Assembly: GCF_013002715.1 (NCBI RefSeq)
Contig: NZ_JABENB010000002.1
Location: 434,001 to 498,000 of the forward strand
Reading direction: 5' to 3'
DNA from: Flexivirga aerilata
Lineage (GTDB): Bacteria; Actinomycetota; Actinomycetes; Actinomycetales; Dermatophilaceae
DNA length: 64,000 nucleotides
Below, piece by piece: positions 1-64,000 of the stretch (position 1 is its first letter; each line of letters opens with the position of its first letter). Made by a program: the position numbers and the translations under genes. The notes under the pieces are model-generated. The model was given only the letters and a program-made list of their open reading frames with translations. It did no database searches and was not told the DNA's origin.

Positions 1-839
1 TGCAGCTGAGCGGGCAGGCCCGGCGGGAACCAGTCGATGTAGCAGGACGCGTCCTGTGCCAGGACGATGCGCTCGGCGAGGCCGCGCTCGACGAGGCGTG
101 CGACAGTGCGCACGCGGTCCTCGAAGGGCAGCAGGATGTTGAGACCGAACCGGTCCATGCCGACGTAGCTGCCACCGTCGATGAGGCGTTGCAGGTAGTC
201 GAGGCCGGTCGAGTCCCCACTGTGCCCGATGACGACCTTGGTGAGATCGACGCCCTGCTCGCGGAAGATCTCCTGGACCTCCAGGCCGCGGTGGTGAATT
301 GCGTTGGTGTGCACGGTGATCGGGGCGCCGGTCTGCCGATGGGCGTCGGCGACGGCGTGCAGCACCCGGAGCACCCCGGGCGTGACGCCCTGCTCCTCGA
401 CCGCACACTTGAGGAAGGCCGCCTTCACCCCGGTGTCGGCGATGCCCTCGGTGAGGTCCCGGACGAAGAGCGGTGTCATGGGTTCGTCACCGCCGAGCAT
501 GGTGCCCGGCCCGGTGAGCGAGAAGACGAACGGCAGCTCGTTGTAGGTGTAGAGGCCGGTCGCCGCGATGATGTTGAGGTCGACCTCGGCGTTGACTCGC
601 ATGATGCGCCGGATGTCGCGGCCGAGACCGAGCACGGTGGGATCGACGATGGTGTCGACACCGACGGCCTTGAGCGCGCGCAGCCGGTCGACGGCGTCGC
701 GGACCCGGGTCTCCTCGTCCCAGTGGTCGGGGTAGTTGAGCCGGTATTCCTCGTTGAGCACGAAGACGTGTTCGTGCATCAGCGTCTGGCCGAGCGCGTC
801 GACGTCGACCGGTCCGCGCACCGTCTGCACCGTTGCCAT
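1..839 (-). CDS. phosphotriesterase-family metal-dependent hydrolase (3' end cut by window)
   Basis: The translation opens with a HxH metal pair (H22, H24 in MHEHVF). It continues with a lysine in the carboxylated-lysine position (K144 in AFLKC), H177 (TVHTN), H206 (VIGHSGD) and D263 (AQDAS). This is the full binuclear metal set of the phosphotriesterase/PHP (PF02126) amidohydrolases. Family members act as lactonases or phosphotriesterases, often on physiological substrates that are unknown, so the substrate here is not assigned. The start is ATG at 839, preceded by a GGGAGC Shine-Dalgarno-like stretch. The protein runs off the left edge after about 279 residues, so the C-terminus is missing. 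The gene is divergent from the metallophosphoesterase at 953. Confidence 0.85.
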   Translation of the reverse strand, partial: MATVQTVRGPVDVDALGQTLMHEHVFVLNEEYRLNYPDHWDEETRVRDAVDRLRALKAVGVDTIVDPTVLGLGRDIRRIMRVNAEVDLNIIAATGLYTYNELPFVFSLTGPGTMLGGDEPMTPLFVRDLTEGIADTGVKAAFLKCAVEEQGVTPGVLRVLHAVADAHRQTGAPITVHTNAIHHRGLEVQEIFREQGVDLTKVVIGHSGDSTGLDYLQRLIDGGSYVGMDRFGLNILLPFEDRVRTVARLVERGLAERIVLAQDASCYIDWFPPGLPAQL

Positions 840-940
840 GTTGCTCCCGTCGTCGTTGTCGGGTGGTCGCTGCGCCCGACACTACGCCCGTAGCCAGCCT
901 ATGTATGGCGGAGCGGCCCGGTGTCGCCGGCAATCGTCGG

Positions 941-946
941 CATAGT
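941..946 (+). promoter_or_regulatory. -10 element (CATAGT), leaderless start for the metallophosphoesterase
   Basis: CATAGT ends 6 nt before the ATG at 953, the spacing that puts the transcription start at or next to the start codon. The 113-bp gap between the divergent genes holds no other clear feature. Confidence 0.4.
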
Positions 947-952
947 AGGTGC

Positions 953-1729
953 ATGGTCGATCGGATCGCGGTGCTGAGTGACACGCACGGGGTCGAGCCG
1001 TGCCTGCGTGCGGTGCTTGCCGAGCTGGAGGTGCAGGCTGCCGATCTGGTGGTGGTGACCGGCGACCTCGCGGCCGGGCCGCAACCGACGCAGGTGCTCG
1101 ATGCCCTGGTGGCCCTGGGGGAGCGGGGCGTGCTGGTGCGGGGCAACGCCGACCGCGACCTGGTGACGATCGCGCGGGGCGGGACGCCTCCCGAGGGGAC
1201 GACCGAGGTCGACTGGTGGGCGGCCGGGCAGCTGCCTTCGTCATACGTCGAGCTGCTGGGGGGCCTGCCTCATCCGGTGGTGCTCGAGCTCGCGGGGGTG
1301 GGCGCGGTGATGTTCTGCCACGGCAGTCCTCGGGACGATGACGAGGTGGTGCTGGTCGACACCCGGCCGGCACGGTGGGCCGAGGTGCTGGCGGACGTCC
1401 CGGACGAGGTGCGGGTGGTGTGCTGTGGGCACACGCACATGCCGTTTGCCCGGCTGGTCGACCGACGGTGGGTGGTGAACAGTGGCAGCATCGGCATGCA
1501 CTACGGCAGCACCGGCATCCCGTGGGCGTTGTTGGACGCCAAGGGTATTCAGCTGCGTTCGGCGGTCATCGATCCTCGAGCGGTGGCCGCGCACGTGATT
1601 GCGGACAGCGTCTTTCCTGGCGTGACGGCATGGGTGGAGGAGTATGTGCTCAACCCGCCGTCCGATGTCGACGCGGTGCTCGCCTTTGCGGGCCGGGACG
1701 GCCGTCCCGCCGACTGGAACGCGAGCTAG
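953..1729 (+). CDS. metallophosphoesterase family protein
   Basis: A 258-residue calcineurin-like phosphoesterase. The usual blocks appear in order: SDTHG near the N-terminus (D10, H12), VVTGDL, RGNAD, FCHGSP and CGHTHMP. The last four supply the bridging Asp, the Asn and the His metal ligands. Size and motif order fit the YfcE/MJ0936-like single-domain phosphodiesterases, and no signal peptide or membrane segment is seen. ATG 953 is chosen because the SDTHG motif then sits at the usual distance from the N-terminus and a -10 element lies just upstream; the frame is open further upstream, but that part is not family-like. The stop overlaps the stop of the convergent DUF222 gene by 4 nt (CTAG). 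Substrate unknown. Confidence 0.85.
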   Translation: MVDRIAVLSDTHGVEPCLRAVLAELEVQAADLVVVTGDLAAGPQPTQVLDALVALGERGVLVRGNADRDLVTIARGGTPPEGTTEVDWWAAGQLPSSYVELLGGLPHPVVLELAGVGAVMFCHGSPRDDDEVVLVDTRPARWAEVLADVPDEVRVVCCGHTHMPFARLVDRRWVVNSGSIGMHYGSTGIPWALLDAKGIQLRSAVIDPRAVAAHVIADSVFPGVTAWVEEYVLNPPSDVDAVLAFAGRDGRPADWNAS

Positions 1730-3180
1730 CTGCTCTCCTGCGCCTTGACCTGCGCGACCCAACGCCGACTGAGCTCGATGAGTTGTCGTTCCATGCGTGA
1801 CGTGGTCGGTGGCGGGTGTCCGGGTGGTGCCGGCGGGCGACTGGTTGCGCTCAATCCGCCTGTGGTGGTGATCGTTTCGGCGGCATCGCCGGTGACCGTG
1901 AGGTCGGGGTGTTCCTTGGCGTAGTTGCAGCGTGCGCAGAGGCCGGTGCCGTTGCGCTCGCTGGTGGGGCCGCCGGCGGTGTGCGGCGTGATGTGGTCGA
2001 TGTGCGCGATCGGGGCGTCGCACCAGGGCGTGCGGCAGGTCTGGTCGCGCAGCCGGATCAGCTTCGCCAGAAGCCCGGGGTAGGCGCGGGAGCGCGACTC
2101 CATGTCGATCAGGTCGCCGGTGCCGGGATAGGTGAACAGGCGGCGGATCCGCAGACGGTCCTTCCGGCCCGGGCGGTGTGGTGGGTCACCGACCGACGTG
2201 CCCGGATCCACCGCCGGATTATCGGGTCGCCCTGCATCATCAGTGTTGTCCGCGTCCAGGACGAGTTCGCGGGCGAGGTCGGCCGGGATGGGGCCGTAGC
2301 CCGGAAGGTGCGCGGGTGTGTCGCCGGTCAGGGTGTCCAGCGGCATGAGCAACTCGACCTGCAGGCCGATGGGACTGTGGTCGGCGGCATCACGCCCGGT
2401 GACGCGGTCGGTGAGGGTGTCGGCCATCACCTGCCCGCGGGTGCGGTCGGTGCCGTCGGAGCCCGCCGCGGCGGTGAGGGCGGCGTAGCAGGCCAAGCCG
2501 TCGGTGACGGGTAGCAGAGCGGTCAGCAACGCGATGCAGTCCGGGGCGGGGCGGAGGGTGACACGTCGACCGGTTTCGGCGCGGGCGCGACGGGCGACGA
2601 TCGCGGCCGGGTCGGCGTGGTAGGCGTGCTGTCGGGCGAGTGCGGCCAGGCGCGCCTGCGAGACGGTGCCGAGGTCGTCGCGCAGCAACTCGTCGACCGC
2701 GATGCGCTGGTCGCGGGCGAGGCCGGCGGTTTCGCGGGCGATCAGGGTGGCGTGCCACTCGGTGATGACGCCGGCCTGCAGCGCGGAGAGCGTGTGGGGG
2801 AGTTGGTCGACCAGCGCGTGCGCCAGGTCGAGCAGGCGGGAGCCGAGATGCGGGCTGCAGCGGCGGGCGAGTGCGACCTGGGAGCCGACGAGTCGCTCGG
2901 TGTCCGCGGACTTGAGGTCGCGGGCCCGGTCGCGGCTTCGTTGGTGCTCGCGCACCGCCACGGTGAGTCGTGCCTGCCGGGCACTGATCGCGTTCTTCAG
3001 TTCTTCGAGGGCGCGCAGCTCGGCCAGCAGCGGCTCGCTGTCATCACCCTCGGGAAGCGGCACGTCGAGCCGGTCGTGGAAGGCACGCACCGTGTCGGTG
3101 CTGAGGGAGTCACGCCGGGCACGGCCGGCTGACCGGCGTGCGCCCTGGGTCCCTTTGACTTCGTTCACGTGTTCGACCAT
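1726..3180 (-). CDS. DUF222 domain / HNH endonuclease protein (13E12-repeat family)
   Basis: A 484-residue protein with a helical DUF222 region over roughly the first 300 residues and a C-terminal HNH nuclease fold. The fold shows CRTPWCDAP, then IDHITPHTAGGPTSERNGTGLC and CARCNYAKE, so both CxxC zinc pairs and the catalytic His of the beta-beta-alpha metal motif are present. These genes are multicopy in many actinomycetes (the mycobacterial 13E12 family) and their biological role is unsettled; nuclease activity is plausible from the intact motif. The N-terminus is Arg/Glu rich. The gene is transcribed toward the metallophosphoesterase and its upstream region contains two DnaA-box-like sequences. 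No terminal repeats or integrase are nearby. Confidence 0.88.
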   Translation of the reverse strand: MVEHVNEVKGTQGARRSAGRARRDSLSTDTVRAFHDRLDVPLPEGDDSEPLLAELRALEELKNAISARQARLTVAVREHQRSRDRARDLKSADTERLVGSQVALARRCSPHLGSRLLDLAHALVDQLPHTLSALQAGVITEWHATLIARETAGLARDQRIAVDELLRDDLGTVSQARLAALARQHAYHADPAAIVARRARAETGRRVTLRPAPDCIALLTALLPVTDGLACYAALTAAAGSDGTDRTRGQVMADTLTDRVTGRDAADHSPIGLQVELLMPLDTLTGDTPAHLPGYGPIPADLARELVLDADNTDDAGRPDNPAVDPGTSVGDPPHRPGRKDRLRIRRLFTYPGTGDLIDMESRSRAYPGLLAKLIRLRDQTCRTPWCDAPIAHIDHITPHTAGGPTSERNGTGLCARCNYAKEHPDLTVTGDAAETITTTGGLSATSRPPAPPGHPPPTTSRMERQLIELSRRWVAQVKAQESS

Positions 3181-3224
3181 AGCGCTGAATCATGCTGCAC
3201 CACAACAGTTTTCGCCGACCAGTG

Positions 3225-3233
3225 TTATCCACA
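3225..3233 (+). promoter_or_regulatory. perfect DnaA box (TTATCCACA)
   Basis: TTATCCACA matches the bacterial DnaA-box consensus TTATNCACA exactly. It lies in the 117-bp divergent gap between the DUF222/HNH gene and the DinB-like gene. In DNA of this composition the 9-mer is expected well under once per 64 kb. Confidence 0.45.
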
Positions 3234-3253
3234 TCCCTCATGTGGCAGCCGCG

Positions 3254-3262
3254 ATATCCACA
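3254..3262 (+). promoter_or_regulatory. second DnaA-box-like site (ATATCCACA)
   Basis: One mismatch from the consensus box, in the same orientation as the perfect box 29 bp upstream. The pair could bind DnaA for titration or transcriptional control, but no origin-like AT-rich unwinding element or dnaA/dnaN gene is in the window. Confidence 0.35.
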
Positions 3263-3285
3263 GGGCGAGCAAGCCACCGCGGCAG

Positions 3286-3291
3286 TAGCCT
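3286..3291 (+). promoter_or_regulatory. -10 element (TAGCCT), leaderless start for the DinB-like gene
   Basis: TAGCCT ends 6 nt before the GTG at 3298. There is no Shine-Dalgarno sequence between them, so a leaderless transcript is likely. Confidence 0.4.
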
Positions 3292-3297
3292 TTCCTC

Positions 3298-3819
3298 GTG
3301 AGCATCACCCACGAACGCCCGCCGAGGAACGCCACCGAATCCGACCAGCTGATGGGCTGGTTCCGCCTGCAGCGCGGCATCGTGCTGACCAAGTGCGCGG
3401 GTCTGAGTGACGCGGACGCGCACCGCAGCCTCATGCCGACGTCGCCGCTGATGACGGTGGCCGGCGTCGTGTCACACCTGCGCTGGGCCGAAGAACTCTG
3501 GTTCCGTGAAGTGCTGCTCGGCGAGACAGGCGTGGGGCGTGGCTTCCGCCCGGAAGATGACGGCGTCGAGGACGCAGAGTTCCGAGTGGACGGGATCCCG
3601 CTGGCCCAGCTTCTTGCCGAGTATGCCGAGGAAGCCGATCGGTCGGATGCGGCGATCGAGCGGGTCGGACTGGACGGAACCGGTTCCACCGCAATCCATT
3701 CCGTCGGTGATGCTTCCGTGCGCTGGATGGTGCTGCACATGCTGGAGGAGACCGCGCGGCACGCGGGTCACCTGGACATCATCCGTGAACGCCTGGACGG
3801 AGCCAAGGGCTACTACTGA
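3298..3819 (+). CDS. DinB family / DUF664 protein
   Basis: A 173-residue four-helix DinB-like protein. Histidines in VSHLRWAEELWF and in the closing helix EETARHAGHLDIIRERLDG provide the typical three-His metal site of the DinB_2/DUF664 superfamily, which includes thiol-dependent S-transferases (mycothiol and bacillithiol users). Such proteins are frequent in mycothiol-making actinomycetes; the substrate is not predictable. The GTG start is backed by a -10 element just upstream. The 3' end overlaps the convergent GNAT gene by 7 nt. Confidence 0.82.
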   Translation: MSITHERPPRNATESDQLMGWFRLQRGIVLTKCAGLSDADAHRSLMPTSPLMTVAGVVSHLRWAEELWFREVLLGETGVGRGFRPEDDGVEDAEFRVDGIPLAQLLAEYAEEADRSDAAIERVGLDGTGSTAIHSVGDASVRWMVLHMLEETARHAGHLDIIRERLDGAKGYY

Positions 3820-4367
3820 GCCTCGCGCGACGAAATCACCGAGAACACCAGGGCATCGGAGACCTTGCCGCCGGACGTGAGGAAGCTGCGCAGGCGGCCC
3901 TCCTCCAGATAGCCGGCGCCACGCAGCACGCGCTGTGACGCGATGTTTTGGGGCACCACCCATGCCTCAAGTCGTTGCAGCCCAAGCGAATTCAGCGCCC
4001 ACGGCGTCACCAGTCGCACCGCGGCCGCGGCGGCGCCACGCCCTCGCGCCGACGGCACGACCCAGTAGCCCAGACCTGCGACGCCTGGCTGTGGTCGCAG
4101 CGTCACCGCAACCAAGCCGACCGCCACGTCGGTCGTTGCGTCGACAATCGCCTGCGCAACTCCCGTGCCTGACTCGGCGCGGCTCCACTGGCGGCGGATG
4201 AAGGCAAGTCCGTCGTCGTGCGTGAATGCCGTTGGCACCGTTGTGCCGTCGACGATCCGCGGATCCGACGACGCCTCCCGGACGCAGTCGACGTCACCCT
4301 CTGACCAACGGCGTATGCCGATCCGACCATCGGTCAGAGCCGGCTCCGGATAAGGCAGCGCGCTCAC
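3813..4367 (-). CDS. GNAT family N-acetyltransferase (RimJ/RimL type)
   Basis: A 184-residue acetyltransferase of the RimJ/RimL-like GNAT group. The acetyl-CoA binding region is GLGYWVVPSARGRGAAAAA (Q/R-x-x-G-x-A-like loop), followed by LGLQRLEAWVVPQNIASQRVLRGAGYLEEG, the usual Asn and N-S/A-x-R-V-L-x-x-x-G-Y/F signature. The GTG start overlaps the stop of the upstream phosphotransferase by 4 nt (GTGA), so it is the last gene of a three-gene minus-strand operon. Likely targets are protein N-termini, an antibiotic or a small amine; sequence alone does not decide. Confidence 0.85.
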   Translation of the reverse strand: MSALPYPEPALTDGRIGIRRWSEGDVDCVREASSDPRIVDGTTVPTAFTHDDGLAFIRRQWSRAESGTGVAQAIVDATTDVAVGLVAVTLRPQPGVAGLGYWVVPSARGRGAAAAAVRLVTPWALNSLGLQRLEAWVVPQNIASQRVLRGAGYLEEGRLRSFLTSGGKVSDALVFSVISSREAQ

Positions 4368-5293
4368 TCCAGCATCGCCTTCGCCGCCGTAACGAAGACC
4401 GACAGCATGTGCTGATCGGGCTCGGACTCGGCCGCCTCCCACACGGCGTTGCACACCAGGCGCACGAAACTCCATGCGAGAGCGCGAGATTCGTCGATGC
4501 CAGCGGCTTCGGCGACGAGCCCCAGTCGCAGCCGCAGCTGCGTCCTCAAGCTGTATGACGCAGCCGCCTCGTCCCACCGGTTCCAGAGCACTGGCGCGAC
4601 CGCGAACGTCCACTCGCCCGACAGCGGCTTGGGGTCGATCGCGAGCCAGGGCGCCCGTTCGGCGGCCAGCACGTTCTCGAAGTGCAGATCCTGGTGGATC
4701 AACCGGCCGTCGCAGCCCTCCCGCAGGTCGGTCATCATCCCGGCGGCCTGGTCGGTCATCCGGCGCGGGACGAGCGGAGAACCCTTGCGGCACTGCGCGA
4801 TCCACCGATCCGTCTGTGCGCTCAGCAGATCGAACTGCGGCGACGCCGGCCGGTCGAGCTGCCGGAAGAGCCCGCCGATCTCCTCGCACGCCTCGAGCAA
4901 CCCGATGGAGGTGAGGTCGCGATCGTGGGAGAGCGGTTCGAGCAGCATCGCCCAGTGCGCCGGGTCGGCGGCAAGCAGCCGCACCGCGCCCCGGCCGCCC
5001 CACTCCCGCAGGGCAAGGTGCTCCAGTCTCGCCTCGGAGTGCGGCCAGCTGACCTTGAGCACCACCGGCTCGCCGGCGCGGTGGCACGGCACCACCACCG
5101 CGCACACGCCGTGCCACACCGGCCCGTCGGCCACGAGGTCCCAGCGGTGGGCGAGTTCGGCCATGGTGCGCGGCAGTCCGCGCAGCCAGTCGTCACCCGT
5201 CAGGTCCGGTGCGCCGGGGCGGCCGGCCAGCGCGTCCCGGAAGTCGTCCGGCACCGCCGTGCCGAAGTCGGTCAGGTCGGCAGGTTCGCTCAC
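4364..5293 (-). CDS. aminoglycoside/hydroxyurea-type antibiotic phosphotransferase
   Basis: A 309-residue kinase-fold phosphotransferase resembling the APH_6_hur family (streptomycin 6-kinase, hydroxyurea phosphotransferase). The catalytic loop reads LIHQDLHFENVLA (HxDxxxxN) and the metal-binding segment is LAIDPKPLSGEW. The N-terminal lobe has VVLKVSWPH with the ATP-anchoring Lys. The GTG start at 5293 overlaps the stop of the DUF4439 gene by 4 nt (GTGA), so translation is probably coupled. In actinobacteria such a gene often lies with DUF4439 near rimP, which suggests a housekeeping role rather than acquired resistance. That inference rests on conserved context only. Confidence 0.82.
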   Translation of the reverse strand: MSEPADLTDFGTAVPDDFRDALAGRPGAPDLTGDDWLRGLPRTMAELAHRWDLVADGPVWHGVCAVVVPCHRAGEPVVLKVSWPHSEARLEHLALREWGGRGAVRLLAADPAHWAMLLEPLSHDRDLTSIGLLEACEEIGGLFRQLDRPASPQFDLLSAQTDRWIAQCRKGSPLVPRRMTDQAAGMMTDLREGCDGRLIHQDLHFENVLAAERAPWLAIDPKPLSGEWTFAVAPVLWNRWDEAAASYSLRTQLRLRLGLVAEAAGIDESRALAWSFVRLVCNAVWEAAESEPDQHMLSVFVTAAKAMLE

Positions 5294-6189
5294 GACGAGA
5301 GCCTGGGGAAGGCGGTCGGCGCCACTCCCCACTGCCACGCCAGGCCGACCGCGTCGGACCAGACCTGCGCGAGCCCGCCCAGTTGCGGCGCACGGCCTCG
5401 CACGTCGGTGACCTGGCTGGCCGCGGCGGACGCGACGTCGGTGAGCAGCCGTCGTGCGAGCGCCCGCCGGTTGTCCGGAGTCGTCGGCTGCACGGGCAGG
5501 GCGTAACCCGGCGGCTCGACCGGAGCGGCGGTCCCGGCGGCGGCCTCCCACGCGGCACGGGTCGCGGCAATGATCTTCAGCGCCGCGGCCGCGTCCTTGC
5601 GGTCCTTCACCGGCGTCTTGGCGGCCAGCACCTCGAAGCCGTACGTCGCGGTCCGCAGCGAGGGCAGCACCCCGAGCAGGACCTTCTGCTCCGGCAGCAC
5701 CCGCCCGGCGAACTGTGCGGGTTTGCCGAGCACCCGGCACGCGGCGGCCTGCGACACCACCACGGCGACCGCCATCGGCAGGTTCGAAGCCGTCACCGAC
5801 GCCACCGACGCCAGCGCTGCGGCGCCGGCCTGTTCGGTCGCGAGCAGGCCGGTCCCGGCCGGGGCTGCCGAGCCGGTGCGTGCCGTCATACCCTGCGTCG
5901 CCATCACCTCGGTCAGCCGCGTCGCCTGCTGCCCGTGTATGGCGGAAAGTCTCGGCCCCCACGCGGATTTGTCGGCGGTGGCTGCCGCCCGAGCCGCGGA
6001 CGCCCGGTCGAGCAGCCCCTGCAGAGCGGCCTGGTCCGCGGGCGGGCCGGCGGTCTTGAGGCCCGGGATGTGAGGAGCGTCACGCTCCAACCGGATGCCG
6101 CAACCGGTGATTGTCAGCAGACTGGCACCCGCGGCACCGGTCAGCAGCGCTCGGCGCCGCAGCATCGCGCCGTCTCCCCGGTCTGGCAT
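5290..6189 (-). CDS. DUF4439 (ferritin-like fold) lipoprotein
   Basis: A 299-residue protein beginning with a twin-arginine-like stretch and lipobox (RRRALLTGAAGASLLTITGC), so export and lipidation at the Cys are expected. The rest is Ala-rich and helical, as in DUF4439 proteins with a ferritin-like four-helix bundle. It contains PAGTGLLATEQAGAAALASV and a long C-terminal helical half; no iron-binding residues are obvious. Two in-frame ATGs are possible (6189 and 6165); the later one gives a shorter signal peptide. It is the first gene of the operon with the phosphotransferase and GNAT genes. In many actinomycetes this gene neighbours rimP; here 9 kb of sulfur genes lie between. Confidence 0.75.
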   Translation of the reverse strand: MPDRGDGAMLRRRALLTGAAGASLLTITGCGIRLERDAPHIPGLKTAGPPADQAALQGLLDRASAARAAATADKSAWGPRLSAIHGQQATRLTEVMATQGMTARTGSAAPAGTGLLATEQAGAAALASVASVTASNLPMAVAVVVSQAAACRVLGKPAQFAGRVLPEQKVLLGVLPSLRTATYGFEVLAAKTPVKDRKDAAAALKIIAATRAAWEAAAGTAAPVEPPGYALPVQPTTPDNRRALARRLLTDVASAAASQVTDVRGRAPQLGGLAQVWSDAVGLAWQWGVAPTAFPRLSS

Positions 6190-6270
6190 GCGCCTGATCT
6201 TGTCATGGGCGCCCCTGATCGCCCGACCGCGTCCCGGTGTTGCCACCGTCTCGCCCGCTGAGAACGCCGC

Positions 6271-6308
6271 ATCATTATTTGACCGACACCTTTCCAAAAT
6301 GCAAAGTT
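6271..6308 (+). promoter_or_regulatory. AT-rich upstream region of the sulfur operon
   Basis: A short patch of low G+C stands out in the 119-bp divergent gap. TTGACC (6279-6284) is a good -35 hexamer, but the best -10 at proper spacing (CAAAGT, 6302-6307) lies too close to the ATG at 6309, and no Shine-Dalgarno precedes that ATG. It may be the binding region of a sulfur-status regulator; no clean palindrome was found. Confidence 0.3.
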
Positions 6309-7958
6309 ATGTCGGTGGCGACCAGAAGCAATGGCCAGTGGGCACTCGGCGAGCGTGAGCCGCTGAACCCCAACGAGGTCTTCAAGCAGGAGGACGACGG
6401 CCTCAGCGTGCGCGCGCGCATCGAGGACACCTATGCCCGTGAGGGATTCGCCTCGATCGACCCGACCGACCTGCGCGGCCGGATGCGCTGGTGGGGCCTC
6501 TACACCCAGCGCCGCGAAGGCATCCCGGGCGGACGCACCGCGACCCTGTCCCCGGAGGAGCTCGAGGCGCCCTATTTCATGATGCGGGTGCGCATCGACG
6601 GCGGTCAGCTCACCACCGAGCAGCTGCGCGTGATCGCCGGCATCTCGCAGGAGTTCGGCCGCGACACCGCCGACCTCACCGACCGGGAAAACGTCCAGTT
6701 CCACTGGATCGAGATCGAGAACGTCCCGGAGATCTGGCGGCGCCTGGAGGCGGTCGGCCTGGAGACCACCGAGGCCTGCGGCGACTGCACCCGCGTGGTG
6801 ATGGGATCGCCGGTGGCCGGGTTGAGCGTCGACGAGGTGCTCGACGTGACGCCCGCGATCGAGGAGATCAACCGCCAGTATGTCGGCGACCCCGATCTGT
6901 CCAACCTTCCGCGCAAGTTCAAGAGCTCCATCGCCTGGCTGCCGGACGCGGCGCCCGAGATCAACGACGTGTCGTTCGTCGGGGTCCAGCACCCTGAGCT
7001 CGGGCCCGGCTTCGACCTGCTCGTCGGCGGTGGCCTCTCGACCAACCCGTTCCTCGCCGAGCGGCTCGGCGTCTTCGTCACGCTCGAGCAGGTGCCGGAG
7101 GTCTGGGTGTCGGTGGTGCGCATCTTCCGCGACTACGGCTACCGCCGGTCGCGCAACAAGGCGCGGATGAAGTTTCTGGTCGCCGACTGGGGCACCGAGA
7201 AGTTCCGGCAGGTGCTGGAGACCGAATACCTCAAGGCGCCCCTTCCGGACGGTCCCGCTGCGGTCAAGCCGCGGGCGACGATGGACCATGTCGGCGTCCA
7301 CGACCAGCGGGGCGGCGGCAAGTACGTCGGCCTGACCGCGGTCGCCGGCCGGCTCAGCGGCTCCAAGCTGGAGGCGGTCGCCGATGCTGCCGAAGCGGCC
7401 GGTTCGCAGCGCGTCCGGCTGACGCCATACCAGAAGTTGATCGTGGCCGATGTGCGCGACGACGCCGTCGACGAACTCGTCGAGACGCTGGATGCCGTTG
7501 GTCTGAGCGCCAATCCGACGCCGTGGCGGCGCACGATTATGGCGTGCACCGGCGTCGAATACTGCAAGCTCGCGATCGTCGAGACCAAGGAACGCGCCCA
7601 CTCCCTGCTGCCGGAGCTGGAGCGCCGCCTCGCCGACATCTCGCCGGACAACCCGATCTCGGTGCACCTCAACGGCTGCGCCAACTCGTGCGCCCGCATC
7701 CAGGTCGCGGACATCGGTCTCAAGGGTCAGATCGTCACCGACGACGACGGCAACCAGGTGGAGGGCTTCCAGGTGCACCTGGGCGGACGCCTCGGCCAGG
7801 AGGCCGACTTCGGCCGCAAGCTGCGTGGCCACAAGGTCACCTCGGCCGAGCTCGACGACTACATCGAGCGGGTGACCCGCAACTACGTCGCCGGGCACGC
7901 CGAGGGCGAGACCTTCTCCGAGTGGGCCGTGCGCGCCGACGAGGAGGCGTTGCGATGA
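6309..7958 (+). CDS. sirA: ferredoxin-dependent assimilatory sulfite reductase (SirA/NirA type)
   Basis: A 549-residue siroheme/[4Fe-4S] reductase. The cluster ligands are C413 and C419 (ACTGVEYC) and C457 and C461 (NGCANSC), the Cx5C...Cx3C pattern of the family. Two nitrite/sulfite-reductase ferredoxin-like half-domains and the siroheme-binding segments (RENVQFHWIEI, CGDCTRVVMGS) are present. It should reduce sulfite to sulfide with six electrons from ferredoxin. The neighbours cysH, cysC, cysD and cysN make sulfite rather than nitrite the likely substrate. The start at 6309 gives the usual family length; an in-frame GTG at 6237 would add an unlike extension. The stop overlaps the cysH start by 4 nt (ATGA). 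Confidence 0.93.
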   Translation: MSVATRSNGQWALGEREPLNPNEVFKQEDDGLSVRARIEDTYAREGFASIDPTDLRGRMRWWGLYTQRREGIPGGRTATLSPEELEAPYFMMRVRIDGGQLTTEQLRVIAGISQEFGRDTADLTDRENVQFHWIEIENVPEIWRRLEAVGLETTEACGDCTRVVMGSPVAGLSVDEVLDVTPAIEEINRQYVGDPDLSNLPRKFKSSIAWLPDAAPEINDVSFVGVQHPELGPGFDLLVGGGLSTNPFLAERLGVFVTLEQVPEVWVSVVRIFRDYGYRRSRNKARMKFLVADWGTEKFRQVLETEYLKAPLPDGPAAVKPRATMDHVGVHDQRGGGKYVGLTAVAGRLSGSKLEAVADAAEAAGSQRVRLTPYQKLIVADVRDDAVDELVETLDAVGLSANPTPWRRTIMACTGVEYCKLAIVETKERAHSLLPELERRLADISPDNPISVHLNGCANSCARIQVADIGLKGQIVTDDDGNQVEGFQVHLGGRLGQEADFGRKLRGHKVTSAELDDYIERVTRNYVAGHAEGETFSEWAVRADEEALR

Positions 7959-8647
7959 CGCTCACCGACACCCAGCTGCGCGACCTCGCCGAGCAGGGCG
8001 TGCGCGAGGTCGGTGACGCGTCCGCGCGGGAGGTGCTGCAGTGGGCGGTCGACTCCGGGTTGCGGCTCGCCGTGGCCGGCTCCATGCAGGACACCGTGCT
8101 GATCCACCTGGCCAGCACCGTCCTGCCCGGAGTCGACGTGCTCTTCCTCGACACCGGCTACCACTTCGCCGAGACCTTGCAGACTCGCGATCGCGTCGCT
8201 GAGCGCTACCGGGTCACGGTGCGCAACCTGACGCCTCGGCAGACCGTCGCCGAGCAGGACGCCGACTACGGCGTCGCCCTGCACGAGCGGGACCCCGACC
8301 TGTGCTGCGCGCTGCGCAAGACCCAGCCATTGGACGAGGCACTCGACGAATACGACGCGTGGGCAACGGGTTTACGCCGTGCGGAGTCCGAGAGCCGTCG
8401 CAACACCGCGACGGTCAGTTACGACGACCGTCGCGACAAGATCAAGCTCGCCCCACTGGCCGCGTGGACCGACGAGCACGTTGCGGCGTACATCGCCGAG
8501 CACGACCTGATCTCCAATCCGCTGCTCTCCCAGGGCTATCCGTCGATCGGCTGCGCTCCGTGCACCCGTCGCGTGCTCGCCGGCGAGGATGCGCGCGCCG
8601 GACGTTGGTCGGGCAGTGAGAAAACCGAGTGCGGGATTCACCTGTGA
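7955..8647 (+). CDS. cysH: adenylyl-sulfate (APS) reductase, [4Fe-4S] type
   Basis: A 230-residue PAPS/APS reductase. The paired cysteines C117-C118 (DLCCALRK) and C200/C203 (GCAPC) are the four [4Fe-4S] ligands that mark the assimilatory APS-reducing branch. The C-terminal ECGIHL holds the catalytic Cys (C226). The nucleotide loop is AGSMQDTVLIH, in place of the common SFGAED-like loop. It converts APS to sulfite and AMP using thioredoxin. Start and stop overlap sirA and cysC by 4 nt each, so it is tightly coupled. Because APS is reduced directly, the adjoining APS kinase is not needed for reduction and may serve PAPS supply for sulfation. Confidence 0.94.
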   Translation: MTLTDTQLRDLAEQGVREVGDASAREVLQWAVDSGLRLAVAGSMQDTVLIHLASTVLPGVDVLFLDTGYHFAETLQTRDRVAERYRVTVRNLTPRQTVAEQDADYGVALHERDPDLCCALRKTQPLDEALDEYDAWATGLRRAESESRRNTATVSYDDRRDKIKLAPLAAWTDEHVAAYIAEHDLISNPLLSQGYPSIGCAPCTRRVLAGEDARAGRWSGSEKTECGIHL

Positions 8648-9264
8648 GCGCCGACCCGAGCGAGGACACGAACGCAGTGAGGCCCGCAGCGAGGGACAGA
8701 GGCGCGACAGAAGGCATGCGCGGGGTAGGTGCGGGGACGACCATCTGGCTGACCGGGCTGTCCGGCGCCGGGAAGTCGACGATCGCGGAGGCGCTGGCCG
8801 CCGAACTCGCCGAGGCGGGGGAGCGGGTGCAGATCCTCGACGGTGACGAGGTGCGCACCAATCTGTCTGCCGGACTTGGGTTTTCGCGGGAGGACCGTAC
8901 GACGCACGTCACGCGTGTCGGGTTCGTCGCGGAGCTGCTGGCCCGGCACGGCGTCACCGTGATCGTGCCGGTCATCGCGCCGTATGCCGACGCCCGCGAC
9001 CGGGTGCGTGCCCACCACGAGGCGCACGGCACCCCCTATCGCGAGGTGTATGTCGCCACCTCCCTGGAGGAGTGCCGCCGACGTGACGTCAAGGGCCTCT
9101 ACGCCAAGTCAGCCTCCGGTGAGCTGACCGGCCTGACCGGTGTGGACGACCCCTACGAGCCGCCGGCCGCACCCGACCTCACCATCGACACCGCCCAGGT
9201 TGCCGTGCCCGCAGCAGTCGCCCGCATCCGCGGGCTGCTGCCCGACCTCCAGGAGTCCGCGTGA
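8644..9264 (+). CDS. cysC: adenylyl-sulfate kinase
   Basis: A 206-residue APS kinase, phosphorylating APS to PAPS. The P-loop GLSGAGKST is at residues 38-46 when the GTG at 8644 is used. It is followed by ILDGDEVRTNLSAGLGFSREDR, the APS-binding lid, and CRRRDVKGLYAKSASGE. GTG 8644 overlaps the cysH stop (GTGA), matching the other junctions here. The alternative ATG at 8716 would remove a 24-residue polar leader that is not part of the kinase fold. The stop overlaps the first of three tandem repeats (GTGA at 9261-9264). Confidence 0.92.
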   Translation: MSADPSEDTNAVRPAARDRGATEGMRGVGAGTTIWLTGLSGAGKSTIAEALAAELAEAGERVQILDGDEVRTNLSAGLGFSREDRTTHVTRVGFVAELLARHGVTVIVPVIAPYADARDRVRAHHEAHGTPYREVYVATSLEECRRRDVKGLYAKSASGELTGLTGVDDPYEPPAAPDLTIDTAQVAVPAAVARIRGLLPDLQESA

Positions 9265-9326
9265 GCACCCCACGACGTTCCTCCCCCGCTCCGCTCCTCC
9301 GGATACTTCGAAGGGACCCCGCATGA
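9261..9326 (+). CDS. micro-ORF 1 (21 residues) in repeat unit 1
   Basis: GTG start overlapping the cysC stop (GTGA); it ends in TGA overlapping the ATG of the next unit. The peptide is Ser/Pro/Arg rich and ends in LLRILRRDPA. There is no Shine-Dalgarno before this first GTG, so it would depend on coupling from cysC. Whether it is translated is unproven. Confidence 0.35.
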   Translation: MSTPRRSSPAPLLRILRRDPA

Positions 9327-9388
9327 GCATCCCACGAAGTTCCTCCCCCGCTTCGCTCCTCCGGATACTTCGAAGGGACCCCGCATGA
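9323..9388 (+). CDS. micro-ORF 2 (21 residues) in repeat unit 2
   Basis: ATG preceded by GAAGGGA six to seven nt upstream; 22 codons including TGA, whose TG is shared with the next ATG. It uses codons rare in this genome (AGT, CGA, ATA, CTT, CGA, AGG), five of them clustered near its end. Confidence 0.4.
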   Translation: MSIPRSSSPASLLRILRRDPA

Positions 9389-9450
9389 GCATCCCACGAA
9401 GTTCCTCCCCCGCTTCGCTCCTCCGGATACTTCGAAGGGACCCCGCATGA
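9385..9450 (+). CDS. micro-ORF 3 (21 residues) in repeat unit 3
   Basis: Identical in peptide to micro-ORF 2. Its TGA overlaps the cysD start codon (ATGA at 9447-9450), which makes it the last link of the cysC to cysD chain. Confidence 0.4.
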   Translation: MSIPRSSSPASLLRILRRDPA

Positions 9451-10361
9451 CCACCGTCATCCCCACCGCGACCGACGTGTCGCTGCGCGAGCTCGAAGCC
9501 GAGGCGATCGAGATCATCCGCGAGGTGGTCGCCGAATTCGACCGTCCCGCACTGCTGTTCAGCGGTGGCAAGGACTCCGCGGTGCTGCTGCACCTGGCCC
9601 GTAAGGCCGTCTGGCCGGCACCGCTGCCGATCACGCTGCTGCACGTCGACACCGGCCACAACCTGCCCGAGGTGCTCGACTTCCGCGACCAGGTCGTTGC
9701 CGAAGGCGGTCACCGGCTGGTCGTCGCCGAGGTCGAGAAGTGGCTGGCCGACGGCCGGCTCACCGAGCGCCCCGACGGCACGCGCAATCCGCTGCAGACC
9801 GTGCCGCTGCTCGACACGATCGCCGAGCAGCGCTTCGACGCCCTCCTCGGCGGCGCCCGCCGCGACGAGGACCGGGCCCGGGCCAAGGAGCGCATCTTCT
9901 CGGTGCGCGACGCGTTCGGCAGCTGGGACCCGCGCAAGCAGCGCCCCGAGCTGTGGCGCATCTACAACGGACGGCACGCTCCCGGCGAACACACCCGGGT
10001 CTTCCCGATCTCCAACTGGACCGAGCTCGACGTATGGCGCTACATCGCGGCCGAGAACGTCGCCCTGCCGAGCATCTACTACGCCCACGAGCGACCCGTC
10101 TTCCAGCGCGACGGCATGTGGCTCACGCCCGGCCCGTGGGGCGGCCCGCGCGGCTCGGAAACGCTGCAAACGCTCAGTGTTCGCTACCGCACCGTGGGTG
10201 ACGGCTCGTGCACCGGTGCCGTCGAGAGCTCTGCCGGCACCATCGCCGAGGTCATCGAGGAGATCTCGGTCAGCACCCTCACCGAGCGCGGCGCCACCCG
10301 CGCCGACGACCGGCTCTCCGAGGCGGCCATGGAAGACCGCAAGCGGGAAGGCTACTTCTAA
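9447..10361 (+). CDS. cysD: sulfate adenylyltransferase subunit 2
   Basis: A 304-residue PP-loop ATP pyrophosphatase-type subunit. The PP-loop SGGKDS is at residues 39-44, followed by LLHVDTGHNLPEVLDFRD, GGARRDEDRARAKERIFSVRD, WRIYNGRH and the C-terminal RKREGYF typical of CysD. With CysN it forms the GTP-driven ATP sulfurylase that makes APS from sulfate and ATP. The length is standard. The ATG overlaps the last micro-ORF stop and uses the Shine-Dalgarno in repeat unit 3. cysN follows after 2 nt. Confidence 0.95.
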   Translation: MTTVIPTATDVSLRELEAEAIEIIREVVAEFDRPALLFSGGKDSAVLLHLARKAVWPAPLPITLLHVDTGHNLPEVLDFRDQVVAEGGHRLVVAEVEKWLADGRLTERPDGTRNPLQTVPLLDTIAEQRFDALLGGARRDEDRARAKERIFSVRDAFGSWDPRKQRPELWRIYNGRHAPGEHTRVFPISNWTELDVWRYIAAENVALPSIYYAHERPVFQRDGMWLTPGPWGGPRGSETLQTLSVRYRTVGDGSCTGAVESSAGTIAEVIEEISVSTLTERGATRADDRLSEAAMEDRKREGYF

Positions 10362-10363
10362 AC

Positions 10364-11662
10364 ATGACGATCACCGAGAGCACCGCCACCGACGTCGCCT
10401 CGCGTGACCAGCTGCGGCTGGTCATCGCCGGCTCCGTCGACGACGGCAAGTCCACCCTCGTCGGCCGCCTGCTGCACGACACCAAGTCGATCCTCGCCGA
10501 CCAGTTCGAGGCGACGCTGCATGCCAGTCAGGGCCGCGGCGCCACCGAGATCGACCTCGCGCTGCTCACCGACGGCCTGCGTGCCGAGCGCGAGCAGGGC
10601 ATCACCATCGATGTCGCCTACCGCTACTTCGCGACCCCGCGGCGCAGCTTCGTGCTCGCCGACACTCCCGGGCACGTGCAGTACACCCGCAACACCGTGA
10701 CCGGTGCGTCCACCGCCGACGCAGCCGTCGTGCTGGTCGACGTGCGGGGCGGAGTCTCCGCGCAGACCCGCCGCCACGCGGCCGTGCTGTCGCTGCTGCG
10801 CGTCCCGCACGTGGTCTTCGCGATCAACAAGATGGACGCCGTCGACTGGTCGGAGGAGCGGTTCGCGCAGGTCGCCGACGACGTGCGCGACGTCGCCGCC
10901 CGAGTCGGGCTGTCCACGCCGGAGATCCTGCCGATCAGCGCACTCACCGGCGAGAACGTCGCCGCCCCCGGCCCGGACTGGTATGCCGGGCTGTCATTGC
11001 TCAGCGTGCTCGAGGAGTTGCCGACCCGCATCGCCGACGTCGACGAACCCTTCCGGCTGCCAGTGCAATTGGTGATCCGCCCGCGCACCACGGAGCACCC
11101 CGACTACCGGGGCCTGGCCGGTCGTGTCGCGTCTGGCTCGCTCAACGTCGGCGACACGGTCACGGCATACCCGAGCGGATCCAGTTCGGTGGTCGTCGGC
11201 ATCGACGGCGCCACCGGCGAGCAGAGCCGCGCGACCGTCGGTGACTCGGTCACCGTGCGGCTGGCCGACGAGCTCGACGTCGCCCGCGGCGAGGTGCTCG
11301 CCACCACCGTGCCGATCCGCACCACCCAGCAACTCGACGCCGTCCTCACCTGGCTCGACGAGCGGCCGCCCACCCCGCGGCAGCGAGTGCTGGTCAAGGC
11401 CGGGACCAAGACCACCCGGGCGATGCTCGGCGTGACCCAAGGCGTCTGGAATGTCGACGAACTCTGTTGGCAGGACTCGTCGGCACCCTTGCAACTCAAC
11501 GACATCGGCCGGGTGTCTGTGCAACTCGCCGAACCCGTCGCGGTCGACGACTACGCCGACCACCGGGCCACCGGTGCCTTCGTCGTCATCGACCCCGACA
11601 CCGGCGCGACGCTCGCGGCCGGACTGACCGGCGCCGACCTCGGCGCGCTCACCACTCCCTGA
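10364..11662 (+). CDS. cysN: sulfate adenylyltransferase subunit 1 (GTPase)
   Basis: A 432-residue EF-Tu-like GTPase. G1 is AGSVDDGKST (residues 22-31), with the switch region REQGITIDVAYRYF, G3 DTPGH, G4 NKMD and G5 SAL, followed by two beta-barrel domains. GTP hydrolysis drives APS formation by CysD. It ends near residue 430 without a fused APS kinase, consistent with the separate cysC. The ATG lies 2 nt after the cysD stop. Confidence 0.95.
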   Translation: MTITESTATDVASRDQLRLVIAGSVDDGKSTLVGRLLHDTKSILADQFEATLHASQGRGATEIDLALLTDGLRAEREQGITIDVAYRYFATPRRSFVLADTPGHVQYTRNTVTGASTADAAVVLVDVRGGVSAQTRRHAAVLSLLRVPHVVFAINKMDAVDWSEERFAQVADDVRDVAARVGLSTPEILPISALTGENVAAPGPDWYAGLSLLSVLEELPTRIADVDEPFRLPVQLVIRPRTTEHPDYRGLAGRVASGSLNVGDTVTAYPSGSSSVVVGIDGATGEQSRATVGDSVTVRLADELDVARGEVLATTVPIRTTQQLDAVLTWLDERPPTPRQRVLVKAGTKTTRAMLGVTQGVWNVDELCWQDSSAPLQLNDIGRVSVQLAEPVAVDDYADHRATGAFVVIDPDTGATLAAGLTGADLGALTTP

Positions 11663-11679
11663 TCCCCCGAGGACTTCCC

Positions 11680-12774
11680 ATGAACCGCAATCGCTCGGCG
11701 ACCGTGCTCGCCGTGCCCGTCATCGCTGCGCTCGCGATCGCGTCGCTCAGCGGCTGCTCCCGCAGGGCCACCGCTGCCGACAACCAGACCCCGAGCACCA
11801 CCAGCGCCGCCTCGACCCTGAGGCTCGGCTACTTCCCGAACATCACGCACGCCGTGCCCGTCCTCGGTGTCGCCGACGGCGTCTATCAGAAGGACCTCGG
11901 CTCCACCGCCCTCAAGACCCAGACGTTCAACGCCGGGCCGGCCGCCACCGAGGCCCTGCTCGCCGGGTCGATCGACGCGGTCTACCTCGGCCCCAACCCG
12001 GCGATCAACGCCTACGTCAAGACCAAGGGCGACGGCGTCCGCCTGATCGCCGGTGGTGCCTCCGGCGGGGCGTCACTCGTCGTCAAACCTGGCATCACCA
12101 GCGTGTCCCAGCTGGCCGGAAAGACCCTGGCCACACCGCAATTGGGCGGCACCCAGGACATCGCGCTGAAGTACTTTCTGAAGAAGAACGGCTTCACCGT
12201 CAACGGCTCCGGACCCAAGAACGTCAAGGTCGTCGCGCAGCAGAACGCCCAGACCCTGCAGCTCTTCCAGCAGGGTCAGATCGACGGCGGCTGGCTGCCC
12301 GAGCCGTGGGCGACCCGTCTGCAGGTGCAGGCCGGCGCCAAGACACTGGTCGACGAGAAGTCCCAGTGGCCCGGCGGGCAGTTCGTCACCACCAACCTGC
12401 TGGTCTCCACGACGTTCCTCAAGGAGCACCCGCAGACGGTCGAGGCTCTGCTCAAGGCACAGGTGCAGACCGTCCAGCAGATCAAGAAGGACCCGGCCGG
12501 ATCGGCGACGCAGCTGGACGGCGCGCTCGCCAAGCTGACGGGCAAGCACCTGCCGAAGGGTGTGGCGGCAAAGGCGCTCGGCAACGTGCAGGTCGGCTGG
12601 GACCCGTATGCCGCGAGCCTGCAGCAGACCGCCGAGCACGCAGTGGCGGTGGGTCTGCTCAAGAAGCCCGACCTGGCCGGCATCTACGACCTGACCCCGC
12701 TCAACAACGTGTTGAAAGCCCAAGGTCTGCAACCAGTTTCGGATGCAGGGCTCGGCAAGAGGAGTGGCTCATGA
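11680..12774 (+). CDS. ABC transporter substrate-binding lipoprotein, sulfonate/nitrate (SsuA) type
   Basis: A 364-residue NMT1/SsuA-like binding protein with a lipoprotein signal peptide (LSGC, lipidated Cys26). The mature part shows LRLGYFPNITHAVPVLGVADG, AGPAATEALLAGSIDAVYLGPNPAI and GGWLPEPWATRL, typical of aliphatic-sulfonate, taurine and nitrate binders. Its place behind cysDN suggests an organosulfonate or sulfate-ester ligand. That ligand is inferred from context; no monooxygenase (ssuD/tauD) gene is in the window. The stop overlaps the ATPase start by 4 nt. Confidence 0.88.
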   Translation: MNRNRSATVLAVPVIAALAIASLSGCSRRATAADNQTPSTTSAASTLRLGYFPNITHAVPVLGVADGVYQKDLGSTALKTQTFNAGPAATEALLAGSIDAVYLGPNPAINAYVKTKGDGVRLIAGGASGGASLVVKPGITSVSQLAGKTLATPQLGGTQDIALKYFLKKNGFTVNGSGPKNVKVVAQQNAQTLQLFQQGQIDGGWLPEPWATRLQVQAGAKTLVDEKSQWPGGQFVTTNLLVSTTFLKEHPQTVEALLKAQVQTVQQIKKDPAGSATQLDGALAKLTGKHLPKGVAAKALGNVQVGWDPYAASLQQTAEHAVAVGLLKKPDLAGIYDLTPLNNVLKAQGLQPVSDAGLGKRSGS

Positions 12775-13553
12775 CCCTGGTCGACGAACGTTCCCCGCAG
12801 ACGCAGGCTTCGCCCCGCGCGACCGTGCGTGGCGTGACGAAGGTCTTCAGTCAGGGCAACCAGGGCGTGACGGCGCTCGACGGCATCGACCTCGACGTCG
12901 CGCCGGGGGAGTTCGTCACCGTGCTGGGCGCATCCGGCTGCGGCAAGAGCACCCTGCTGCAACTGCTGGCCGGTCTCGACAAGCCGACCAGCGGCACGGT
13001 CGAGACGTCGTCGCAGCCGGCGCTGATGTTCCAGGAGTCCGCGCTCTTCCCGTGGCTGACCGCGGCCGGCAACATCGAGCTCGCCCTCAAACTGGCCGGG
13101 GTGCCGCGCAAGCAGCGCGCGGACCGCGTGCAGGAACTCCTCACGCTCGTCCGTCTCGGCTCCGCCGGCGAGCGCCGGGTGCACGAGCTCTCCGGCGGCC
13201 AGCGGCAGCGCATCGCGCTGGCCCGCAGCCTCGGCCAGGGCGCCGACCTGTTGCTGATGGACGAGCCGTTCGCCGCGCTCGACGCGATCACCCGCGACGT
13301 GCTGCACGAGGAGCTTGCCGATCTCTGGCAGCGCACCGGGATGAGCGTCGTCTTCGTGACCCACAACGTCCGGGAGGCGGTGCGGCTCGGACAACGCGTC
13401 GTGCTGCTCTCGTCGCGGCCCGGCCGGGTGCTGCGCACCTGGGACGTCGAACTCTCCCAGCCGCGCACGATCGAGGACCCCGGCGTCGGCGCACTCTCCG
13501 CCGAGATCACCGCTGCCCTGCGCCAGGAGATCAGCCGCCATGCCGCAGCCTGA
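12771..13553 (+). CDS. ABC transporter ATP-binding protein, SsuB type
   Basis: A 260-residue ATPase. Walker A GASGCGKST is at residues 53-61, the Q-loop is MFQESALFPWLTAAGN, the signature LSGGQRQRIALARSL, Walker B LLLMDEPFAALDA and the H-loop FVTHNVREAVRLG. The PWLTAAGN segment and NVREAV are typical of the nitrate/sulfonate/taurine importer group. It energises the permease that follows, whose start lies inside this gene (14-nt overlap). Confidence 0.92.
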   Translation: MTLVDERSPQTQASPRATVRGVTKVFSQGNQGVTALDGIDLDVAPGEFVTVLGASGCGKSTLLQLLAGLDKPTSGTVETSSQPALMFQESALFPWLTAAGNIELALKLAGVPRKQRADRVQELLTLVRLGSAGERRVHELSGGQRQRIALARSLGQGADLLLMDEPFAALDAITRDVLHEELADLWQRTGMSVVFVTHNVREAVRLGQRVVLLSSRPGRVLRTWDVELSQPRTIEDPGVGALSAEITAALRQEISRHAAA

Positions 13554-14418
13554 TCTGGTCGAGGACCGCCCCGAACTCTCCAGCGTCAGCGACGGTCTCG
13601 ACGCGCTCGAGCAGGCGCCCCCGCGCCGGCGGCGCATCGACTGGACCGCGATCGTCGCGCCGATCCTGGTGCTCGCCGCGTTCATCGGCATCTGGCACTT
13701 CGTCTGGTGGACGGCCTGGAAGCCCGAGTCGACGCTGCCCTCACCGGCCACTGTCGGGCAGTCGCTCTGGCACTCGATCACCAACGGCACCGCCCTCGGA
13801 GCCGTCTGGACCAGCCTCAGCCGCGCGATCCTCGGCTTCGTCATCGCGGTCGTGCTCGGCACCGTCCTCGGCGTACTCGTCGGGCAATTCTCCTTGCTGC
13901 GCAAGGGTTTTCGGCCGATCCTGTCGGCGCTGCAGTCGCTGCCGTCGGTCGCCTGGGTGCCGTTCGCGATCATGTGGTTCGGCCTCAGCCCGGGCACGAT
14001 CTACTTCGTGATCCTGATGGGCGCCGTGCCGTCGATCGCCAACGGCCTGATCGGTGGCCTCGACCAGACACCGCCGCTGCTGCGCAAGGCCGGCGTGGTC
14101 CTCGGGGCGGGACGGCTGCAGCTCATCCGCAAGGTGCTGCTCCCGGCGGCGCTGCCGACATACCTCACCGGGTTGAAGCAGGGGTGGGCCTTCTCCTGGC
14201 GGTCGCTGATGGCCGCGGAGGTCATCGTCGCCAGTCCCGACCTCGGCACCGGCCTCGGTCAGCTGCTGGAGAACGGCCGCGAGCTGCTCGACATGCCGTC
14301 GGTCATCAGCAGCATCTTCCTGATCCTGGTCGTCGGCGTGGTCGTCGAGCTCTGCGTCTTCGCGCCGATCGAACGCAAGGTCCTGCGCGACCGCGGCCTC
14401 GCCGCGAGCGGGCTCTAA
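13540..14418 (+). CDS. ABC transporter permease, SsuC type
   Basis: A 292-residue inner-membrane subunit with a polar 40-residue N-terminus and about six hydrophobic segments. The EAA-like cytoplasmic loop reads KAGVVLGAGRLQLIRKVLLPAALPTYLTGLKQGWAFSW, which contacts the ATPase. It belongs to the BPD_transp_1 family, sulfonate/nitrate branch. It is the last gene of the sulfur operon; its TAA overlaps the stop of the convergent SRPBCC gene by 4 nt (CTAA). Confidence 0.9.
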   Translation: MPQPDLVEDRPELSSVSDGLDALEQAPPRRRRIDWTAIVAPILVLAAFIGIWHFVWWTAWKPESTLPSPATVGQSLWHSITNGTALGAVWTSLSRAILGFVIAVVLGTVLGVLVGQFSLLRKGFRPILSALQSLPSVAWVPFAIMWFGLSPGTIYFVILMGAVPSIANGLIGGLDQTPPLLRKAGVVLGAGRLQLIRKVLLPAALPTYLTGLKQGWAFSWRSLMAAEVIVASPDLGTGLGQLLENGRELLDMPSVISSIFLILVVGVVVELCVFAPIERKVLRDRGLAASGL

Positions 14419-14816
14419 CCCGCCAGCCGGTCGAGCACGTCACTCCAGCCCTGCCGCAGGTCCGCCGGGTCGGTGTCGGCAGCGAGCTCGTGGGTAAGCG
14501 CGATGCGGGTGCCGTCGCCGTCCGGGCTGAACCGCACCCGCACGGTGTCCGGCGCGGCCGGGCCCGCACCGCCGAGCCAGATCCAGCTGAAGTCGAGCGC
14601 GTGCGGCCGGTCCACCCGGGTGAATTCACCGGTCGCGCCGATGCCGGCCGCCGCCGACTCGAAGCGGTAGCGCCCGCCCACCCCCGCCTCGATCTCGTAT
14701 GACGTGTCGGGCAGTTGCGGCCACCACCAGGTCGCGAGTCCGGCGGGGGTCGTCCAGAGCTCCCACACCTCGCCGGGCGGGAGGGCGATCCGTCGGTCGA
14801 GCGAACAACTGGTCAT
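14415..14816 (-). CDS. SRPBCC/AHSA1-like domain protein
   Basis: A 133-residue START/Bet v1-like protein of the AHSA1 group: IALPPGEVWELWTTPAGLATWWWPQ, GGRYRFES, HALDFSWIW, VRVRFSPDGDGTRIALTHE and a closing helix WSDVLDRLAG. Members bind small hydrophobic ligands or act as stress-related co-chaperone-like domains; function here is unknown. ATG 14816 has a clear AAGGAG Shine-Dalgarno 7 nt upstream. Divergent from the HIT gene across a perfect inverted repeat. Confidence 0.8.
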   Translation of the reverse strand: MTSCSLDRRIALPPGEVWELWTTPAGLATWWWPQLPDTSYEIEAGVGGRYRFESAAAGIGATGEFTRVDRPHALDFSWIWLGGAGPAAPDTVRVRFSPDGDGTRIALTHELAADTDPADLRQGWSDVLDRLAG

Positions 14817-14860
14817 CGGGCGCTCCTTGGCTGTGGTCCAGCGGGTCGAGCATGTCGAGC

Positions 14861-14895
14861 AGATGCGGTCGCCGGGCATGTCGGCGACCGCATCT
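14861..14895. promoter_or_regulatory. perfect 14-bp inverted repeat in the SRPBCC/HIT divergent region
   Basis: AGATGCGGTCGCCG (14861-14874) and its exact complement (14882-14895) flank a 7-nt centre, GGCATGT. The right arm ends on the first base of the HIT -10 element, so a bound protein would cover the -35 region. It could be an operator or a stem-loop; the divergent position and promoter overlap favour an operator. Confidence 0.55.
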
Positions 14896-14900
14896 ACTAT
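14895..14900 (+). promoter_or_regulatory. -10 element (TACTAT), leaderless start of the HIT gene
   Basis: TACTAT ends 6 nt before the ATG at 14907 with no Shine-Dalgarno between, so the transcript probably begins at the start codon. Confidence 0.5.
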
Positions 14901-14906
14901 CCGCCC

Positions 14907-15362
14907 ATGACCGCTGATCTGGTGCCCGGCTGCTACTCCTGCGACATCCAGGCGATGGAGCGGATTCCCGCGCGGGAGGACGTCGTGCACACCGACCACT
15001 GGCGGGCGGCCCTGGCGTTCAACAGCACGCTGCCGGGCTGGCTGGTGGTGGTGCCGGCGCGGCACGTCACGTCATACGCCGAGCTGAGCGAGGAGGCGGC
15101 GGCCGAGCTCGGCGGCCTGTTGCACCGGCTGAGCCGTGCGCTCGAGGAGGTGACCGGGTGCGTGAAGGTCTACCTGATGCAGTTCGCCGAGGCCGAGGGC
15201 TACAGCCACCTGCACGTGCACGTGGTGCCGCGGGCGGCCGACCACCCGCCCGAGGCGAAGGGGCCGCGGGTGTTCAGCTTCCTCGCCGACGACGAGGCCG
15301 ACTGGTTCACCGAGTCCGACCGCGACGCGCTCGCGGCGCGCATCCGGGCGGCGTTGCCATGA
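14907..15362 (+). CDS. HIT family protein (histidine triad hydrolase)
   Basis: A 151-residue histidine-triad protein. The triad is SHLHVHVVPR with H101, H103 and H105, and the upstream fold shows CYSCDIQAMERIP, WLVVVPARHVTSYAEL and LYLMQFAEAEGY-like strands. HIT proteins hydrolyse nucleoside phosphoramidates or dinucleoside polyphosphates. The N-terminal CxxC-like pair (Cys9, Cys12) may bind a metal. The start at 14907 is backed by the -10 element immediately upstream. rimP follows 60 nt later, and whether they are co-transcribed is unclear. Confidence 0.85.
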   Translation: MTADLVPGCYSCDIQAMERIPAREDVVHTDHWRAALAFNSTLPGWLVVVPARHVTSYAELSEEAAAELGGLLHRLSRALEEVTGCVKVYLMQFAEAEGYSHLHVHVVPRAADHPPEAKGPRVFSFLADDEADWFTESDRDALAARIRAALP

Positions 15363-15422
15363 GGCCGCTCACGGTATGGTGATCTCTCCCACTCGAGAAC
15401 AGCAGGAGCCGAAGGTAGAGGT

Positions 15423-15980
15423 ATGAGCGCCGACAGCCAGTCCGCCCGCACCGAGCGGATCGCTACCGACCTCACCGGGGTGCTGGCTCCGCTCGGTCTC
15501 GTGGTCGAGGACATCACCGTCATGCCCGCGGGCAAGCGCCGCCTCGTGCGGGTGCTGGTCGACCGGGAGTTTCCCGCAGACGCAGACCCGACGGCGCCCG
15601 TGCCGCCGCTCGATCTGGACCAGATCGCCGACGCGACCCGCGCGGTGAGCGACCGGCTCGACGAGACCGACGCGATGGGGGAGCAGCCCTACGTGCTCGA
15701 GGTGAGTTCGCCCGGCACCGACCGCCCGCTCACGCAGCCGCGGCACTTCCGGCGCAACGTCGGCCGGCTGGTCGAGGTCACCGCGGACGGCGCCGAGCCG
15801 GTCACCGGCCGCATCACCCGCGCCGACGACACCGGCATCACGCTGGCCGTCCCCGGGCAGAAGGGCGGCGCGGCGAGCGAGCAGGTAAGAACGTATGACG
15901 AAGGCCTGCGTGGCGCGGTGCAGGTCGAGTGGAACCGCAGCGACGACGCGCCGGCGAGCGGAGAGGGAGACGACGACTGA
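15423..15980 (+). CDS. rimP: ribosome maturation factor RimP
   Basis: A 185-residue 30S assembly factor. The N-terminal alpha/beta domain contains [24 protein letters not shown] and AVSDRLDE, followed by the family hallmark [26 protein letters not shown] leading into the SH3-like C-terminal domain. It is longer than many homologues because of an acidic tail (residues 170-185). The stop overlaps the nusA start (TGATG), the usual rimP-nusA coupling. A TATGGT hexamer near 15375 may be its -10. Confidence 0.93.
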
Positions 15981-17005
15981 TGGACATCGACATGGCCGCC
16001 CTGCGGGCACTGGAGCGCGAACGCGACATCCCGATGGACGTCATCGTGCCCGCGATTGAGCAGGCGCTGCTCACGGCATACCACCGGGAGGACGGCACCT
16101 TCCGCAACGCCCGGGTCGAACTCGACCGCAAGAGCGGACACGTCGTGGTCTGGGCGCGCGAGGACGCGCCGGTCGACGACGAGGGCAACCGCGGCGAGCC
16201 GGGCCCTGAGTTCGACGACACCCCGAGCGACTTCGGCCGGGTGGCTGCGGCGACCGCCCGCCAGGTCATCGTCCAGCGGATGCGCGACGTCGAGGACGAG
16301 GCGATCCTCGGGGACTTCCGCGGCCGTGAGGGCGACGTCGTGGCCGGCGTCATCCAGCAGTCGAGCGACCCGCACGCGGTGCACGTCGACTTCGGCACGG
16401 TCGAGGGCCTGCTGCCGTCGGCCGAGCAGGTGCCGGGGGAGCGCTACGTGCACGGCGAGCGGCTGCGCTGCTACGTCGTGAGCGTCAAGCGCGGCCCCAA
16501 GGGCCCGCAGATCATGCTGTCCCGCAAGCACCCCAACCTGGTGCGCAAGCTGTTCGCGCTGGAGGTGCCTGAGATCGCCGACGGCACCGTCGAGATCAAG
16601 GCACTCGCCCGCGAGGCGGGCCACCGCAGCAAGATCGCGGTCAAGGCGACCGTGCCCGGCGTCAACGCCAAGGGCGCCTGCATCGGCCCGATGGGTTCGC
16701 GGGTGCGTGCGGTGATGACCGAGCTGCACGGGGAGAAGATCGACATCGTCGACTACTCCGACGACCCGGCCGAGTTCATCGCCGCGGCCCTCTCACCGTC
16801 GCGGGTGCAGTCGGTCGAGATCGTCGACGACCGCGCGCGGTCGGCCCGGGTCGTCGTCCCCGACTTCCAGCTCAGCCTGGCCATCGGCAAGGAGGGGCAG
16901 AACGCCCGCCTGGCCGCGAAGCTGACCGGCTGGCGCATCGACATCCGGCCCGACACCGCGGCCGGTGGTTCCGGCGGGTCCGGGACGGCCGACCGGCTGC
17001 GGTAG
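15980..17005 (+). CDS. nusA: transcription termination/antitermination factor NusA
   Basis: A 341-residue NusA with the N-terminal RNA-polymerase-binding domain (residues 1 to about 110), the S1 domain ([10 protein letters not shown]...[13 protein letters not shown], about 120-195) and two KH domains ([28 protein letters not shown] and [25 protein letters not shown]). It lacks the C-terminal acidic repeats of E. coli NusA, as usual in actinobacteria. It binds RNA polymerase and RNA to set pausing, termination and rRNA antitermination. It starts inside the rimP stop; ylxR follows after 7 nt. Confidence 0.96.
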
Positions 17006-17008
17006 GCT
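17003..17008 (+). promoter_or_regulatory. possible internal -10 element (TAGGCT) for ylxR
   Basis: TAGGCT contains the nusA stop codon and ends 4 nt before the ylxR ATG. The spacing is slightly short, so an internal leaderless promoter is only tentative. Confidence 0.25.
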
Positions 17009-17012
17009 GTTC

Positions 17013-17357
17013 ATGAGCGGTCGCACGCGAGACCGCCGCACCCCACACCTCACCGCGGGGCCGCACGCCGGCCTGCGCACCTGTGTGGGATGCCGGGCTC
17101 GCGACGAACGATCAGCGTTGCTGCGGGTGGTTGCACTCGACGGGAATGCCGGCACGACATACGACGTTTCGTCGGTCGAGCTGGTCCCCGACGAGCGTGG
17201 CCGGTTGCCGGGCCGGGGGGCTTGGCTCCATCCGTGCGCCGATTGCCTCGATCTGGCCGATCGGCGGCGTGCCTTTCCCCGGGCGCTGCGTCTGACCTCC
17301 CCGGTCGACGTGAGCCGGGTGCGGGACTGGATTTCGCAGCACGTGCGTGATCTGTAA
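17013..17357 (+). CDS. ylxR: YlxR family RNA-binding protein (DUF448)
   Basis: A 114-residue protein of the nusA-infB operon. The signature RTCVGCRARDERSALLRVV and later GRGAWLHPCADCLDLADRRRAFPRALR mark the YlxR fold, a small basic nucleic-acid binding domain (the homologue is also called RnpM and modulates RNase P in firmicutes). ATG 17013 gives the usual short basic N-terminus. Confidence 0.9.
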   Translation: MSGRTRDRRTPHLTAGPHAGLRTCVGCRARDERSALLRVVALDGNAGTTYDVSSVELVPDERGRLPGRGAWLHPCADCLDLADRRRAFPRALRLTSPVDVSRVRDWISQHVRDL

Positions 17358-17388
17358 GTGGTAACTGACCGAAAGCGGGTATGACGCT

Positions 17389-17426
17389 GATGAGCACCCG
17401 ATGAGTACTCAGCGATGAAGCACCCC
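17389..17426 (+). repeat. three imperfect 11-13 bp direct repeats upstream of infB
   Basis: GATGAGCACCC, GATGAGTACTC and GATGAAGCACCCC follow one another in the 139-bp ylxR-infB gap. The rest of the gap is G+C rich and ends in the infB Shine-Dalgarno (AAGGAG). No function can be assigned; regulator half-sites are one option. Confidence 0.4.
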
Positions 17427-17496
17427 TAACTGGCGGTCCATGCTGCCCGGCTGACTCGGCCGGCTCGCCCGGACCGCCGCGATTCCAAGGAGAAGT

Positions 17497-20400
17497 GTGG
17501 CTAAGGTTCGGGTTCACGAGCTGGCGAAAGAGCTCGGAATGCCAAGCAAGGATTTGCTTGCGTACCTGAAGGAGCAGGGCGAGTTCGTCAAGACGGCGAG
17601 CTCCACCATCGAGGCTCCGGTGGTGCGCAAGATCAAGGAGAACCCGCCGGCCGGCGCGAAGCCCGGCGACGCGGAGGCTCCCGCGGCCAAGAAGGCCGCA
17701 GCGAAGAAGACCACGACGAGCGAGACGTCCAGCGGCGCGACCGCGACGACGACGCCTGCGCCCGGTCCTTCGCCCACCCCGGCACCGGCGAAGAAGGCCG
17801 CTGCCACCCCCGGTCCGAAGCCGGGCCCGAAGGCTGCCCCGGCTCCGGCGGAGAAGGCCGCGCCCGCCGCACCGGCGGCGTCTGCCCCTGCTGCCCCCGC
17901 CGCGTCCGCTCCGGCGGCCCCGGCACCGGCCCCCCCGCCGAAGGCGACCCCGGCACCTGCCGAGCCCGCCGCACCGGCGGCTCCCGCCGCGCGTGAGGGC
18001 GGCGGTCCCCGTCCGGGTCCGCGCCCGCGTCCGGGCGACGCGCAGCAGGGCGGCCGTCCCGCGGCCCGCGGCGGCAACGCCCCTCGTCCGGGTGGCGCAC
18101 CGCGTCCGGGCAACAACCCGTTCTCGTCGAGTCAGGGCATGCGCTCCGGTTCGCCGCGCCCGGGCAACAACCCCTACTCCTCCAGCCAGGGCATGCCGCG
18201 TCCCGCCTCGGGCCGTGGCGGCGCCGCCGGTGCCGGTGGCCCGCGTCCGGGCGCCCCACGTCCGGCCGGTGCCGGTGCGGGTGGCCCGCGTCCCGGCGGC
18301 CCCCGTCCCAACCCGGGCATGATGCCCGACCGTGCGGCGGTGCGTCCGGGTGAGCGCCCGGCCCGCGGCGGCGGCCGTGGCGGTCCCGGCGGCGGTGGCC
18401 CCGGTGGCGGTGGACCGCGTGGTGGCGGCGGCTTCGGCGGTCGTCCCGGCGGCCGTGGCCCCGGTGGTCGTGGCGGCACCCAGGGTGCGTTCGGTCGAGG
18501 CGGCGGAAAGGTCCGCGGCCGCAAGTCCAAGCGCGCCAAGCGCCAGGAGTTCGAGCAGATGCAGGCGCCCACCATCGGTGGTGTGCAGGTGCCTCGCGGC
18601 GACGGGTCCACCGTCGTACGCCTGCGCCGCGGTGCCTCGCTCACCGACTTCGCCGACCGCATCGACGCCAACGCCGCGTCGCTGGTGACGGTGCTGTTCC
18701 ACCTCGGTGAGATGGCGACCGCGACCCAGTCGCTCGACGAGGACACCTTCCAGCTGCTCGGTTCCGAACTCGGCTACGAGGTGCAGATCGTCTCCCCAGA
18801 GGACGAGGAGAAGGAGCTGTTCAACTCCTTCAACATCGACCTCGACGCCGAGGAGGACGACGAGAACCTCCAGCCGCGTCCGCCGGTGGTGACCGTCATG
18901 GGTCACGTCGACCACGGTAAGACCCGCCTGCTGGACGCCATCCGCCACGCCGACGTGCAGTCGAGCGAGGCCGGCGGCATCACCCAGCACATCGGTGCCT
19001 ACCAGGTGCACGTCGACCACGAGGGCCAGGACCGCGCGATCACCTTCATCGACACCCCCGGTCACGAGGCGTTCACCGCCATGCGTGCCCGCGGTGCGAA
19101 GGTCACCGACATCGCGATCCTGGTGGTCGCCGCCGACGACGGCGTCATGCCGCAGACCATCGAGGCGCTCAACCACGCGCAGGCGGCCGACCTGCCGATC
19201 GTGGTGGCGGTCAACAAGGTCGACGTCGACGGGGCCAACCCGGCCAAGGTGCGTCAGCAGCTGACCGAGTACAACCTGATCGCCGAGGAGTACGGCGGCG
19301 ACACCATGTTCGTCGACGTCTCGGCCAAGCAGGGCCAGAACATCGACGGGCTGCTCGAGGCCGTCCTGCTCACCGCGGACGCCGCGCTCGACCTGCGGGC
19401 CAACCCCGACCGCGACGCCCAGGGTGTCGCGATCGAGGCCAACCTGGACCGTGGCCGCGGCGCCGTCGCGACCGTGCTGGTCCAGTCGGGCACGCTGCGC
19501 GTCGGTGACGGCATCGTCGCCGGCACCGCACACGGCCGCGTCCGGGCGCTGCTCGACGAGCACGGCAACAACCTGCAGGAGGCGGGCCCGTCCCGTCCGG
19601 TGCAGGTGACCGGTCTGGCCTCGGTGCCGCGCGCCGGCGACACGTTCATCGTGGCGCCCGACGACCGCACCGCGCGGCAGATCGCCGAGAAGCGCGAGGC
19701 GGCCGACCGTCAGGCGTCGCTCGCCAAGGCCCGCAAGCGGATCAGCCTTGAGGACCTCAACGACGCGCTCGCGGCCGGCAAGGTCGAGACGCTCAACCTC
19801 ATCCTCAAGGGCGATGTGTCCGGTTCGGTGGAGGCGTTGGAAGACGCCCTCATGCAGATCGACGTCGGCGACGAGGTCGACCTGCGCATCATCGACCGCG
19901 GCGTCGGTGCGATCACGATGAACAACATCAACCTTGCGGTGGCCTCCAACGCGGTGATCATCGGCTTCAACGTGCGAGCCGAGGGTCAGAACGCGGAGTA
20001 CGCCGACAAGGAGGGCGTCGAGATCCGCTACTACTCGGTGATCTACCAGGCCATCGAGGAGATCGAGCAGGCGCTGAAGGGCATGCTCAAGCCGGAGTAC
20101 GAAGAGGTCGAGCTCGGCACCGCCGAGATCCGCGAGATCTTCCGCTCCAGCAAGTTCGGCAACATCGCCGGTTCGCTGGTGCAGTCGGGTGAGATCAAGC
20201 GCGGCTCGAAGGCGCGGATCACCCGTGGCGGCACGGTCATCTCGGAGAACGTCGAGATCACCGGTCTGCGCCGGTTCAAGGACGACGTTACCGAGGTCCG
20301 CGAAGGCTACGAGTGCGGTATCAACCTCGGGTCGTACAACGACCTGCAGATCGGTGACCTGATCGCGACCTACGAGATGCGCGAGAAGCCCCGCGACTGA
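17497..20400 (+). CDS. infB: translation initiation factor IF-2
   Basis: A 967-residue IF-2. It has an N-terminal IF2_N helix domain ([18 protein letters not shown]), a low-complexity Pro/Ala then Gly/Arg region (about 55-345), and a second IF2_N (about 370-430). The GTPase domain follows: G1 GHVDHGKT at 469-476, [12 protein letters not shown] and SAK. Domains II, III and IV bind fMet-tRNA. The GTG start follows AAGGAGAA. The long disordered linker, rich in RPG and GGP repeats, is typical of actinobacterial IF-2. It guides initiator tRNA to the 30S subunit. rbfA, its usual neighbour, is about 10 kb downstream. Confidence 0.97.
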
Positions 20401-20430
20401 CCCCCCTCCGTCGAGAGGCTCAGTAATCGC

Positions 20431-20481
20431 CGAGAGGCCCACATATTCGCTCCCCGAGGGGGCGAATATGTGGGCCTCTCG
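20431..20481. terminator. long bidirectional hairpin between infB and the carboxylase gene
   Basis: CGAGAGGCCCACATATTCGC is matched perfectly by its complement ending at 20481, and the stem continues through CCCC/GGGG with one bulge around a GA loop, about 24 bp in all. It sits between two convergent genes, so it could terminate both. There is no T-run. The motif GAGAGG recurs just outside both arms (20413 and 20493). Confidence 0.6.
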
Positions 20482-20543
20482 CCGTTAAGTGGTCCTCTCG
20501 GCGGGGAGGGGCCGCGCTCGTGGTGAGGGCGGCCCCTTTCCCG

Positions 20544-23500
20544 CTACCGCTCCTCGAGCGCGGCGATGATGCGCGGGCGCAGTTCGGTGCCCTCGATCAC
20601 CGCGTCCACCGAGCCGACCTGCACCGCGCGGTGGATGTCGTGCTTGCGGTCGAACTCGGTCGCCACCTCGGACAGCTTCTCGCTGCGCACCTCCTGGCGC
20701 ACCTGCGCCAATTCGGTTGCCAGCGAAGCGCGTTCGGACTCGGAGGCCGCGGTGAGGCGCTGCTGCAGGTCGCGCACCCGCGGGTCCTGCGCGGTGCGGG
20801 CGTCCACGTCGCGGGTGAAGACGACGGCCGCAGCAGGCGCGCCGCCGATCACCGACGCGAACGAACCCTCGACCGCGAGCACCGTCATACGGGGATTGAG
20901 GGTCTTGGAGAAGACCACGAACGCGCCACCGTGGTAGCGGGAGATCACGCAGAACACGATCGGGCCGTCGAAGTTGACGATCGCCCGGCCGATCTCGGCG
21001 CCGTACTCCAGTTGCACGCTGCGCATCGACTCCGGTGAGCCGTCGAAGCCGGACAGGTTGGCCAGGACGACGACCGGCCGCACACCGCTGGCCGCGTTGA
21101 TCGCGCGGGCGGTCTTCTTCGACGACTTCGGGAAGAGCGTGCCGCCGGTGTAGACGTCCGGGCCGTCCGTGGGCGGGAAGCCCCGCCGTGGGGTCGGCTT
21201 CGACTCGATTCCGATCAGGGTGACCGGGATGCCGCCGAGGTGCGCGTCCCACACCACGGAGGTCTCGGCGTCCGCCATGCCGGCCCAGCGCTCCAGCGTC
21301 TCGTGGTCCTGGTCGGCGAGTGCCGCCATCACGGTGCGTATGTCGAAGGGCTTCTTGCGGTCGGGGTTGGCGGTGGCGGAGAAGATGTCGCCGACCGTGC
21401 TGAACCCGGCGTCGGCCGGATCGTGCGGGTAGCCCGTCACGTCGCGGTCGACCGGGTCGGTCGTCGTCGCCCGCCGGGGACCGGACTCGCCGGGCGCGGC
21501 GTAGGTGTGGTCGTAGTGGGTCATCAGGATGCGGTGCGCACCCGCGAGATCCGCCGCCCAATATTGCGCCTGGCCGTTCGGGCCCATGACCCGGTCGTAG
21601 CCGCCGATGCCGTAGTTGTCCTCGGCGGACACGCCACCGGAGAAGTCCAGCGACTGCTTGCCGGTCAGCACCATCGCGCTGTCGGGTGTCATCACCAGCA
21701 CACCCTTGGTGTGCATCAGCATCGTCGCCTCGGCGTTCCAGTAGGGCTGCGCGCCGACGTTGATGCCGGCGACCACGATGTTGATCTCGCCGCCGTCCTG
21801 GGTGAACTCCACGATCCGCTTGAGCGCCTTGGCCACCCAGTCCATGTTCTCGGTGCCGGACTCCATCGAGATGCGGGCGCCCGCGGACACGGCATACCAC
21901 TCGATCGGCACCGCCAGCTCGTCGGCGAGGTCGATGGCGGCGATGACCCGGGCGCACTCGGCCTCCGACAGGGCACCGAGCGCGCGCAGCGGATCTCCGC
22001 ACAGCAGCACGCGCTTGACGCCTTCGGGGTAGCGCTCGGTCGGCGTGCTCACGACCGCGGCGACGATGCCGGCCTTGTTGAGCCCGGCCGGCCGGTCCAC
22101 CGGGGCCAGGCGGCCGGTGTCGTCCAGGTCGTACTCGGCGACCTCGCCGTCCGGGCCGGCGAGCATCCGGAAGAGCTCATAGGGGTAGACGGTGCCGCGG
22201 GACCTCGCGCGGGCGACCTTGCGGTCGTAGTCGTCCAGCGGGCGCAGGCGCTCGGTCGGCCGGCCGCCGAGCGAGGACACCACACCGGACCCCGGCTCGA
22301 AGTGGAAGCTGGCCGAGACCGCCTCGGGACCGGTTGGGAACGCCACGGTGCCGTCCACGACGACCTCTTCGACGCCAGCCCGCGCGGTGACCGGGGCGAT
22401 CCGGTCCTTGAGCGAGGTGAGCTGGTCCAGGTCGGCCTCGATGGTGGGCCAGATGTGCACCCACACGTAGTTCATGTCGTAGACCGCGTTGCCCTCGGCG
22501 CGCACGCGGCGAATCGCCTCCAGGCAGTTGGAGATCGCGCGCTCGGCGTGGGGCAGGCCGGTGACCTGACCGGTCTCGTCGGTGGTGACGGTCAGCTGGC
22601 GCACCTGGGCCAGTGCGACGAGCCGCTTGTCCGACTCGTTGTCGCGCGCGACGCAGCGGTAGAGCAGCACGTCCTCGGGGGCGTCGAGCCGCGTGATGTC
22701 GAAGTCCCGCAGACGCCACAGGTTGAGCCGGCGCCCGACCATCGGGTGCACGCCGCGCACCAGCGCGTCCTCGGCGAGTGAACCGTCGTCCTGCGGCCGG
22801 AAGATGAAGTAGCCGACCGGCTTCCCGCCGCCGGGGGAGACCGCGACCGACACCCGTCGTACGTCGTGGGCGAAACCGAGTGGCTCGAGCAGGGCGCGGA
22901 GCGCCTCGGAGGCGTCGTCGGCCGACTCCGGAGCTTCGGGCCACGCAAGGTAGAGGTCGACGACGCTCTGCGAACCGGACGGCGTCGCCGCCACTTGCCC
23001 GGTGACCGCGTCCACCAGGTCGCTGCCGGGCTGGAGCTCGGAGACGCGCCCGATCGTGGACACCACGTGCGTCGGACGGTCGTCGAGCACATAGTCGGCG
23101 GACGCGAACGGCCTTGAGCCGACTGCGGATTCGCGCAGGTCATGCATGTCGTAGCCGCGGTAGTGGCGTTTGATGAGCACGGCGAGCATCGGCTCGTCCG
23201 GGGGCAGTGCCGGGCCGTCGATGCGCTCGGCGAGGAACCGCACCAGCTGCTCCGGTATGGCCGCCAGCTCGTCGGTGCGGCGGTCCCGCTCGGGGCCGGC
23301 CAGCATGCCGGTGATGTCGGCGAGTTCGTCGCGCACCTGGCCGAGCACCACGGCCCGCTCGGCGTCGACGGCCGGCTGGTCGAACCAGCGGAAGCGGACA
23401 CTACGGGCGAGGTCACCGATCGCCGGGAAACGCAGCTGGGTGGCCCACACCAGCCGGTCCAGCACGTCGCGCACGGCGGCTCCCGACTCCGGTGCCGGCG

Positions 23501-26057
23501 GCGGCTGGGCGATCCACTGCTGCAACAGCGCGGTCACCAGTTGCACGTCCGGCGCGGTGCGCTGCTGGGTCAGGAAGATCCGGAAGACCGCCGATTCCAG
23601 GTCGGGCGTGCGGTCCAGGGAGGTGACGCCGTAGTGACCGAGCACGCGCAGGAGCCGGTCGCGGAAGGCATCCGGCAGCGCGGCGCGGTCGGGGTCGAGG
23701 CTCTGCAGGTAGGCGTGGTAGTGCTCGCGAGGGCTGTGCACCCGGTCGTCGAGGTTCTGGTCGTCGTCGGCCGGGCGGTTGCGGGACAGATCAGCGAAGT
23801 CGGCGAACGTGCCGAGCAGCGAGATCTCTTCGTCGATGGTCGAAAAACCTTGTGCCGCAGCGGCATCGCGCAGCGTGAGGTAGTCGGCGAGGGCGCGTCC
23901 CTCGTCGCGCGGGTCGACGTCGTAGCCGAGCAGCATCGACGTCAGATCGCCGGTGAGTCGCTCCGCGTGACGCGCCGGGTCGCTGTCGGAGGAGGCGGCG
24001 GGCAGGTCGAGGTCGACTGCGGCACTGTCGCCGGCACCAGCCCCAGCACCGTCACCGGCCGTCTCCTCGGCCTCGCCGAGCGGCTCGAGCCGCACGAGCG
24101 GCGCGCCGGTCTCGACCTGGCCACCGGAGGCGACCAGCAGCTCCTTGACGCGGGCCGGGAAGGGCGCCGGGAGCACGGTCTCCATCTTCATCGACTCGAG
24201 CACGACGACCGGTGCGCCCTGCTCGACCTCGGTGCCGACCGGCGCGGGTGTTGCGACGACGAGCGCCGGTGCGGGAGAACGCAATACGCCGCCCTCGTCG
24301 ATGCTGATGCGGTGGGCGACGCCGTCGACCTCGATGAGCTGCACCGGCCCGTGACTGGCCGACGTGACCCGGTGCGCGCGGTCGCCGACGGTCACCCGGC
24401 TCTTGAAGTCGTCGAGCTGCTCGACGTCGGCGTCGACCGTCTGCTCGGTGCCGCCGGTCGCGATCGTGACGCGGAAGCGGTGCGGCCCGATGCGTGACAC
24501 CGTCAACTTGTAGGACGTGCCGCGCAGCTTGAGGTCGATCGTGCGACCGCCCTTGTGCTGCACCTGCGGCCGGCCGCCGCGCGCGGTCTCCAGCAACCGG
24601 GCGCGCTCGACCGACTCGTGGAGCTCATATGCCTGAATCCCCGCTGCCACCAGGGCGATTCCCGAGTAGCGGTGCGCGACGAGACCACCCGCGGCGCGGG
24701 TGCGGTCGATCCAGCCGGTGTCGGCCGAACCGTCGATCACCTCGGGTGCGTCGAGCAGGTCGAGCACGAAACTCTTGTTGGTCGCGCCGCCGTCGATCAC
24801 GACGGTGGTCTCGCCCATCGCCCGCCGCAGCCGGGCGAGTGCCTCGTCCCGGTCGCGCCCGAACGCGATGATCTTGGCGATCATCGAGTCGAAGTCGGCC
24901 GGGATCGAATCTCCTTCGGCCACACCCGTGTCCACCCGTATGCCGGGGCCCGCGGGCAGATCGAGCCGCGAGATGTGGCCGGGCGACGGGGCGAAGTCGC
25001 GGTCGGGGTCCTCGGCGTTGAGCCGCGCCTCGACGGCATGGCCCTTCTCGGCCGGCTTGTCGCCCTCGAGGCGACCGCCGGACGCCACGTGCAGTTGCAG
25101 CCGCACCAGGTCCGTGTCGGTGGTGACCTCGGTGATCGGGTGCTCCACCTGCAGCCGGGTGTTGACCTCCAGGAAGGCAAAACGCCGGTCCTGCGGGTGG
25201 TAGAGGAACTCCACGGTGCCGGCCCCGGCATACCCGACGGCGACGGCGAGGCGCTCGGCACTGGCCTTCAGCTCGGCGGTCTGCGTCTCGTCGAGCAGGG
25301 GGGAGGCCGACTCCTCGATGATCTTCTGGTTGCGCCGCTGCACCGAGCAGTCGCGCACGCCGATGGCCCAGGCGGTGCCCTGCCCGTCGGCGATGACCTG
25401 CACCTCGACGTGCCGGGCGCCGGTGACCAGCTGCTCGAGGAACACCACGCCCGAGCCGAAGGCGCGCTCGGCCTCGTCGCGGGTGCGCTCGTAGGCGTCG
25501 GTGAGCTCCGCGTCCGAGGTGACCTTGCGGATGCCGCGACCGCCGCCGCCCGCGGTCGCCTTGAGCATCAGCGGGTAGCCGATCCGGGCGGCCGCGGCCT
25601 TCGCGTCCTCCAGGGTGTCGACGCCGCCGCGGCTCCACGGCGCGACCGGCACGCCGACCTCCTCGGCGATCAGCTTGGAGCCGATCTTGTCGCCGAGCTT
25701 GCGCATCGCCTCCGGGCTCGGTCCGATGAAGGTCACGCCGATGCGCTCGCACATCGCGGCGAAGTCGGCGTCCTCGGCGACGAAACCCCACCCGACCCAG
25801 GCGGCGTCGGCGCCGCTGTCGCGCAGCGCACGCTCGAGCAGCGCGTGGTCGAGATAGGGGCGGGCCGACGCCGGACCGAGGTTGACCGCGAGGTCCGCCT
25901 CGCGCACGAACATCGCCTGCCGTTCGCCCTCGGTGTGCAGTGCCACCGTCTCGATGTAGTGCCCGTCCCGGCCCGCCTGCGCGTTGAGGTCACGGACGGC
26001 ATGGATGAGTCGCATCGCGGCTTCACCGCGGTTGACGATGGCAATACGCGAGAACAT
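20544..26057 (-). CDS. single-chain acyl-CoA carboxylase (biotin carboxylase-BCCP-carboxyltransferase fusion)
   Basis: An 1837-residue multidomain enzyme. Biotin carboxylase occupies about 1-450 (ATP-grasp [14 protein letters not shown], and [17 protein letters not shown]). The biotinyl domain has ESMKMET with K624 as the biotin site. A long middle region (about 690-1290) resembles the central spacer of eukaryotic ACC in position. The carboxyltransferase (about 1300-1830) shows [43 protein letters not shown] and [17 protein letters not shown]. It should carboxylate a short acyl-CoA (acetyl- or propionyl-CoA). Separate AccA/AccD-type subunits are not in the window. ATG 26057 has a GGAGGT Shine-Dalgarno. 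Confidence 0.9.
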
Positions 26058-26240
26058 CGCGGGTGGTTACCTCCGGGTCGGTTCGGCGACGGCGTCGGTC
26101 GCCAGGAGCCAAGGTTCTCAGGGTCGCACCCGAACGCGCGAGTAACCCACCGATTGGCGTGGCTCGTCCGCGCTCGAATGGCCCGTGGGCGACCGGGTAG
26201 GCGTACGGTCGACACGACCAGCTACGAAGGGACGAGCGAC

Positions 26241-27098
26241 ATGGCTTCCAAGACCCCGGTGCCGGACCGGGCCGAGCACAACGCCTTCTTTCCGTCGGAC
26301 TACTCGCTGGGCCAATATGTGCCGCCGCGAACCGATTTCGACGGCGCGCAGCACGAACAGGTCAGCTCCGGGCCGCGCAAGATCCTGATGATCGCGACCG
26401 ACGAGCGCTACCTGCCGGTCGAGGGGGACAAGTTCTTCTCGACGGGCAACCACCCGGTCGAGACGCTGGTGCCGCTGATGCACCTGCTGGGCGCCGGTTA
26501 CGAGGTCGACGTGGCCACCCCGTCGGGCAACCTGGCCAAGCTCGAGCTGTGGGCGATGCCGGCAGAGGACGAGAACGTGCGGGCGGCATACGAACAGTTG
26601 CTGGAGAAGCTCCAGCAGCCCAAGGACCTCGCGCAGGTCGTGCGGTCCGAGCTCGGTCCCGACTCGGAGTATGCCGCCGTCTTCGTGCCGGGCGGGCACG
26701 GCGCGATGATCGACATCCCCTATTCGCAGGCCGTCGGCGACGCGCTCGCCTGGGCGCTGGACAACGACCGGTGGATCATCAGCCTGTGCCACGGCCCGGC
26801 GGCGCTGCTCGCGGCGCGCGACAACGACGGCCGCTCCCTGTTCGACGGCTACAGCGTGTGTGCCTTCCCCGATGCTCTCGACGAGGGCGCCAACGTCGAG
26901 ATCGGTTACATCCCAGGCAAATTGAAGTGGTTGCTGGCCAAGCGCCTCGAGGAGGCCGGCGTGCGGGTGGTCAACGACGACATGTCCGGCATGGTCCACC
27001 AGGACCGCAAGCTGCTGACCGGTGACAGCCCCCTCGCGTCCAACGCGCTCGGTCGGCTGGCGGTCGAGGCGATGGCGGGCGACGCCGGCAAGGGCTGA
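26241..27098 (+). CDS. hchA: HchA/Hsp31-like glyoxalase III, DJ-1/PfpI superfamily
   Basis: A 285-residue protein matching the HchA length. Nucleophile elbow [10 protein letters not shown] supplies the reactive Cys. [15 protein letters not shown] carries the Glu and His near the active site, [13 protein letters not shown] the oxyanion loop, and [18 protein letters not shown] the conserved C-terminus. Family members convert methylglyoxal to lactate without glutathione and also act as holding chaperones or deglycases. ATG 26241 has GAAGGGACGAG upstream. A TACGGT hexamer at 26204 could be its -10. The 183-bp divergent gap to the carboxylase gene shows no other clear element. Confidence 0.88.
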
Positions 27099-27107
27099 CG
27101 CCGGCCA

Positions 27108-27524
27108 CTACCCGGCCGGATTGCAGACCTGCTGCAGCAGCGGGTCGGTGGAGGCGCACGTGGCGTCGACGCGCTGCCACTGCCGCAGGCCGAAGCGGTC
27201 GCGAGTGGAGTCGACATACAGCTCGAAGGTGCCGTTGCTGCGCACCCGCAGGTAGGTCACGATCGGGTCGCCCTCGCTCGTCGGCTGGGTGATGCGTGCC
27301 TCGGCGGTCTCGTGACGGGCGCGGGCGGTCTGCAGGCAGCTGCTGAGCTTCACCGGCATGAGGCTGGTGGTGCCCTGCGGCAGCCGCGCCTTGCCGCAGG
27401 AGAGCATCGGCGCGCGGCTCTCGAACGCCGCCTCGACCGGATCCGTCGTCGGCTGGCTGCTCGAGCACGCGCACAGGACGAGCGCGACCGCCGTCCCGCC
27501 GAGCACCTTCCTCACCCGCACCAT
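27108..27524 (-). CDS. small hypothetical lipoprotein
   Basis: A 138-residue protein with a short signal peptide and lipobox-like LCAC, followed by a Ser/Pro/Thr-rich stretch and a compact domain containing three more cysteines (MLSCGKA, KLSSCLQT, DATCAST) and one near the C-terminus. Disulfide bonding outside the membrane is likely. The region TYLRVRSNGTFELYVDSTRDRFG looks like beta strands. I do not recognise the family. ATG 27524 has AGGGG upstream. It is divergent from the oxidoreductase gene and convergent with hchA. Confidence 0.7.
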   Translation of the reverse strand: MVRVRKVLGGTAVALVLCACSSSQPTTDPVEAAFESRAPMLSCGKARLPQGTTSLMPVKLSSCLQTARARHETAEARITQPTSEGDPIVTYLRVRSNGTFELYVDSTRDRFGLRQWQRVDATCASTDPLLQQVCNPAG

Positions 27525-27551
27525 CTTGCCCCTGCTGCGATCATGTGCCGC

Positions 27552-28421
27552 ATGAGATTCGGACTGGTCGGCACCGGACACTGGGCGCGGGTCACGCACG
27601 CGCCGGGACTGCACGCCTCCGAGCACGACCTCGTCGGGGTCTGGGGCCGTGACGCGACCAAGGCGGCCGCGCTCGCCGGCGAGGCCGGCGTCCCCGCTTT
27701 CGGCTCGTATGACGACCTGCTCGCGTCCGTCGACGCCGTCGCCTATGCCGTGCCGCCCGACGTGCAGGCGCCGCTCGCGCTGCAGGCCGCGGCCGCCGGC
27801 AAGCACCTGCTGCTCGACAAGCCGGTCGCGCTCGACCCGGCCGTCGCCCGTGACCTGCGCGACGCCGCGCACACGCACAACGCGCGGTCGGTCGTCTTCT
27901 TCACCGCCCGCTTCACCCCCGAAACCCGTTCGTGGCTGGGCGAACTCGCCGCGGCGGACGGCTGCCAGGGGGCGTGGGTGCAGTGGGTCGTTGCCAACCA
28001 GCGACCCGAGAGCCCCTACCGCGACTCGCCGTGGCGGCAGCGCGAAGGTGCGCTCTGGGACATCGGGCCGCACCTGCTCGCGACGCTGATCCCCGCGCTG
28101 GGGCCGGTGACGCGCGTGGTCGCCGTCCCGGGCGAGGGCGACACCGTGCACCTGACGCTGACCCACGAGGGCGGCGCGGTGAGCACGGCGACGCTGGCGT
28201 TGTGGGCGCCGCCTGCGGCATACACCTGGCAGACGCGGGTGTGGGGCGGCTCCGGGGTGAGCGAGGCGCCCGGCAAGCAGACGCCCGCCCACCTCGCGCT
28301 CGCCACGGCCGCGAATGAGCTCGGGCAGGCGGTCGCCGACGGCCGGGAGCACCCGCTCGGCCTCGACTTCGGCGCGCGCGTGGTGGAGCTGCTCGCCGAA
28401 GCCGGCGGCCAACTGCGCTGA
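27552..28421 (+). CDS. Gfo/Idh/MocA family oxidoreductase
   Basis: A 289-residue NAD(P)-dependent dehydrogenase. The Rossmann start is MRFGLVGTGHWARVTHAPGL, followed by AYAVPPDVQAPLALQAAAAGKHLLLDKPVAL, the EKP-like motif with D in place of E (DKP). The C-terminal substrate domain includes ALWDIGPHLLATLIPALGP with the Asp-x-x-x-His pair. Substrates of this family are usually sugars or polyols; none is predictable here. The length is slightly shorter than the common 330-residue members. A second ATG 9 nt upstream is possible. It is convergent with the VOC gene, with only 2 nt between stops. Confidence 0.85.
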   Translation: MRFGLVGTGHWARVTHAPGLHASEHDLVGVWGRDATKAAALAGEAGVPAFGSYDDLLASVDAVAYAVPPDVQAPLALQAAAAGKHLLLDKPVALDPAVARDLRDAAHTHNARSVVFFTARFTPETRSWLGELAAADGCQGAWVQWVVANQRPESPYRDSPWRQREGALWDIGPHLLATLIPALGPVTRVVAVPGEGDTVHLTLTHEGGAVSTATLALWAPPAAYTWQTRVWGGSGVSEAPGKQTPAHLALATAANELGQAVADGREHPLGLDFGARVVELLAEAGGQLR

Positions 28422-28423
28422 GG

Positions 28424-28819
28424 TCAGCCCCAGTTGGCCATGTTGGTCACACAGAACGGGTGGCCCGCGGGGTCGAGCAGCACCGTCCACCGGTCACCGC
28501 CGGGCTGATCGTCCGGCTTGGTCGCGCCCAGTTCGACGCACCGCGCGACCGTGCCGTCGACATCCTCCGCGCCGAGGTCGAGGTGGAACTGCTTGCTGCC
28601 GTGGTTGGGCCAGTCGGGTCGCTGGTAGTCCGGGATCGTGCCGAAGCCGAGCCGCCGGTCGCCGTCCTGCAGCATCGCGTAGTTGCCCTCGTCGTCGGCA
28701 TAGGCCAGCTGCCAGCCGAGCACGGCCCCGTAGAAGTCGGCCATCGCCTTGGCGTCGTCGCAGTCGATGCTGACCATCGCGATGGTGGCCGTCGGTGCAC
28801 TGGAGTTGTGGTCGCTCAT
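28424..28819 (-). CDS. VOC family protein (glyoxalase/bleomycin-resistance fold)
   Basis: A 131-residue vicinal-oxygen-chelate protein with two beta-alpha-beta-beta-beta repeats: TIAMVSIDCDDAKAMADFYGAVLGWQLAY and FHLDLGAEDVDGTVARCVELGATK, ending DPAGHPFCVTN. Metal ligands seem reduced, since the first His position is Ser/Asp. This is the pattern of the many VOC proteins without a known substrate. Divergent from the AraC-type regulator across 26 bp. Confidence 0.82.
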   Translation of the reverse strand: MSDHNSSAPTATIAMVSIDCDDAKAMADFYGAVLGWQLAYADDEGNYAMLQDGDRRLGFGTIPDYQRPDWPNHGSKQFHLDLGAEDVDGTVARCVELGATKPDDQPGGDRWTVLLDPAGHPFCVTNMANWG

Positions 28820-28832
28820 GCCACGAGGCTCC

Positions 28833-28838
28833 TAGGCT
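28833..28838 (+). promoter_or_regulatory. -10 element (TAGGCT), leaderless start of the AraC-type gene
   Basis: TAGGCT ends 7 nt before the ATG at 28846. The overlapping palindrome CCTAGG could also give the -10 of the divergent VOC gene (TAGGAG), so the two starts may share a compact promoter. Confidence 0.4.
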
Positions 28839-28845
28839 GCGCACC

Positions 28846-29688
28846 ATGCCGGCTAGGACAAAGGCGACATCGAACGGGATCATCCTCGACCCGGCGCAGT
28901 TCGCCCGCGTCGCGACCCTGGACCGGCCCGCCCCCGACCCGGCTCTCGAGGCGTGGGTCGAGCACTATTGGCTGCTGCGCTGGCAACTCCCGAGCGGTAT
29001 GACGTATCGCAGCTCGACCGTGCCGGTGTCCTCCTGCAACCTCACCGTCGAACACGGTGGCTGCCGTCGGCACGGCGCCGCGACCGGCGGGGTCTTCGTC
29101 ACCGGAGTGGTCAGCCGTCGCCGGTTCGACGTCGAGCTGACCGGCAGCGGGGGAGTCGTGGGGGTGAAGTTCCGGCCCGGCGGCTTCACGGCGCTGACCG
29201 GCCTCGACGCGGCGGCCCTGCGCGACCGGGTCGTGCCGGCGGCGTCGTTGTTGCCGTCGGCCGAGGGGCTCGCCGACTGCCGGCCGGATCAGGCCGACGT
29301 CGTGGCACGGCTGGACCGCTATCTGCTCGGCTTGCCAGCGCGCCGCGACGACGACTTCGCCACCCTCCGCCGCGCGATCGAGATCCTGGAGTCTGCCGAA
29401 CCAGCAATCACTGCAGCCGAATTCGCGGACCAGTGCGGTCTGGGGCTGCGCAGCCTGCAGCGGCTGTGCCGGCGCTATGTCGGGGTTGGCCCACAGTGGC
29501 TGATCGCCCGCGCCCGGGTGCACGCCGCGATCGAGCGGCTGCACGACGGCGACGACGCGCCGCTTGCCGAGCTGGCGACCGACCTCGGCTGGTTCGACCA
29601 GGCCCACATGGGCCGCGACTTCGCGGCGCTGGTCGGCGAGCCGCCCGGCGCCTACCGCGACCGGCAGCGGGCGATCGAGCGGTCCTAG
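28846..29688 (+). CDS. AraC family transcriptional regulator
   Basis: A 280-residue regulator with an N-terminal sensor half (WVEHYWLLRWQLP, VVGVKFRPGGFTAL, the DUF6597-like layout) and a C-terminal AraC DNA-binding domain. The latter shows EFADQCGLGLRSLQRLCRRYVGVGPQWLIARARVHAAIERL as the first helix-turn-helix and LATDLGWFDQAHMGRDFAALVGEPPGAYR as the second. The adjacent divergent VOC gene is a likely target because such pairs are often co-regulated; that is inference. Confidence 0.87.
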   Translation: MPARTKATSNGIILDPAQFARVATLDRPAPDPALEAWVEHYWLLRWQLPSGMTYRSSTVPVSSCNLTVEHGGCRRHGAATGGVFVTGVVSRRRFDVELTGSGGVVGVKFRPGGFTALTGLDAAALRDRVVPAASLLPSAEGLADCRPDQADVVARLDRYLLGLPARRDDDFATLRRAIEILESAEPAITAAEFADQCGLGLRSLQRLCRRYVGVGPQWLIARARVHAAIERLHDGDDAPLAELATDLGWFDQAHMGRDFAALVGEPPGAYRDRQRAIERS

Positions 29689-29693
29689 CCCAC

Positions 29694-29699
29694 TACCGT
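29694..29699 (+). promoter_or_regulatory. -10 element (TACCGT), leaderless start of the methyltransferase gene
   Basis: TACCGT ends 7 nt before the GTG at 29707 and overlaps the alternative GTG at 29698. That supports 29707 as the start. Confidence 0.4.
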
Positions 29700-29706
29700 G
29701 TGCAGG

Positions 29707-30744
29707 GTGCCCGAACACCTGATCCTGCTCGCCCCCTCCGCCAACCGCGTCTATGCAGCGGACGCTCCACGTCTCGTCGGCGCCGAGTTGCAAGCACTCG
29801 CAGCAGGATTCGGTATGACGGGAGCCGCGGTCGAGCCGGTCGCGCTGGCCGGCGTGGACTATCTCGCCCTGCACACCGAGGACGCCCTGGACGACACCGG
29901 CCGGGCAGTGGTGGCCGCGCTGTCGGCCGCACACGCGGTCTTCCGCCGGGAGGGCGACCTGCTCGCGCCCGTGCGACTGCCCCGGCTGGGGCGTTATCCG
30001 GACGACCTGGTGACGGTCCAGAAATATCAGGGCAAGACCAACGAGCAGTGGACCCGCCTGCTGCTCAACGTCACGGCCGCGGCGACCCGCGAGCCGGGAC
30101 GGCTGCTCGACGGGGGGCTGCGGGTGCTCGACCCCATGTGCGGCCGCGGCACCACGCTCAACATCGCGCTGTCGCTCGGCCTCGACGCGACCGGTGTCGA
30201 CGTGGACCGCAAGGATTACGAGGCATATTCGGCATTCCTCAAGACGTGGATGCGCCAGCACCGGTTGAAGCACACCGTCGACGACGCCCAGCTGACGATC
30301 GGCGGGGCCAAACGCGGACGCCGGCTGCAGGTCGAGGTCGCGCCCACCAAGGACGACTTCAAGGCCGGGGACGTGCAGCACCTGACCTACCTGTCGACCG
30401 ACACGACCGACCTGCAGGGGCTGGTGCGGTCGGGCAGTGTCGACGTGATCGTGACCGACACGCCATACGGCGTGCAGCACGGCTCGCACGGCGACCGGCT
30501 CGCCCGGCGCCCGCTCGACCTGCTCGACCGGGCACTGCCGGAGTGGACCCGGGTGTTGCGCACCGGGGGAGCGATGGGGCTGTCCTACAACCGGCACGTC
30601 GCACCGCGCGACGACCTCACCGCGCTGCTCGCCGCCCACGGGCTGTCGGTGGCCGACGAACACGGTGCGGGCGAAGACCCTGACGCATTCCGGCACCGGG
30701 TGGACGCCTCGATCGACCGGGACCTCGTGGTCGCCCGGAAGTAG
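29707..30744 (+). CDS. SAM-dependent RNA/DNA methyltransferase, TRM11/UPF0020-like
   Basis: A 345-residue protein whose C-terminal two thirds is a Rossmann methyltransferase. Motif I is VLDPMCGRGTTLN, motif II ATGVDVDRKDYEAY, and the catalytic motif IV is TDTPYGVQHG, a variant of (D/N)PPY with Thr-Pro. The N-terminal domain (HLILLAPSANRVYAADAPRL) is not a clear THUMP domain. TRM11/UPF0020 enzymes methylate guanosine N2 in tRNA or rRNA. A DNA target cannot be excluded from the motif alone. Confidence 0.72.
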   Translation: MPEHLILLAPSANRVYAADAPRLVGAELQALAAGFGMTGAAVEPVALAGVDYLALHTEDALDDTGRAVVAALSAAHAVFRREGDLLAPVRLPRLGRYPDDLVTVQKYQGKTNEQWTRLLLNVTAAATREPGRLLDGGLRVLDPMCGRGTTLNIALSLGLDATGVDVDRKDYEAYSAFLKTWMRQHRLKHTVDDAQLTIGGAKRGRRLQVEVAPTKDDFKAGDVQHLTYLSTDTTDLQGLVRSGSVDVIVTDTPYGVQHGSHGDRLARRPLDLLDRALPEWTRVLRTGGAMGLSYNRHVAPRDDLTALLAAHGLSVADEHGAGEDPDAFRHRVDASIDRDLVVARK

Positions 30745-30770
30745 ACCTGATCGTAGGGTGGAGGTTCGAC

Positions 30771-30786
30771 GACTTCCGCGGAAGTC
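30771..30786. promoter_or_regulatory. 16-bp perfect palindrome upstream of rbfA
   Basis: GACTTCCGCGGAAGTC lies 40 nt before the rbfA ATG in the 81-bp gap after the methyltransferase gene. The symmetry suits a dimeric regulator; it could also fold as a small stem-loop. A TCGTAGGGT stretch nearby may be promoter. Confidence 0.4.
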
Positions 30787-30825
30787 GGACGTGCTGCACC
30801 CGCCCAATCGAATGGAGTGAGACCG

Positions 30826-31269
30826 ATGGCTGACCCGGCCCGCGCCCGCAAGATCGCCGAGCGCACCAAGACGCTGGTCGCCGACTTCATCGAGCGCCGC
30901 GTCAAGGACGAGCGGCTCGGCTTCCTCACCGTCACCGACGTGCGCGTCACCGGCGACCTGCAGCACGCGTCGATCTTCTACACCGTCTACGGCAACGACG
31001 AAGAACGCGCGGACACCGCTGCGGCGCTTGAGGATTGGCGCGGGCGCATCCGCTCGCACGTCGGCAAGGGCCTCGGCATCCGGCTGACCCCGTCGCTGGA
31101 GTTCATCCCCGACGCGATCCCCGAGGGCGCCGCCCACATCGAGGAGGCGCTCAAGGCCGCTCGCGAGCGCGACGACGAGCTCGCCCGCGCCAAGCAGTCC
31201 GCCAGCTACGCCGGCGAGGCCGACCCCTACAAGAAGCCCGCCGACGAGGAATCAGCCGCCGAAGGATGA
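30826..31269 (+). CDS. rbfA: ribosome-binding factor A
   Basis: A 147-residue 30S maturation factor with the single KH-type fold: MADPARARKIAERTKTLVADFIERRVKDERLGFLTVTDVRVTGDL and the helix-kink region HVGKGLGIRLTPSLEFIPDAIPEGAAHIEEAL. The C-terminal 25 residues are a charged tail. The Shine-Dalgarno is GGAGTGAG. truB starts 5 nt after the stop. Normally the gene follows infB directly; here it is separated by the acyl-CoA carboxylase region. Confidence 0.94.
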   Translation: MADPARARKIAERTKTLVADFIERRVKDERLGFLTVTDVRVTGDLQHASIFYTVYGNDEERADTAAALEDWRGRIRSHVGKGLGIRLTPSLEFIPDAIPEGAAHIEEALKAARERDDELARAKQSASYAGEADPYKKPADEESAAEG

Positions 31270-31273
31270 TCCG

Positions 31274-32182
31274 ATGACTGCCGACGGTCTGCTCATCGTC
31301 GACAAACCCGCGGGCTGGACGAGCCACGACGTGGTCGCCCGGACCCGCAGGCTGGCGCGCACGCGCCGCGTCGGCCACGCCGGCACGCTCGACCCGATGG
31401 CGACCGGGGTGCTGGTGCTCGGCCTCAACAAGGCGACCAAGCTGCTGACCTTCCTGGTCGGCTGCGACAAGACCTACACCGCGACGATCCGCCTCGGTCA
31501 GACCACCGTCACCGACGACGCCGAGGGTGAGGTCACCGGGTCCCATGACGCTGCGTCGCTCACCGACGACGCGATCTCCGCCGCCGTGCGCGACCTCACC
31601 GGCGACCTCCAGCAGGTGCCGAGCTCGGTCAGCGCGATCAAGGTCGACGGGGTCCGCTCCTACGCCAAGGTGCGCGGCGGTGACGAGGTGAAGCTCGCCG
31701 CGCGGCCGGTGCACGTCGAACGCTTCGAGGTCGTGGGCGACCGGGCCGTGCGCGACGACGTGAGCGGTCACACCTTCCGCGACCTCGATGTCGAGGTCGA
31801 CGTCTCGTCCGGCACCTACGTGCGCGCGCTCGCGCGCGACCTGGGCGCCGCGCTGGGCGTCGGCGGCCACCTCACCGCGCTGCGGCGCACCCGGGTGGGC
31901 CGGTTCGACGTGGACGCCGCGCAACCGCTCGCCGAGCTGGAGGAACAGGTGGAGCAGGAGCAGCCGCTGCCCGTCATACCGATGGGGCAGGCCGCGGCCG
32001 AGCAGTTCCCGGTGCGCACGGTCACCCGGGACGAGGCGCGCGACCTGCGGCACGGCAAGCGACTCTCGTCCCGGCCCGAGGCGCCGGAACTGTCCGCGGC
32101 GATCACGCCCGCCGGCGAACTCGTCGCGATGCTCGACGAGAGCGGCGAGGTGCCGAGGTCGCGGGTCGTCTTTCCAGCCTGA
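31274..32182 (+). CDS. truB: tRNA pseudouridine(55) synthase TruB
   Basis: A 302-residue pseudouridine synthase. The catalytic Asp is D40 in GHAGTLDPMATGVLVLG, with LLIVDKPAGWTSHDVV at the N-terminus, KTYTATIRLG, and VSSGTYVRALARDLG. The C-terminal PUA-like part is LPVIPMGQAAAEQFPV and following. It makes pseudouridine 55 in the T-loop of tRNAs. Its neighbour ribF, adjacent in many bacteria, is displaced by the next two genes. Confidence 0.95.
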   Translation: MTADGLLIVDKPAGWTSHDVVARTRRLARTRRVGHAGTLDPMATGVLVLGLNKATKLLTFLVGCDKTYTATIRLGQTTVTDDAEGEVTGSHDAASLTDDAISAAVRDLTGDLQQVPSSVSAIKVDGVRSYAKVRGGDEVKLAARPVHVERFEVVGDRAVRDDVSGHTFRDLDVEVDVSSGTYVRALARDLGAALGVGGHLTALRRTRVGRFDVDAAQPLAELEEQVEQEQPLPVIPMGQAAAEQFPVRTVTRDEARDLRHGKRLSSRPEAPELSAAITPAGELVAMLDESGEVPRSRVVFPA

Positions 32183-32188
32183 CTGGCC

Positions 32189-32204
32189 TCACCCCCAGGG
32201 GTGA
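32189..32204. terminator. short hairpin after truB
   Basis: TCACCCCCAGGGGTGA forms a 7-bp stem with a 2-nt centre immediately after the truB stop, followed by AAATG. A weak terminator or processing site. The rest of the 125-bp gap leads into the Shine-Dalgarno of the secreted protein gene. Confidence 0.35.
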
Positions 32205-32307
32205 AATGTCGCGCGACGCCCGCAATACCGCAGCGTAACCAGCACCCGTTGTGCTTCGCTGCACGGTGCTTCGGGGGAAATTCGTCTCGGGGAGATGAAG
32301 GAATCTC

Positions 32308-32916
32308 ATGTTCACTGACAAGCTCCGCATCATGACCGCCGGCACCGTGCTCGCCACCGCGATCGGCGTCGGTGCTGCTGCGACCACCCCTGCCCTCGCC
32401 GCGCCGGGCAACTCCGGCAAGGCCGCCGCGCACGGTGCGCGGCAGGCGGCGACCTCGCTGCCGGTGACCGGCACGCTGCCGGACGGCACCGCGTTCAGTG
32501 GCACGCTCAGCAACCTGCGCACCTACGTGGAGAACGGCGCCCTGATGGTGAAGGGCACCGTCCGCGGCACCGGCCTGCCCACCGGCGGCACGACCTTCAC
32601 CGCGCCGGTGCAGCAGGTGAACGGCCAGGCGGCGACCGCCGGCACGGGCGCGGCAGCGGCGCAGGCCGCGGCCGCCAAGAGCTGCTCGGTGCTCAACCTG
32701 GTGCTCGGCCCGTTGCACCTGGACCTGCTGGGTCTGGTGATCGACCTCAACCAGGTCGTGCTCAACATCACCGCGGTGCCCGGTGCCGGCAACCTGCTCG
32801 GCAACCTGCTCTGCGCGATCACCGGCCTGCTCGACAAGGGCGGCCCGCTCTCCGGGCTGTCCGCGCTGCTCAACAACCTGCTCTCGGCGCTCGGCCTGGC
32901 CCTGCCGGTCGCCTGA
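32308..32916 (+). CDS. secreted hypothetical protein
   Basis: A 202-residue exported protein. A Sec signal peptide ends near TTPALAAPGN. The mature part has a short polar domain (LPVTGTLPDGTAFSGTLSNLRTYVENGALMVKGTVRGTGLP), an Ala-rich linker, and a hydrophobic C-terminal half. That half begins CSVLNLVLGPLHLDLLGLVIDLNQVVLNITAVPGAGNLLGNLLCAITGLL, with two cysteines that could pair. Similar secreted proteins with this half recur in actinobacteria without an assigned role. Start supported by GAAGGA before ATG 32308. Confidence 0.72.
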   Translation: MFTDKLRIMTAGTVLATAIGVGAAATTPALAAPGNSGKAAAHGARQAATSLPVTGTLPDGTAFSGTLSNLRTYVENGALMVKGTVRGTGLPTGGTTFTAPVQQVNGQAATAGTGAAAAQAAAAKSCSVLNLVLGPLHLDLLGLVIDLNQVVLNITAVPGAGNLLGNLLCAITGLLDKGGPLSGLSALLNNLLSALGLALPVA

Positions 32917-32930
32917 GTCACGCCCACCGC

Positions 32931-32965
32931 ACTGCCCGGTCAGCCGCTCCGGCTGGCCGGGCAGT
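32931..32965. terminator. 16-bp stem hairpin after the secreted protein gene
   Basis: ACTGCCCGGTCAGCCG pairs with CGGCTGGCCGGGCAGT around a CTC loop with one G-U type mismatch. No T-run follows. It lies 14 nt after the stop codon, so it is probably the terminator. Confidence 0.55.
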
Positions 32966-33010
32966 CGCGTGCGAGCGACCGGTAGATGCGACGCAGTCGC
33001 GGCCAGTGGC

Positions 33011-33016
33011 TATGCT
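33011..33016 (+). promoter_or_regulatory. -10 element (TATGCT) of the nickel/cobalt transporter gene
   Basis: TATGCT ends 8 nt before the ATG at 33025, consistent with a leaderless transcript. The short gap leaves no room for a cobalamin or NiCo riboswitch. Confidence 0.4.
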
Positions 33017-33024
33017 CGTGATTC

Positions 33025-34152
33025 ATGGCGACCGTCACCGCACCGAGTTCCGGAGCCGCCGCGAAGGCGCGCGCATTCGTCGCGGACTTCACTCCGGCAG
33101 AACGTCGTTCGGTGTTCGGCATGGCCATGTTCATCCTCGCGCTGCACGTGGTCGGCTGGGGTTCGCTGTTCTTCCTCGTCGAACCGCAGCACTTCAAGCT
33201 CGGCAGTGACGCCGGCCACGCCCAGGTCTTCGGCATCGGACTGGGAGTCACGGCATACACCCTCGGCATGCGGCACGCGTTCGACGCCGACCACATCGCC
33301 GCGATCGACAACACCACCCGCAAACTGCTCACCGACGGCCGCCGCCCGATGTCGGTCGGGTTCTGGTTCTCGCTCGGTCACTCCAGCGTGGTGTTCGGGC
33401 TGTGCTTCCTGCTCGCGCTCGGGATGAAGGCGCTCGCCGGCTCGGTCGAGGACGACAACTCCACGCTGCACGACATCACCGGCGTAGTCGGGGTCACCGT
33501 GTCCGGCACGTTCCTCTGGATCATCGGCATCCTCAACCTGATGGCGCTGATCGGCATCGTGCAGGTATGGCGCCGTGCCGGCCGCGGCGAGTTCGACGAG
33601 GCGGCGCTGGAGCACCACCTCAACTCACGGGGCTTCATCAACCGCTTCCTCGGCGGCCTCACCAAGTCGGTCACCAAGCCGTGGAACATGTACCCGATCG
33701 GTTTCCTCTTCGGGCTCGGCTTCGACACCGCCACCGAGGTCAGCCTGCTGGTGCTCGCCGGCGGCGCGGCGGCGTTCGCGCTGCCCTGGTATGCGATCCT
33801 CACCCTGCCGGTGTTGTTCGCCGCCGGCATGAGCCTGCTCGACGCCGCCGACGGCGTCTTCATGGCCAAGGCCTACCGGTGGGCCTTTGCCAAGCCGCTG
33901 CGCCGGCTCTACTACAACGCCACGGTCACCGCGCTGTCGGTCTTCGTCGCGCTGGTGATCGGCACGATCGAGCTCTGCAGCGTGCTGTCCGACCGGTTCG
34001 CCTGGGAATCCGGCCCGGTCGCGGCGATCGGCTCGATCAACCTGGACGGTGTCGGCTTCGTCATCGTCGGGGTGTTCGTGGCGACCTGGATCGTCGCGCT
34101 CGCCGCGTGGCGGCTTCTCGGACTGTCGGACAAGGAACTGCCGACCGGCTGA
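33025..34152 (+). CDS. HoxN/NixA-type nickel/cobalt permease (NiCoT)
   Basis: A 375-residue membrane protein with about eight hydrophobic segments. The NiCoT signature HX4DH is RHAFDADHIAAIDN, with H84, D89 and H90 in the second segment. Further family blocks are FWFSLGHSSVVF, WNMYPIGFLFGLGFDTATEV and LFAAGMSLLDAADGVFM. It imports Ni or Co for metalloenzymes or cobalamin; which metal is not decided by sequence. No urease, hydrogenase or cobalamin genes are in the window. The TIGR03960-type radical SAM protein at 45.5 kb has a predicted B12-binding region, but that is not evidence of a link. Confidence 0.92.
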   Translation: MATVTAPSSGAAAKARAFVADFTPAERRSVFGMAMFILALHVVGWGSLFFLVEPQHFKLGSDAGHAQVFGIGLGVTAYTLGMRHAFDADHIAAIDNTTRKLLTDGRRPMSVGFWFSLGHSSVVFGLCFLLALGMKALAGSVEDDNSTLHDITGVVGVTVSGTFLWIIGILNLMALIGIVQVWRRAGRGEFDEAALEHHLNSRGFINRFLGGLTKSVTKPWNMYPIGFLFGLGFDTATEVSLLVLAGGAAAFALPWYAILTLPVLFAAGMSLLDAADGVFMAKAYRWAFAKPLRRLYYNATVTALSVFVALVIGTIELCSVLSDRFAWESGPVAAIGSINLDGVGFVIVGVFVATWIVALAAWRLLGLSDKELPTG

Positions 34153-34175
34153 TCGCCCCGTCATACGCCGCGCAC

Positions 34176-34181
34176 TACAGT
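34176..34181 (+). promoter_or_regulatory. -10 element (TACAGT), leaderless start of ribF
   Basis: TACAGT ends 7 nt before the GTG at 34189, with no Shine-Dalgarno between. Confidence 0.45.
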
Positions 34182-34188
34182 TGCGCCC

Positions 34189-35136
34189 GTGCTGCGTGCG
34201 ACGAAGCTCCGTGACCTGCCCGCCGATTTCGGCGAAAGCGTCGTCACCATCGGCAATTTCGACGGTGTGCACCGCGGGCACGCCGCCCTCCTGGCCAGCG
34301 TCGTGGAGCTGGCTCGCGAGCGCGGCGCCACGTCGGTCGCGGTCACCTTCGAACCCCACCCGCTGCGGGTGCTCTTCCCGGACCGGGCGCCCACGCTGAT
34401 CTCCTCCTCGACCGAGCGCCTCGAACTGCTCGAGGCGACCGGCCTGGACGCCGTCCTCGTGCTGCCGTTCACCACGGAGCTCGCCGCGCTCACCCCCGAG
34501 GAGTTCGTCCGCGAGTTCTTCGTCGACGGGCTGCATGCCACCGCCGTGGTCGTCGGCCGCGACACCCGCTTCGGGGTGAACAACTCCGGCGACGTCGACA
34601 CCTTGCGTGCCCTGGGGGAGACGTTCGGCTTCGACGTGCGGGTTCTCGCCGACGTGGGCGAGGGTCACCGGATCTCGTCCACCGAGGTGCGGTCGGCCCT
34701 CGGCGACGGCGAGGTGGACCGGGCCGCCACCGTGCTCGGCCGCCCGCACGAGGTGCGCGGCGAGGTCGTCATGGGCCTGCAGCGCGGCCGCGAACTCGGC
34801 TTCCCGACCGCCAACCTGAGCCCCGAGCCGGAGGGCATGGTGCCCGCCGACGGTGTGTATGCCGGGTGGCTCGAGCGCGAGTCGCTGCCGGCGGACGACC
34901 CCGAGCACCGGATGCCGGCCGCGATTTCGGTGGGCACCAACCCGACCTTCGACGACGTGCCGCAGCGGACCGTCGAGGCCTACGTGCTCGACCGCGACGA
35001 CCTCGATCTCTACGGCGAGACCGTGCGCGTGCAGTTCGTGCAGCGGTTGCGCGGCAACACCAAGTTCGACTCGATCGACGCCCTGATCGAGCAGATGACC
35101 CGCGACGTCGACGCCGCCCGCGACCTGCTGCGCTGA
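34189..35136 (+). CDS. ribF: bifunctional riboflavin kinase/FAD synthetase
   Basis: A 315-residue enzyme. The N-terminal FMN adenylyltransferase domain shows VVTIGNFDGVHRGHAALL, VTFEPHPLRVLFP and ISSTEVRSAL. The C-terminal riboflavin kinase domain shows GRPHEVRGEVVMGLQRGRELGFPTANLSPE, GVYAGWL and SVGTNPTFDD. It makes FMN and then FAD. The GTG start is backed by a directly adjacent -10. rodA follows after 12 nt, an unusual partner because rpsO is the more common neighbour. Confidence 0.95.
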   Translation: MLRATKLRDLPADFGESVVTIGNFDGVHRGHAALLASVVELARERGATSVAVTFEPHPLRVLFPDRAPTLISSSTERLELLEATGLDAVLVLPFTTELAALTPEEFVREFFVDGLHATAVVVGRDTRFGVNNSGDVDTLRALGETFGFDVRVLADVGEGHRISSTEVRSALGDGEVDRAATVLGRPHEVRGEVVMGLQRGRELGFPTANLSPEPEGMVPADGVYAGWLERESLPADDPEHRMPAAISVGTNPTFDDVPQRTVEAYVLDRDDLDLYGETVRVQFVQRLRGNTKFDSIDALIEQMTRDVDAARDLLR

Positions 35137-35148
35137 CCGCCCGGCACG

Positions 35149-36306
35149 ATGACGGGCGTGACGCAGCTGACAGGACGCCGGCCGCTTGGCGCCACCGACC
35201 ACCGGCAGCTGCCGCTGGCGCGCACCGACTGGGGGCTGGTGGTCGCCGCGTTCGCGCTGTCGGTGACCGGGGCCCTGCTCGTCTGGTCGGCGACGAGGCA
35301 TGCGGACGGCTCGGCATACCTGATCCGGCACCTGTTCAACCTGGGCGTCGGTATGGCGCTGGCCGCGCTCGTGATGCGCATCGACTTCCGCGCGATCCGC
35401 GCCTTCGCGCCGTGGGTGTATGTCGCCTCGCTCGTCGGCCTGCTGCTGGTGCTGTCGCCGCTCGGCTCCACCATCAACGGCTCCCGGTCGTGGATCCAGG
35501 TGCCCGGCTTCTCGATCCAGCCCGCCGAGTTCGCCAAGGTGGCGCTCTGCGTCGGGCTGGCGATGATCCTCGCCGAACGCGGTGAGCGCGACGCGCCGCC
35601 GCCGGCGCGGGACGTCGCGGTCGCGGCGGTCGTGCTCGGCATACCCGTGCTGCTGGTGCTCGCGCAGCCGGACCTCGGATCGGCGACCGTGCTGGTCTTC
35701 ATGGGCATCGGCGTGATCGCGGTGAGCGGCGCATCACGCTGGTGGCTCGTCGGTTTCGCCGCCGCGCTCGCGGCCACGGTCACCGCCGCGCTCACGACGC
35801 CGGTCCTCAGCGGCTACCAGCGCAACCGGCTGACCGCCTTCGCCGACCCGTCGGTCGACCCGACCGGCATCGGCTACCAGGTGCAGCAGGTCAAGATCGC
35901 CGTCGGGTCCGGCGGCTGGACCGGGGAAGGTCTCTTCCACGGCCGGCAGACCCAGGGCGGCTTCATCCCGTTCCAGCAGACCGACTTCATCTTCTCGGTC
36001 GCGGGGGAGGAGCTCGGCTTCGTGGGTGCGGCCGGCATCGTGCTGCTGCTCGGATTCGTCGTCGTACGAGCGCTGTTGATCGCCCGGCGCACCCGCGACT
36101 CCTTCGGCCGGCTGGTCGCGGTCGGGGTCGCGGTGTGGTTCCTCTTCCAGATCCTGCAGAACGTCGGGATGAATCTCGGGCTGCTGCCGGTGACCGGTCT
36201 GCCGCTGCCGTTCGTGTCCTACGGCGGGTCCAGCATGTTCGCCTGCTGGCTCGGCATCGGCCTGCTCGGCAACGTGCACCTGAGCAGCCTGCGGCGACTG
36301 AGCTGA
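35149..36306 (+). CDS. rodA: rod-shape/cell-division SEDS protein RodA
   Basis: A 385-residue SEDS glycosyltransferase with about ten membrane segments. Conserved blocks are GSRSWIQVPGFSIQPAEFAKVAL, LAQPDLGSATVLV, GYQVQQVKIAVGSGGWTGEGLFHGRQTQGGFIPFQQTDFIFSVAGEELGF and GLPLPFVSYGGSSM. It polymerises lipid II with a class B PBP. The family is normally beside mrdA and mreBCD; neither is in the window, so its partner must be elsewhere. An alternative start is GTG 35158. Assignment to RodA rather than FtsW rests on length and on the downstream TIGR03960/rne context. Confidence 0.88.
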   Translation: MTGVTQLTGRRPLGATDHRQLPLARTDWGLVVAAFALSVTGALLVWSATRHADGSAYLIRHLFNLGVGMALAALVMRIDFRAIRAFAPWVYVASLVGLLLVLSPLGSTINGSRSWIQVPGFSIQPAEFAKVALCVGLAMILAERGERDAPPPARDVAVAAVVLGIPVLLVLAQPDLGSATVLVFMGIGVIAVSGASRWWLVGFAAALAATVTAALTTPVLSGYQRNRLTAFADPSVDPTGIGYQVQQVKIAVGSGGWTGEGLFHGRQTQGGFIPFQQTDFIFSVAGEELGFVGAAGIVLLLGFVVVRALLIARRTRDSFGRLVAVGVAVWFLFQILQNVGMNLGLLPVTGLPLPFVSYGGSSMFACWLGIGLLGNVHLSSLRRLS

Positions 36307-36312
36307 GGTCGG

Positions 36313-36318
36313 TAGAGT
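36313..36318 (+). promoter_or_regulatory. -10 element (TAGAGT) of the acyl-CoA ligase gene
   Basis: TAGAGT ends 7 nt before the ATG at 36326. GGAG at 36321-36324 lies too close to the ATG to be an efficient Shine-Dalgarno, so a leaderless transcript is likelier. Confidence 0.4.
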
Positions 36319-36325
36319 CCGGAGC

Positions 36326-38158
36326 ATGGTGAAGTCGCTCAGCGAAGAGCAGCCCGATCTGTCCGTCATCGAGCAGCGGGCGTCCTCGGTGGCGCAGCTG
36401 TTCATCGACCGGGTCGCGGCCAGCCCCACCCGTGAGGCGTTCCGCTATCCCGTCGGGGAGCAGTGGCGGTCGATGACGTGGCGGCAGGCCGACGAACGCG
36501 CCCGCCGCATCGCCGCCGGCCTCGTCGCGCTCGGCGTCGATGCCGAGGACCGGGTCGCGATCGCCGCCGCCACCCGCCTGGAGTGGGCGCTCGCCGACCT
36601 CGGCATCATGCTCGCCGGCGCCGCGACCACCACGATCTACCCGACGACGACCGCCGACGAGGTGCTCTTCATCGTCTCCGACTCGGGCAGCAAGGTCGTC
36701 TTCGCCGAGAACGACGACCAGGTCGCCAAGCTGCGCGACGGCCGCGACGCGATCCCGGGCGTGCGCAAGGTCGTACTCATCGACGGCACCGGCGACGGTG
36801 ACTGGGTGATCACGCTCGAGGAGCTGGAGCGACTCGGCACGGCATACCTCGCCGACCACCCGCAGGCGCTGGACGAGCGCATCGCCGCCATCGAGCCGGA
36901 CTCGCTCGCCACCTTGATCTACACCTCCGGCACGACCGGCCGGCCCAAGGGCGTGCGGCTGCCGCACGACGCGTGGACCTACGAGGCGGCCGCGGTCGAC
37001 TCCACCCACATCCTCGGCGAGGACGACCTGCAATATCTCTGGCTGCCGCTCGCGCACGTCTTCGGCAAGGTGCTGCTCACCCTGCCGCTGCAGATCGGCT
37101 TCCCGACCGCGATCGATGGCCGGGTCGACAAGATCGTCGACAACCTGCCCGATGTGCGGCCCACCTGGATGGGCGCGGCACCGCGCATCTTCGAGAAGGT
37201 CTACGGCCGCATCACCACGATGATGGCCGAGGAGGGCGGCGCGAAGGCCAAGCTCTTCGACTGGGCCAGCGGTAACGCCCGCAAGGTCGCCGACAGCCGC
37301 GCCGCCGGCACGTCGGCAAGTCCGCTGCTCGGCGCGCAGCACGCGGTCGGCGACAAGATCGTGCTCGGTAAGATCCGCGACCGCTTCGGCGGCCGGGTGC
37401 GGTTCTTCATCTCCGGCTCCGCCGCGCTCAACCAGGACGTCGCGAAGTGGTTCGACGCGATGGGTATGCCGATCCTCGAGGGCTACGGCCTCACCGAGAC
37501 CTCGGCCGCGTCCTGCGTCAACCGCCCGGACGCCAATGTCGTGGGCACCGTCGGCTGGCCCGTGCCCGGCACGCAGGTCAAGATCGCCGACGACGGCGAG
37601 GTGCTGATCAAGGGCCCCGGCGTCATGCAGGGCTACCGCGGCCTCGACGACGTCACGTCCCAGACCCTGGTCGACGGCTGGTTCCACACCGGCGACATCG
37701 GTGAGCTGCTGCCGAGCGGGCACCTGAAGATCACCGACCGCAAGAAGGACCTCTTCAAGACGTCCAACGGCAAGTACGTCGCGCCGAGCCTCATCGAGGC
37801 GCGCTTCAAGGGCATCTGCCCCTACGCCTCACAGTTCGTCGTCGAGGGCGACGGCCGCAAGTTCGTCTCCGCGCTGGTCACCCTCGACCCCGACGCCATC
37901 GGCGACTGGGCCGCATCGCACGGCATGCCGGGCGCCGACTACCGCACGATCGTCACCTCCGACGCCGCCCGCGAGATGGTGCAGGAATACATCGACGAAC
38001 TCAACCTCGGCCTCAACCGCTGGGAGCAGGTCAAGAAGTTCGTCATCCTCCCGCGCGACCTCACCGTCGAGCAGGGCGAGATCACGCCCAGCCTGAAACT
38101 CAAGCGGACCGTGGTGACCCGCAAGTTCAAGGATGAGCTCGACAGCCTCTACGACTGA
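36326..38158 (+). CDS. long-chain fatty-acid-CoA ligase (AMP-binding, FadD15-like)
   Basis: A 610-residue ANL-superfamily enzyme. The phosphate loop is LIYTSGTTGRPKGVRLPHDA, A5 is ILEGYGLTETSAAS, A7/A8 are GWFHTGDIGELLPSGHLKITDRKKDLFKTSNGKYVAP, and the C-terminal catalytic Lys lies in GEITPSLKLKRTVV. Length and the YPTTTADEV and WMGAAPRIFEKVY segments match bacterial long-chain acyl-CoA synthetases. It activates fatty acids for lipid synthesis or beta-oxidation. It is soluble, with no transmembrane segment. The next gene begins after 184 nt containing the fructan operators. Confidence 0.92.
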   Translation: MVKSLSEEQPDLSVIEQRASSVAQLFIDRVAASPTREAFRYPVGEQWRSMTWRQADERARRIAAGLVALGVDAEDRVAIAAATRLEWALADLGIMLAGAATTTIYPTTTADEVLFIVSDSGSKVVFAENDDQVAKLRDGRDAIPGVRKVVLIDGTGDGDWVITLEELERLGTAYLADHPQALDERIAAIEPDSLATLIYTSGTTGRPKGVRLPHDAWTYEAAAVDSTHILGEDDLQYLWLPLAHVFGKVLLTLPLQIGFPTAIDGRVDKIVDNLPDVRPTWMGAAPRIFEKVYGRITTMMAEEGGAKAKLFDWASGNARKVADSRAAGTSASPLLGAQHAVGDKIVLGKIRDRFGGRVRFFISGSAALNQDVAKWFDAMGMPILEGYGLTETSAASCVNRPDANVVGTVGWPVPGTQVKIADDGEVLIKGPGVMQGYRGLDDVTSQTLVDGWFHTGDIGELLPSGHLKITDRKKDLFKTSNGKYVAPSLIEARFKGICPYASQFVVEGDGRKFVSALVTLDPDAIGDWAASHGMPGADYRTIVTSDAAREMVQEYIDELNLGLNRWEQVKKFVILPRDLTVEQGEITPSLKLKRTVVTRKFKDELDSLYD

Positions 38159-38240
38159 TTCTTCTGCTCCGGCTCCTCCTCGCGGTCCTGACGGCGGGGC
38201 CGGCTCGCAAGCTCGCCCGTGATCTGGGTTGGTTAACTTT

Positions 38241-38256
38241 GGTTAAACGCTTGACC
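38241..38256. promoter_or_regulatory. LacI-type operator O1
   Basis: GGTTAAACGCTTGACC is a 16-bp imperfect palindrome (12 of 16 positions symmetric) with the central CG typical of LacI-family sites. It covers the -35 hexamer TTGACC of the fructan promoter. TTGGTTAA is repeated at 38229 and 38239, just upstream. Confidence 0.6.
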
Positions 38257-38280
38257 ACCCTGTGACGCGCGCCATACGCT
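38251..38280 (+). promoter_or_regulatory. promoter of the fructan operon
   Basis: TTGACC (38251-38256) and TACGCT (38275-38280) are 18 bp apart. The transcription start would fall near 38287, inside operator O2. The GH32 ATG at 38343 has CAGGAG upstream, so this transcript has a leader. Confidence 0.5.
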
Positions 38281-38283
38281 CCT

Positions 38284-38299
38284 GCGCAAACGTTTAACC
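38284..38299. promoter_or_regulatory. LacI-type operator O2
   Basis: GCGCAAACGTTTAACC, which on the other strand reads GGTTAAACGTTTGCGC, shares GGTTAAACG-TTG with O1. Centres of O1 and O2 are about 43 bp apart, close to four helical turns, so one repressor could hold both sites on the same face. Confidence 0.6.
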
Positions 38300-38342
38300 G
38301 CTGGTCAACCGCTGTGCTGACCCAGCCGTCTTCAGGAGCGTC

Positions 38343-39764
38343 ATGACCCGGCCCGCCTTCTTCCAGCCCGTCGACGGATGGGTCGGTGACGTCATCCCGG
38401 CGGTGGCGGCGGGCGGGGATGCCGTCGAGCTCTACTACCTGCACGACCGCCGTGACCCCGCGCTCGGTATGCCGTGGCACCTCGCCACCACGAGTGACTT
38501 CGTGACCTTCACCGACCGCGGCGAGGCACTGTCGTCGGGTGGCTCGGACGCGGCCGATCTCAACGCCTACACCGGCTGCGTGGTCGACGGACCCGACGGC
38601 TGCCGGCATCTGTTCTACACCGGCCAGCATCCGGCCCGGCTCGGTGCCGACGGCCGGCCCCTGCAACTGGTCATGCACGCCACCGGTGACGGGACGGGCG
38701 GCTGGGTCAAGCATCCGGGGCACACGTTCGGCGCTGGTGAGGGTTACGAGACCGGTGACTGGCGGGATCCGTTCGTGATCCGCGACGACGAGCACGGCGT
38801 ATGGCGGATGCTGCTCGCCGCCCGGCACGACAAGGGACCGGAGCGCCGCCGCGGAGTGATCGCACAATGCGTCTCACGCGATCTCGTCCACTGGGAGTCG
38901 GCCGAACCCTTTTGGGACCCAAGAAGATTCGTCACCCACGAGTGCCCGGACGTCTTCCGCTGGGGCGACTGGTGGTATCTCGTCTTCTCGGAATTCTCCG
39001 ACAGCTTCGCCACGCGCTACCGGATGGCGCGCACTCTGGACGGCCCGTGGTTGGTGCCGCACCACGACACGATCGACGGTCGCAGCTTCTACGCCGCCAA
39101 GTCCGTGTCGTATGACGGGAGGCGCTACCTCGTCGGCTGGATCGCCACCCGGGAGGGCGACTCCGACGACGGGCCCTGGCAGTGGGCCGGCACCATGGCG
39201 ACCCTGCAACTCGCCCAGAATGCCGACGGCACACTGCGATTCGCGCTCCCGGACACACTGCTCGCCAGCTTCGACCGCCCGGGTCAGGCCGGTGTCCCGC
39301 TCACCACGCTCCACGCACCGGATGGTTACGCCGCCGTGGTGGGCTCGGCGCCGCTCCCGCGGCAGGGTCTCCTGCGAGTCACCCTCGAGATCGCGGCAGG
39401 GACCACCGAGTGCGGACTACTCCTGCGCGCCACCGATGACGGCGACCAGGCGCACGCGATCCGGTTGGAGCCCAAACGGAACCGGCTCGTCCAGGACCGC
39501 TGGCCACGCCGACGCACCGGCGGCGAGCAGTGGCAGATCAGTGGCGACGTGCCGCACCTGATCGAGACCGAGCGGCCGGTCGCCCTGCCGGCCGGCGCGC
39601 ACACGCTGGACGTTGTGTTCGACGGATCGGCGGTCCAGGTCTGCATCGACGACAGCGTCACCCTCAGCACCCGCATGTATGACGAGCGCGGCGATCGCGT
39701 CGGCATCTTTGTCGGCGAGGGCACCGTGACGATCACCGATTTCCAACTGTACGAACGGAATTGA
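38343..39764 (+). CDS. glycoside hydrolase family 32, intracellular, atypical nucleophile motif
   Basis: A 473-residue five-bladed propeller plus beta-sandwich enzyme with no signal peptide. The three acidic GH32 motifs are recognisable but divergent. The nucleophile Asp is D16 in FFQPVDGWVGDVIPA (usual form WMNDPNG), the RDP motif is DWRDPFV (D142), and the acid/base is E200 in THECPDVF. The C-terminal part is AGTTECGLLLRATDDGDQ and VFDGSAVQVCIDDSVTLSTRMYDERGDRVGIFV. It probably cleaves fructosyl oligomers imported by the adjoining ABC system; exact linkage is unknown. It is the first gene of the fructan operon. Confidence 0.8.
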   Translation: MTRPAFFQPVDGWVGDVIPAVAAGGDAVELYYLHDRRDPALGMPWHLATTSDFVTFTDRGEALSSGGSDAADLNAYTGCVVDGPDGCRHLFYTGQHPARLGADGRPLQLVMHATGDGTGGWVKHPGHTFGAGEGYETGDWRDPFVIRDDEHGVWRMLLAARHDKGPERRRGVIAQCVSRDLVHWESAEPFWDPRRFVTHECPDVFRWGDWWYLVFSEFSDSFATRYRMARTLDGPWLVPHHDTIDGRSFYAAKSVSYDGRRYLVGWIATREGDSDDGPWQWAGTMATLQLAQNADGTLRFALPDTLLASFDRPGQAGVPLTTLHAPDGYAAVVGSAPLPRQGLLRVTLEIAAGTTECGLLLRATDDGDQAHAIRLEPKRNRLVQDRWPRRRTGGEQWQISGDVPHLIETERPVALPAGAHTLDVVFDGSAVQVCIDDSVTLSTRMYDERGDRVGIFVGEGTVTITDFQLYERN

Positions 39765-39766
39765 CC

Positions 39767-41116
39767 ATGAGTGCAGCACGCACAACCCGTCGTCTCCGCG
39801 CCGGTCTCGCCGCAGTCGCCGCAGTGGCGAGCCTCGGCGCCTGCAGCGGAGTACGGGGCGACTCCGGAGCGGTCACTCCGCCCGGTGAGGTCAAGGCGCA
39901 CCCGGTGACCTGGTTGCTGTCGCGGCCGGCGGACGGGGCGACGATCACCGTGATGAAGCAGATCGCCGCCGACTACGCGAAGAACCACCCAGGCTTCGAG
40001 CTCAACCTGATCACGACGCCGGACCGGCCGTCATACATCCAGAAGTTCGAGACCCTCGCGGCGGCCAACAAGCTGCCGGAGTTCTTCGACACGGACGCGA
40101 CGCCGTTCGCGCAGAAGCTCGCCTCGCAGGGGCGCATGCTCGACGTGTCCAAGCTGCTGCGCAGCTACGGGATCTACGACGACTACCGCCCGATTGCCTT
40201 GAACTATCAGCGTTTCGACGACGGGCGCCTCTACACGATCCCGTTCGAATACCAGGCAGAGTACTTTTTCTACAACAAGGCGTTGTTCGCCAAGGCCGGG
40301 GTGACGGTGCCGCGGACACTCAACGACCTCCCGGCGACCTGCACCGCCCTGCGCAAGGCCGGCATCACGCCGATCGCGCTGGACGGGCAGGACCAGTGGC
40401 CTTTGGAGCGCTATGCGGCCTACCCGGCGTTCCGCGCCGCCGGTCCGTCCTACATCACGAAGCTGAAGTATGACGACGCCAGCCTTGCCGATCCGCCCGG
40501 CCAGGCAACCGTCACCTGGCTGGCCGCGCTCGGGAAGGCCGGATGTTTCCAATCCGGTTTCTCCGCAACGGGTTACGCCGACGCCCAAAACCTCTTCACC
40601 TCGGGCAAGGCCGCGATCTACAACATCGGCACGTGGGAGCTGCCGAGCCTTGCCACCTCCAAACTCGACCCCAAGGTGCGCCAGGACGTCGACTTCTTCA
40701 CCCTGCCGAACAACCCCGGGTCACCCACTGCCGACAACGAATTCGTCGCACCCTCCGGCATCGGCATGGCGGTCAACTCGCTGACCTTCGACCCGTTGGT
40801 TCGCGACTTCCTGCAGCTCGCGCTCACTCGCTACCCGTCGCTGTATGCCGCAACCGGCGCACTGTCGCCGACCACGAACGTGACGACCACGATCCCGAAG
40901 GACGCGACTCCGCTCTACCGGAAGGCGCTCGACCAGGCGGCCCGGGTCGGTCCACAGCTGGTGATGCCCTGGGACACCCAGCTCGACCCGACCTCCAACA
41001 CCCGCCTGCAACAAGACCTCGTGTTGCTGGTGCAGGGCGACCAGTCCGCCGGCTCGTTCACCCAGAAGATCGACCGCACGATCGCGCAGAACGCCCCGAA
41101 AAAGCCTGGAAAGTAA
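39767..41116 (+). CDS. sugar ABC transporter substrate-binding lipoprotein
   Basis: A 449-residue family-1 extracellular solute-binding protein. The signal peptide ends in a lipobox (ASLGACSG). The mature part has WLLSRPADGATITVMKQIAADYAKNHPGFELN, IPFEYQAEYFFYNKALFAKAGV, and FVAPSGIGMAVNS, typical of oligosaccharide binders. Located between the GH32 gene and two permeases, it likely captures fructo-oligosaccharides or sucrose. The ATG is chosen over a TTG at 39761 that overlaps the previous stop (TTGA); both are possible. Confidence 0.9.
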   Translation: MSAARTTRRLRAGLAAVAAVASLGACSGVRGDSGAVTPPGEVKAHPVTWLLSRPADGATITVMKQIAADYAKNHPGFELNLITTPDRPSYIQKFETLAAANKLPEFFDTDATPFAQKLASQGRMLDVSKLLRSYGIYDDYRPIALNYQRFDDGRLYTIPFEYQAEYFFYNKALFAKAGVTVPRTLNDLPATCTALRKAGITPIALDGQDQWPLERYAAYPAFRAAGPSYITKLKYDDASLADPPGQATVTWLAALGKAGCFQSGFSATGYADAQNLFTSGKAAIYNIGTWELPSLATSKLDPKVRQDVDFFTLPNNPGSPTADNEFVAPSGIGMAVNSLTFDPLVRDFLQLALTRYPSLYAATGALSPTTNVTTTIPKDATPLYRKALDQAARVGPQLVMPWDTQLDPTSNTRLQQDLVLLVQGDQSAGSFTQKIDRTIAQNAPKKPGK

Positions 41117-41126
41117 GGACTTTGCG

Positions 41127-42005
41127 ATGCTTCCCTATCGATCCAGACTCTCGGTCGCGGTCTTCCTGGTGCCGCCGCTGGCACTCTATGCGGTTGCCGT
41201 GCTGCTGCCCATCGGACAATCCCTCTTCCTCAGCCTGTTCAGCTGGGACGGCATCACCGACTCGCAGTTCGTCGGATTGGACAACTACCGGCACCTGCTC
41301 ACCGACGGGGTCTTCTGGCGGGCGTTCGCCAACTCGCTCGGCTACCTGGTGATCTGCCTGGTGCTGCAGCTGGGTGGCGCCCTCGCGATCGCCTGCCTGC
41401 TGACGTCGATCAGGCGCTGGCGCGAGGTCTTCAAGGTGCTCTACCTCCTGCCGGCGGTGATCTCGACGGTGGCGATCGCGTTCCTCTTCGCCCGGATCTA
41501 TTCCGTGGAGCCGGAAGGCCTGCTCAACGGGGTGCTCGGGGCCGTCGGTCTCGACGCGCTGCAGCGGCCCTGGCTGTCGGACGTGAGCACGGTGCTGGCG
41601 GCGGTGTCGGCGCCGGAGGGTTGGCGGTTCGTCGGCCTCTACACGATCATCGTCTACGCGGCTCTGCTCGCCGTACCCCGTGACCTGCAGGAAGCCGCCG
41701 CCCTGGACGGCGCGAATGCCTGGCAGATCTTCTGGCGGATCCGGTTTCCCTACATCCGCCCGGTCTGGATCACCACGACGATCATGGCCACCACCTATGC
41801 CCTACGCGGGTTCGACATCCCCTACCTGCTCACCGGCGGCGGTCCCGGGCAGTCCTCGGAGCTGGTCACCACCTACATGTACAAGACGGCCTTCACCAGC
41901 ACCAACTACGGCTACGCCAGCACGATCTCGGTCTTCATCGTGGTCGAGTGTCTGGTCGCGGTCGGCCTCATCCTGCTCGTCCTGCGTCGGGAGAAGACAG
42001 CATGA
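41127..42005 (+). CDS. sugar ABC transporter permease (MalF/UgpA type)
   Basis: A 292-residue permease with six hydrophobic segments. The EAA loop is EAAALDGANAWQIFWRIRFPYIRPVWITTTI, and LFSWDGITDSQFVGLDNYRHLL is the usual N-terminal periplasmic segment. It pairs with the next permease; its start lies 10 nt after the binding-protein stop and its stop overlaps the next gene by 4 nt. Confidence 0.92.
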   Translation: MLPYRSRLSVAVFLVPPLALYAVAVLLPIGQSLFLSLFSWDGITDSQFVGLDNYRHLLTDGVFWRAFANSLGYLVICLVLQLGGALAIACLLTSIRRWREVFKVLYLLPAVISTVAIAFLFARIYSVEPEGLLNGVLGAVGLDALQRPWLSDVSTVLAAVSAPEGWRFVGLYTIIVYAALLAVPRDLQEAAALDGANAWQIFWRIRFPYIRPVWITTTIMATTYALRGFDIPYLLTGGGPGQSSELVTTYMYKTAFTSTNYGYASTISVFIVVECLVAVGLILLVLRREKTA

Positions 42006-42904
42006 CCACCACCATCGCGCCCGCCCGCACATCGTCGGTCGACGCACCTCCACCGCCGGCGCCGTCCGCGCAGCACCGGCGCAGTCCGGCCCGCATCGTC
42101 TCTCGCGTCCTCGTCGTCCTGATCGCGATGGTGCAGGTCTACCCGCTGCTCTGGCTGTTCGTCACCAGCGTCCGTCCCGAACGCGACTTCGCCTCGGGCA
42201 ACCCCTTCGGCATACCCGGCTCGATCACGTGGGACAACTACGCCCGGGCGTTCGACCAGGGACACCTCGGCCAGAACATCCTCAACAGTCTCATCGTGAC
42301 CGCCGGTGCCATCGCGCTCATCGTGGTCCTCGGCATGATGGGCGCGTATGCGTTGCAGGTGTTGGGTTTTCGCGGCAGTCGCGCCGTGCGGGCGCTCTTC
42401 CTGCTCGGCATCGTCGTGCCGGTGCAGATCGCGCTGGTGCCGCTGTTCATCGACTACTCCCGGGTCGGCCTGCTCGACACCTACCCGTCGATGATCATCC
42501 CGCTCGCGGCGTTCGCATTGCCGATGTCCATCTATCTGTTCTCCTCGTTCTTCGAGTACATCCCTCGGGAGACCTACGAGGCGGCGTCGATGGACGGCGC
42601 CGGGCCCTACCGGATCTTCGCGCGGATCACGCTGCCGCTGTCGCTCAACACTGTGGTCACCGTGGTGATGGTCAACGCGATCTTCATCTGGAACGACTTC
42701 ATCTTCGCCAACACGTTCGTGCTCTCCGAAGGCCGCAAGACGATCCCGCTCGGGTTGCAGAACTACATCGGCGCGATGGGGAAGGTCGACTGGACCGCGA
42801 CGTTCGCCGCCGTGTGTGTCACAGTCACACCGCTGTTGCTGGTCTTCCTGGTGCTCAACCGGGCGATGATCTACGGACTCGAGAGCGGGGCGAACAAGGG
42901 ATGA
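42002..42904 (+). CDS. sugar ABC transporter permease (MalG type)
   Basis: A 300-residue permease with a 30-residue polar N-terminus and six membrane segments. The EAA loop reads ETYEAASMDGAGPYRIFARITLPLSLNTVVTV, and WNDFIFANTFVLSEGRKTIPLGL is a typical C-terminal block of carbohydrate importers. No ATPase gene follows, so it probably uses a shared MsiK/MalK-like ATPase encoded elsewhere. ATGA overlaps join it to both neighbours. Confidence 0.92.
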   Translation: MTTTIAPARTSSVDAPPPPAPSAQHRRSPARIVSRVLVVLIAMVQVYPLLWLFVTSVRPERDFASGNPFGIPGSITWDNYARAFDQGHLGQNILNSLIVTAGAIALIVVLGMMGAYALQVLGFRGSRAVRALFLLGIVVPVQIALVPLFIDYSRVGLLDTYPSMIIPLAAFALPMSIYLFSSFFEYIPRETYEAASMDGAGPYRIFARITLPLSLNTVVTVVMVNAIFIWNDFIFANTFVLSEGRKTIPLGLQNYIGAMGKVDWTATFAAVCVTVTPLLLVFLVLNRAMIYGLESGANKG

Positions 42905-43911
42905 CGGGGAGCGATGCGGGCCGCCCGGTGACGATGCGTGACGTCGCGGCGGCGGCAGGAGTGTCGGTGGCGACCGTCTCCCACGTCGTCAACGACAAGC
43001 CGGGTGCTCGCATCGGCCCGGAGACCCGCCGCCGGGTGCAGGCCGCGGTTGCCGACCTCGGCTACCGGCCCAACGCCATGGCGCAGAACCTCGTCAGGGG
43101 CGGCTCGAAATTCATCGGGCTGGTCGCCGACGCCATCGCCACGACGCCGTTCGCCGGGCAGATCATCCACGGCGCCCAGGACGAGGCGTGGCGGCACGGT
43201 TACGTCCTGCTCGTGGCCAACACCGAGGGCAACGACGCCGCCGAAAAGGAAGCGCTGGCAATGATGCTCGAGCACAAGGTGCGCGGTGTCATCTACTCCA
43301 CGTGGTATCACCGGCGGGTCGAGTTGCCGCCCACGCTGACCGAGTCCGACCACGTGCTGGTCAACTGCTTCGCGACCGACCCGGGAGTGCGTGCCGTCAT
43401 ACCCGACGAGATCGGAGGTGGTCGCACCGCCGCACAACTGGCGATCGACGCCGGCCACCGCCGGATCGGCTTCGTCAACACCACCACCGCCTCACCGGCT
43501 CGCGACGGGCGACTGATCGGTTACCGGGACGCGCTGAAGGCGGCCGGTCTGCCGGTGGACGAGCGGTTGATCATGGACACCCGCCCCGATCAGGAGGGCG
43601 GTTACGCCGTCGTGCCGGCGTTGCTCGAGCGCGGCGTCACGGCGGTGTGCTGCCACAACGACCGGGTCGCGATGGGCGTGTATGACGGGCTGCGCGAGCG
43701 CGGGGTCGGGGTCCCGGATGACCTGGCGGTCATCGGCTTCGACAACCAGGAGGTCATCGCCGCACACCTGCGACCGCCACTGTCGACAGTCGCGCTGCCG
43801 CACTACGAGCTGGGAGCCGCGGGCGTGCGCGTGCTGCTCGGGCTGGACGACACCGCGGTCACCGGCATCGTCAGCATCCCGTGCCCGCCGGTGCGCCGGG
43901 CGTCCGCCTGA
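42901..43911 (+). CDS. LacI family transcriptional repressor of the fructan locus
   Basis: A 336-residue LacI/GalR-type regulator. The N-terminal helix-turn-helix and hinge are VTMRDVAAAAGVSVATVSHVVNDKPGARIGPETRRRVQAAVADLGYRPNAMAQNL. The sensor domain matches periplasmic-binding-protein-like repressors (IGLVADAIATTPFAGQIIHGAQDEA, GHRRIGFVNTT, AVCCHNDRVAMGVYDGL, DLAVIGFDNQE). Its gene is inside the operon it probably controls, and two LacI-type operators overlap the operon promoter. The inducer is probably a fructose-containing sugar. The ATG overlaps the permease stop (ATGA). Confidence 0.92.
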   Translation: MTGSDAGRPVTMRDVAAAAGVSVATVSHVVNDKPGARIGPETRRRVQAAVADLGYRPNAMAQNLVRGGSKFIGLVADAIATTPFAGQIIHGAQDEAWRHGYVLLVANTEGNDAAEKEALAMMLEHKVRGVIYSTWYHRRVELPPTLTESDHVLVNCFATDPGVRAVIPDEIGGGRTAAQLAIDAGHRRIGFVNTTTASPARDGRLIGYRDALKAAGLPVDERLIMDTRPDQEGGYAVVPALLERGVTAVCCHNDRVAMGVYDGLRERGVGVPDDLAVIGFDNQEVIAAHLRPPLSTVALPHYELGAAGVRVLLGLDDTAVTGIVSIPCPPVRRASA

Positions 43912-43982
43912 CCCCACAGCGCACGACCTCACGTCACCCGCGCGACCCGCCTCACCCCGCACGACCCCCACAGGAGGAGCCG

Positions 43983-45503
43983 ATGACGTCTCACCTCTCC
44001 CGCCGCACCCTGATGACCGGATTGTGTGGCGCTGCCACGCTGCCCGCGCTGGGCGCAGCTGCCGGGAAAGCCGTTGCGCAACAAGCAGTTTCACTGCGCG
44101 CCGCCTATCATCTCACCCCACCGTCGGGCTGGCTGAGCGACCCGCAGCGGCCGGCCGTGACGCCGGCCGGGCACCAGCTCTACTACCTGCACAGTGACCG
44201 GAACAACGCACCCGGGTGGTGGCAGCGCGCGAGCAGTCCCGACGGGTTGACCTTTGCCGACGGGGGCACCGCCATACCGTTGGAGCCCAACTTCCCGGTC
44301 TGGACCGGCTCGAGCGTGATCGACACCGAGAACACCGCCGGATTCGGCGCGGGTGCGATTGTCGTCCTCGCGACCCGCCCGTCCGGTGGCGACCGCTTCC
44401 GGCAGGAGCAGTACCTCTACTTCTCGACCGACGGGGGAGTGAGCTTCACCGCCTACGGCGCGCCGGTGATCCCCAACCCGGACGGCAGCGACTGGTTCCG
44501 CGACCCGAAGATCCACTGGGACGCCCACCGCGGCGAGTGGGTGGTGGTGATCGGGCGGCCGCAGTCGTTCTGGTTCGCCACCTCACCGGACCTGATCCAC
44601 TGGACCTATCGGTCGAGCTTCGGCTACGCCGACCCCAACATCGGCGGCTTCGAGTGCCCGGACCTGTTCGAGCTGACCGCCGACGATGGCACCAGCCATT
44701 GGGTCCTCGGGGGCAGCACCCAGGGCGACTACACCGGCCGGCCGGACACCTACGCCTACTGGACCGGCAGCTGGGACGGCGCCACCTTCCGGCCCGACAG
44801 CCGTGATCCGCAGTGGCTCGACTGGGGCTGGGACTGGTATGCGGGTGTCACCTGGCCCGATCCGGGGAGCCCGACCACGCGGCGCTTCGGACTGGCCTGG
44901 ATGAACAACTGGCACTATGCGGCGCGGACGGTGCCGACCGACGTCAGCGATGGCTACAACGGGCAGATGTCGATCACCCGGGAGCTCCGGCTGGCGCGGC
45001 AACCGGGCGGCTGGTACACGCTGCTGTCCCGGCCGCACCCGGCCCTCGCGCGGCGCGCGAAGAGGACGGTCGTCCTGCCGGATCAGAACGTCGACGGGGC
45101 AAAGGTGCTCGAATTTGCTTCTGACGCATACCAACTCGACCTTGAGATCAGTTGGTCGGATGCTGCGAACGTCGGTCTGTCGGTGGGCCGCTCGGCCGAC
45201 GGATCCCGGCATACCAACATCGGCGTCTACGCCGGATCGGTGTATGTCGACCGGCGCCCGAGTGACCGCGCGGACTACTCCTTCGGCACCTACGGACAGA
45301 GCGAGGCGCCGATCGACCCGACCGCCCGCTCGGTGCGGCTGACCGTGCTGGTCGACCGGCAGAGCGTCGAGGTGTTCGTGGGCGCAGGCTTCACCGTGCT
45401 CTCCCACCAGGTGTTCTTCCGGCCCGGCGACAACGGCCTGTCGCTCTACACCGACGGGGGAGCGGCGCGCTTCTCCGGGATCGTGGTGCGGGACTTCGCC
45501 TGA
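43983..45503 (+). CDS. exported GH32 enzyme (levanase/inulinase-like), Tat signal
   Basis: A 506-residue secreted hydrolase. The N-terminus is a Tat-type signal (SRRTLMTGLCGAATLPALGAAAGKAVA). GH32 motifs are present: nucleophile D53 in SGWLSDPQRP, D174 in WFRDPKI, and acid/base E224 in FECPDLF. The C-terminal beta-sandwich contains VLVDRQSVEVFVGAGFTVLSHQVF, the hallmark EVF segment. It likely cuts extracellular fructan or sucrose, so that the ABC importer takes up the products. It has a perfect AGGAGG Shine-Dalgarno. It follows the repressor after 71 nt and carries no operator of its own, so it probably belongs to the same transcript. Confidence 0.9.
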   Translation: MTSHLSRRTLMTGLCGAATLPALGAAAGKAVAQQAVSLRAAYHLTPPSGWLSDPQRPAVTPAGHQLYYLHSDRNNAPGWWQRASSPDGLTFADGGTAIPLEPNFPVWTGSSVIDTENTAGFGAGAIVVLATRPSGGDRFRQEQYLYFSTDGGVSFTAYGAPVIPNPDGSDWFRDPKIHWDAHRGEWVVVIGRPQSFWFATSPDLIHWTYRSSFGYADPNIGGFECPDLFELTADDGTSHWVLGGSTQGDYTGRPDTYAYWTGSWDGATFRPDSRDPQWLDWGWDWYAGVTWPDPGSPTTRRFGLAWMNNWHYAARTVPTDVSDGYNGQMSITRELRLARQPGGWYTLLSRPHPALARRAKRTVVLPDQNVDGAKVLEFASDAYQLDLEISWSDAANVGLSVGRSADGSRHTNIGVYAGSVYVDRRPSDRADYSFGTYGQSEAPIDPTARSVRLTVLVDRQSVEVFVGAGFTVLSHQVFFRPGDNGLSLYTDGGAARFSGIVVRDFA

Positions 45504-45541
45504 TCGGCACCGGTGATTTCACGCGGGACCGGCCCGCGCCA

Positions 45542-45547
45542 TACCCT
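45542..45547 (+). promoter_or_regulatory. -10 element (TACCCT), leaderless start of the radical SAM gene
   Basis: TACCCT ends 6 nt before the ATG at 45554. Confidence 0.4.
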
Positions 45548-45553
45548 GGAAAC

Positions 45554-47509
45554 ATGGCAGGTGAGTCCCTTTTCCCGCAGCTCGAGCCGCTGCTCGAGCG
45601 CGTGAGCAAGCCGATCCAGTATGTCGGCGGCGAACTCAACTCGTGCGTCAAGGACTGGCAGTGCGGGGGGTTCGGTCCCGGCGGTGACGAGCTGACGACC
45701 CGCTGGGCGCTGATGTATCCCGACGCCTACGAGGTCGGGCTGCCCAACCAGGGTGTGATGATCCTCTACGAAGTGCTCAACGAACGCGCCGACGCACTCG
45801 CCGAACGCACGTATGCCGTGTGGCCCGACATGGAGGCCGCGATGCGCGAGGCGGGCGTGCCGCAGTTCACCGTCGACGGACACCGGCCGGTGCGCGACTT
45901 CGACGTCTTCGGGCTGTCCTTCTCCACCGAGCTCGGCTACACCAACATGCTGACCGCGCTCGACCTGGCCGGCATCCCGCTGCACGCCGCCGACCGCACC
46001 GACGACGACCCGATCGTGCTCGCCGGCGGCCACGCCGCCTTCAACCCCGAGCCGATCGCCGACTTCATCGACGCCGCCGTCGTGGGCGACGGCGAGGAGG
46101 CCGTCCTCGCGATCACCGAGCACATCCGCGCCTGGAAGTCGCAGGGCCGGCCCGGCGGCCGCGTCGAACTGCTGCTGCGGCTCGCGCGCACCGGTGGCGT
46201 CTACGTGCCGCGGTTCTACGACGTCGACTACCTGCCCGACGGCCGCATCAAGCGGGTCGCGCCCTCGCCGGACGCGACCGGCGTGCCGTGGCGGGTCTCC
46301 AAGCACACGGTGATGGACCTCGACGAGTGGCCCTACCCCAAGCATCCGCTGGTGCCGCTGGCCGAGACCGTGCACGAGCGCATGTCGGTGGAGATCTTCC
46401 GCGGGTGCACCCGAGGCTGCCGCTTCTGCCAGGCCGGCATGATCACCCGCCCCGTGCGGGAGCGGTCGATCACCGGCATCGGCGAGATGGTCGAAAAGGG
46501 CCTGGCCGCAACGGGATTCGAGGAAGTCGGGCTGCTGTCGCTGTCGTCGGCGGACCACTCCGAGATCGCGGACATCACCAAGGGTCTGGCCGACCGCTAC
46601 GAAGGCAGTCAGACCGGCCTGTCGCTGCCCTCGACCCGCGTCGACGCGTTCAACATCGACCTCGCCAATGAGCTGACCCGCGGCGGTCGCCGCTCCGGGC
46701 TGACCTTCGCGCCCGAGGGCGGCTCCGAGCGCATCCGCAAGGTCATCAACAAGATGGTCAGCGAGGACGACCTCATCAACACCGTCGCCGCGGCGTTCTC
46801 CGCCGGCTGGCGGCAGGTGAAGCTCTACTTCATGTGCGGGCTGCCCACCGAGACCGACGAGGACGTGCTGCAGATCGCCGACATGGCCAAGCGCGTCATC
46901 GAGACCGGTCGGAAGGTGAGTGGCCGCAAGGACATTCGCTGCACCGTCTCGATCGGCGGTTTCGTGCCCAAGCCGCACACGCCCTTCCAGTGGGCGGCGC
47001 AGCTCGGCGCGGAGGAGACCGACGCCCGGCTCGCAAAGTTGCGCGAGGCGATCCGGTCCGACCGTCGTCTCGGCTCGTCGATCGGCATGCGCTACCACGA
47101 CGGCAAGCCCGGCATCGTCGAAGGACTGCTGAGCCGTGGCGACCGCCGGGTCGGTGCGGTCATCGAGGCCGTATGGCGCGACGGCGGCCGCTTCGACGGC
47201 TGGAGCGAACACTTCAGCTACGACCGCTGGATGGACTCTGCGGCAACGGTTTTCGCCGACAGCCCGGTCTCGGTCGACTGGTACACCACCCGCGAGCGCA
47301 GCGAGCACGAGGTGCTGCCCTGGGACCACCTCGACTCGGGCCTCGACAAGGACTGGCTCTGGGACGACTGGCAGGACGCGCTGGACGAGACCGAGGTCGA
47401 GGACTGCCGCTGGACGCCGTGCTTCGACTGCGGCGTGTGCCCGCAGATGAACACCGAGATCCAGATCGGCCCGACCGGCAAGAAGCTGCTGCCGCTGACC
47501 GTTGTATGA
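45554..47509 (+). CDS. TIGR03960-type B12-binding-domain radical SAM protein
   Basis: A 651-residue protein. The N-terminal part (about 50-200) resembles a cobalamin-binding fold (YPDAYEVGLPNQGVMILYEVLN, GGHAAFNPEPIADFIDAAVVGDGEEA). The radical SAM core starts with C285, C289 and C292 in RGCTRGCRFCQAG, followed by SLSSADHSEI and FAPEGGSERIRKVINK. The C-terminus has a Cys cluster CRWTPCFDCGVC that may hold a second metal site. Family members lie next to the DUF2344 gene and rne in actinobacteria, and are thought to modify RNA or protein; substrate unproven. Here the DUF2344 partner is about 6 kb downstream. Confidence 0.9.
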   Translation: MAGESLFPQLEPLLERVSKPIQYVGGELNSCVKDWQCGGFGPGGDELTTRWALMYPDAYEVGLPNQGVMILYEVLNERADALAERTYAVWPDMEAAMREAGVPQFTVDGHRPVRDFDVFGLSFSTELGYTNMLTALDLAGIPLHAADRTDDDPIVLAGGHAAFNPEPIADFIDAAVVGDGEEAVLAITEHIRAWKSQGRPGGRVELLLRLARTGGVYVPRFYDVDYLPDGRIKRVAPSPDATGVPWRVSKHTVMDLDEWPYPKHPLVPLAETVHERMSVEIFRGCTRGCRFCQAGMITRPVRERSITGIGEMVEKGLAATGFEEVGLLSLSSADHSEIADITKGLADRYEGSQTGLSLPSTRVDAFNIDLANELTRGGRRSGLTFAPEGGSERIRKVINKMVSEDDLINTVAAAFSAGWRQVKLYFMCGLPTETDEDVLQIADMAKRVIETGRKVSGRKDIRCTVSIGGFVPKPHTPFQWAAQLGAEETDARLAKLREAIRSDRRLGSSIGMRYHDGKPGIVEGLLSRGDRRVGAVIEAVWRDGGRFDGWSEHFSYDRWMDSAATVFADSPVSVDWYTTRERSEHEVLPWDHLDSGLDKDWLWDDWQDALDETEVEDCRWTPCFDCGVCPQMNTEIQIGPTGKKLLPLTVV

Positions 47510-47549
47510 CGGATGACGGCGTGACGGCGTCGGCCGGATGACGACGACA

Positions 47550-47579
47550 CGAGGCGGCGCCCGGTCGGGCGCCGCCTCG
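47550..47579. terminator. perfect 14-bp bidirectional hairpin
   Basis: CGAGGCGGCGCCCG and its exact complement flank GT between the convergent radical SAM and alkaline phosphatase genes. No T-run on either side, but the stem is very stable, so a two-way terminator is likely. Confidence 0.65.
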
Positions 47580-47614
47580 CGTCATACGGTGTGCCGGGTC
47601 GTGCGGCTGACGGG

Positions 47615-49012
47615 TCAGTCGCCCTTCAGGCCGAGCGCCACCGACATCGTGGTGAACAGGTCGGTCTGGTTGGTGACGCCCTCGACCCGGTCGGCCTGCG
47701 GGCCGCCCGCCGCGATCCGGATCTGGGTGCCGGTGTGCTCCTGGCCGGTCAGCTCCGCGGAGGTGGCGTAGCTGATCGTCATCGGGGCGTTGTCCGCGGT
47801 GGTGAGGGTCGCGGTGAAACCGGCGGTCTTGCTGCCGGCGCCGACGATCTGGCTGGTGTGGCCGTGGTCGCCGGTGACGACGACGAGCGTGTTCGGGTTC
47901 TTCTTCTGGTAGTCGAGCGCCTTGCCGACGGCCTTGTCGAACTCGACGTTCTCACCGATCTGACCGCACGGGTTGGCCGCGTGGTCCTGCTTGTCGATCG
48001 AGGCGCCCTCGATCTGCAGGAAGAAGCCCTTGTCGTCGCTGCCGCCGCGGCCCTTGGCGCCCTTGCCGTCGCGGCTCAGTGCGTCGAGCCGGTTGATGGC
48101 GACGTCGGCCATCTGCGACAGGTGCGGCTGCGCGGCGTCGCGCTTGGGGTTGACCGCGCAACGCTGCGCGGGGGTGCCCTCGCGGGTCGGTGTCGGGCCG
48201 ACCCACTCCAGGTCGAGGTTGCCCGGTGCGAACGCCCCGAGCAACGGCTTGCCGAGCGGAGCGTTCTGCAGCTCGGTGGCGTTGGTGGCCACCTGGTAGC
48301 CCTGCGCGCGACCCTGGTCCAGGACCGTCTGGCCGGCGTACGTGCCCGCGGTCACCTTCTCGTCGAGATACTTGCGGCCGCCGCCGAGCAGCACGTCGGG
48401 GCGCGTCTGCATCAGCTGTTCGGAGATCGACCCGTCGCCGCCGTTCTCGATCGCGTTGGCCGGGCACTTGGCGCTGGTCGCCGACGGGCCCTTGCAGTCG
48501 CGGCTGGTCACGTGCGAGCCAAGCACCGCCGGGGTCGCGTCCTGCATCTCGGCGGTGCTGACGTCGCCGGTGTTGTAGCCCGCCGCCTTGGCGTTCTCCA
48601 GGATCGTGGGCACCTTCTTGCCGTTGGTGTCGACGCTGATGGCGCCGTTGTAGGTCTTGGTGCCGGTGGCCCAACCCGAACCCGACGCCGCCGAATCCGT
48701 CACGTAGTCAGGGGTGTTGGTGCCCTTCATCAGCGAGTAGGTCGTGTAGGCACCCGTGCTCGGCAGGGTGTCCAGGTTGAGACGGCCGTTCGCACCCACC
48801 TGGTAGTTGCGCGCCGCCGTGATCTCGGAGTCGCCCATCCCGTCGCCGATCAGCAGGATGACGTTGCGCGGCTGCTTCCCGCCCTTGCCGTGGCCGTTGC
48901 CGCCCGCCGTCAGGGGGCTGGCGGTCGCGGCCGCCGTGCCGACCAGGGCAGCGGCCGCGATGCCCGCGCCGAGGACCTTCGCGCGACGCGAGACGCGCTT
49001 ACGTGCAGTCAT
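47615..49012 (-). CDS. secreted alkaline phosphatase (PhoA family)
   Basis: A 465-residue exported phosphatase. A Sec/Tat-like signal peptide ([26 protein letters not shown]) precedes the core. The nucleophile S107 is in [10 protein letters not shown] (E. coli PhoA DSAAS). Metal ligands appear in [40 protein letters not shown] and [11 protein letters not shown]. All three metal sites look complete. It releases phosphate outside the cell. Its ATG has GGAGGGACG upstream. No PHO box was identified in the 138-bp region before it. Possibly transferred with the neighbouring ABC/TetR genes, but codon use looks ordinary. Confidence 0.93.
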
Positions 49013-49150
49013 GTTCGTCCCTCCACCGGGCGCCGGCGGTGCGTCGGGGATGCACTCCTTGAGGTCCGGGCCCAACCCTTGATGCAAGCGGCCGTAGTTG
49101 CCGGGGACCCGACCTGCCGTTGAAGACCCGGTGAACACCCGGTGCTCCCG

Positions 49151-50464
49151 TCATACCTCGGCGACGGCCTGGCGGATCAGCGGACGGGTGAGCCGCACGG
49201 TGCCCAGCATCAGCGCCACACTCGCGACCACCGCGACGACGATCCAGGCGCCGGTCGCCGGGCTCAGGTAACGCGCGAACGGCGCCATCATCACCATCGT
49301 GAAGCCCGTCGAGAGCACCACGGTGATCGCGAGCGGCAGTGAGGTCTCGCGCAGCGCGGCGGCGATCAGCGTCTGCCCCTGCGCGCCGCTGCGGGACAGC
49401 GCGCGCAGCTCGCCCCGGCGGTCGACGACCCGGGCCGCCTGCACCACGCAGGTCGAGGTGGCGGCGATGACCGCGATGATGCCGACGGTCAGCAATGACC
49501 CCGTGCGCATGTCCTGGGCGATGAGCTGCTGACTGCGGTCCATGCCGGAGCTGTCGATCGATCCCATCGAACCGCCCACTCCCGCAACGGTGATCGCCAG
49601 ACCCATCGAACCCACCGCGCGCCACGCGTTCTTGGGGTCATCGACGATCCGGCGCGCCGCGAGCAGCGTCGGCGCGTGGCGTGCGGTGCGTGCGATGACC
49701 CGGCCCGCCAGCCCGAGCACGAACGGTCCGACGACATTGGCGACCGCGACCATCACCGCGACGATGAGCATCAGCACGACGATGTCCGCCTCCTGCAGCG
49801 CCGTGCCGATCGCGATCCAGGTCACGGCGACCAGGGCGGTGACGAGCAGCCGGACGACACTCAGCCCGCGGGGTGTATGCCGGGCGGTCACGCCCAGCGG
49901 GCTGATCGCCACCCGTCGCAGTCCGATCGCTCCGGACCCGACCGCGAGGAGCGTCACGCCGAGCACGACCAGGGGGAACCACCAGAGCGGCACCACGAGT
50001 TCGCCGTAGCTGAAGGGCTTTCCGCCGAAGTGGAGGGTCGACAGTGGAGCGAGACTCACGGCATACAGCACGATGCCGATGAGTGAGCCGACCAGCGCGA
50101 GGCGACCCGACTCGGCGAGGGTGATCACGACGACCTGGGTGCGGGTGGCTCCCGCCAGGCGCAGTGTGGCGAGTCGATGGTCGCGGCGGCCGACGGTCAG
50201 CCGGGCGGCGACGCCGCCGAGGGTGAGCACGGGTGCGGCGAGGAGTCCCGCAGCACACGCCGCGAGGCCGACGTAGGTGTAGGACACGTCGGTCGGCTGG
50301 GTCGCGTCGCGCACCTGGAAGGCGTGCACTCCGGCGAGCGCGATCAGCAGGGCCGCGGTCGCGACCGAGAAGGCAACGATGGCAAGGGTGTTCGGCAGTC
50401 GCCCGGACGAGTCGGTCGCGCGCTCGATGCGCCGTGCGGTGTGCAGCGCGGGCAGGAGGTTCAT
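49151..50464 (-). CDS. FtsX-like ABC transporter permease
   Basis: A 437-residue membrane protein with about eight hydrophobic segments arranged in two FtsX-type halves (VGRRDHRLATLRLAGATRTQVVVITLAESG in the first; VDRRGELRALSRSGAQGQTLIAAALRETS in the second). It forms an exporter or MacB-like complex with the ATPase upstream, whose stop overlaps this start (ATGA). Likely role is export of, or defence against, an antimicrobial peptide or lipid-like compound, since a TetR gene heads the cluster. Confidence 0.85.
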   Translation of the reverse strand: MNLLPALHTARRIERATDSSGRLPNTLAIVAFSVATAALLIALAGVHAFQVRDATQPTDVSYTYVGLAACAAGLLAAPVLTLGGVAARLTVGRRDHRLATLRLAGATRTQVVVITLAESGRLALVGSLIGIVLYAVSLAPLSTLHFGGKPFSYGELVVPLWWFPLVVLGVTLLAVGSGAIGLRRVAISPLGVTARHTPRGLSVVRLLVTALVAVTWIAIGTALQEADIVVLMLIVAVMVAVANVVGPFVLGLAGRVIARTARHAPTLLAARRIVDDPKNAWRAVGSMGLAITVAGVGGSMGSIDSSGMDRSQQLIAQDMRTGSLLTVGIIAVIAATSTCVVQAARVVDRRGELRALSRSGAQGQTLIAAALRETSLPLAITVVLSTGFTMVMMAPFARYLSPATGAWIVVAVVASVALMLGTVRLTRPLIRQAVAEV

Positions 50465-51189
50465 CGGCGGGCCTCCCCGACGATGCGGCCGTCCTGCATG
50501 TGCAGCGTGCGGTCACACCAGCCCGCGACGTTGGCGTCGTGGGTGACGATCAGCAGGGACGCGCCGAGGTGGCGACTCAGCCCGGTCAGGTGGTGCATGA
50601 CCTCGCCGCTCGTGTGCTGGTCGAGTGCGCCGGTCGGTTCGTCGGCGAAGACGACCCCCGGTGTGCCGACCAGCGCGCGGGCGATCGCGACCCGCTGTGC
50701 CTGGCCGCCGGAGAGTTCACCCGGCCGGCGCCGTTCCAGTCCGGCGAGCCCGAGCGGCGCGAAGAGTGCGGCGGCGCGCGCTTCGGCCCGGCGACGATCG
50801 GTGCCGCCGAGCAGCAGGGGGAGCGCGACATTCTCGACCGCCGGGAGCTCGGGAATGAGCTGCCCGGACTGGAAGACGAAGCCGAAAGCGCTGCGGCGCA
50901 ACGTGGTTCGGCTGGCGTCGGAGGCGCTGCGCAGGCTGGCGCCGTTCCAGATCACGTCACCCTCGTCCGGGCGCACGATGCCGGCGAGCACGTGCAGCAG
51001 GGTGGTCTTGCCCGACCCGGACGGCCCCATGACCGCGACGGACTCGCCGGGGGCGACCGCGAGTGAGACGCCGGCGAGCGCCGGCGGACTGTCCTGCACC
51101 GAGGGTGCATAGCGCTTGACGAGGTGATGGCCGACGAGGGTGCGGTCGGCCGTCGGCGGGGGAGTGGTGGCGTGCAGCTGTTGTGTCAT
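50461..51189 (-). CDS. ABC transporter ATP-binding protein (LolD/MacB type)
   Basis: A 242-residue ATPase. Walker A is MGPSGSGKTTLLH, the Q-loop FVFQSGQLIPELPAVENVALPLLL, the signature LSGGQAQRVAIARALVG, Walker B VVFADEPTGALDQHTS and the H-loop LIVTHDANVAGWCDR. Residues ADEPTGALD are characteristic of the LolD/MacB/FtsE-like group that works with FtsX-type permeases. It lies 92 nt downstream of the TetR gene on the same strand and is likely controlled by it. Confidence 0.9.
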   Translation of the reverse strand: MTQQLHATTPPPTADRTLVGHHLVKRYAPSVQDSPPALAGVSLAVAPGESVAVMGPSGSGKTTLLHVLAGIVRPDEGDVIWNGASLRSASDASRTTLRRSAFGFVFQSGQLIPELPAVENVALPLLLGGTDRRRAEARAAALFAPLGLAGLERRRPGELSGGQAQRVAIARALVGTPGVVFADEPTGALDQHTSGEVMHHLTGLSRHLGASLLIVTHDANVAGWCDRTLHMQDGRIVGEARR

Positions 51190-51281
51190 GTCACCACCGT
51201 CGCCGCGGCGCCGCTACGCGCGGATCGCCCGTGAGTCGCGTCCTGCCTGCGACCGCGGTCGTAGGGGTGGACCCGGAGGTA

Positions 51282-51884
51282 TCAGTCGCGCGGCGCCGCC
51301 CGCGCTCCGCGCAGGTGTATGGCGAGGGACGGCGCCACGATGCGCACGAGTTCGTCATGGGACGCCTCGGCATACGCGGGCACCTGCAGCAGGTAGCGCG
51401 TCGTCAGCAGGCCGGCGGTCGGCACGAGCAGGCCCATCGCGCGCCGATGCGCGTCGCGGCCGCCGAGGTGACGCTCGATCCGGCCGATCAGCTCCCGCTC
51501 CAGGAATTCATCGAGGGCGCGCCGGGCGACCGGGTCGGAGGCACCGGCGAGCAGCGTGTGCACCGCGGCCGGCCCGGCCTGCGGGTGGTCCCACACGCGC
51601 AGCACGGTGCGCAGGATCCGCTCCGGCCACTCCTCGATGGGGGCGTCGAGCGCCTTCTCGATCTCGTCGCCAGGCCGGATCGGCAGGGTCATCGCTGCCG
51701 CGAAAAGCCCCTGTTTCGAACCGAAGTGGTAGCTCAGCAGCGCGACGTCGACATCGGCGGCGGCCGCGATCCGCCGCATCGGGGTGCGCGCGTAACCGCT
51801 CGTCAGGAACGCCTCGCGCGCGGCACGCAGGATCTCCTCGCGGGTCTGCGGGCTGCCCGGACGGCGCCCTCGCGACTTATTCAT
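51282..51884 (-). CDS. TetR family transcriptional regulator
   Basis: A 200-residue repressor with an N-terminal HTH (REEILRAAREAFLTSGYARTPMRRIAAAADVDVALLSYHFGSKQGLFAAAM) and a C-terminal TetR_C-like ligand domain. ATG 51884 is preferred; a TAGATT -10 on this strand (51898 to 51893) lies 8 nt upstream, so the mRNA is probably leaderless. The gene is divergent from the MFS gene at 51991, with a 6+6 bp palindrome (GGCGCGAGCGCGCC, 51929-51942) between them. Likely targets are the MFS exporter and the ABC genes behind it. Confidence 0.88.
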   Translation of the reverse strand: MNKSRGRRPGSPQTREEILRAAREAFLTSGYARTPMRRIAAAADVDVALLSYHFGSKQGLFAAAMTLPIRPGDEIEKALDAPIEEWPERILRTVLRVWDHPQAGPAAVHTLLAGASDPVARRALDEFLERELIGRIERHLGGRDAHRRAMGLLVPTAGLLTTRYLLQVPAYAEASHDELVRIVAPSLAIHLRGARAAPRD

Positions 51885-51928
51885 CACCGTTGAATCTAGC
51901 CGGCCCGGAGGACGACCGTGGCGAGGTC

Positions 51929-51942
51929 GGCGCGAGCGCGCC
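51929..51942. promoter_or_regulatory. candidate TetR operator (GGCGCGAGCGCGCC)
   Basis: A short inverted repeat, six bases each side of a 2-nt centre, midway in the 106-bp region between the divergent TetR and MFS genes. Autorepression and MFS control are the obvious hypotheses; G+C palindromes also arise by chance here. Confidence 0.3.
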
Positions 51943-51990
51943 GGGCGTCATACGCGGTGCTTCGCCGTCCTAGGTGAAGGAGTGACAACG

Positions 51991-53610
51991 GTGGCAACTC
52001 TGACAACTCGGAACGATTCCATCCGGCACCGTGCCGCGCTGGTCGCGGTCTGCCTCGCCCTGACCGCGGTCGTCTCGGCGGTCTCCTCGCTGATGGTGGC
52101 GTTGCCCGACCTGGCCCGCGCGACCGGTGCCACGCAGACCGAGCTGTCCTGGATCGTCGACGGTTACGCGCTGACCTTTGCCGCGCTGCTGCTGCCCGGC
52201 GGCTATCTCGGGGATCGGCTCGGCCGTCGCCGGGTGCTGCTCGCCGGGCTGACGCTCTTCGTCGCGGCCACCCTGGCGGCAGGTGTCACCGACCGGCCCG
52301 CCGCGCTGATCGGCGTGCGGGTGGCGATGGGGGTCGCGGCGGCCCTGGTCATGCCGGCCACCCTGTCGACGATCACCGCGACCTTCCCCGAGGCCGAGCG
52401 GATCCGCGGCGTCGCCGTCTGGACCGGGCTCGCCGGTGCCAGTGCCGTGCTCGGCCTGCTCGGCTCCGGGCTACTGCTCACCTGGTGGTCGTGGCGCTCG
52501 ATCTTCTTGCTCAGCAGCACTATTGGCGGCATCGCGCTGATCGCGTCGTGGCGCAACGTGCCCGAGTCGCAGGAGCCGCAGACCGGCCGCTTCGACGGCG
52601 TCGGTGCCGCGCTCGCGGTCGTCGGCCTCGGCGTCGGCGTCTACTCGATCATCGAGGCGCCGACCTACGGCTGGTCGGCCGGGCGCACGGTCGTGGGGCT
52701 GATCGCCGGCGCTGTCGTGCTCGCCGGATTTGTGCTCTGGGAGCTGCGAACACCCGCACCGTTGCTCGATGTTCGGCTCTTTCGCCATGGAGGCTTCACG
52801 GGCGGCACGCTCGCGGTCAGCGCGCTGTTCTTCCTCTTCTTCGGGTTCGTCTTCGTCTTCGTGCAATATCTGCAGTTCGTCCGCGACTGGTCGCCGCTGG
52901 TCACGGCGTGCGCGGTCCTGCCGCTCGCTGCCGGCCTGATGCCGGGTGCGCGGGTAGCGCCCCACCTCGTCGCACGCTTCGGTGTCCGGCCCGTCTGCGC
53001 AGCCGGTATGACGCTGGTCGCGGGCGCGATGTGCGGGCTCGCGACGGTGGGGGCGTCCACCACCTACTGGCTGGTGGCGGCGCTGCTCTGGGTGCTCGGC
53101 ACCGGCATGGGCTGGGCGATGACTCCCGCGACATCGGCGATCACCGATGCCCTGCCGCGCGATCAGCAGGGCGTCGCCTCCGCGATGAACGACCTGGCCC
53201 GCGAGTGCGGCGGCGCGCTCGGCATCGCGGTGCTCGGCAGCATTTTGTCCAGCACCTACCGCTCCCAGGTGCAGGTGCAGCGTCTTCCTGCGACCGCCGC
53301 GGAGCGGGCGCGCGAATCCGTCGCTGCGGCAACGCACTTCGGCGGACCGGTCGCCCGGTCGGCACGCGATGGATTCGTGGCGGGCATGCACCACGCGCTC
53401 TTCACCGGGGCCGGTGTCGTCGCGCTCTGCGGGCTGCTCGTGGTCGTGTTGCTGCGGTCACGGGAGGGGGATGGCACCCCGCCCCGGCAGCTACGGTTGG
53501 CCGGTGGCCAGACAACGCGTGCCGGAAGGCCCGGCTCCCGACCCGGCGGTGCAGAAGCTCCGCGTGCAGTACGCCAAGCGCGGCCGTCTCCGTTTCTCCT
53601 CGACCCGTGA
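51991..53610 (+). CDS. MFS multidrug transporter (DHA2/EmrB-QacA type)
   Basis: A 539-residue transporter with about 14 hydrophobic segments. Motif A is GGYLGDRLGRRRVLLAG, and motif C-like LAGASAVLGLLGSGLLLTWWSWRSIFLL follows; ELSWIVDGYALTFAALLLPGG is characteristic of the DHA2 branch. GTG 51991 has GAAGGAG eight nt upstream; the GTG at 51982 lies inside that site. The last 36 codons overlap the next gene in another frame, giving an Arg/Pro/Gly-rich tail after the final membrane segment (VVALCGLLVVVLLRSRE). The TetR gene beside it suggests efflux of a drug or metabolite. Confidence 0.88.
   Translation: MATLTTRNDSIRHRAALVAVCLALTAVVSAVSSLMVALPDLARATGATQTELSWIVDGYALTFAALLLPGGYLGDRLGRRRVLLAGLTLFVAATLAAGVTDRPAALIGVRVAMGVAAALVMPATLSTITATFPEAERIRGVAVWTGLAGASAVLGLLGSGLLLTWWSWRSIFLLSSTIGGIALIASWRNVPESQEPQTGRFDGVGAALAVVGLGVGVYSIIEAPTYGWSAGRTVVGLIAGAVVLAGFVLWELRTPAPLLDVRLFRHGGFTGGTLAVSALFFLFFGFVFVFVQYLQFVRDWSPLVTACAVLPLAAGLMPGARVAPHLVARFGVRPVCAAGMTLVAGAMCGLATVGASTTYWLVAALLWVLGTGMGWAMTPATSAITDALPRDQQGVASAMNDLARECGGALGIAVLGSILSSTYRSQVQVQRLPATAAERARESVAAATHFGGPVARSARDGFVAGMHHALFTGAGVVALCGLLVVVLLRSREGDGTPPRQLRLAGGQTTRAGRPGSRPGGAEAPRAVRQARPSPFLLDP
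53492..53497 (+). promoter_or_regulatory. -10 element (TACGGT) inside the MFS gene
   Basis: TACGGT ends 6 nt before the GTG at 53504, supporting an independent leaderless start for the DUF2344 gene within the MFS reading frame. Confidence 0.4.
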
Positions 53611-54220
53611 CTTCCAGCGGGCCCTGGAGCGGGCGCTGCGGCGGGCCGACATACCCACGGCGTTCTCCGCGGGGTTCCACCCGCACCCGAAGATCAGCTA
53701 CGCCAACGCCGCGCCCACCGGCACCGCCAGCGAGGCGGAGTACTTCGAGGTGCAGTTGCGCGAACGCCGCGAGCCGGATGCCGTGCTGACCGCGCTCAAC
53801 GCGGCGCTGCCGGACGGGCTCGACATCCTCGCGGTCGCCGAGGCCGGCCACGGCGCGCTCGCCGACCGGCTCGAGGGCAGCCGGTGGCGCCTGGACTTCC
53901 CGGCGGAGACCGCGCAGCAGCTGGCCGACGCGACCGCGCGCCTGCTCGCGATGGACACCGCCGAGGTGTCCCGGATGACCAAGCGCGGCGAACGCACCTT
54001 CGACGTGCGCGCCGCGATCCTCGCGCTCACCGCCGACGGCGGCTCACTCGACCTCGTCCTGCGGCACCAGACCCCGCTGGTGCGCCCCGACGACGTGCTC
54101 GCCGCGCTCTGCCGGCACGCCGGGCTGGACGAGGCGTCCCGGCCACTCGTCACCCGACTCAGTCAGGGCCCGCTGGCGGGCGATCAGGCCACGATCGGGA
54201 ACCCGCTGGAAACCGGTTGA
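53504..54220 (+). CDS. TIGR03936/DUF2344 radical SAM-associated protein
   Basis: A 238-residue protein whose first conserved block is VQYAKRGRLRFSSTRDFQRALERALRRADIPTAFSAGFHPHPKISYANAAPTGTASEAEYFEV, the DUF2344 signature. It is the usual partner of TIGR03960-type radical SAM proteins, adjacent or fused to them in many bacteria, and lies just upstream of rne. GTG 53504 gives a 20-residue leader before the domain; a later GTG at 53549 is possible. Either start lies inside the MFS gene. Its activity is unknown. Confidence 0.88.
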   Translation: MARQRVPEGPAPDPAVQKLRVQYAKRGRLRFSSTRDFQRALERALRRADIPTAFSAGFHPHPKISYANAAPTGTASEAEYFEVQLRERREPDAVLTALNAALPDGLDILAVAEAGHGALADRLEGSRWRLDFPAETAQQLADATARLLAMDTAEVSRMTKRGERTFDVRAAILALTADGGSLDLVLRHQTPLVRPDDVLAALCRHAGLDEASRPLVTRLSQGPLAGDQATIGNPLETG

Positions 54221-54530
54221 CAGCTCTGCGGGCGATCGTGTGCGACAATGGCAACGGTCGTCGGCACTACCACAACGTGCCCACGCCCCGTCGATATCCG
54301 CTTTCGAGCCCGCGAGACTTCGCGACCAGCCGAGTGCCGGATCGACGGCGGCCGACCCACGGAAGCCGCGCTCATGCCGCGAATCCGGGCCGGACGTAAC
54401 AGCCGACTTTGCGTCGCAGGGTCACCCCTCGCCGAGGGGCACCCACACGCGACGAACTATCCGCGACATGCGGACGTGCGGGCACTGCCTCGTTGTGGGC
54501 GCGTTCGCGTGCTGGACCAGAAAGAGGGCC
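54221..54530 (+). promoter_or_regulatory. long leader region of rne
   Basis: A 310-bp stretch without a gene. GACAAT (54244-54249) is a candidate -10. TTGACA at 54217-54222 overlaps the previous stop but is 21 bp away, longer than usual. CCCCTC-GCC-GAGGGG (54425-54439) is a stable small hairpin. The rne frame stays open through this region, but its translation is not RNase E-like. A structured leader that lets RNase E cut its own mRNA is plausible by analogy to E. coli rne; that is inference. Confidence 0.4.
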
Positions 54531-57272
54531 ATGGCCCCCCAGGACACCAACCCGTTCCTGGCGCCCGGTGCAACCACCGATGGCGTCGACGAACCCACTT
54601 CGGGCGAATTCGCCCAGACCGCCGAGCCCACCGAGACCACCGAGTCCAGTGACTCCACTGACGTGACGGGCTCGACCGAGTCGGCGCGTGACAGCGCGTC
54701 CTCGCAGCCGGCCGCCGAGCAGCCGAGCGCGGCGCCGATGAACTTCGGCCTGCTCTTCCAGGCGCCGGACCCGCAGACCCGCGCCCCGCGCCGCGAGCAG
54801 GCCGAGGCCGCCCACGACGCCGACTACTCCGACGACGCCGGCGATTCCGGTGACTCCGGTGAATCCGGCGACGCGACGTCGCACGACTCCGACGGCGACG
54901 CCGACCAGCAGCCGAGCGGCCGGTCGCGCCGGCGCGGTGGCCGTGGCCGCCGCAAGGACGACGCGGACAAGCCGGACGACGGCGGCGACGGCGAGCCGAA
55001 GGGCAAGGGCCGCAAGAACGCCAAGAAGTCCGACGCCAAGCAGGACGACTCCGAGCAGTCCGACGGTGACGCCGCCGACTCGGGCGACGCCGACCACGAC
55101 GACGAGCAGTCCGAGGGCAGCCGCCGTCGTACCCGCCGGCGTCGCCGCAGCGGCAGCACCAGCGAGGGCGACGACCCGCCCGGCACCGTCACCAAGGTGC
55201 GCGAGCCGCGCAAGGAGCGCGACGAGGTCACCGCGATCAAGGGCTCCACCCGCCTGGAGGCCAAGAAGCAGCGCCGCCGCGAGGGCCGCGAGGCCGGCCG
55301 CCGCCGCACGGTGATCACCGAGGCGGAGTTCCTCGCCCGCCGCGAGAGCGTCGACCGGCAGATGGTGGTGCGTGAGCGCCACGGCCGCACCCAGATCGGC
55401 GTGCTCGAGGACGGCGTGCTCGTCGAGCACTACGTCTCCCGCGAGGTGCAGCAGGCCTCGATGGCCGGCAACGTCTACCTCGGCAAGGTGCAGAACGTCC
55501 TGCCGAGCATGGAGGCCGCCTTCGTCGACATCGGCCGCGGCCGCAACGCCGTGCTGTATGCCGGTGAGGTCAACTGGGACGCCGCCGGTCTCGAGAACGG
55601 CCAGGCCAAGCGCATCGAGAACGCCCTGAAGTCCGGCGACACCGTGCTGGTGCAGGTCACCAAGGACCCGATCGGTCACAAGGGCGCCCGGCTGACGAGC
55701 CAGGTGTCGCTGCCCGGCCGGTTCCTGGTCTACGTGCCCGGCAACTCGATGACCGGCATCTCCCGCAAGCTGCCCGACGTCGAGCGGGCCCGGCTGAAGA
55801 AGATCCTCAAGGAGGTCGTCCCGGCCGACGCCGGCGTCATCGTGCGGACCGCCGCCGAGGGAGCCAGCGAGGAGGACCTGCGCGCCGACGTCGAGCGCCT
55901 GCAGGCCCAGTGGGAGCAGATCCAGGCCGACGCCAAGACCGCGAACGCCCCGAGCCTGCTGCACGGCGAGCCCGACCTCACCGTCCGCGTCATCCGGGAC
56001 GTCTTCAACGAGGACTTCAGCAAGCTGGTCGTCCAGGGCGACGGCGCCTGGAAGCAGGTCGAGGGTTACGTCACCTCGGTCGCGCCCGATCTCGCCGAGC
56101 GCCTCGAGAAGTGGACCGGTGAGCAGGACGTCTTCACCGTGCACCGCATCGACGAGCAGCTCGCCAAGGCACTCGACCGCAAGGTGTGGCTGCCGAGCGG
56201 CGGGTCGCTGATCATCGACCGCACCGAGGCCATGACGGTCATCGACGTCAACACCGGCAAGTTCGTCGGGTCCGGCGGCAACCTCGAGGAAACCGTCACC
56301 AAGAACAACCTCGAGGCGGCCGAGGAGATCGTCCGGCAGCTGCGGCTGCGCGACATCGGCGGCATCATCGTCGTCGACTTCATCGACATGGTCCTGGAGT
56401 CCAACCGCGACCTGGTCGTCCGCCGGCTCCTCGAGTGCCTCGGCCGCGACCGCACCAAGCACCAGGTCGCCGAGGTCACCTCGCTCGGCCTGGTGCAGAT
56501 GACCCGCAAGCGGGTCGGATCCGGTCTGCTCGAGGTCTTCTCCGAGCCCTGCGACCACTGCAGCGGCCGCGGGATCATCGTGCACACCGACCCGGTCGAC
56601 AAGCCCTCGGGCGGCGGCAACAACGGCAACAACGGCGGTGGCGCCAACTCCGGCGGCAACGGCAAGTCCCGCAAAGGCCGCGGCAAGAAGCAGCAGGACG
56701 AGCCCGCCAAGCCGAGCGGTCCGACCGCGGCCCAGATCGCGGCCGCCGCGCACGCCGCCGCCGTCTCCGCCGACAAGCACGAGGACGACGGCGAGGCAGC
56801 CCACGCGACGGTGTCCGACACCGTCGCCGCCGAGGCCATCGACCGGCCCGACCTCGCGGTGACCGGCCGCGCCGGCAGCCAGCGCCGCCGCGCGCAGGAC
56901 GCCGACGGTGCGGCAGGGGAGTCCGGGCAGGCCGGCTCCACCGCCTCCACCGCGCAGACCGAGTCCACCGAGCAGAGCGAGGAGCCGGCGCAGCAGCCCG
57001 CGCCGAAGCTCACCGGCCGGGCTCGCCGCCGGCGGGCGACCGCCGCCGCGGGCAGCGCCCCGCACGTCGACACCCCGGCAACCCCGGCCCCGGTGACGGT
57101 GACCGCGGCGGAGGCTGCGGAGACCGCGGCGGCCGCTCCGGCGAGCGAGCCGGCCGAGGCCGACGCGCCGGCATCGGACGCCGCCCCGGTCACCAAGCCG
57201 GCGCGCGCGCCGCGCCGCAAGCGCACCCGCGTAGTCGCCCCGGCGGGACCGCCGACCGGCGACGACGCCTGA
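54531..57272 (+). CDS. rne: ribonuclease E/G
   Basis: A 913-residue RNase E/G. A long acidic/basic disordered N-terminal extension (about 1-275, with Asp/Ser/Gly and Arg-rich stretches) precedes the S1 domain (MAGNVYLGKVQNVLPSMEAAFVDIGRGRNAVLYAGEV). The catalytic DNase-I-like domain has LIIDRTEAMTVIDVNTGKF and IGGIIVVDFIDM, which hold the magnesium-binding Asp residues. The zinc-link-like CDHCSGRG follows. The C-terminal 200 residues are Ala/Pro/Thr rich and disordered. This central catalytic domain with both tails is the usual actinobacterial layout. It processes rRNA and decays mRNA. ATG 54531 has AGAGGG upstream. Confidence 0.93.
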   Translation: MAPQDTNPFLAPGATTDGVDEPTSGEFAQTAEPTETTESSDSTDVTGSTESARDSASSQPAAEQPSAAPMNFGLLFQAPDPQTRAPRREQAEAAHDADYSDDAGDSGDSGESGDATSHDSDGDADQQPSGRSRRRGGRGRRKDDADKPDDGGDGEPKGKGRKNAKKSDAKQDDSEQSDGDAADSGDADHDDEQSEGSRRRTRRRRRSGSTSEGDDPPGTVTKVREPRKERDEVTAIKGSTRLEAKKQRRREGREAGRRRTVITEAEFLARRESVDRQMVVRERHGRTQIGVLEDGVLVEHYVSREVQQASMAGNVYLGKVQNVLPSMEAAFVDIGRGRNAVLYAGEVNWDAAGLENGQAKRIENALKSGDTVLVQVTKDPIGHKGARLTSQVSLPGRFLVYVPGNSMTGISRKLPDVERARLKKILKEVVPADAGVIVRTAAEGASEEDLRADVERLQAQWEQIQADAKTANAPSLLHGEPDLTVRVIRDVFNEDFSKLVVQGDGAWKQVEGYVTSVAPDLAERLEKWTGEQDVFTVHRIDEQLAKALDRKVWLPSGGSLIIDRTEAMTVIDVNTGKFVGSGGNLEETVTKNNLEAAEEIVRQLRLRDIGGIIVVDFIDMVLESNRDLVVRRLLECLGRDRTKHQVAEVTSLGLVQMTRKRVGSGLLEVFSEPCDHCSGRGIIVHTDPVDKPSGGGNNGNNGGGANSGGNGKSRKGRGKKQQDEPAKPSGPTAAQIAAAAHAAAVSADKHEDDGEAAHATVSDTVAAEAIDRPDLAVTGRAGSQRRRAQDADGAAGESGQAGSTASTAQTESTEQSEEPAQQPAPKLTGRARRRRATAAAGSAPHVDTPATPAPVTVTAAEAAETAAAAPASEPAEADAPASDAAPVTKPARAPRRKRTRVVAPAGPPTGDDA

Positions 57273-57279
57273 CCTCCCC

Positions 57280-57319
57280 GATCCGTATGCCGTGAGGAGT
57301 CCCGCACGGCATACGGATC
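57280..57319. terminator. perfect 15-bp hairpin after rne
   Basis: GATCCGTATGCCGTG pairs with its exact complement ending at 57319 around a 10-nt loop, 8 nt after the rne stop. No T-run. The stem contains the GTATGCC/GGCATAC motif that is frequent in the window. Confidence 0.65.
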
Positions 57320-57326
57320 CGGCGAT

Positions 57327-57356
57327 TTGGAGCGCGCCGAGCGTGACCGGTAAACT
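57327..57356 (+). promoter_or_regulatory. promoter of rplU-rpmA
   Basis: TTGGAG (57327-57332) and TAAACT (57351-57356) are 18 bp apart, a good housekeeping-type promoter. It gives a leader of about 95 nt before the rplU GTG. Confidence 0.55.
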
Positions 57357-57361
57357 CGTGC

Positions 57362-57458
57362 CTCGGTGTGCCCACCGAGCGGGCGTCCCGGTGTCCCCGG
57401 GGTCGCTGCCCGCCGGTCATCCATCAAGAGCGCACTCATGACGAAAGAGAGTTCCAAC
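57362..57458 (+). ncRNA. structured 5' leader of rplU (candidate ribosomal-protein leader)
   Basis: Stem CTCGGTG/CACCGAG (57362-57379, loop TGCC) is followed by a second stem CGGGC.../...GCCCG (57380 to about 57412) whose interior contains CCCCGGGG. The purine-rich GACGAAAGAGAG lies before the start. L21 leaders that bind the ribosomal protein are known in other phyla; whether this is a related element is unproven. Confidence 0.3.
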
Positions 57459-57767
57459 GTGTACGCGATTGTTCGCGCAGGCGGCCGCCAGGAGAAGGTC
57501 TCCGTCGGCGACATCCTGACCATCGACAAAGTGACCGTCGCCCCGGGCGACAGCATCGAGCTGAAGCCGCTGCTGATCGTGGACGGCGCGACCGTGACCT
57601 CCGACGCCGGCAAGCTGGCGAAGGTCACCGTGAAGGCCGAGGTCATGAAGGCCACCAAGGGCCCGAAGATCACGATCATGAAGTACAAGAACAAGACCGG
57701 CTACCGCAAGCGGCAGGGTCACCGTCAGCCGCTGACCCAGGTCAAGGTCACCGCGATCGACGCCTAA
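57459..57767 (+). CDS. rplU: 50S ribosomal protein L21
   Basis: A 102-residue L21: [25 protein letters not shown], then [26 protein letters not shown] and the highly conserved [29 protein letters not shown] 57459 gives the standard length; an upstream ATG at 57438 would add MTKESSN, which is not family-like. It is first in the rplU-rpmA-obgE order. Confidence 0.97.
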
Positions 57768-57825
57768 GCCTTGCGCTTCGGCTCTCGCGTCCCACCAGCA
57801 CACTCTCAAGCAAAGGCACTAAGAC

Positions 57826-58086
57826 ATGGCACACAAGAAGGGTGCGTCCTCGACCCGCAACGGTCGTGACTCCAACTCCCAGCGCCTCGGCGTGAAGCGC
57901 TTCGGCGGCCAGCTCGTCGGCGCGGGCGAGATCATCGTCCGCCAGCGCGGCACCCACTTCCACCCCGGTGAGGGCGTGGGCCGTGGCGGCGACGACACGC
58001 TGTTCGCACTGCGCGACGGCGCCGTCGAGTTCGGCGCGAAGCGCGGCCGCAAGACCGTCAACGTCGTCGAGGTCGAGCAGGCCTGA
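57826..58086 (+). CDS. rpmA: 50S ribosomal protein L27
   Basis: An 86-residue L27 beginning [31 protein letters not shown] and containing [32 protein letters not shown]. The N-terminus reaches the peptidyl-transferase centre. No processed leader of the firmicute type is present. It lies 58 nt after rplU. Confidence 0.98.
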
Positions 58087-58111
58087 CGCCGGACGGCGCG
58101 CACATCTCAAC

Positions 58112-58151
58112 CCGAAGGGGTGGGTCCCAGCTGGTGACCCGCCCCTTTCGG
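58112..58151 (+). terminator. hairpin between rpmA and obgE
   Basis: CCGAAGGGGTGGGTC pairs with GACCCGCCCCTTTCGG with one bulge and one wobble around CCAGCTGGT. It probably limits read-through from the abundant rplU-rpmA message into obgE rather than blocking it fully. Confidence 0.5.
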
Positions 58152-58182
58152 CATACACCTTTGATTCGGTAGGAGAACCCCC

Positions 58183-59727
58183 GTGGCAACCAATTTCGTC
58201 GACCGCGTCGTGCTGCACGTGCGCGGTGGCAACGGCGGCCACGGCGTCGCGTCCGTGCACCGCGAGAAGTTCAAGCCGCTCGGCGGCCCCGACGGTGGCA
58301 ACGGCGGCCACGGCGGCAACGTCGTGCTCGAGGTCGACCCGCAGTCGACCACCCTGCTCGAATACCACCGCAGCCCGCACCGCGCCGCGCCCAACGGGCG
58401 ACCGGGTGCCGGCGACGAGAAGAACGGCGCCGACGGCGCCGACCTGGTGCTGCCGGTGCCCGAGGGCACCGTCGTGAAGGACGCTCGCGGCGACGTGCTC
58501 GCCGACCTGGTCGGGCCGGGCACCCGCTATGTCGCCGCGGCCGGCGGCCGCGGCGGTCTCGGCAACAAGGCGCTGGCGTCCCCGCGCCGCAAGGCTCCCG
58601 GCTTCGCGCTGCTCGGCGAGCCCGGCGACGAGCACGACATCACCCTCGAGCTCAAGACCCTCGCCGACGTGGCGCTGATCGGTTTCCCGTCCGCCGGCAA
58701 GTCCAGCCTGGTGTCGGCGATGTCCGCCGCCCGGCCCAAGATCGCCGACTACCCCTTCACCACTCTGGTGCCCAATCTCGGTGTGGTCACGGCAGGTTCG
58801 CAGCGTTACACGATCGCCGACGTGCCGGGTCTCATCCCGGGCGCGAGCGAGGGCAAGGGCCTCGGCCTGGAGTTCCTGCGGCACGTCGAGCGCTGCTCGG
58901 TGCTGGTGCACGTGATCGACTGCGCCACGCTGGAGGCCGGCCGCGACCCGATGACCGACCTGGAGGTCATCGAGCAGGAGCTGTCGCAGTATGTCGCCGA
59001 CGACACCCTCGGCGGCAAGCCGCTGTCCGATCGCACCCGCGTCGTGGTGCTCAACAAGGCCGACGTGCCCGACGCGCGCGAGCTCGCCGAGCTGGTCAAG
59101 CCCGACCTGGAGGCACGCGGTCTCGAGGTGCACATCGTCTCCGCGGTCGCCCACGAGGGCCTGCGCGAGCTGAGCTTCTCGCTCGCCAAGCACGTCGACG
59201 AGGCACGCGCCGAGATCGAGATCGCCACCGCGCCGCAGCGGATCGTGTTGCGCCCCAAGGCGGTTGACGACTCCGGCTTCCACATCCGCAGGGAGAAGCA
59301 CGGCGACGAGACGATCTTCCGGATCATCGGTGAGCGGCCCACCCGCTGGGTGCGGCAGACCGACTTCGCCAACGACGAGGCTGTCGGTTACCTCGCCGAC
59401 CGCCTCAACCGCCTCGGTGTCGAGGAGGAGCTCTTCAAGGCCGGGGCGGTGCCCGGCTCCACCGTGCTCATCGGACCCGACGACAACGCCGTCGTCTTCG
59501 ACTGGGAGCCCACCATGGCCACCGGCGCCGAGCTGCTCGGCCCGCGCGGCACCGACCTGCGCCTGGACGAGTCCGGCCGCGCGACGCGTGCCGAGAAGCG
59601 CGAGCAGTTCCACCAGCGCAAGGACGCCCAGCGCGAGGCACGTGAGGAGTTGCAGGCCGAGCGGAAGGCGGGCCTGTGGACCGACCGCGACCCGGTGCCC
59701 TCCGAAGACACCGGCGATGACAGCTGA
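58183..59727 (+). CDS. obgE: GTPase ObgE/CgtA
   Basis: A 514-residue Obg GTPase. The glycine-rich Obg domain (1 to about 160) starts [45 protein letters not shown]. The G domain has GFPSAGKSS at 167-175, DVPGLI, NKAD and SAV-like G5. The OCT domain (about 345-425) is typical of actinobacteria and firmicutes, followed by a charged tail. It has roles in 50S assembly and the stringent response. The GTG start has GTAGGAGAA upstream. The 3' end overlaps proB by 11 nt. Confidence 0.96.
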
Positions 59728-60862
59728 GGCGAGTCTGCGCGACCGCGTCGCGACCGCCGAGACCGTCGTGGTCAAGGTCGGCTCGAGCTCGCTGACCGAC
59801 CCCGAGGGCGGCCTGTCAGCCGGTCGCCTCGCCGCGCTGGTGGACGCCCTCGCCGCCCGCCGGCTGGCCGGCAGCAACGTGGTCCTCGTGTCCTCGGGGG
59901 CCATCGCCGCCGGCATGGTGCCGCTCGGGTTGCGGCGGCGACCGCGCGACCTGGCGACCCAGCAGGCCGCCGCGAGTGTGGGGCAGGGGGCGCTGCTTGC
60001 GGCATACAGCGCCGAGTTCGGGCGGCACGGCCTCACCACCGGCCAGGTGTTGCTGACCGCCGACGACGTCACCCGGCGCGGGCACTACCTCAACGCACGC
60101 CGCACCATCGAGCGGCTGCTCGACCTCGGCGTGGTGCCGGTCATCAACGAGAACGACACCGTCGCCACCCACGAGATCCGCTTCGGCGACAACGACCGCC
60201 TCGCCGCGCTCGTCGCCCACCTGATCGACGCGCGTGCGCTGGTGCTGCTCTCCGACGTCGACGCCCTGTATGACGCGCCGCCCTCGCACCCCGGCGCCCG
60301 CCGCATCGACACGGTCACCGACCATGCGCAGCTCGATGGTGTCGACATCGGCGGCACCAGCTCACATGTCGGCACCGGCGGCATGATCACCAAGATCGAG
60401 GCCGCCGAGATCGCCACCTCGGCGGGCGTCCCGACGGTGCTCACCGCCGCCGACCGGGCCGCGGCGGCGCTCGCCGGGCAGGACGTCGGCACGGTCTTCG
60501 CGCCGACCAAGACCCGGCCGAGCGCGCGGCAGCTGTGGTTGCGCTACGCGACCTCGCCGCAGGGCCGGCTGCTGCTCGACGCGGGCGCGGTCGAGGCGGT
60601 CACGCGGCGCGGAAAGTCCTTGCTGCCCGCCGGGATTCGTCAGGTGGCCGGGCACTTCGTCGCCGGTGACGCCGTTGACCTGATCGACGAGTCCGGCCGC
60701 GCGGTCGCCCGCGGGCTGGTCAACTACGACTCCAAGGAGTTGCCCGACCTGCTCGGCCGCAGCACGCACGAGCTGGCGCGGGACCTCGGCCCGGCATACG
60801 AGCGGGAAGTGATCCACCGCGATCACCTCGCCGTGCTCGACCGGGTGCGGGACCGACGATGA
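59717..60862 (+). CDS. proB: glutamate 5-kinase
   Basis: A 381-residue kinase. The N-terminal amino-acid kinase domain has [55 protein letters not shown] and [26 protein letters not shown]. The C-terminal PUA domain is about 285-370. It makes glutamyl 5-phosphate, the first step of proline synthesis, with proA as its partner downstream beyond two inserted genes. Its start lies inside the obgE 3' end (11-nt overlap). Confidence 0.96.
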
Positions 60863-60894
60863 ATTTTGCCCCCGGATGAACGAGGATTGACCAC

Positions 60895-61734
60895 GTGAGC
60901 ACAGCAGGGGAGCCCGTGCGCCCGGTCGCCGCGGATCCTGGCCCCAGCCAGCCCAGCCAGCCCAGCCAGCCCAGCCAGCCCAGCAAGGTCGACCTGGACA
61001 AGCAGGCCGCCGCGGTCGACGCCGAGCAGCCGCCCACCAAGGAGTGGTGGGACGACCCACGCATGCCCTGGAAGGGCAAGCCCGGCAAGGCCGAGCTCTG
61101 GTGCATCGGGTTGATCATCGCCACCGGCGCCTACGGCCTGCTCACGATCCCGGTGCGGCCGTGGATCCTCGGCAACTTCTCCGCGCCCGCCCGCGACTAC
61201 ATCCTCGCAGTCTTCAGCGGCTCCAACATCGCGATGGTCGACATCGGCGCGCTGATGCGGGTCGGTCAGCACCAGCCGATGTGGTGGGCGGCGCTGATCG
61301 CGGCCGCGCTCACCTCGATCAAGTTCGACTGGCTGTGGTGGTGGGCCGGGCGGCTCTGGGGGCGGGGCGTCATCGACATGATCGCCTCCCGCTCGAAGTG
61401 GGCCGGGCGCACGGCGCGCTACGCCGAGGGCATCGCCCGCAAGTTCGGCGGCCCGGCGGTATTCCTGGTGTGGTTCATCCCAATCCTGCCCAGCTCGATC
61501 GTCTATGCCTTCGTCGGCGACGCCCGGATGAGCCTGCGGAAGTTCCTGCTGATCGATTTCTCCGCGGGCATCGTCTACCGCGGCTTGTGGATGCTCGCCG
61601 GCTACCAGATGGGTGAGCCGGCCAAGGACCTGGTCAACCAGCTGGCGAAGTACAGCATGTGGCTGACGATCGGTGGCGTGATCATCGTCTTCATCGGCGT
61701 CTACCGCCAGCAGCGGCGGTTCGCCGCCCCGTGA
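60895..61734 (+). CDS. DedA family membrane protein (SNARE-associated/VTT domain)
   Basis: A 279-residue membrane protein. The N-terminal 65 residues are polar and include a Pro-Ser-Gln repeat tract. The core matches DedA: GLLTIPVRPWILGNFSAPARDYIL, a GRxWGRG-like loop (WWWAGRLWGRGVIDMI), the amphipathic stretch FGGPAVFLVWFIPILPSSIVYAFVGDARMSLRKFLLIDF and closing segments. DedA proteins act in membrane homeostasis and lipid-carrier flipping. GTG 60895 is the start; no Shine-Dalgarno is evident. Confidence 0.85.
   Translation: MSTAGEPVRPVAADPGPSQPSQPSQPSQPSKVDLDKQAAAVDAEQPPTKEWWDDPRMPWKGKPGKAELWCIGLIIATGAYGLLTIPVRPWILGNFSAPARDYILAVFSGSNIAMVDIGALMRVGQHQPMWWAALIAAALTSIKFDWLWWWAGRLWGRGVIDMIASRSKWAGRTARYAEGIARKFGGPAVFLVWFIPILPSSIVYAFVGDARMSLRKFLLIDFSAGIVYRGLWMLAGYQMGEPAKDLVNQLAKYSMWLTIGGVIIVFIGVYRQQRRFAAP
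60943..60978 (+). repeat. 9-bp tandem repeat coding Pro-Ser-Gln
   Basis: Four perfect copies of CCCAGCCAG, followed by a degenerate fifth, in the polar N-terminus of the DedA protein. It is in frame and prone to copy-number change. Confidence 0.9.
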
Positions 61735-61741
61735 GCCCGCG

Positions 61742-62563
61742 GTGAGGCTGCTCGTCACCGGGGGCACCGGGCTGCTCGGCAGCGAGGTCGTCGCCCAGGC
61801 GATCGCGCGCGGCGACGAGGTGGTGGCCACCACCTCGCGCACGCCGGGTCTCGACACCGCCGGCGGGGTGCGCTGGCGGCACCTCGACATCACCGACCGG
61901 GAGGCGTGCGCCGCGCTGCTGCGTGAGGTCGCACCCGAGGCCGTGGTGCACACGGCATACAACTATCGGGACTGGACCACGACCGCCGACGGCGCCGCGC
62001 ACGTCGCGCTCGCGGCCACCGCCGTCGGCGCGCACCTGGTGCACGTGTCGAGCGACGCGCTCTTCTCCGGCCGCCGTGCGTCGTATGACGAGAGCTGCGT
62101 CCCGGACCCGATCACGCCCTACGGCGCGGCGAAGGCCGCCGCGGAGACCGCCGTGCGCGCGGTCGCGCCCACCGCGACCATCGCTCGCAGCAGCCTCGTG
62201 CTCGGACCGGGGTCGCCGATGGAGAAGCTGGTGCACGACCTCATCGGCGGCGCCGACGGCGTGCTCTTCTCCGACGACGTGCGCTGCCCGGTGCACCGGT
62301 CGGACTCCGCGGCCGCGCTGCTCGAGCTCGCCGGCGCCCGCCCGACCGGGATCTTCCACTGCGGCGGCGCGGATGCGGTGAGCCGGGTCGCCCTCGGCGA
62401 GCTCATCGCGGCCCGCGACGGCCTCGACCTCACCGGGGTGCGGACCGGCTCCCGCCGCGATCTGCCCGAACCCGGGCCGATGGAGGTCCGCCTCGACTCG
62501 CGCCGCACCCAGGCCGCCCTGCGCACCCGGTTGCGGGGTGCGCGGGAGTTCCTCGCGCCGTAG
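61742..62563 (+). CDS. NAD-dependent epimerase / dTDP-4-dehydrorhamnose-reductase-like protein
   Basis: A 273-residue short-chain extended reductase. The nucleotide motif is LLVTGGTGLLGSEVV, followed by VVHTAYNY, HVSSDALFSGRR and the catalytic YGAAK. The fold resembles RmlD_sub_bind proteins, which reduce or epimerise nucleotide sugars, but no rhamnose operon is present and the substrate is unknown. GTG 61742 lies 7 nt after the DedA stop, so the two may form an operon. Confidence 0.83.
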   Translation: MRLLVTGGTGLLGSEVVAQAIARGDEVVATTSRTPGLDTAGGVRWRHLDITDREACAALLREVAPEAVVHTAYNYRDWTTTADGAAHVALAATAVGAHLVHVSSDALFSGRRASYDESCVPDPITPYGAAKAAAETAVRAVAPTATIARSSLVLGPGSPMEKLVHDLIGGADGVLFSDDVRCPVHRSDSAAALLELAGARPTGIFHCGGADAVSRVALGELIAARDGLDLTGVRTGSRRDLPEPGPMEVRLDSRRTQAALRTRLRGAREFLAP

Positions 62564-62587
62564 CGCAGCCCGGTGACCGCGTCCGGC

Positions 62588-62679
62588 CGCGACAAAAGTC
62601 GACCCTCGGCATACGGACGCGCCGCGGTCAGCGCCGAGACCGGTGCGTCGCTATGCCGAGGGTCGAGAAACGCTCGGGA
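62588..62679. repeat. 92-bp palindromic repeat, copy 1
   Basis: TCGACCCTCGGCATA (62599-62613) and its exact complement (62652-62666) form a 15-bp perfect stem, preceded by GACAAAAG and followed by GAAACGCTCGGGA. A near-copy lies 112 bp downstream. It is located in the 273-bp gap before proA. Confidence 0.85.
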
Positions 62680-62699
62680 TCCGGTCGCGCCCGACCGCC

Positions 62700-62791
62700 C
62701 GCGACAAAAGTCGACCCTCGGCATACGAACGCGCCGTGTTCGCCGGCCAGACCGGCGCGTCGCTATGCCGAGGGTCGAGAAACGCTCGGGA
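62700..62791. repeat. 92-bp palindromic repeat, copy 2
   Basis: Same layout as copy 1, with arms at 62711-62725 and 62764-62778. The arms and flanks are identical to copy 1, while the loop region has diverged, as expected if the stem is under constraint. Confidence 0.85.
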
Positions 62792-62823
62792 AATGCTCGG
62801 GACGCGGGCCGCACCCGGGCGTC

Positions 62824-62829
62824 TAGGCT
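62824..62829 (+). promoter_or_regulatory. -10 element (TAGGCT), leaderless start of proA
   Basis: TAGGCT ends 7 nt before the ATG at 62837 with no Shine-Dalgarno between. Confidence 0.45.
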
Positions 62830-62836
62830 GGACCGC

Positions 62837-64000
62837 ATGACCACGCTCGATCAGCCGGTGCTCACCGACGCCCGCAGCCGGGTCGACGCGGCCGGCCGGG
62901 CCGGGCGGCGCGCCGCCAAGCAGCTCGCCCTGCTCACCCGGGCCGACAAGGACGCCGCGCTCACCGCGCTGGCCGACGCCCTGGTCGCCGCGACCGACCG
63001 CATCGTCGCCGCCAACGAGGCCGACCTCCTGCGCGGCCGCGGGGCCGGTATGCCGCAGGGCCTGCAGGACCGGCTCACGCTGACCCCCGAGCGCATCGCC
63101 GACATCGCCGGCGCCCTGCGCGCGCTCGCGGCGCTGCCGGACCCGGTCGGCGACGTGGTGCGCGGCTCGACCCTCGCCAATGGTTTGCAGCTGCGGCAGG
63201 TGCGGGTGCCGATGGGTGTGGTCGGGATGGTCTACGAGTCGCGGCCCAACGTCACCGTCGACGCCGCCGGGCTCGGCCTCAAGAGCGGCAACGCGATGAT
63301 CCTGCGCGGCGGTTCGGCGGCCGCCGACACCAACCGCGTCATCGTCGACGAGCTGCGCAAAGCCCTTGAGAAGCAAGGCATTGCGCCGGACGCAGTGCAG
63401 CTGCTCGACGGCGGCCACGAGGACGTCGACGCGCTGATCACCGCCCGCGGACTGGTCGACCTGGTGATCCCGCGCGGCAGCGACCGCCTCATCCAGGCCG
63501 TGGTGCAAGGCGCGACCGTGCCGGTCATCGAGACCGGCGTCGGCAACGTGCACGTCTACGTCGACTCCGCCGCCGACCTGCAGCAGGCGCTCGCCATCGC
63601 GCTCAACGCCAAGACCCACCGCCCCAGCGTCTGCAACGCCGCCGAGTCGCTGCTGGTGCACCGCGATGTCGCCGATACCTTCCTGCCGCAGATGTATGAC
63701 GCGCTGCGCGACGCCGGCGTGCGGTTGCACACCGACCCACGGTCGAGCGCCATCGCGGAGCGGGTCGGCACGGCATACGAACCGGCGACCGAGAGTGACT
63801 TCGCCACCGAATATCTCGACCTCGACGTGAGCGTCGGCGTGGTCGACGACCTCGCGGCCGCGATCGACCACATCGACCGCTACGGCTCGGGGCACACCGA
63901 GGTGATCGTGACGCAGGACCGCGCTGCGGCGCGGCGCTTCCAGGCGCAGGTCGACGCCGCGGTGGTGATGGTCAACGCGTCGTCGCGGTTCACCGACGGC
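62837..64000 (+). CDS. proA: glutamate-5-semialdehyde dehydrogenase (gamma-glutamyl phosphate reductase), 3' end cut by window
   Basis: The first 388 residues are present: VRVPMGVVGMVYESRPNVTVDAAGLGLKSGNAMILRGGSAAADTN, LVIPRGSDRLIQAVVQGATVPVIETGVGNVHVYVD and KTHRPSVCNAAESLL with the catalytic C266. Further on come GSGHTEVIVTQD and VMVNASSRFTDG. It reduces glutamyl 5-phosphate (from ProB) to the semialdehyde. The family is about 415-430 residues, so only the last 30-40 are missing. It is separated from proB by the DedA and epimerase genes and by the palindromic repeats, and has its own -10. Confidence 0.96.
   Translation, partial: MTTLDQPVLTDARSRVDAAGRAGRRAAKQLALLTRADKDAALTALADALVAATDRIVAANEADLLRGRGAGMPQGLQDRLTLTPERIADIAGALRALAALPDPVGDVVRGSTLANGLQLRQVRVPMGVVGMVYESRPNVTVDAAGLGLKSGNAMILRGGSAAADTNRVIVDELRKALEKQGIAPDAVQLLDGGHEDVDALITARGLVDLVIPRGSDRLIQAVVQGATVPVIETGVGNVHVYVDSAADLQQALAIALNAKTHRPSVCNAAESLLVHRDVADTFLPQMYDALRDAGVRLHTDPRSSAIAERVGTAYEPATESDFATEYLDLDVSVGVVDDLAAAIDHIDRYGSGHTEVIVTQDRAAARRFQAQVDAAVVMVNASSRFTDG

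Follow-up and report, generated by a model that had tools for sequence, protein, structure and literature searches.

The window, by which we mean the whole 64-kb stretch of DNA analysed, contains a sulfur-assimilation gene set that includes cysC and cysD. The first gene of the set encodes a sulfite/nitrite-reductase-like protein that scores under every NCBIfam cut-off shown. The gene between it and cysC, which we presume to be cysH after the name used in the preliminary description, has overlap-type joints on both sides, with ATGA upstream of 7955 and GTGA at 8644-8647 behind it. The latter holds the GTG start of cysC within the stop of the preceding gene, and the start codon was assigned from that overlap. 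The stop of cysC, a TGA at 9262-9264, lies in turn inside the start of micro-ORF 1, and cysN passes the cut-off of NCBIfam TIGR02034. The gap between cysC and cysD consists of three 62-bp units spanning 9261-9446 (Table 1).

Table 1. Genes, repeat units and predicted RNA features at the cysC-cysD junction (window coordinates).
Feature	Position	Strand	Remarks
cysC (adenylylsulfate kinase)	8644..9264	+	NCBIfam TIGR00455, above cut-off
Repeat unit 1	9261..9322	+	carries micro-ORF 1 (9261-9326, GTG start, VSTPRRSSPAPLLRILRRDPA)
GAAGGGA, moderate Shine-Dalgarno-like site before micro-ORF 2	9310..9316	+	-5.3 kcal/mol; repeated at 9372-9378 and 9434-9440
Repeat unit 2	9323..9384	+	carries micro-ORF 2 (9323-9388, ATG start, MSIPRSSSPASLLRILRRDPA)
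Repeat unit 3	9385..9446	+	same sequence as unit 2; micro-ORF 3 (9385-9450, ATG start)
Imperfect stem of unit 3	9392..9440	+	predicted fold; UCCC-CGAAGUUCC paired with GGA-ACUUCG-GGGA
cysD (sulfate adenylyltransferase small subunit)	9447..10361	+	NCBIfam TIGR02039, above cut-off; ATG inside micro-ORF 3 stop

Tandem Repeats Finder reports the array with a period of 62, 3.1 copies, 96% matches and a score of 360, which together with the unit coordinates confirms the preliminary description of three 62-bp units linking the two genes. Units 2 and 3 are identical, and unit 1 has 4 mismatches to them over its 62 positions. Each unit opens at GTGA or ATGA with the next DTGA 62 nt downstream, placing every micro-ORF start inside the stop of the preceding frame. 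As had been noted, the unit length is not divisible by three; the frames of all three units are nevertheless free of internal stops, giving micro-ORFs of 21 residues apiece (22 codons with the stop) whose TGA overlaps the following start by 4 nt. With the outer joints formed by the cysC stop and the cysD start (ATG at 9447), the five reading frames joined by 4-nt GTGA or ATGA overlaps are thus as previously described. In the ORF list, micro-ORF 2 is subsumed in a longer open frame (9140-9388) and so has no entry of its own. The codons singled out earlier as rare are indeed so among 1,500 codons of four neighbouring genes: ATA occurs at 0 per thousand, AGG at 1.3, CTT and AGT at 2.0 each, and CGA at 3.3.

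No further copy of the unit was found elsewhere in the window (best other match 17 nt, E = 0.40), Rfam returned no family for 8200-10500 up to E = 1, and the cysC-cysD junction had no match in a plasmid collection. The window also holds a further tandem repeat at 62583-62791 (period 112, 1.9 copies, 90% matches, score 355) and a perfect 9-bp tandem repeat, CCCAGCCAG, at 60943-60984 (4.7 copies).

Searches of genome sequences revealed that the unit is a member of an interspersed, imperfectly palindromic repeat family and is not specific to cys genes. We examined the window's own genome (G000; 4.0 Mb in 6 contigs) and four other genomes of the genus (G001-G004), scoring at most 40 first-look places per genome out of 58 in the own genome and 56, 133, 39 and 74 in G001 to G004; among the places scored, matches at E <= 1e-5 numbered 27 in the own genome and 27, 49, 19 and 26 in the other four. 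Seven other own-genome loci were read initially, and a pattern scan of the fetched loci yielded 128 units in 117 arrays distributed over all five genomes. The pattern overlooked one unit in each of the arrays L044 and L021, and array counts enter ortholog pairs twice, for which the cluster counts given below correct. Because the query behind the 117 arrays extends from one ATGAGCA into another, and because no more than 40 places were scored per genome, the share of joints among these arrays is inflated. This flank bias is the reason why a count of 140 left ends and a search of one genus of family f34 were run without flanks.

Beyond the genus, searches with the same flank-biased query, in which few places were scored per genome, gave a match at E <= 1e-8 in 41 of 186 genomes and 15 of 53 genera of the taxonomic family, and a match in 12 of 394 genomes of a class-wide sample (three from the own family, eight from family f34 and one from family f27). 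The unit was found at none of 80 cysD loci of named genomes, where the left end of the unit gave three chance matches; at 52 of these 80 loci an open frame nevertheless ends in a stop that overlaps an in-frame start close to where cysD begins. In a genome collection that may omit near relatives, the best CysD identities were 75% (Mycobacteroides, Rhodococcus and Prescottella), with 69-70% for Knoellia and Phycicoccus.

The element has a preferred position relative to upstream stop codons. In 36 of the 117 arrays the stop of an upstream ORF (80 codons or more) precedes the core by exactly 6 nt, and in 64 it does so by 3-14 nt; no such peak appears at the right edge for genes on the opposite strand. 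By the signals that flank them, the arrays divide into 28 in which a DTGA stop is paired with an adjacent start, 3 in which the stop beside such a start is of another kind, 10 that have only a start, 34 that have only a stop and 42 that have neither; in the last class, no long ORF has its stop 16 nt or less from the left edge or its start 3 nt or less from the right edge. These 42 arrays, several of them nested in other repeats, count against the explanation proposed below. In the flank-free count, a TGA stands exactly 3 nt before the CA of the CACCCC motif in 28 of 140 exact left ends, a share that speaks for coupling through the exact position and against it through its size; by genome, the proportion is 11 of 20 (own), 2 of 18 (G001), 4 of 63 (G002), 9 of 23 (G003) and 2 of 16 (G004). 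The element is not confined to joints. The preliminary description had named wide occurrence at sites unrelated to gene junctions as a refuting outcome, and the 42 arrays just described speak against a device dedicated to the cys genes, which is not supported.

Next to gene starts, the geometry of the joint is kept. An adjacent start, defined as an ORF of at least 70 codons beginning no more than 3 nt from the right edge of the array, is present in 41 of the 117 arrays, and in 34 of them, including L170 with its TTG micro-ORF start as a weak member, the stop of the last unit's micro-ORF overlaps that start as ATGA, GTGA or TAATG. When the arrays are grouped by the relatedness of their downstream genes, the joint is present in 28 of 35 clusters, against an expectation of one third (P = 2e-8), in a scan that tried any ATG, GTG or TTG lying 13 to 4 nt before the last core and kept the best one, which mildly favours a fit. 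The other seven arrays comprise four in-frame fusions (L173, L175, L240 and L245) and three with neither arrangement (L028, L046 and L058), which break the joint rule despite a gene start and likewise count against the explanation proposed below. The fit is reached by several routes: cores of 54 nt are combined with the linker ATGAGCA plus one base, and cores of 52 nt with ATGATCA or ATGAAGATCA; L178 uses the third frame, bringing all three reading frames into use across the arrays. Copies of the same element accordingly encode differing peptides (STPRSSSPASLLRILREDPA, ITPRSSPLLRRSDTSRGPR and RDHPTKFSPAPLLRYFARTPE). Such differences in frame, linker and core length indicate that the joint geometry is conserved and the peptide is not.

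The same relationship recurs outside the genus. The flank-biased query gave seven loci in genera of the own family other than this one; six fit the joint, and L306 could not be oriented. Among 16 loci from families f34 and f27, where the f34 cores measure about 57 to 63 nt, 13 fit; L310 is fused, L312 (f27) has no joint, and L315, which is not among the 13, may fit through a GTG. When 13 genomes of one f34 genus were searched with a flank-free pattern, 12 copies came to light in 5 of them; one copy, L325, is the same place as L317 in the 16-locus set. A DTGA start precedes the core in all 12, and 8 fit exactly; L328 ends 5 nt inside the next gene, and L327, L332 and L335 continue in frame. The earlier suggestion of a mobile intergenic repeat whose ends merely happen to carry start and stop signals is therefore supported in its first part, given the dispersal over genome and genus and the junctions found both empty and filled (below), and fails in its second, as the joint is exact far above one third and is built with other frames and lengths in another family. 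At L031, L175, L240, L327 and L335 the element apparently extends the N-terminus of a protein in frame, being read as coding sequence.

To our own cysC-cysD junction, with its three units, correspond a bare ATGA overlap in G002 and a single unit in G003, so that a search of relatives for the unit, its copy number and its position relative to start codons, as the preliminary description had envisaged, recovered 0, 1 and 3 units across species. In G001 a different gene precedes cysD, and the match in G004 is a more distant cysD (72%) preceded by other DNA. The G003 unit and unit 2 match at all but 1 of 62 positions, which makes local multiplication of one older unit likely. We compared seven further own-genome junctions across the congeners, five of which carry gene names that we assigned by recognition. 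At the presumed hemA-hemC junction, two units in the own genome correspond to empty sites in G003 and G004, and G002 and G001 carry oppositely oriented elements there (L273 in G002; L274 and L279 in G001, which has more than one). A presumed sugar-permease pair has one unit in the own genome and is empty in G003, G002 and G004. The junction we take to be nuoG-nuoH holds two units in the own genome and one in G003, and is empty in G001, G002 and G004; that taken as hutF-hutI likewise holds two and one, with a unit of another subtype in G001 and empty sites in G002 and G004. The putative thyA-dfrA junction has one unit in the own genome, none in G001 or G004, a different short sequence in G003 and, in G002, a nested element (one inside another) at the thyA stop. 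The L005 joint has one unit in the own genome and one in G003, with none in G001, G002 or G004. The L044 joint has three units in the own genome; its G003 relative, possibly a paralogue at 78-82% identity, has none. Unit number thus varies between 0, 1 and 2 at two junctions besides cysC-cysD. These comparisons show that copies have been gained or lost and that some joints have been struck in several species.

How the element enters such sites is suggested by its flanks. At coupled joints, the left DTGA and linker match the start of the element's own downstream gene at 193 of 330 positions, against 163.3 +/- 5.5 in shuffled pairings, none of 5000 of which scored as high. The match is exact over five positions in 12 of 55 hand-chosen pairs of linker and gene start (shuffled, 5.9), and at L239 ATGAAGATCACCCC flanks the element on both sides. 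Omitted from this test were L007, L203, L205, L027, L038, L170, L028, L046, L058, L173, L175, L240, L245, L306, L310, L312, L315, L321, L325, L327 and L332. Among the 86 arrays not coupled on both sides, flank matches of at least 5 nt occur in 12 (shuffled mean 4.2); since 8 of these are tandem or nested and 3 lie at a start codon, leaving 1, a general target-site duplication is not established outside coupled joints. A longer element with the same ends (at most 1 mismatch on the left and 2 on the right) was looked for in 20 regions, each 5-9 kb long and containing a left end, and none was found. The Y1 transposase (PF01797) was found in none of the 5 genus genomes, with a control positive in 5 of 14 known genomes, and it was rejected as the mobilising enzyme. 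That these searches yielded no candidate for such an enzyme counts against the explanation proposed below, as does the lack of a general target-site duplication.

The preliminary description had assigned a Shine-Dalgarno sequence to each unit. The sequence is present, and its strength is only moderate: energies were computed against an anti-Shine-Dalgarno sequence, and random 20-mers from the window have a median of -3.5 kcal/mol, with the best tenth at or below -7.1. A stronger site (-6.9 kcal/mol) precedes micro-ORF 1 rather than cysD, whose own site has -5.3 kcal/mol here as opposed to -8.7 at the empty junction of a congener. The right arm of the unit 3 stem overlaps the Shine-Dalgarno sequence of cysD, in line with the stem of the family, in which CCCC-CGAAGT pairs with ACTTCG-GGGG and the right arm includes the Shine-Dalgarno sequence of the next frame. 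Stem pairs change on both sides in 9 cells, a value reached by 0 of 500 shuffles, in an alignment of 18 rows chosen by hand so as to span the variation. The folding energy of the cysC-cysD unit is at shuffle level (z -0.46; two units, -0.55), which counts against a role for the stem, and one of three consensus-like units folds better than its shuffles (z -2.35). The effect of the stem at cysD may be small.

Given these properties, we consider it likely that all three units represent a mobile repeat, non-autonomous, interspersed and imperfectly palindromic, whose way of working resembles that of the mycobacterial MIRU; this judgement covers the entire explanation with its proposed steps. The element would enter the first codons of a gene whose start sits in an upstream stop (DTGA), and its insertion would duplicate the start region, as the likeness of linkers to their own downstream gene starts suggests. 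The left copy of the start would become the start of the micro-ORF and retain the old Shine-Dalgarno sequence, with the right copy remaining the start of the gene. Ribosomes leaving cysC would translate the micro-ORFs successively and then reinitiate at cysD; at each step the translating ribosome would open the stem whose right arm covers the next Shine-Dalgarno sequence, and stop on the next start codon. Translation of the next gene would thus depend on that of the preceding one, as with a bare ATGA joint. Selection would discard insertions of a length that breaks the relay and keep those that hand ribosomes on or fuse in frame. In our best reading, preservation of translational coupling is what allows the element to persist at operon joints. 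A function for the micro-ORF peptide is improbable, and cysD is probably affected only mildly.

Several other explanations account for parts of these data. Unit number could itself be selected as a means of setting the CysC:CysD(N) ratio, with relay steps losing or gaining ribosomes. This is close to the first reading in the preliminary description, in which the array may tune cysDN against cysHC or copy-number change may adjust the ratio. The 0, 1 and 3 units in three species are consistent with such tuning, as are the weaker Shine-Dalgarno sequence of cysD relative to the empty site and the identity of units 2 and 3, which indicates a recent change in copy number; however, the same element lies at many unrelated genes and in joint-free places, and a specificity for cys genes is not apparent. 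We regard this explanation as unlikely. A stem following a stop codon could also act as a termination or stability structure by itself, making the micro-ORF incidental. This would suit the covariation of the stem and the 34 of 117 arrays that have an upstream stop without an adjacent start, and PMC7518266 describes reinitiation as governed by structures directly after stop codons. Yet it leaves unexplained the modulo-3 fit of the micro-ORF and the rebuilding of that fit in another family, and the folding energy of the cysC-cysD unit is not unusual, which together make this account quite improbable.

The two remaining alternatives have very little probability in our estimation. Functional 21-residue peptides would agree with frames that stay open in three units, but the other frames yield unrelated peptides among copies of one element, and the codons are rare; we rejected a peptide function because the frames differ between copies. 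Equally improbable is that the cysD start region was simply duplicated in tandem on the spot, without any mobile element. Such duplication accounts for the step from one unit to three, given identical units 2 and 3 and a G003 unit that is a near-copy of unit 2, but not for the first unit, which is absent at the G002 junction and present at unrelated junctions; as a full explanation it is refuted by the dispersal of the unit and by the empty G002 site.

A mobile repeat that preserves coupling has a precedent in the MIRUs, for which PMC12548453, PMC4213456 and PMC2734929 cite Supply et al. 1997. According to these sources, MIRUs are apparently mobile units that sit at start codons and carry an ORF coupled to the gene at -4 nt, probably with minimal impact on it (PMC12548453); three identical 77-bp MIRUs lie at senX3-regX3 of H37Rv (PMC4213456); and copy number varies, with proposed functions that include differential translation within an operon and an exact function that is poorly understood (PMC2734929). 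Our element shares with them the form of short dispersed mobile units, a unit ORF overlapping the flanking stop and start at -4 nt, insertion at DTGA as seen from empty and filled junctions, and tandem copies of varying number. The triple MIRU of senX3-regX3 is a close parallel to the three cysC-cysD units. The element differs in its 52-54 nt core (57 nt and more in f34), its covarying stem, its many copies off joints and its non-mycobacterial host genomes. To our knowledge, MIRUs have no dyad symmetry. We would file the element as MIRU-like and not as a MIRU, a comparison by way of living and not by sequence.

Likenesses to other systems are more partial. Small bacterial MITEs and palindromic repeats, such as ERIC, RUP, RPE, YPAL and others treated in PMC2229807, are similarly small, palindromic and non-autonomous, with some frames fused to genes and with empty and filled sites. 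In contrast to these, the present element is retained where start and stop overlap, with a relay micro-ORF that fits exactly, and a general target-site duplication is not established for it. REP-type palindromes, which are associated with Y1/RAYT transposases, are short, lie close behind stop codons and are sometimes tandem. Our element resembles them in these respects and differs in the lack of a Y1 transposase in 5 of 5 genomes and in the micro-ORF joint. Bicistronic design leaders, in which a short ORF delivers the ribosome through an overlapping stop and start (mentioned in PMC12548453; see also PMC10367133), are engineered, whereas this element is dispersed and natural. A search of open-licence literature, with most subscription journals outside its scope, found no paper on the unit or on MIRU-like elements outside mycobacteria.

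In the literature cited here, the MIRU is mobile DNA hidden in translational coupling that is described in mycobacteria only. An element with this way of life in other actinobacteria, which has many copies as well as empty sites and natural length variants, offers natural experiments (0 to 3 units, different frames, the same genes) that could measure the cost and tuning of a leader cistron and whether selection protects coupling. For annotation, micro-ORFs at such junctions are parts of a repeat and do not necessarily represent small proteins. We also raise, tentatively and with some doubt, a more general possibility: palindromic mobile repeats in several actinobacterial families might be transferable relay elements that prefer gene starts, duplicate the start region and add a translated leader cistron, with the combinations of core length, linker and frame that maintain the -4 joint reached separately in different lineages. 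Such an element would be a MIRU analogue of separate origin, in which the stem makes the steps translation-dependent and unit number is an evolvable dial on the ratio of neighbouring products.

A second repeat type, GGTCTCGATACG ... CTACTCGACC, was observed at L033, L035, L036 and L037 on contigs C2 and C3 of the own genome; it has the inner core CCTCCCCCGCTKCGCTCCTCCGG in common with the loop of the unit, and its ends are different. In G002, the copies L080, L171, L176, L181, L193 and L199 are nested in other repeats, mostly at the same loop position.
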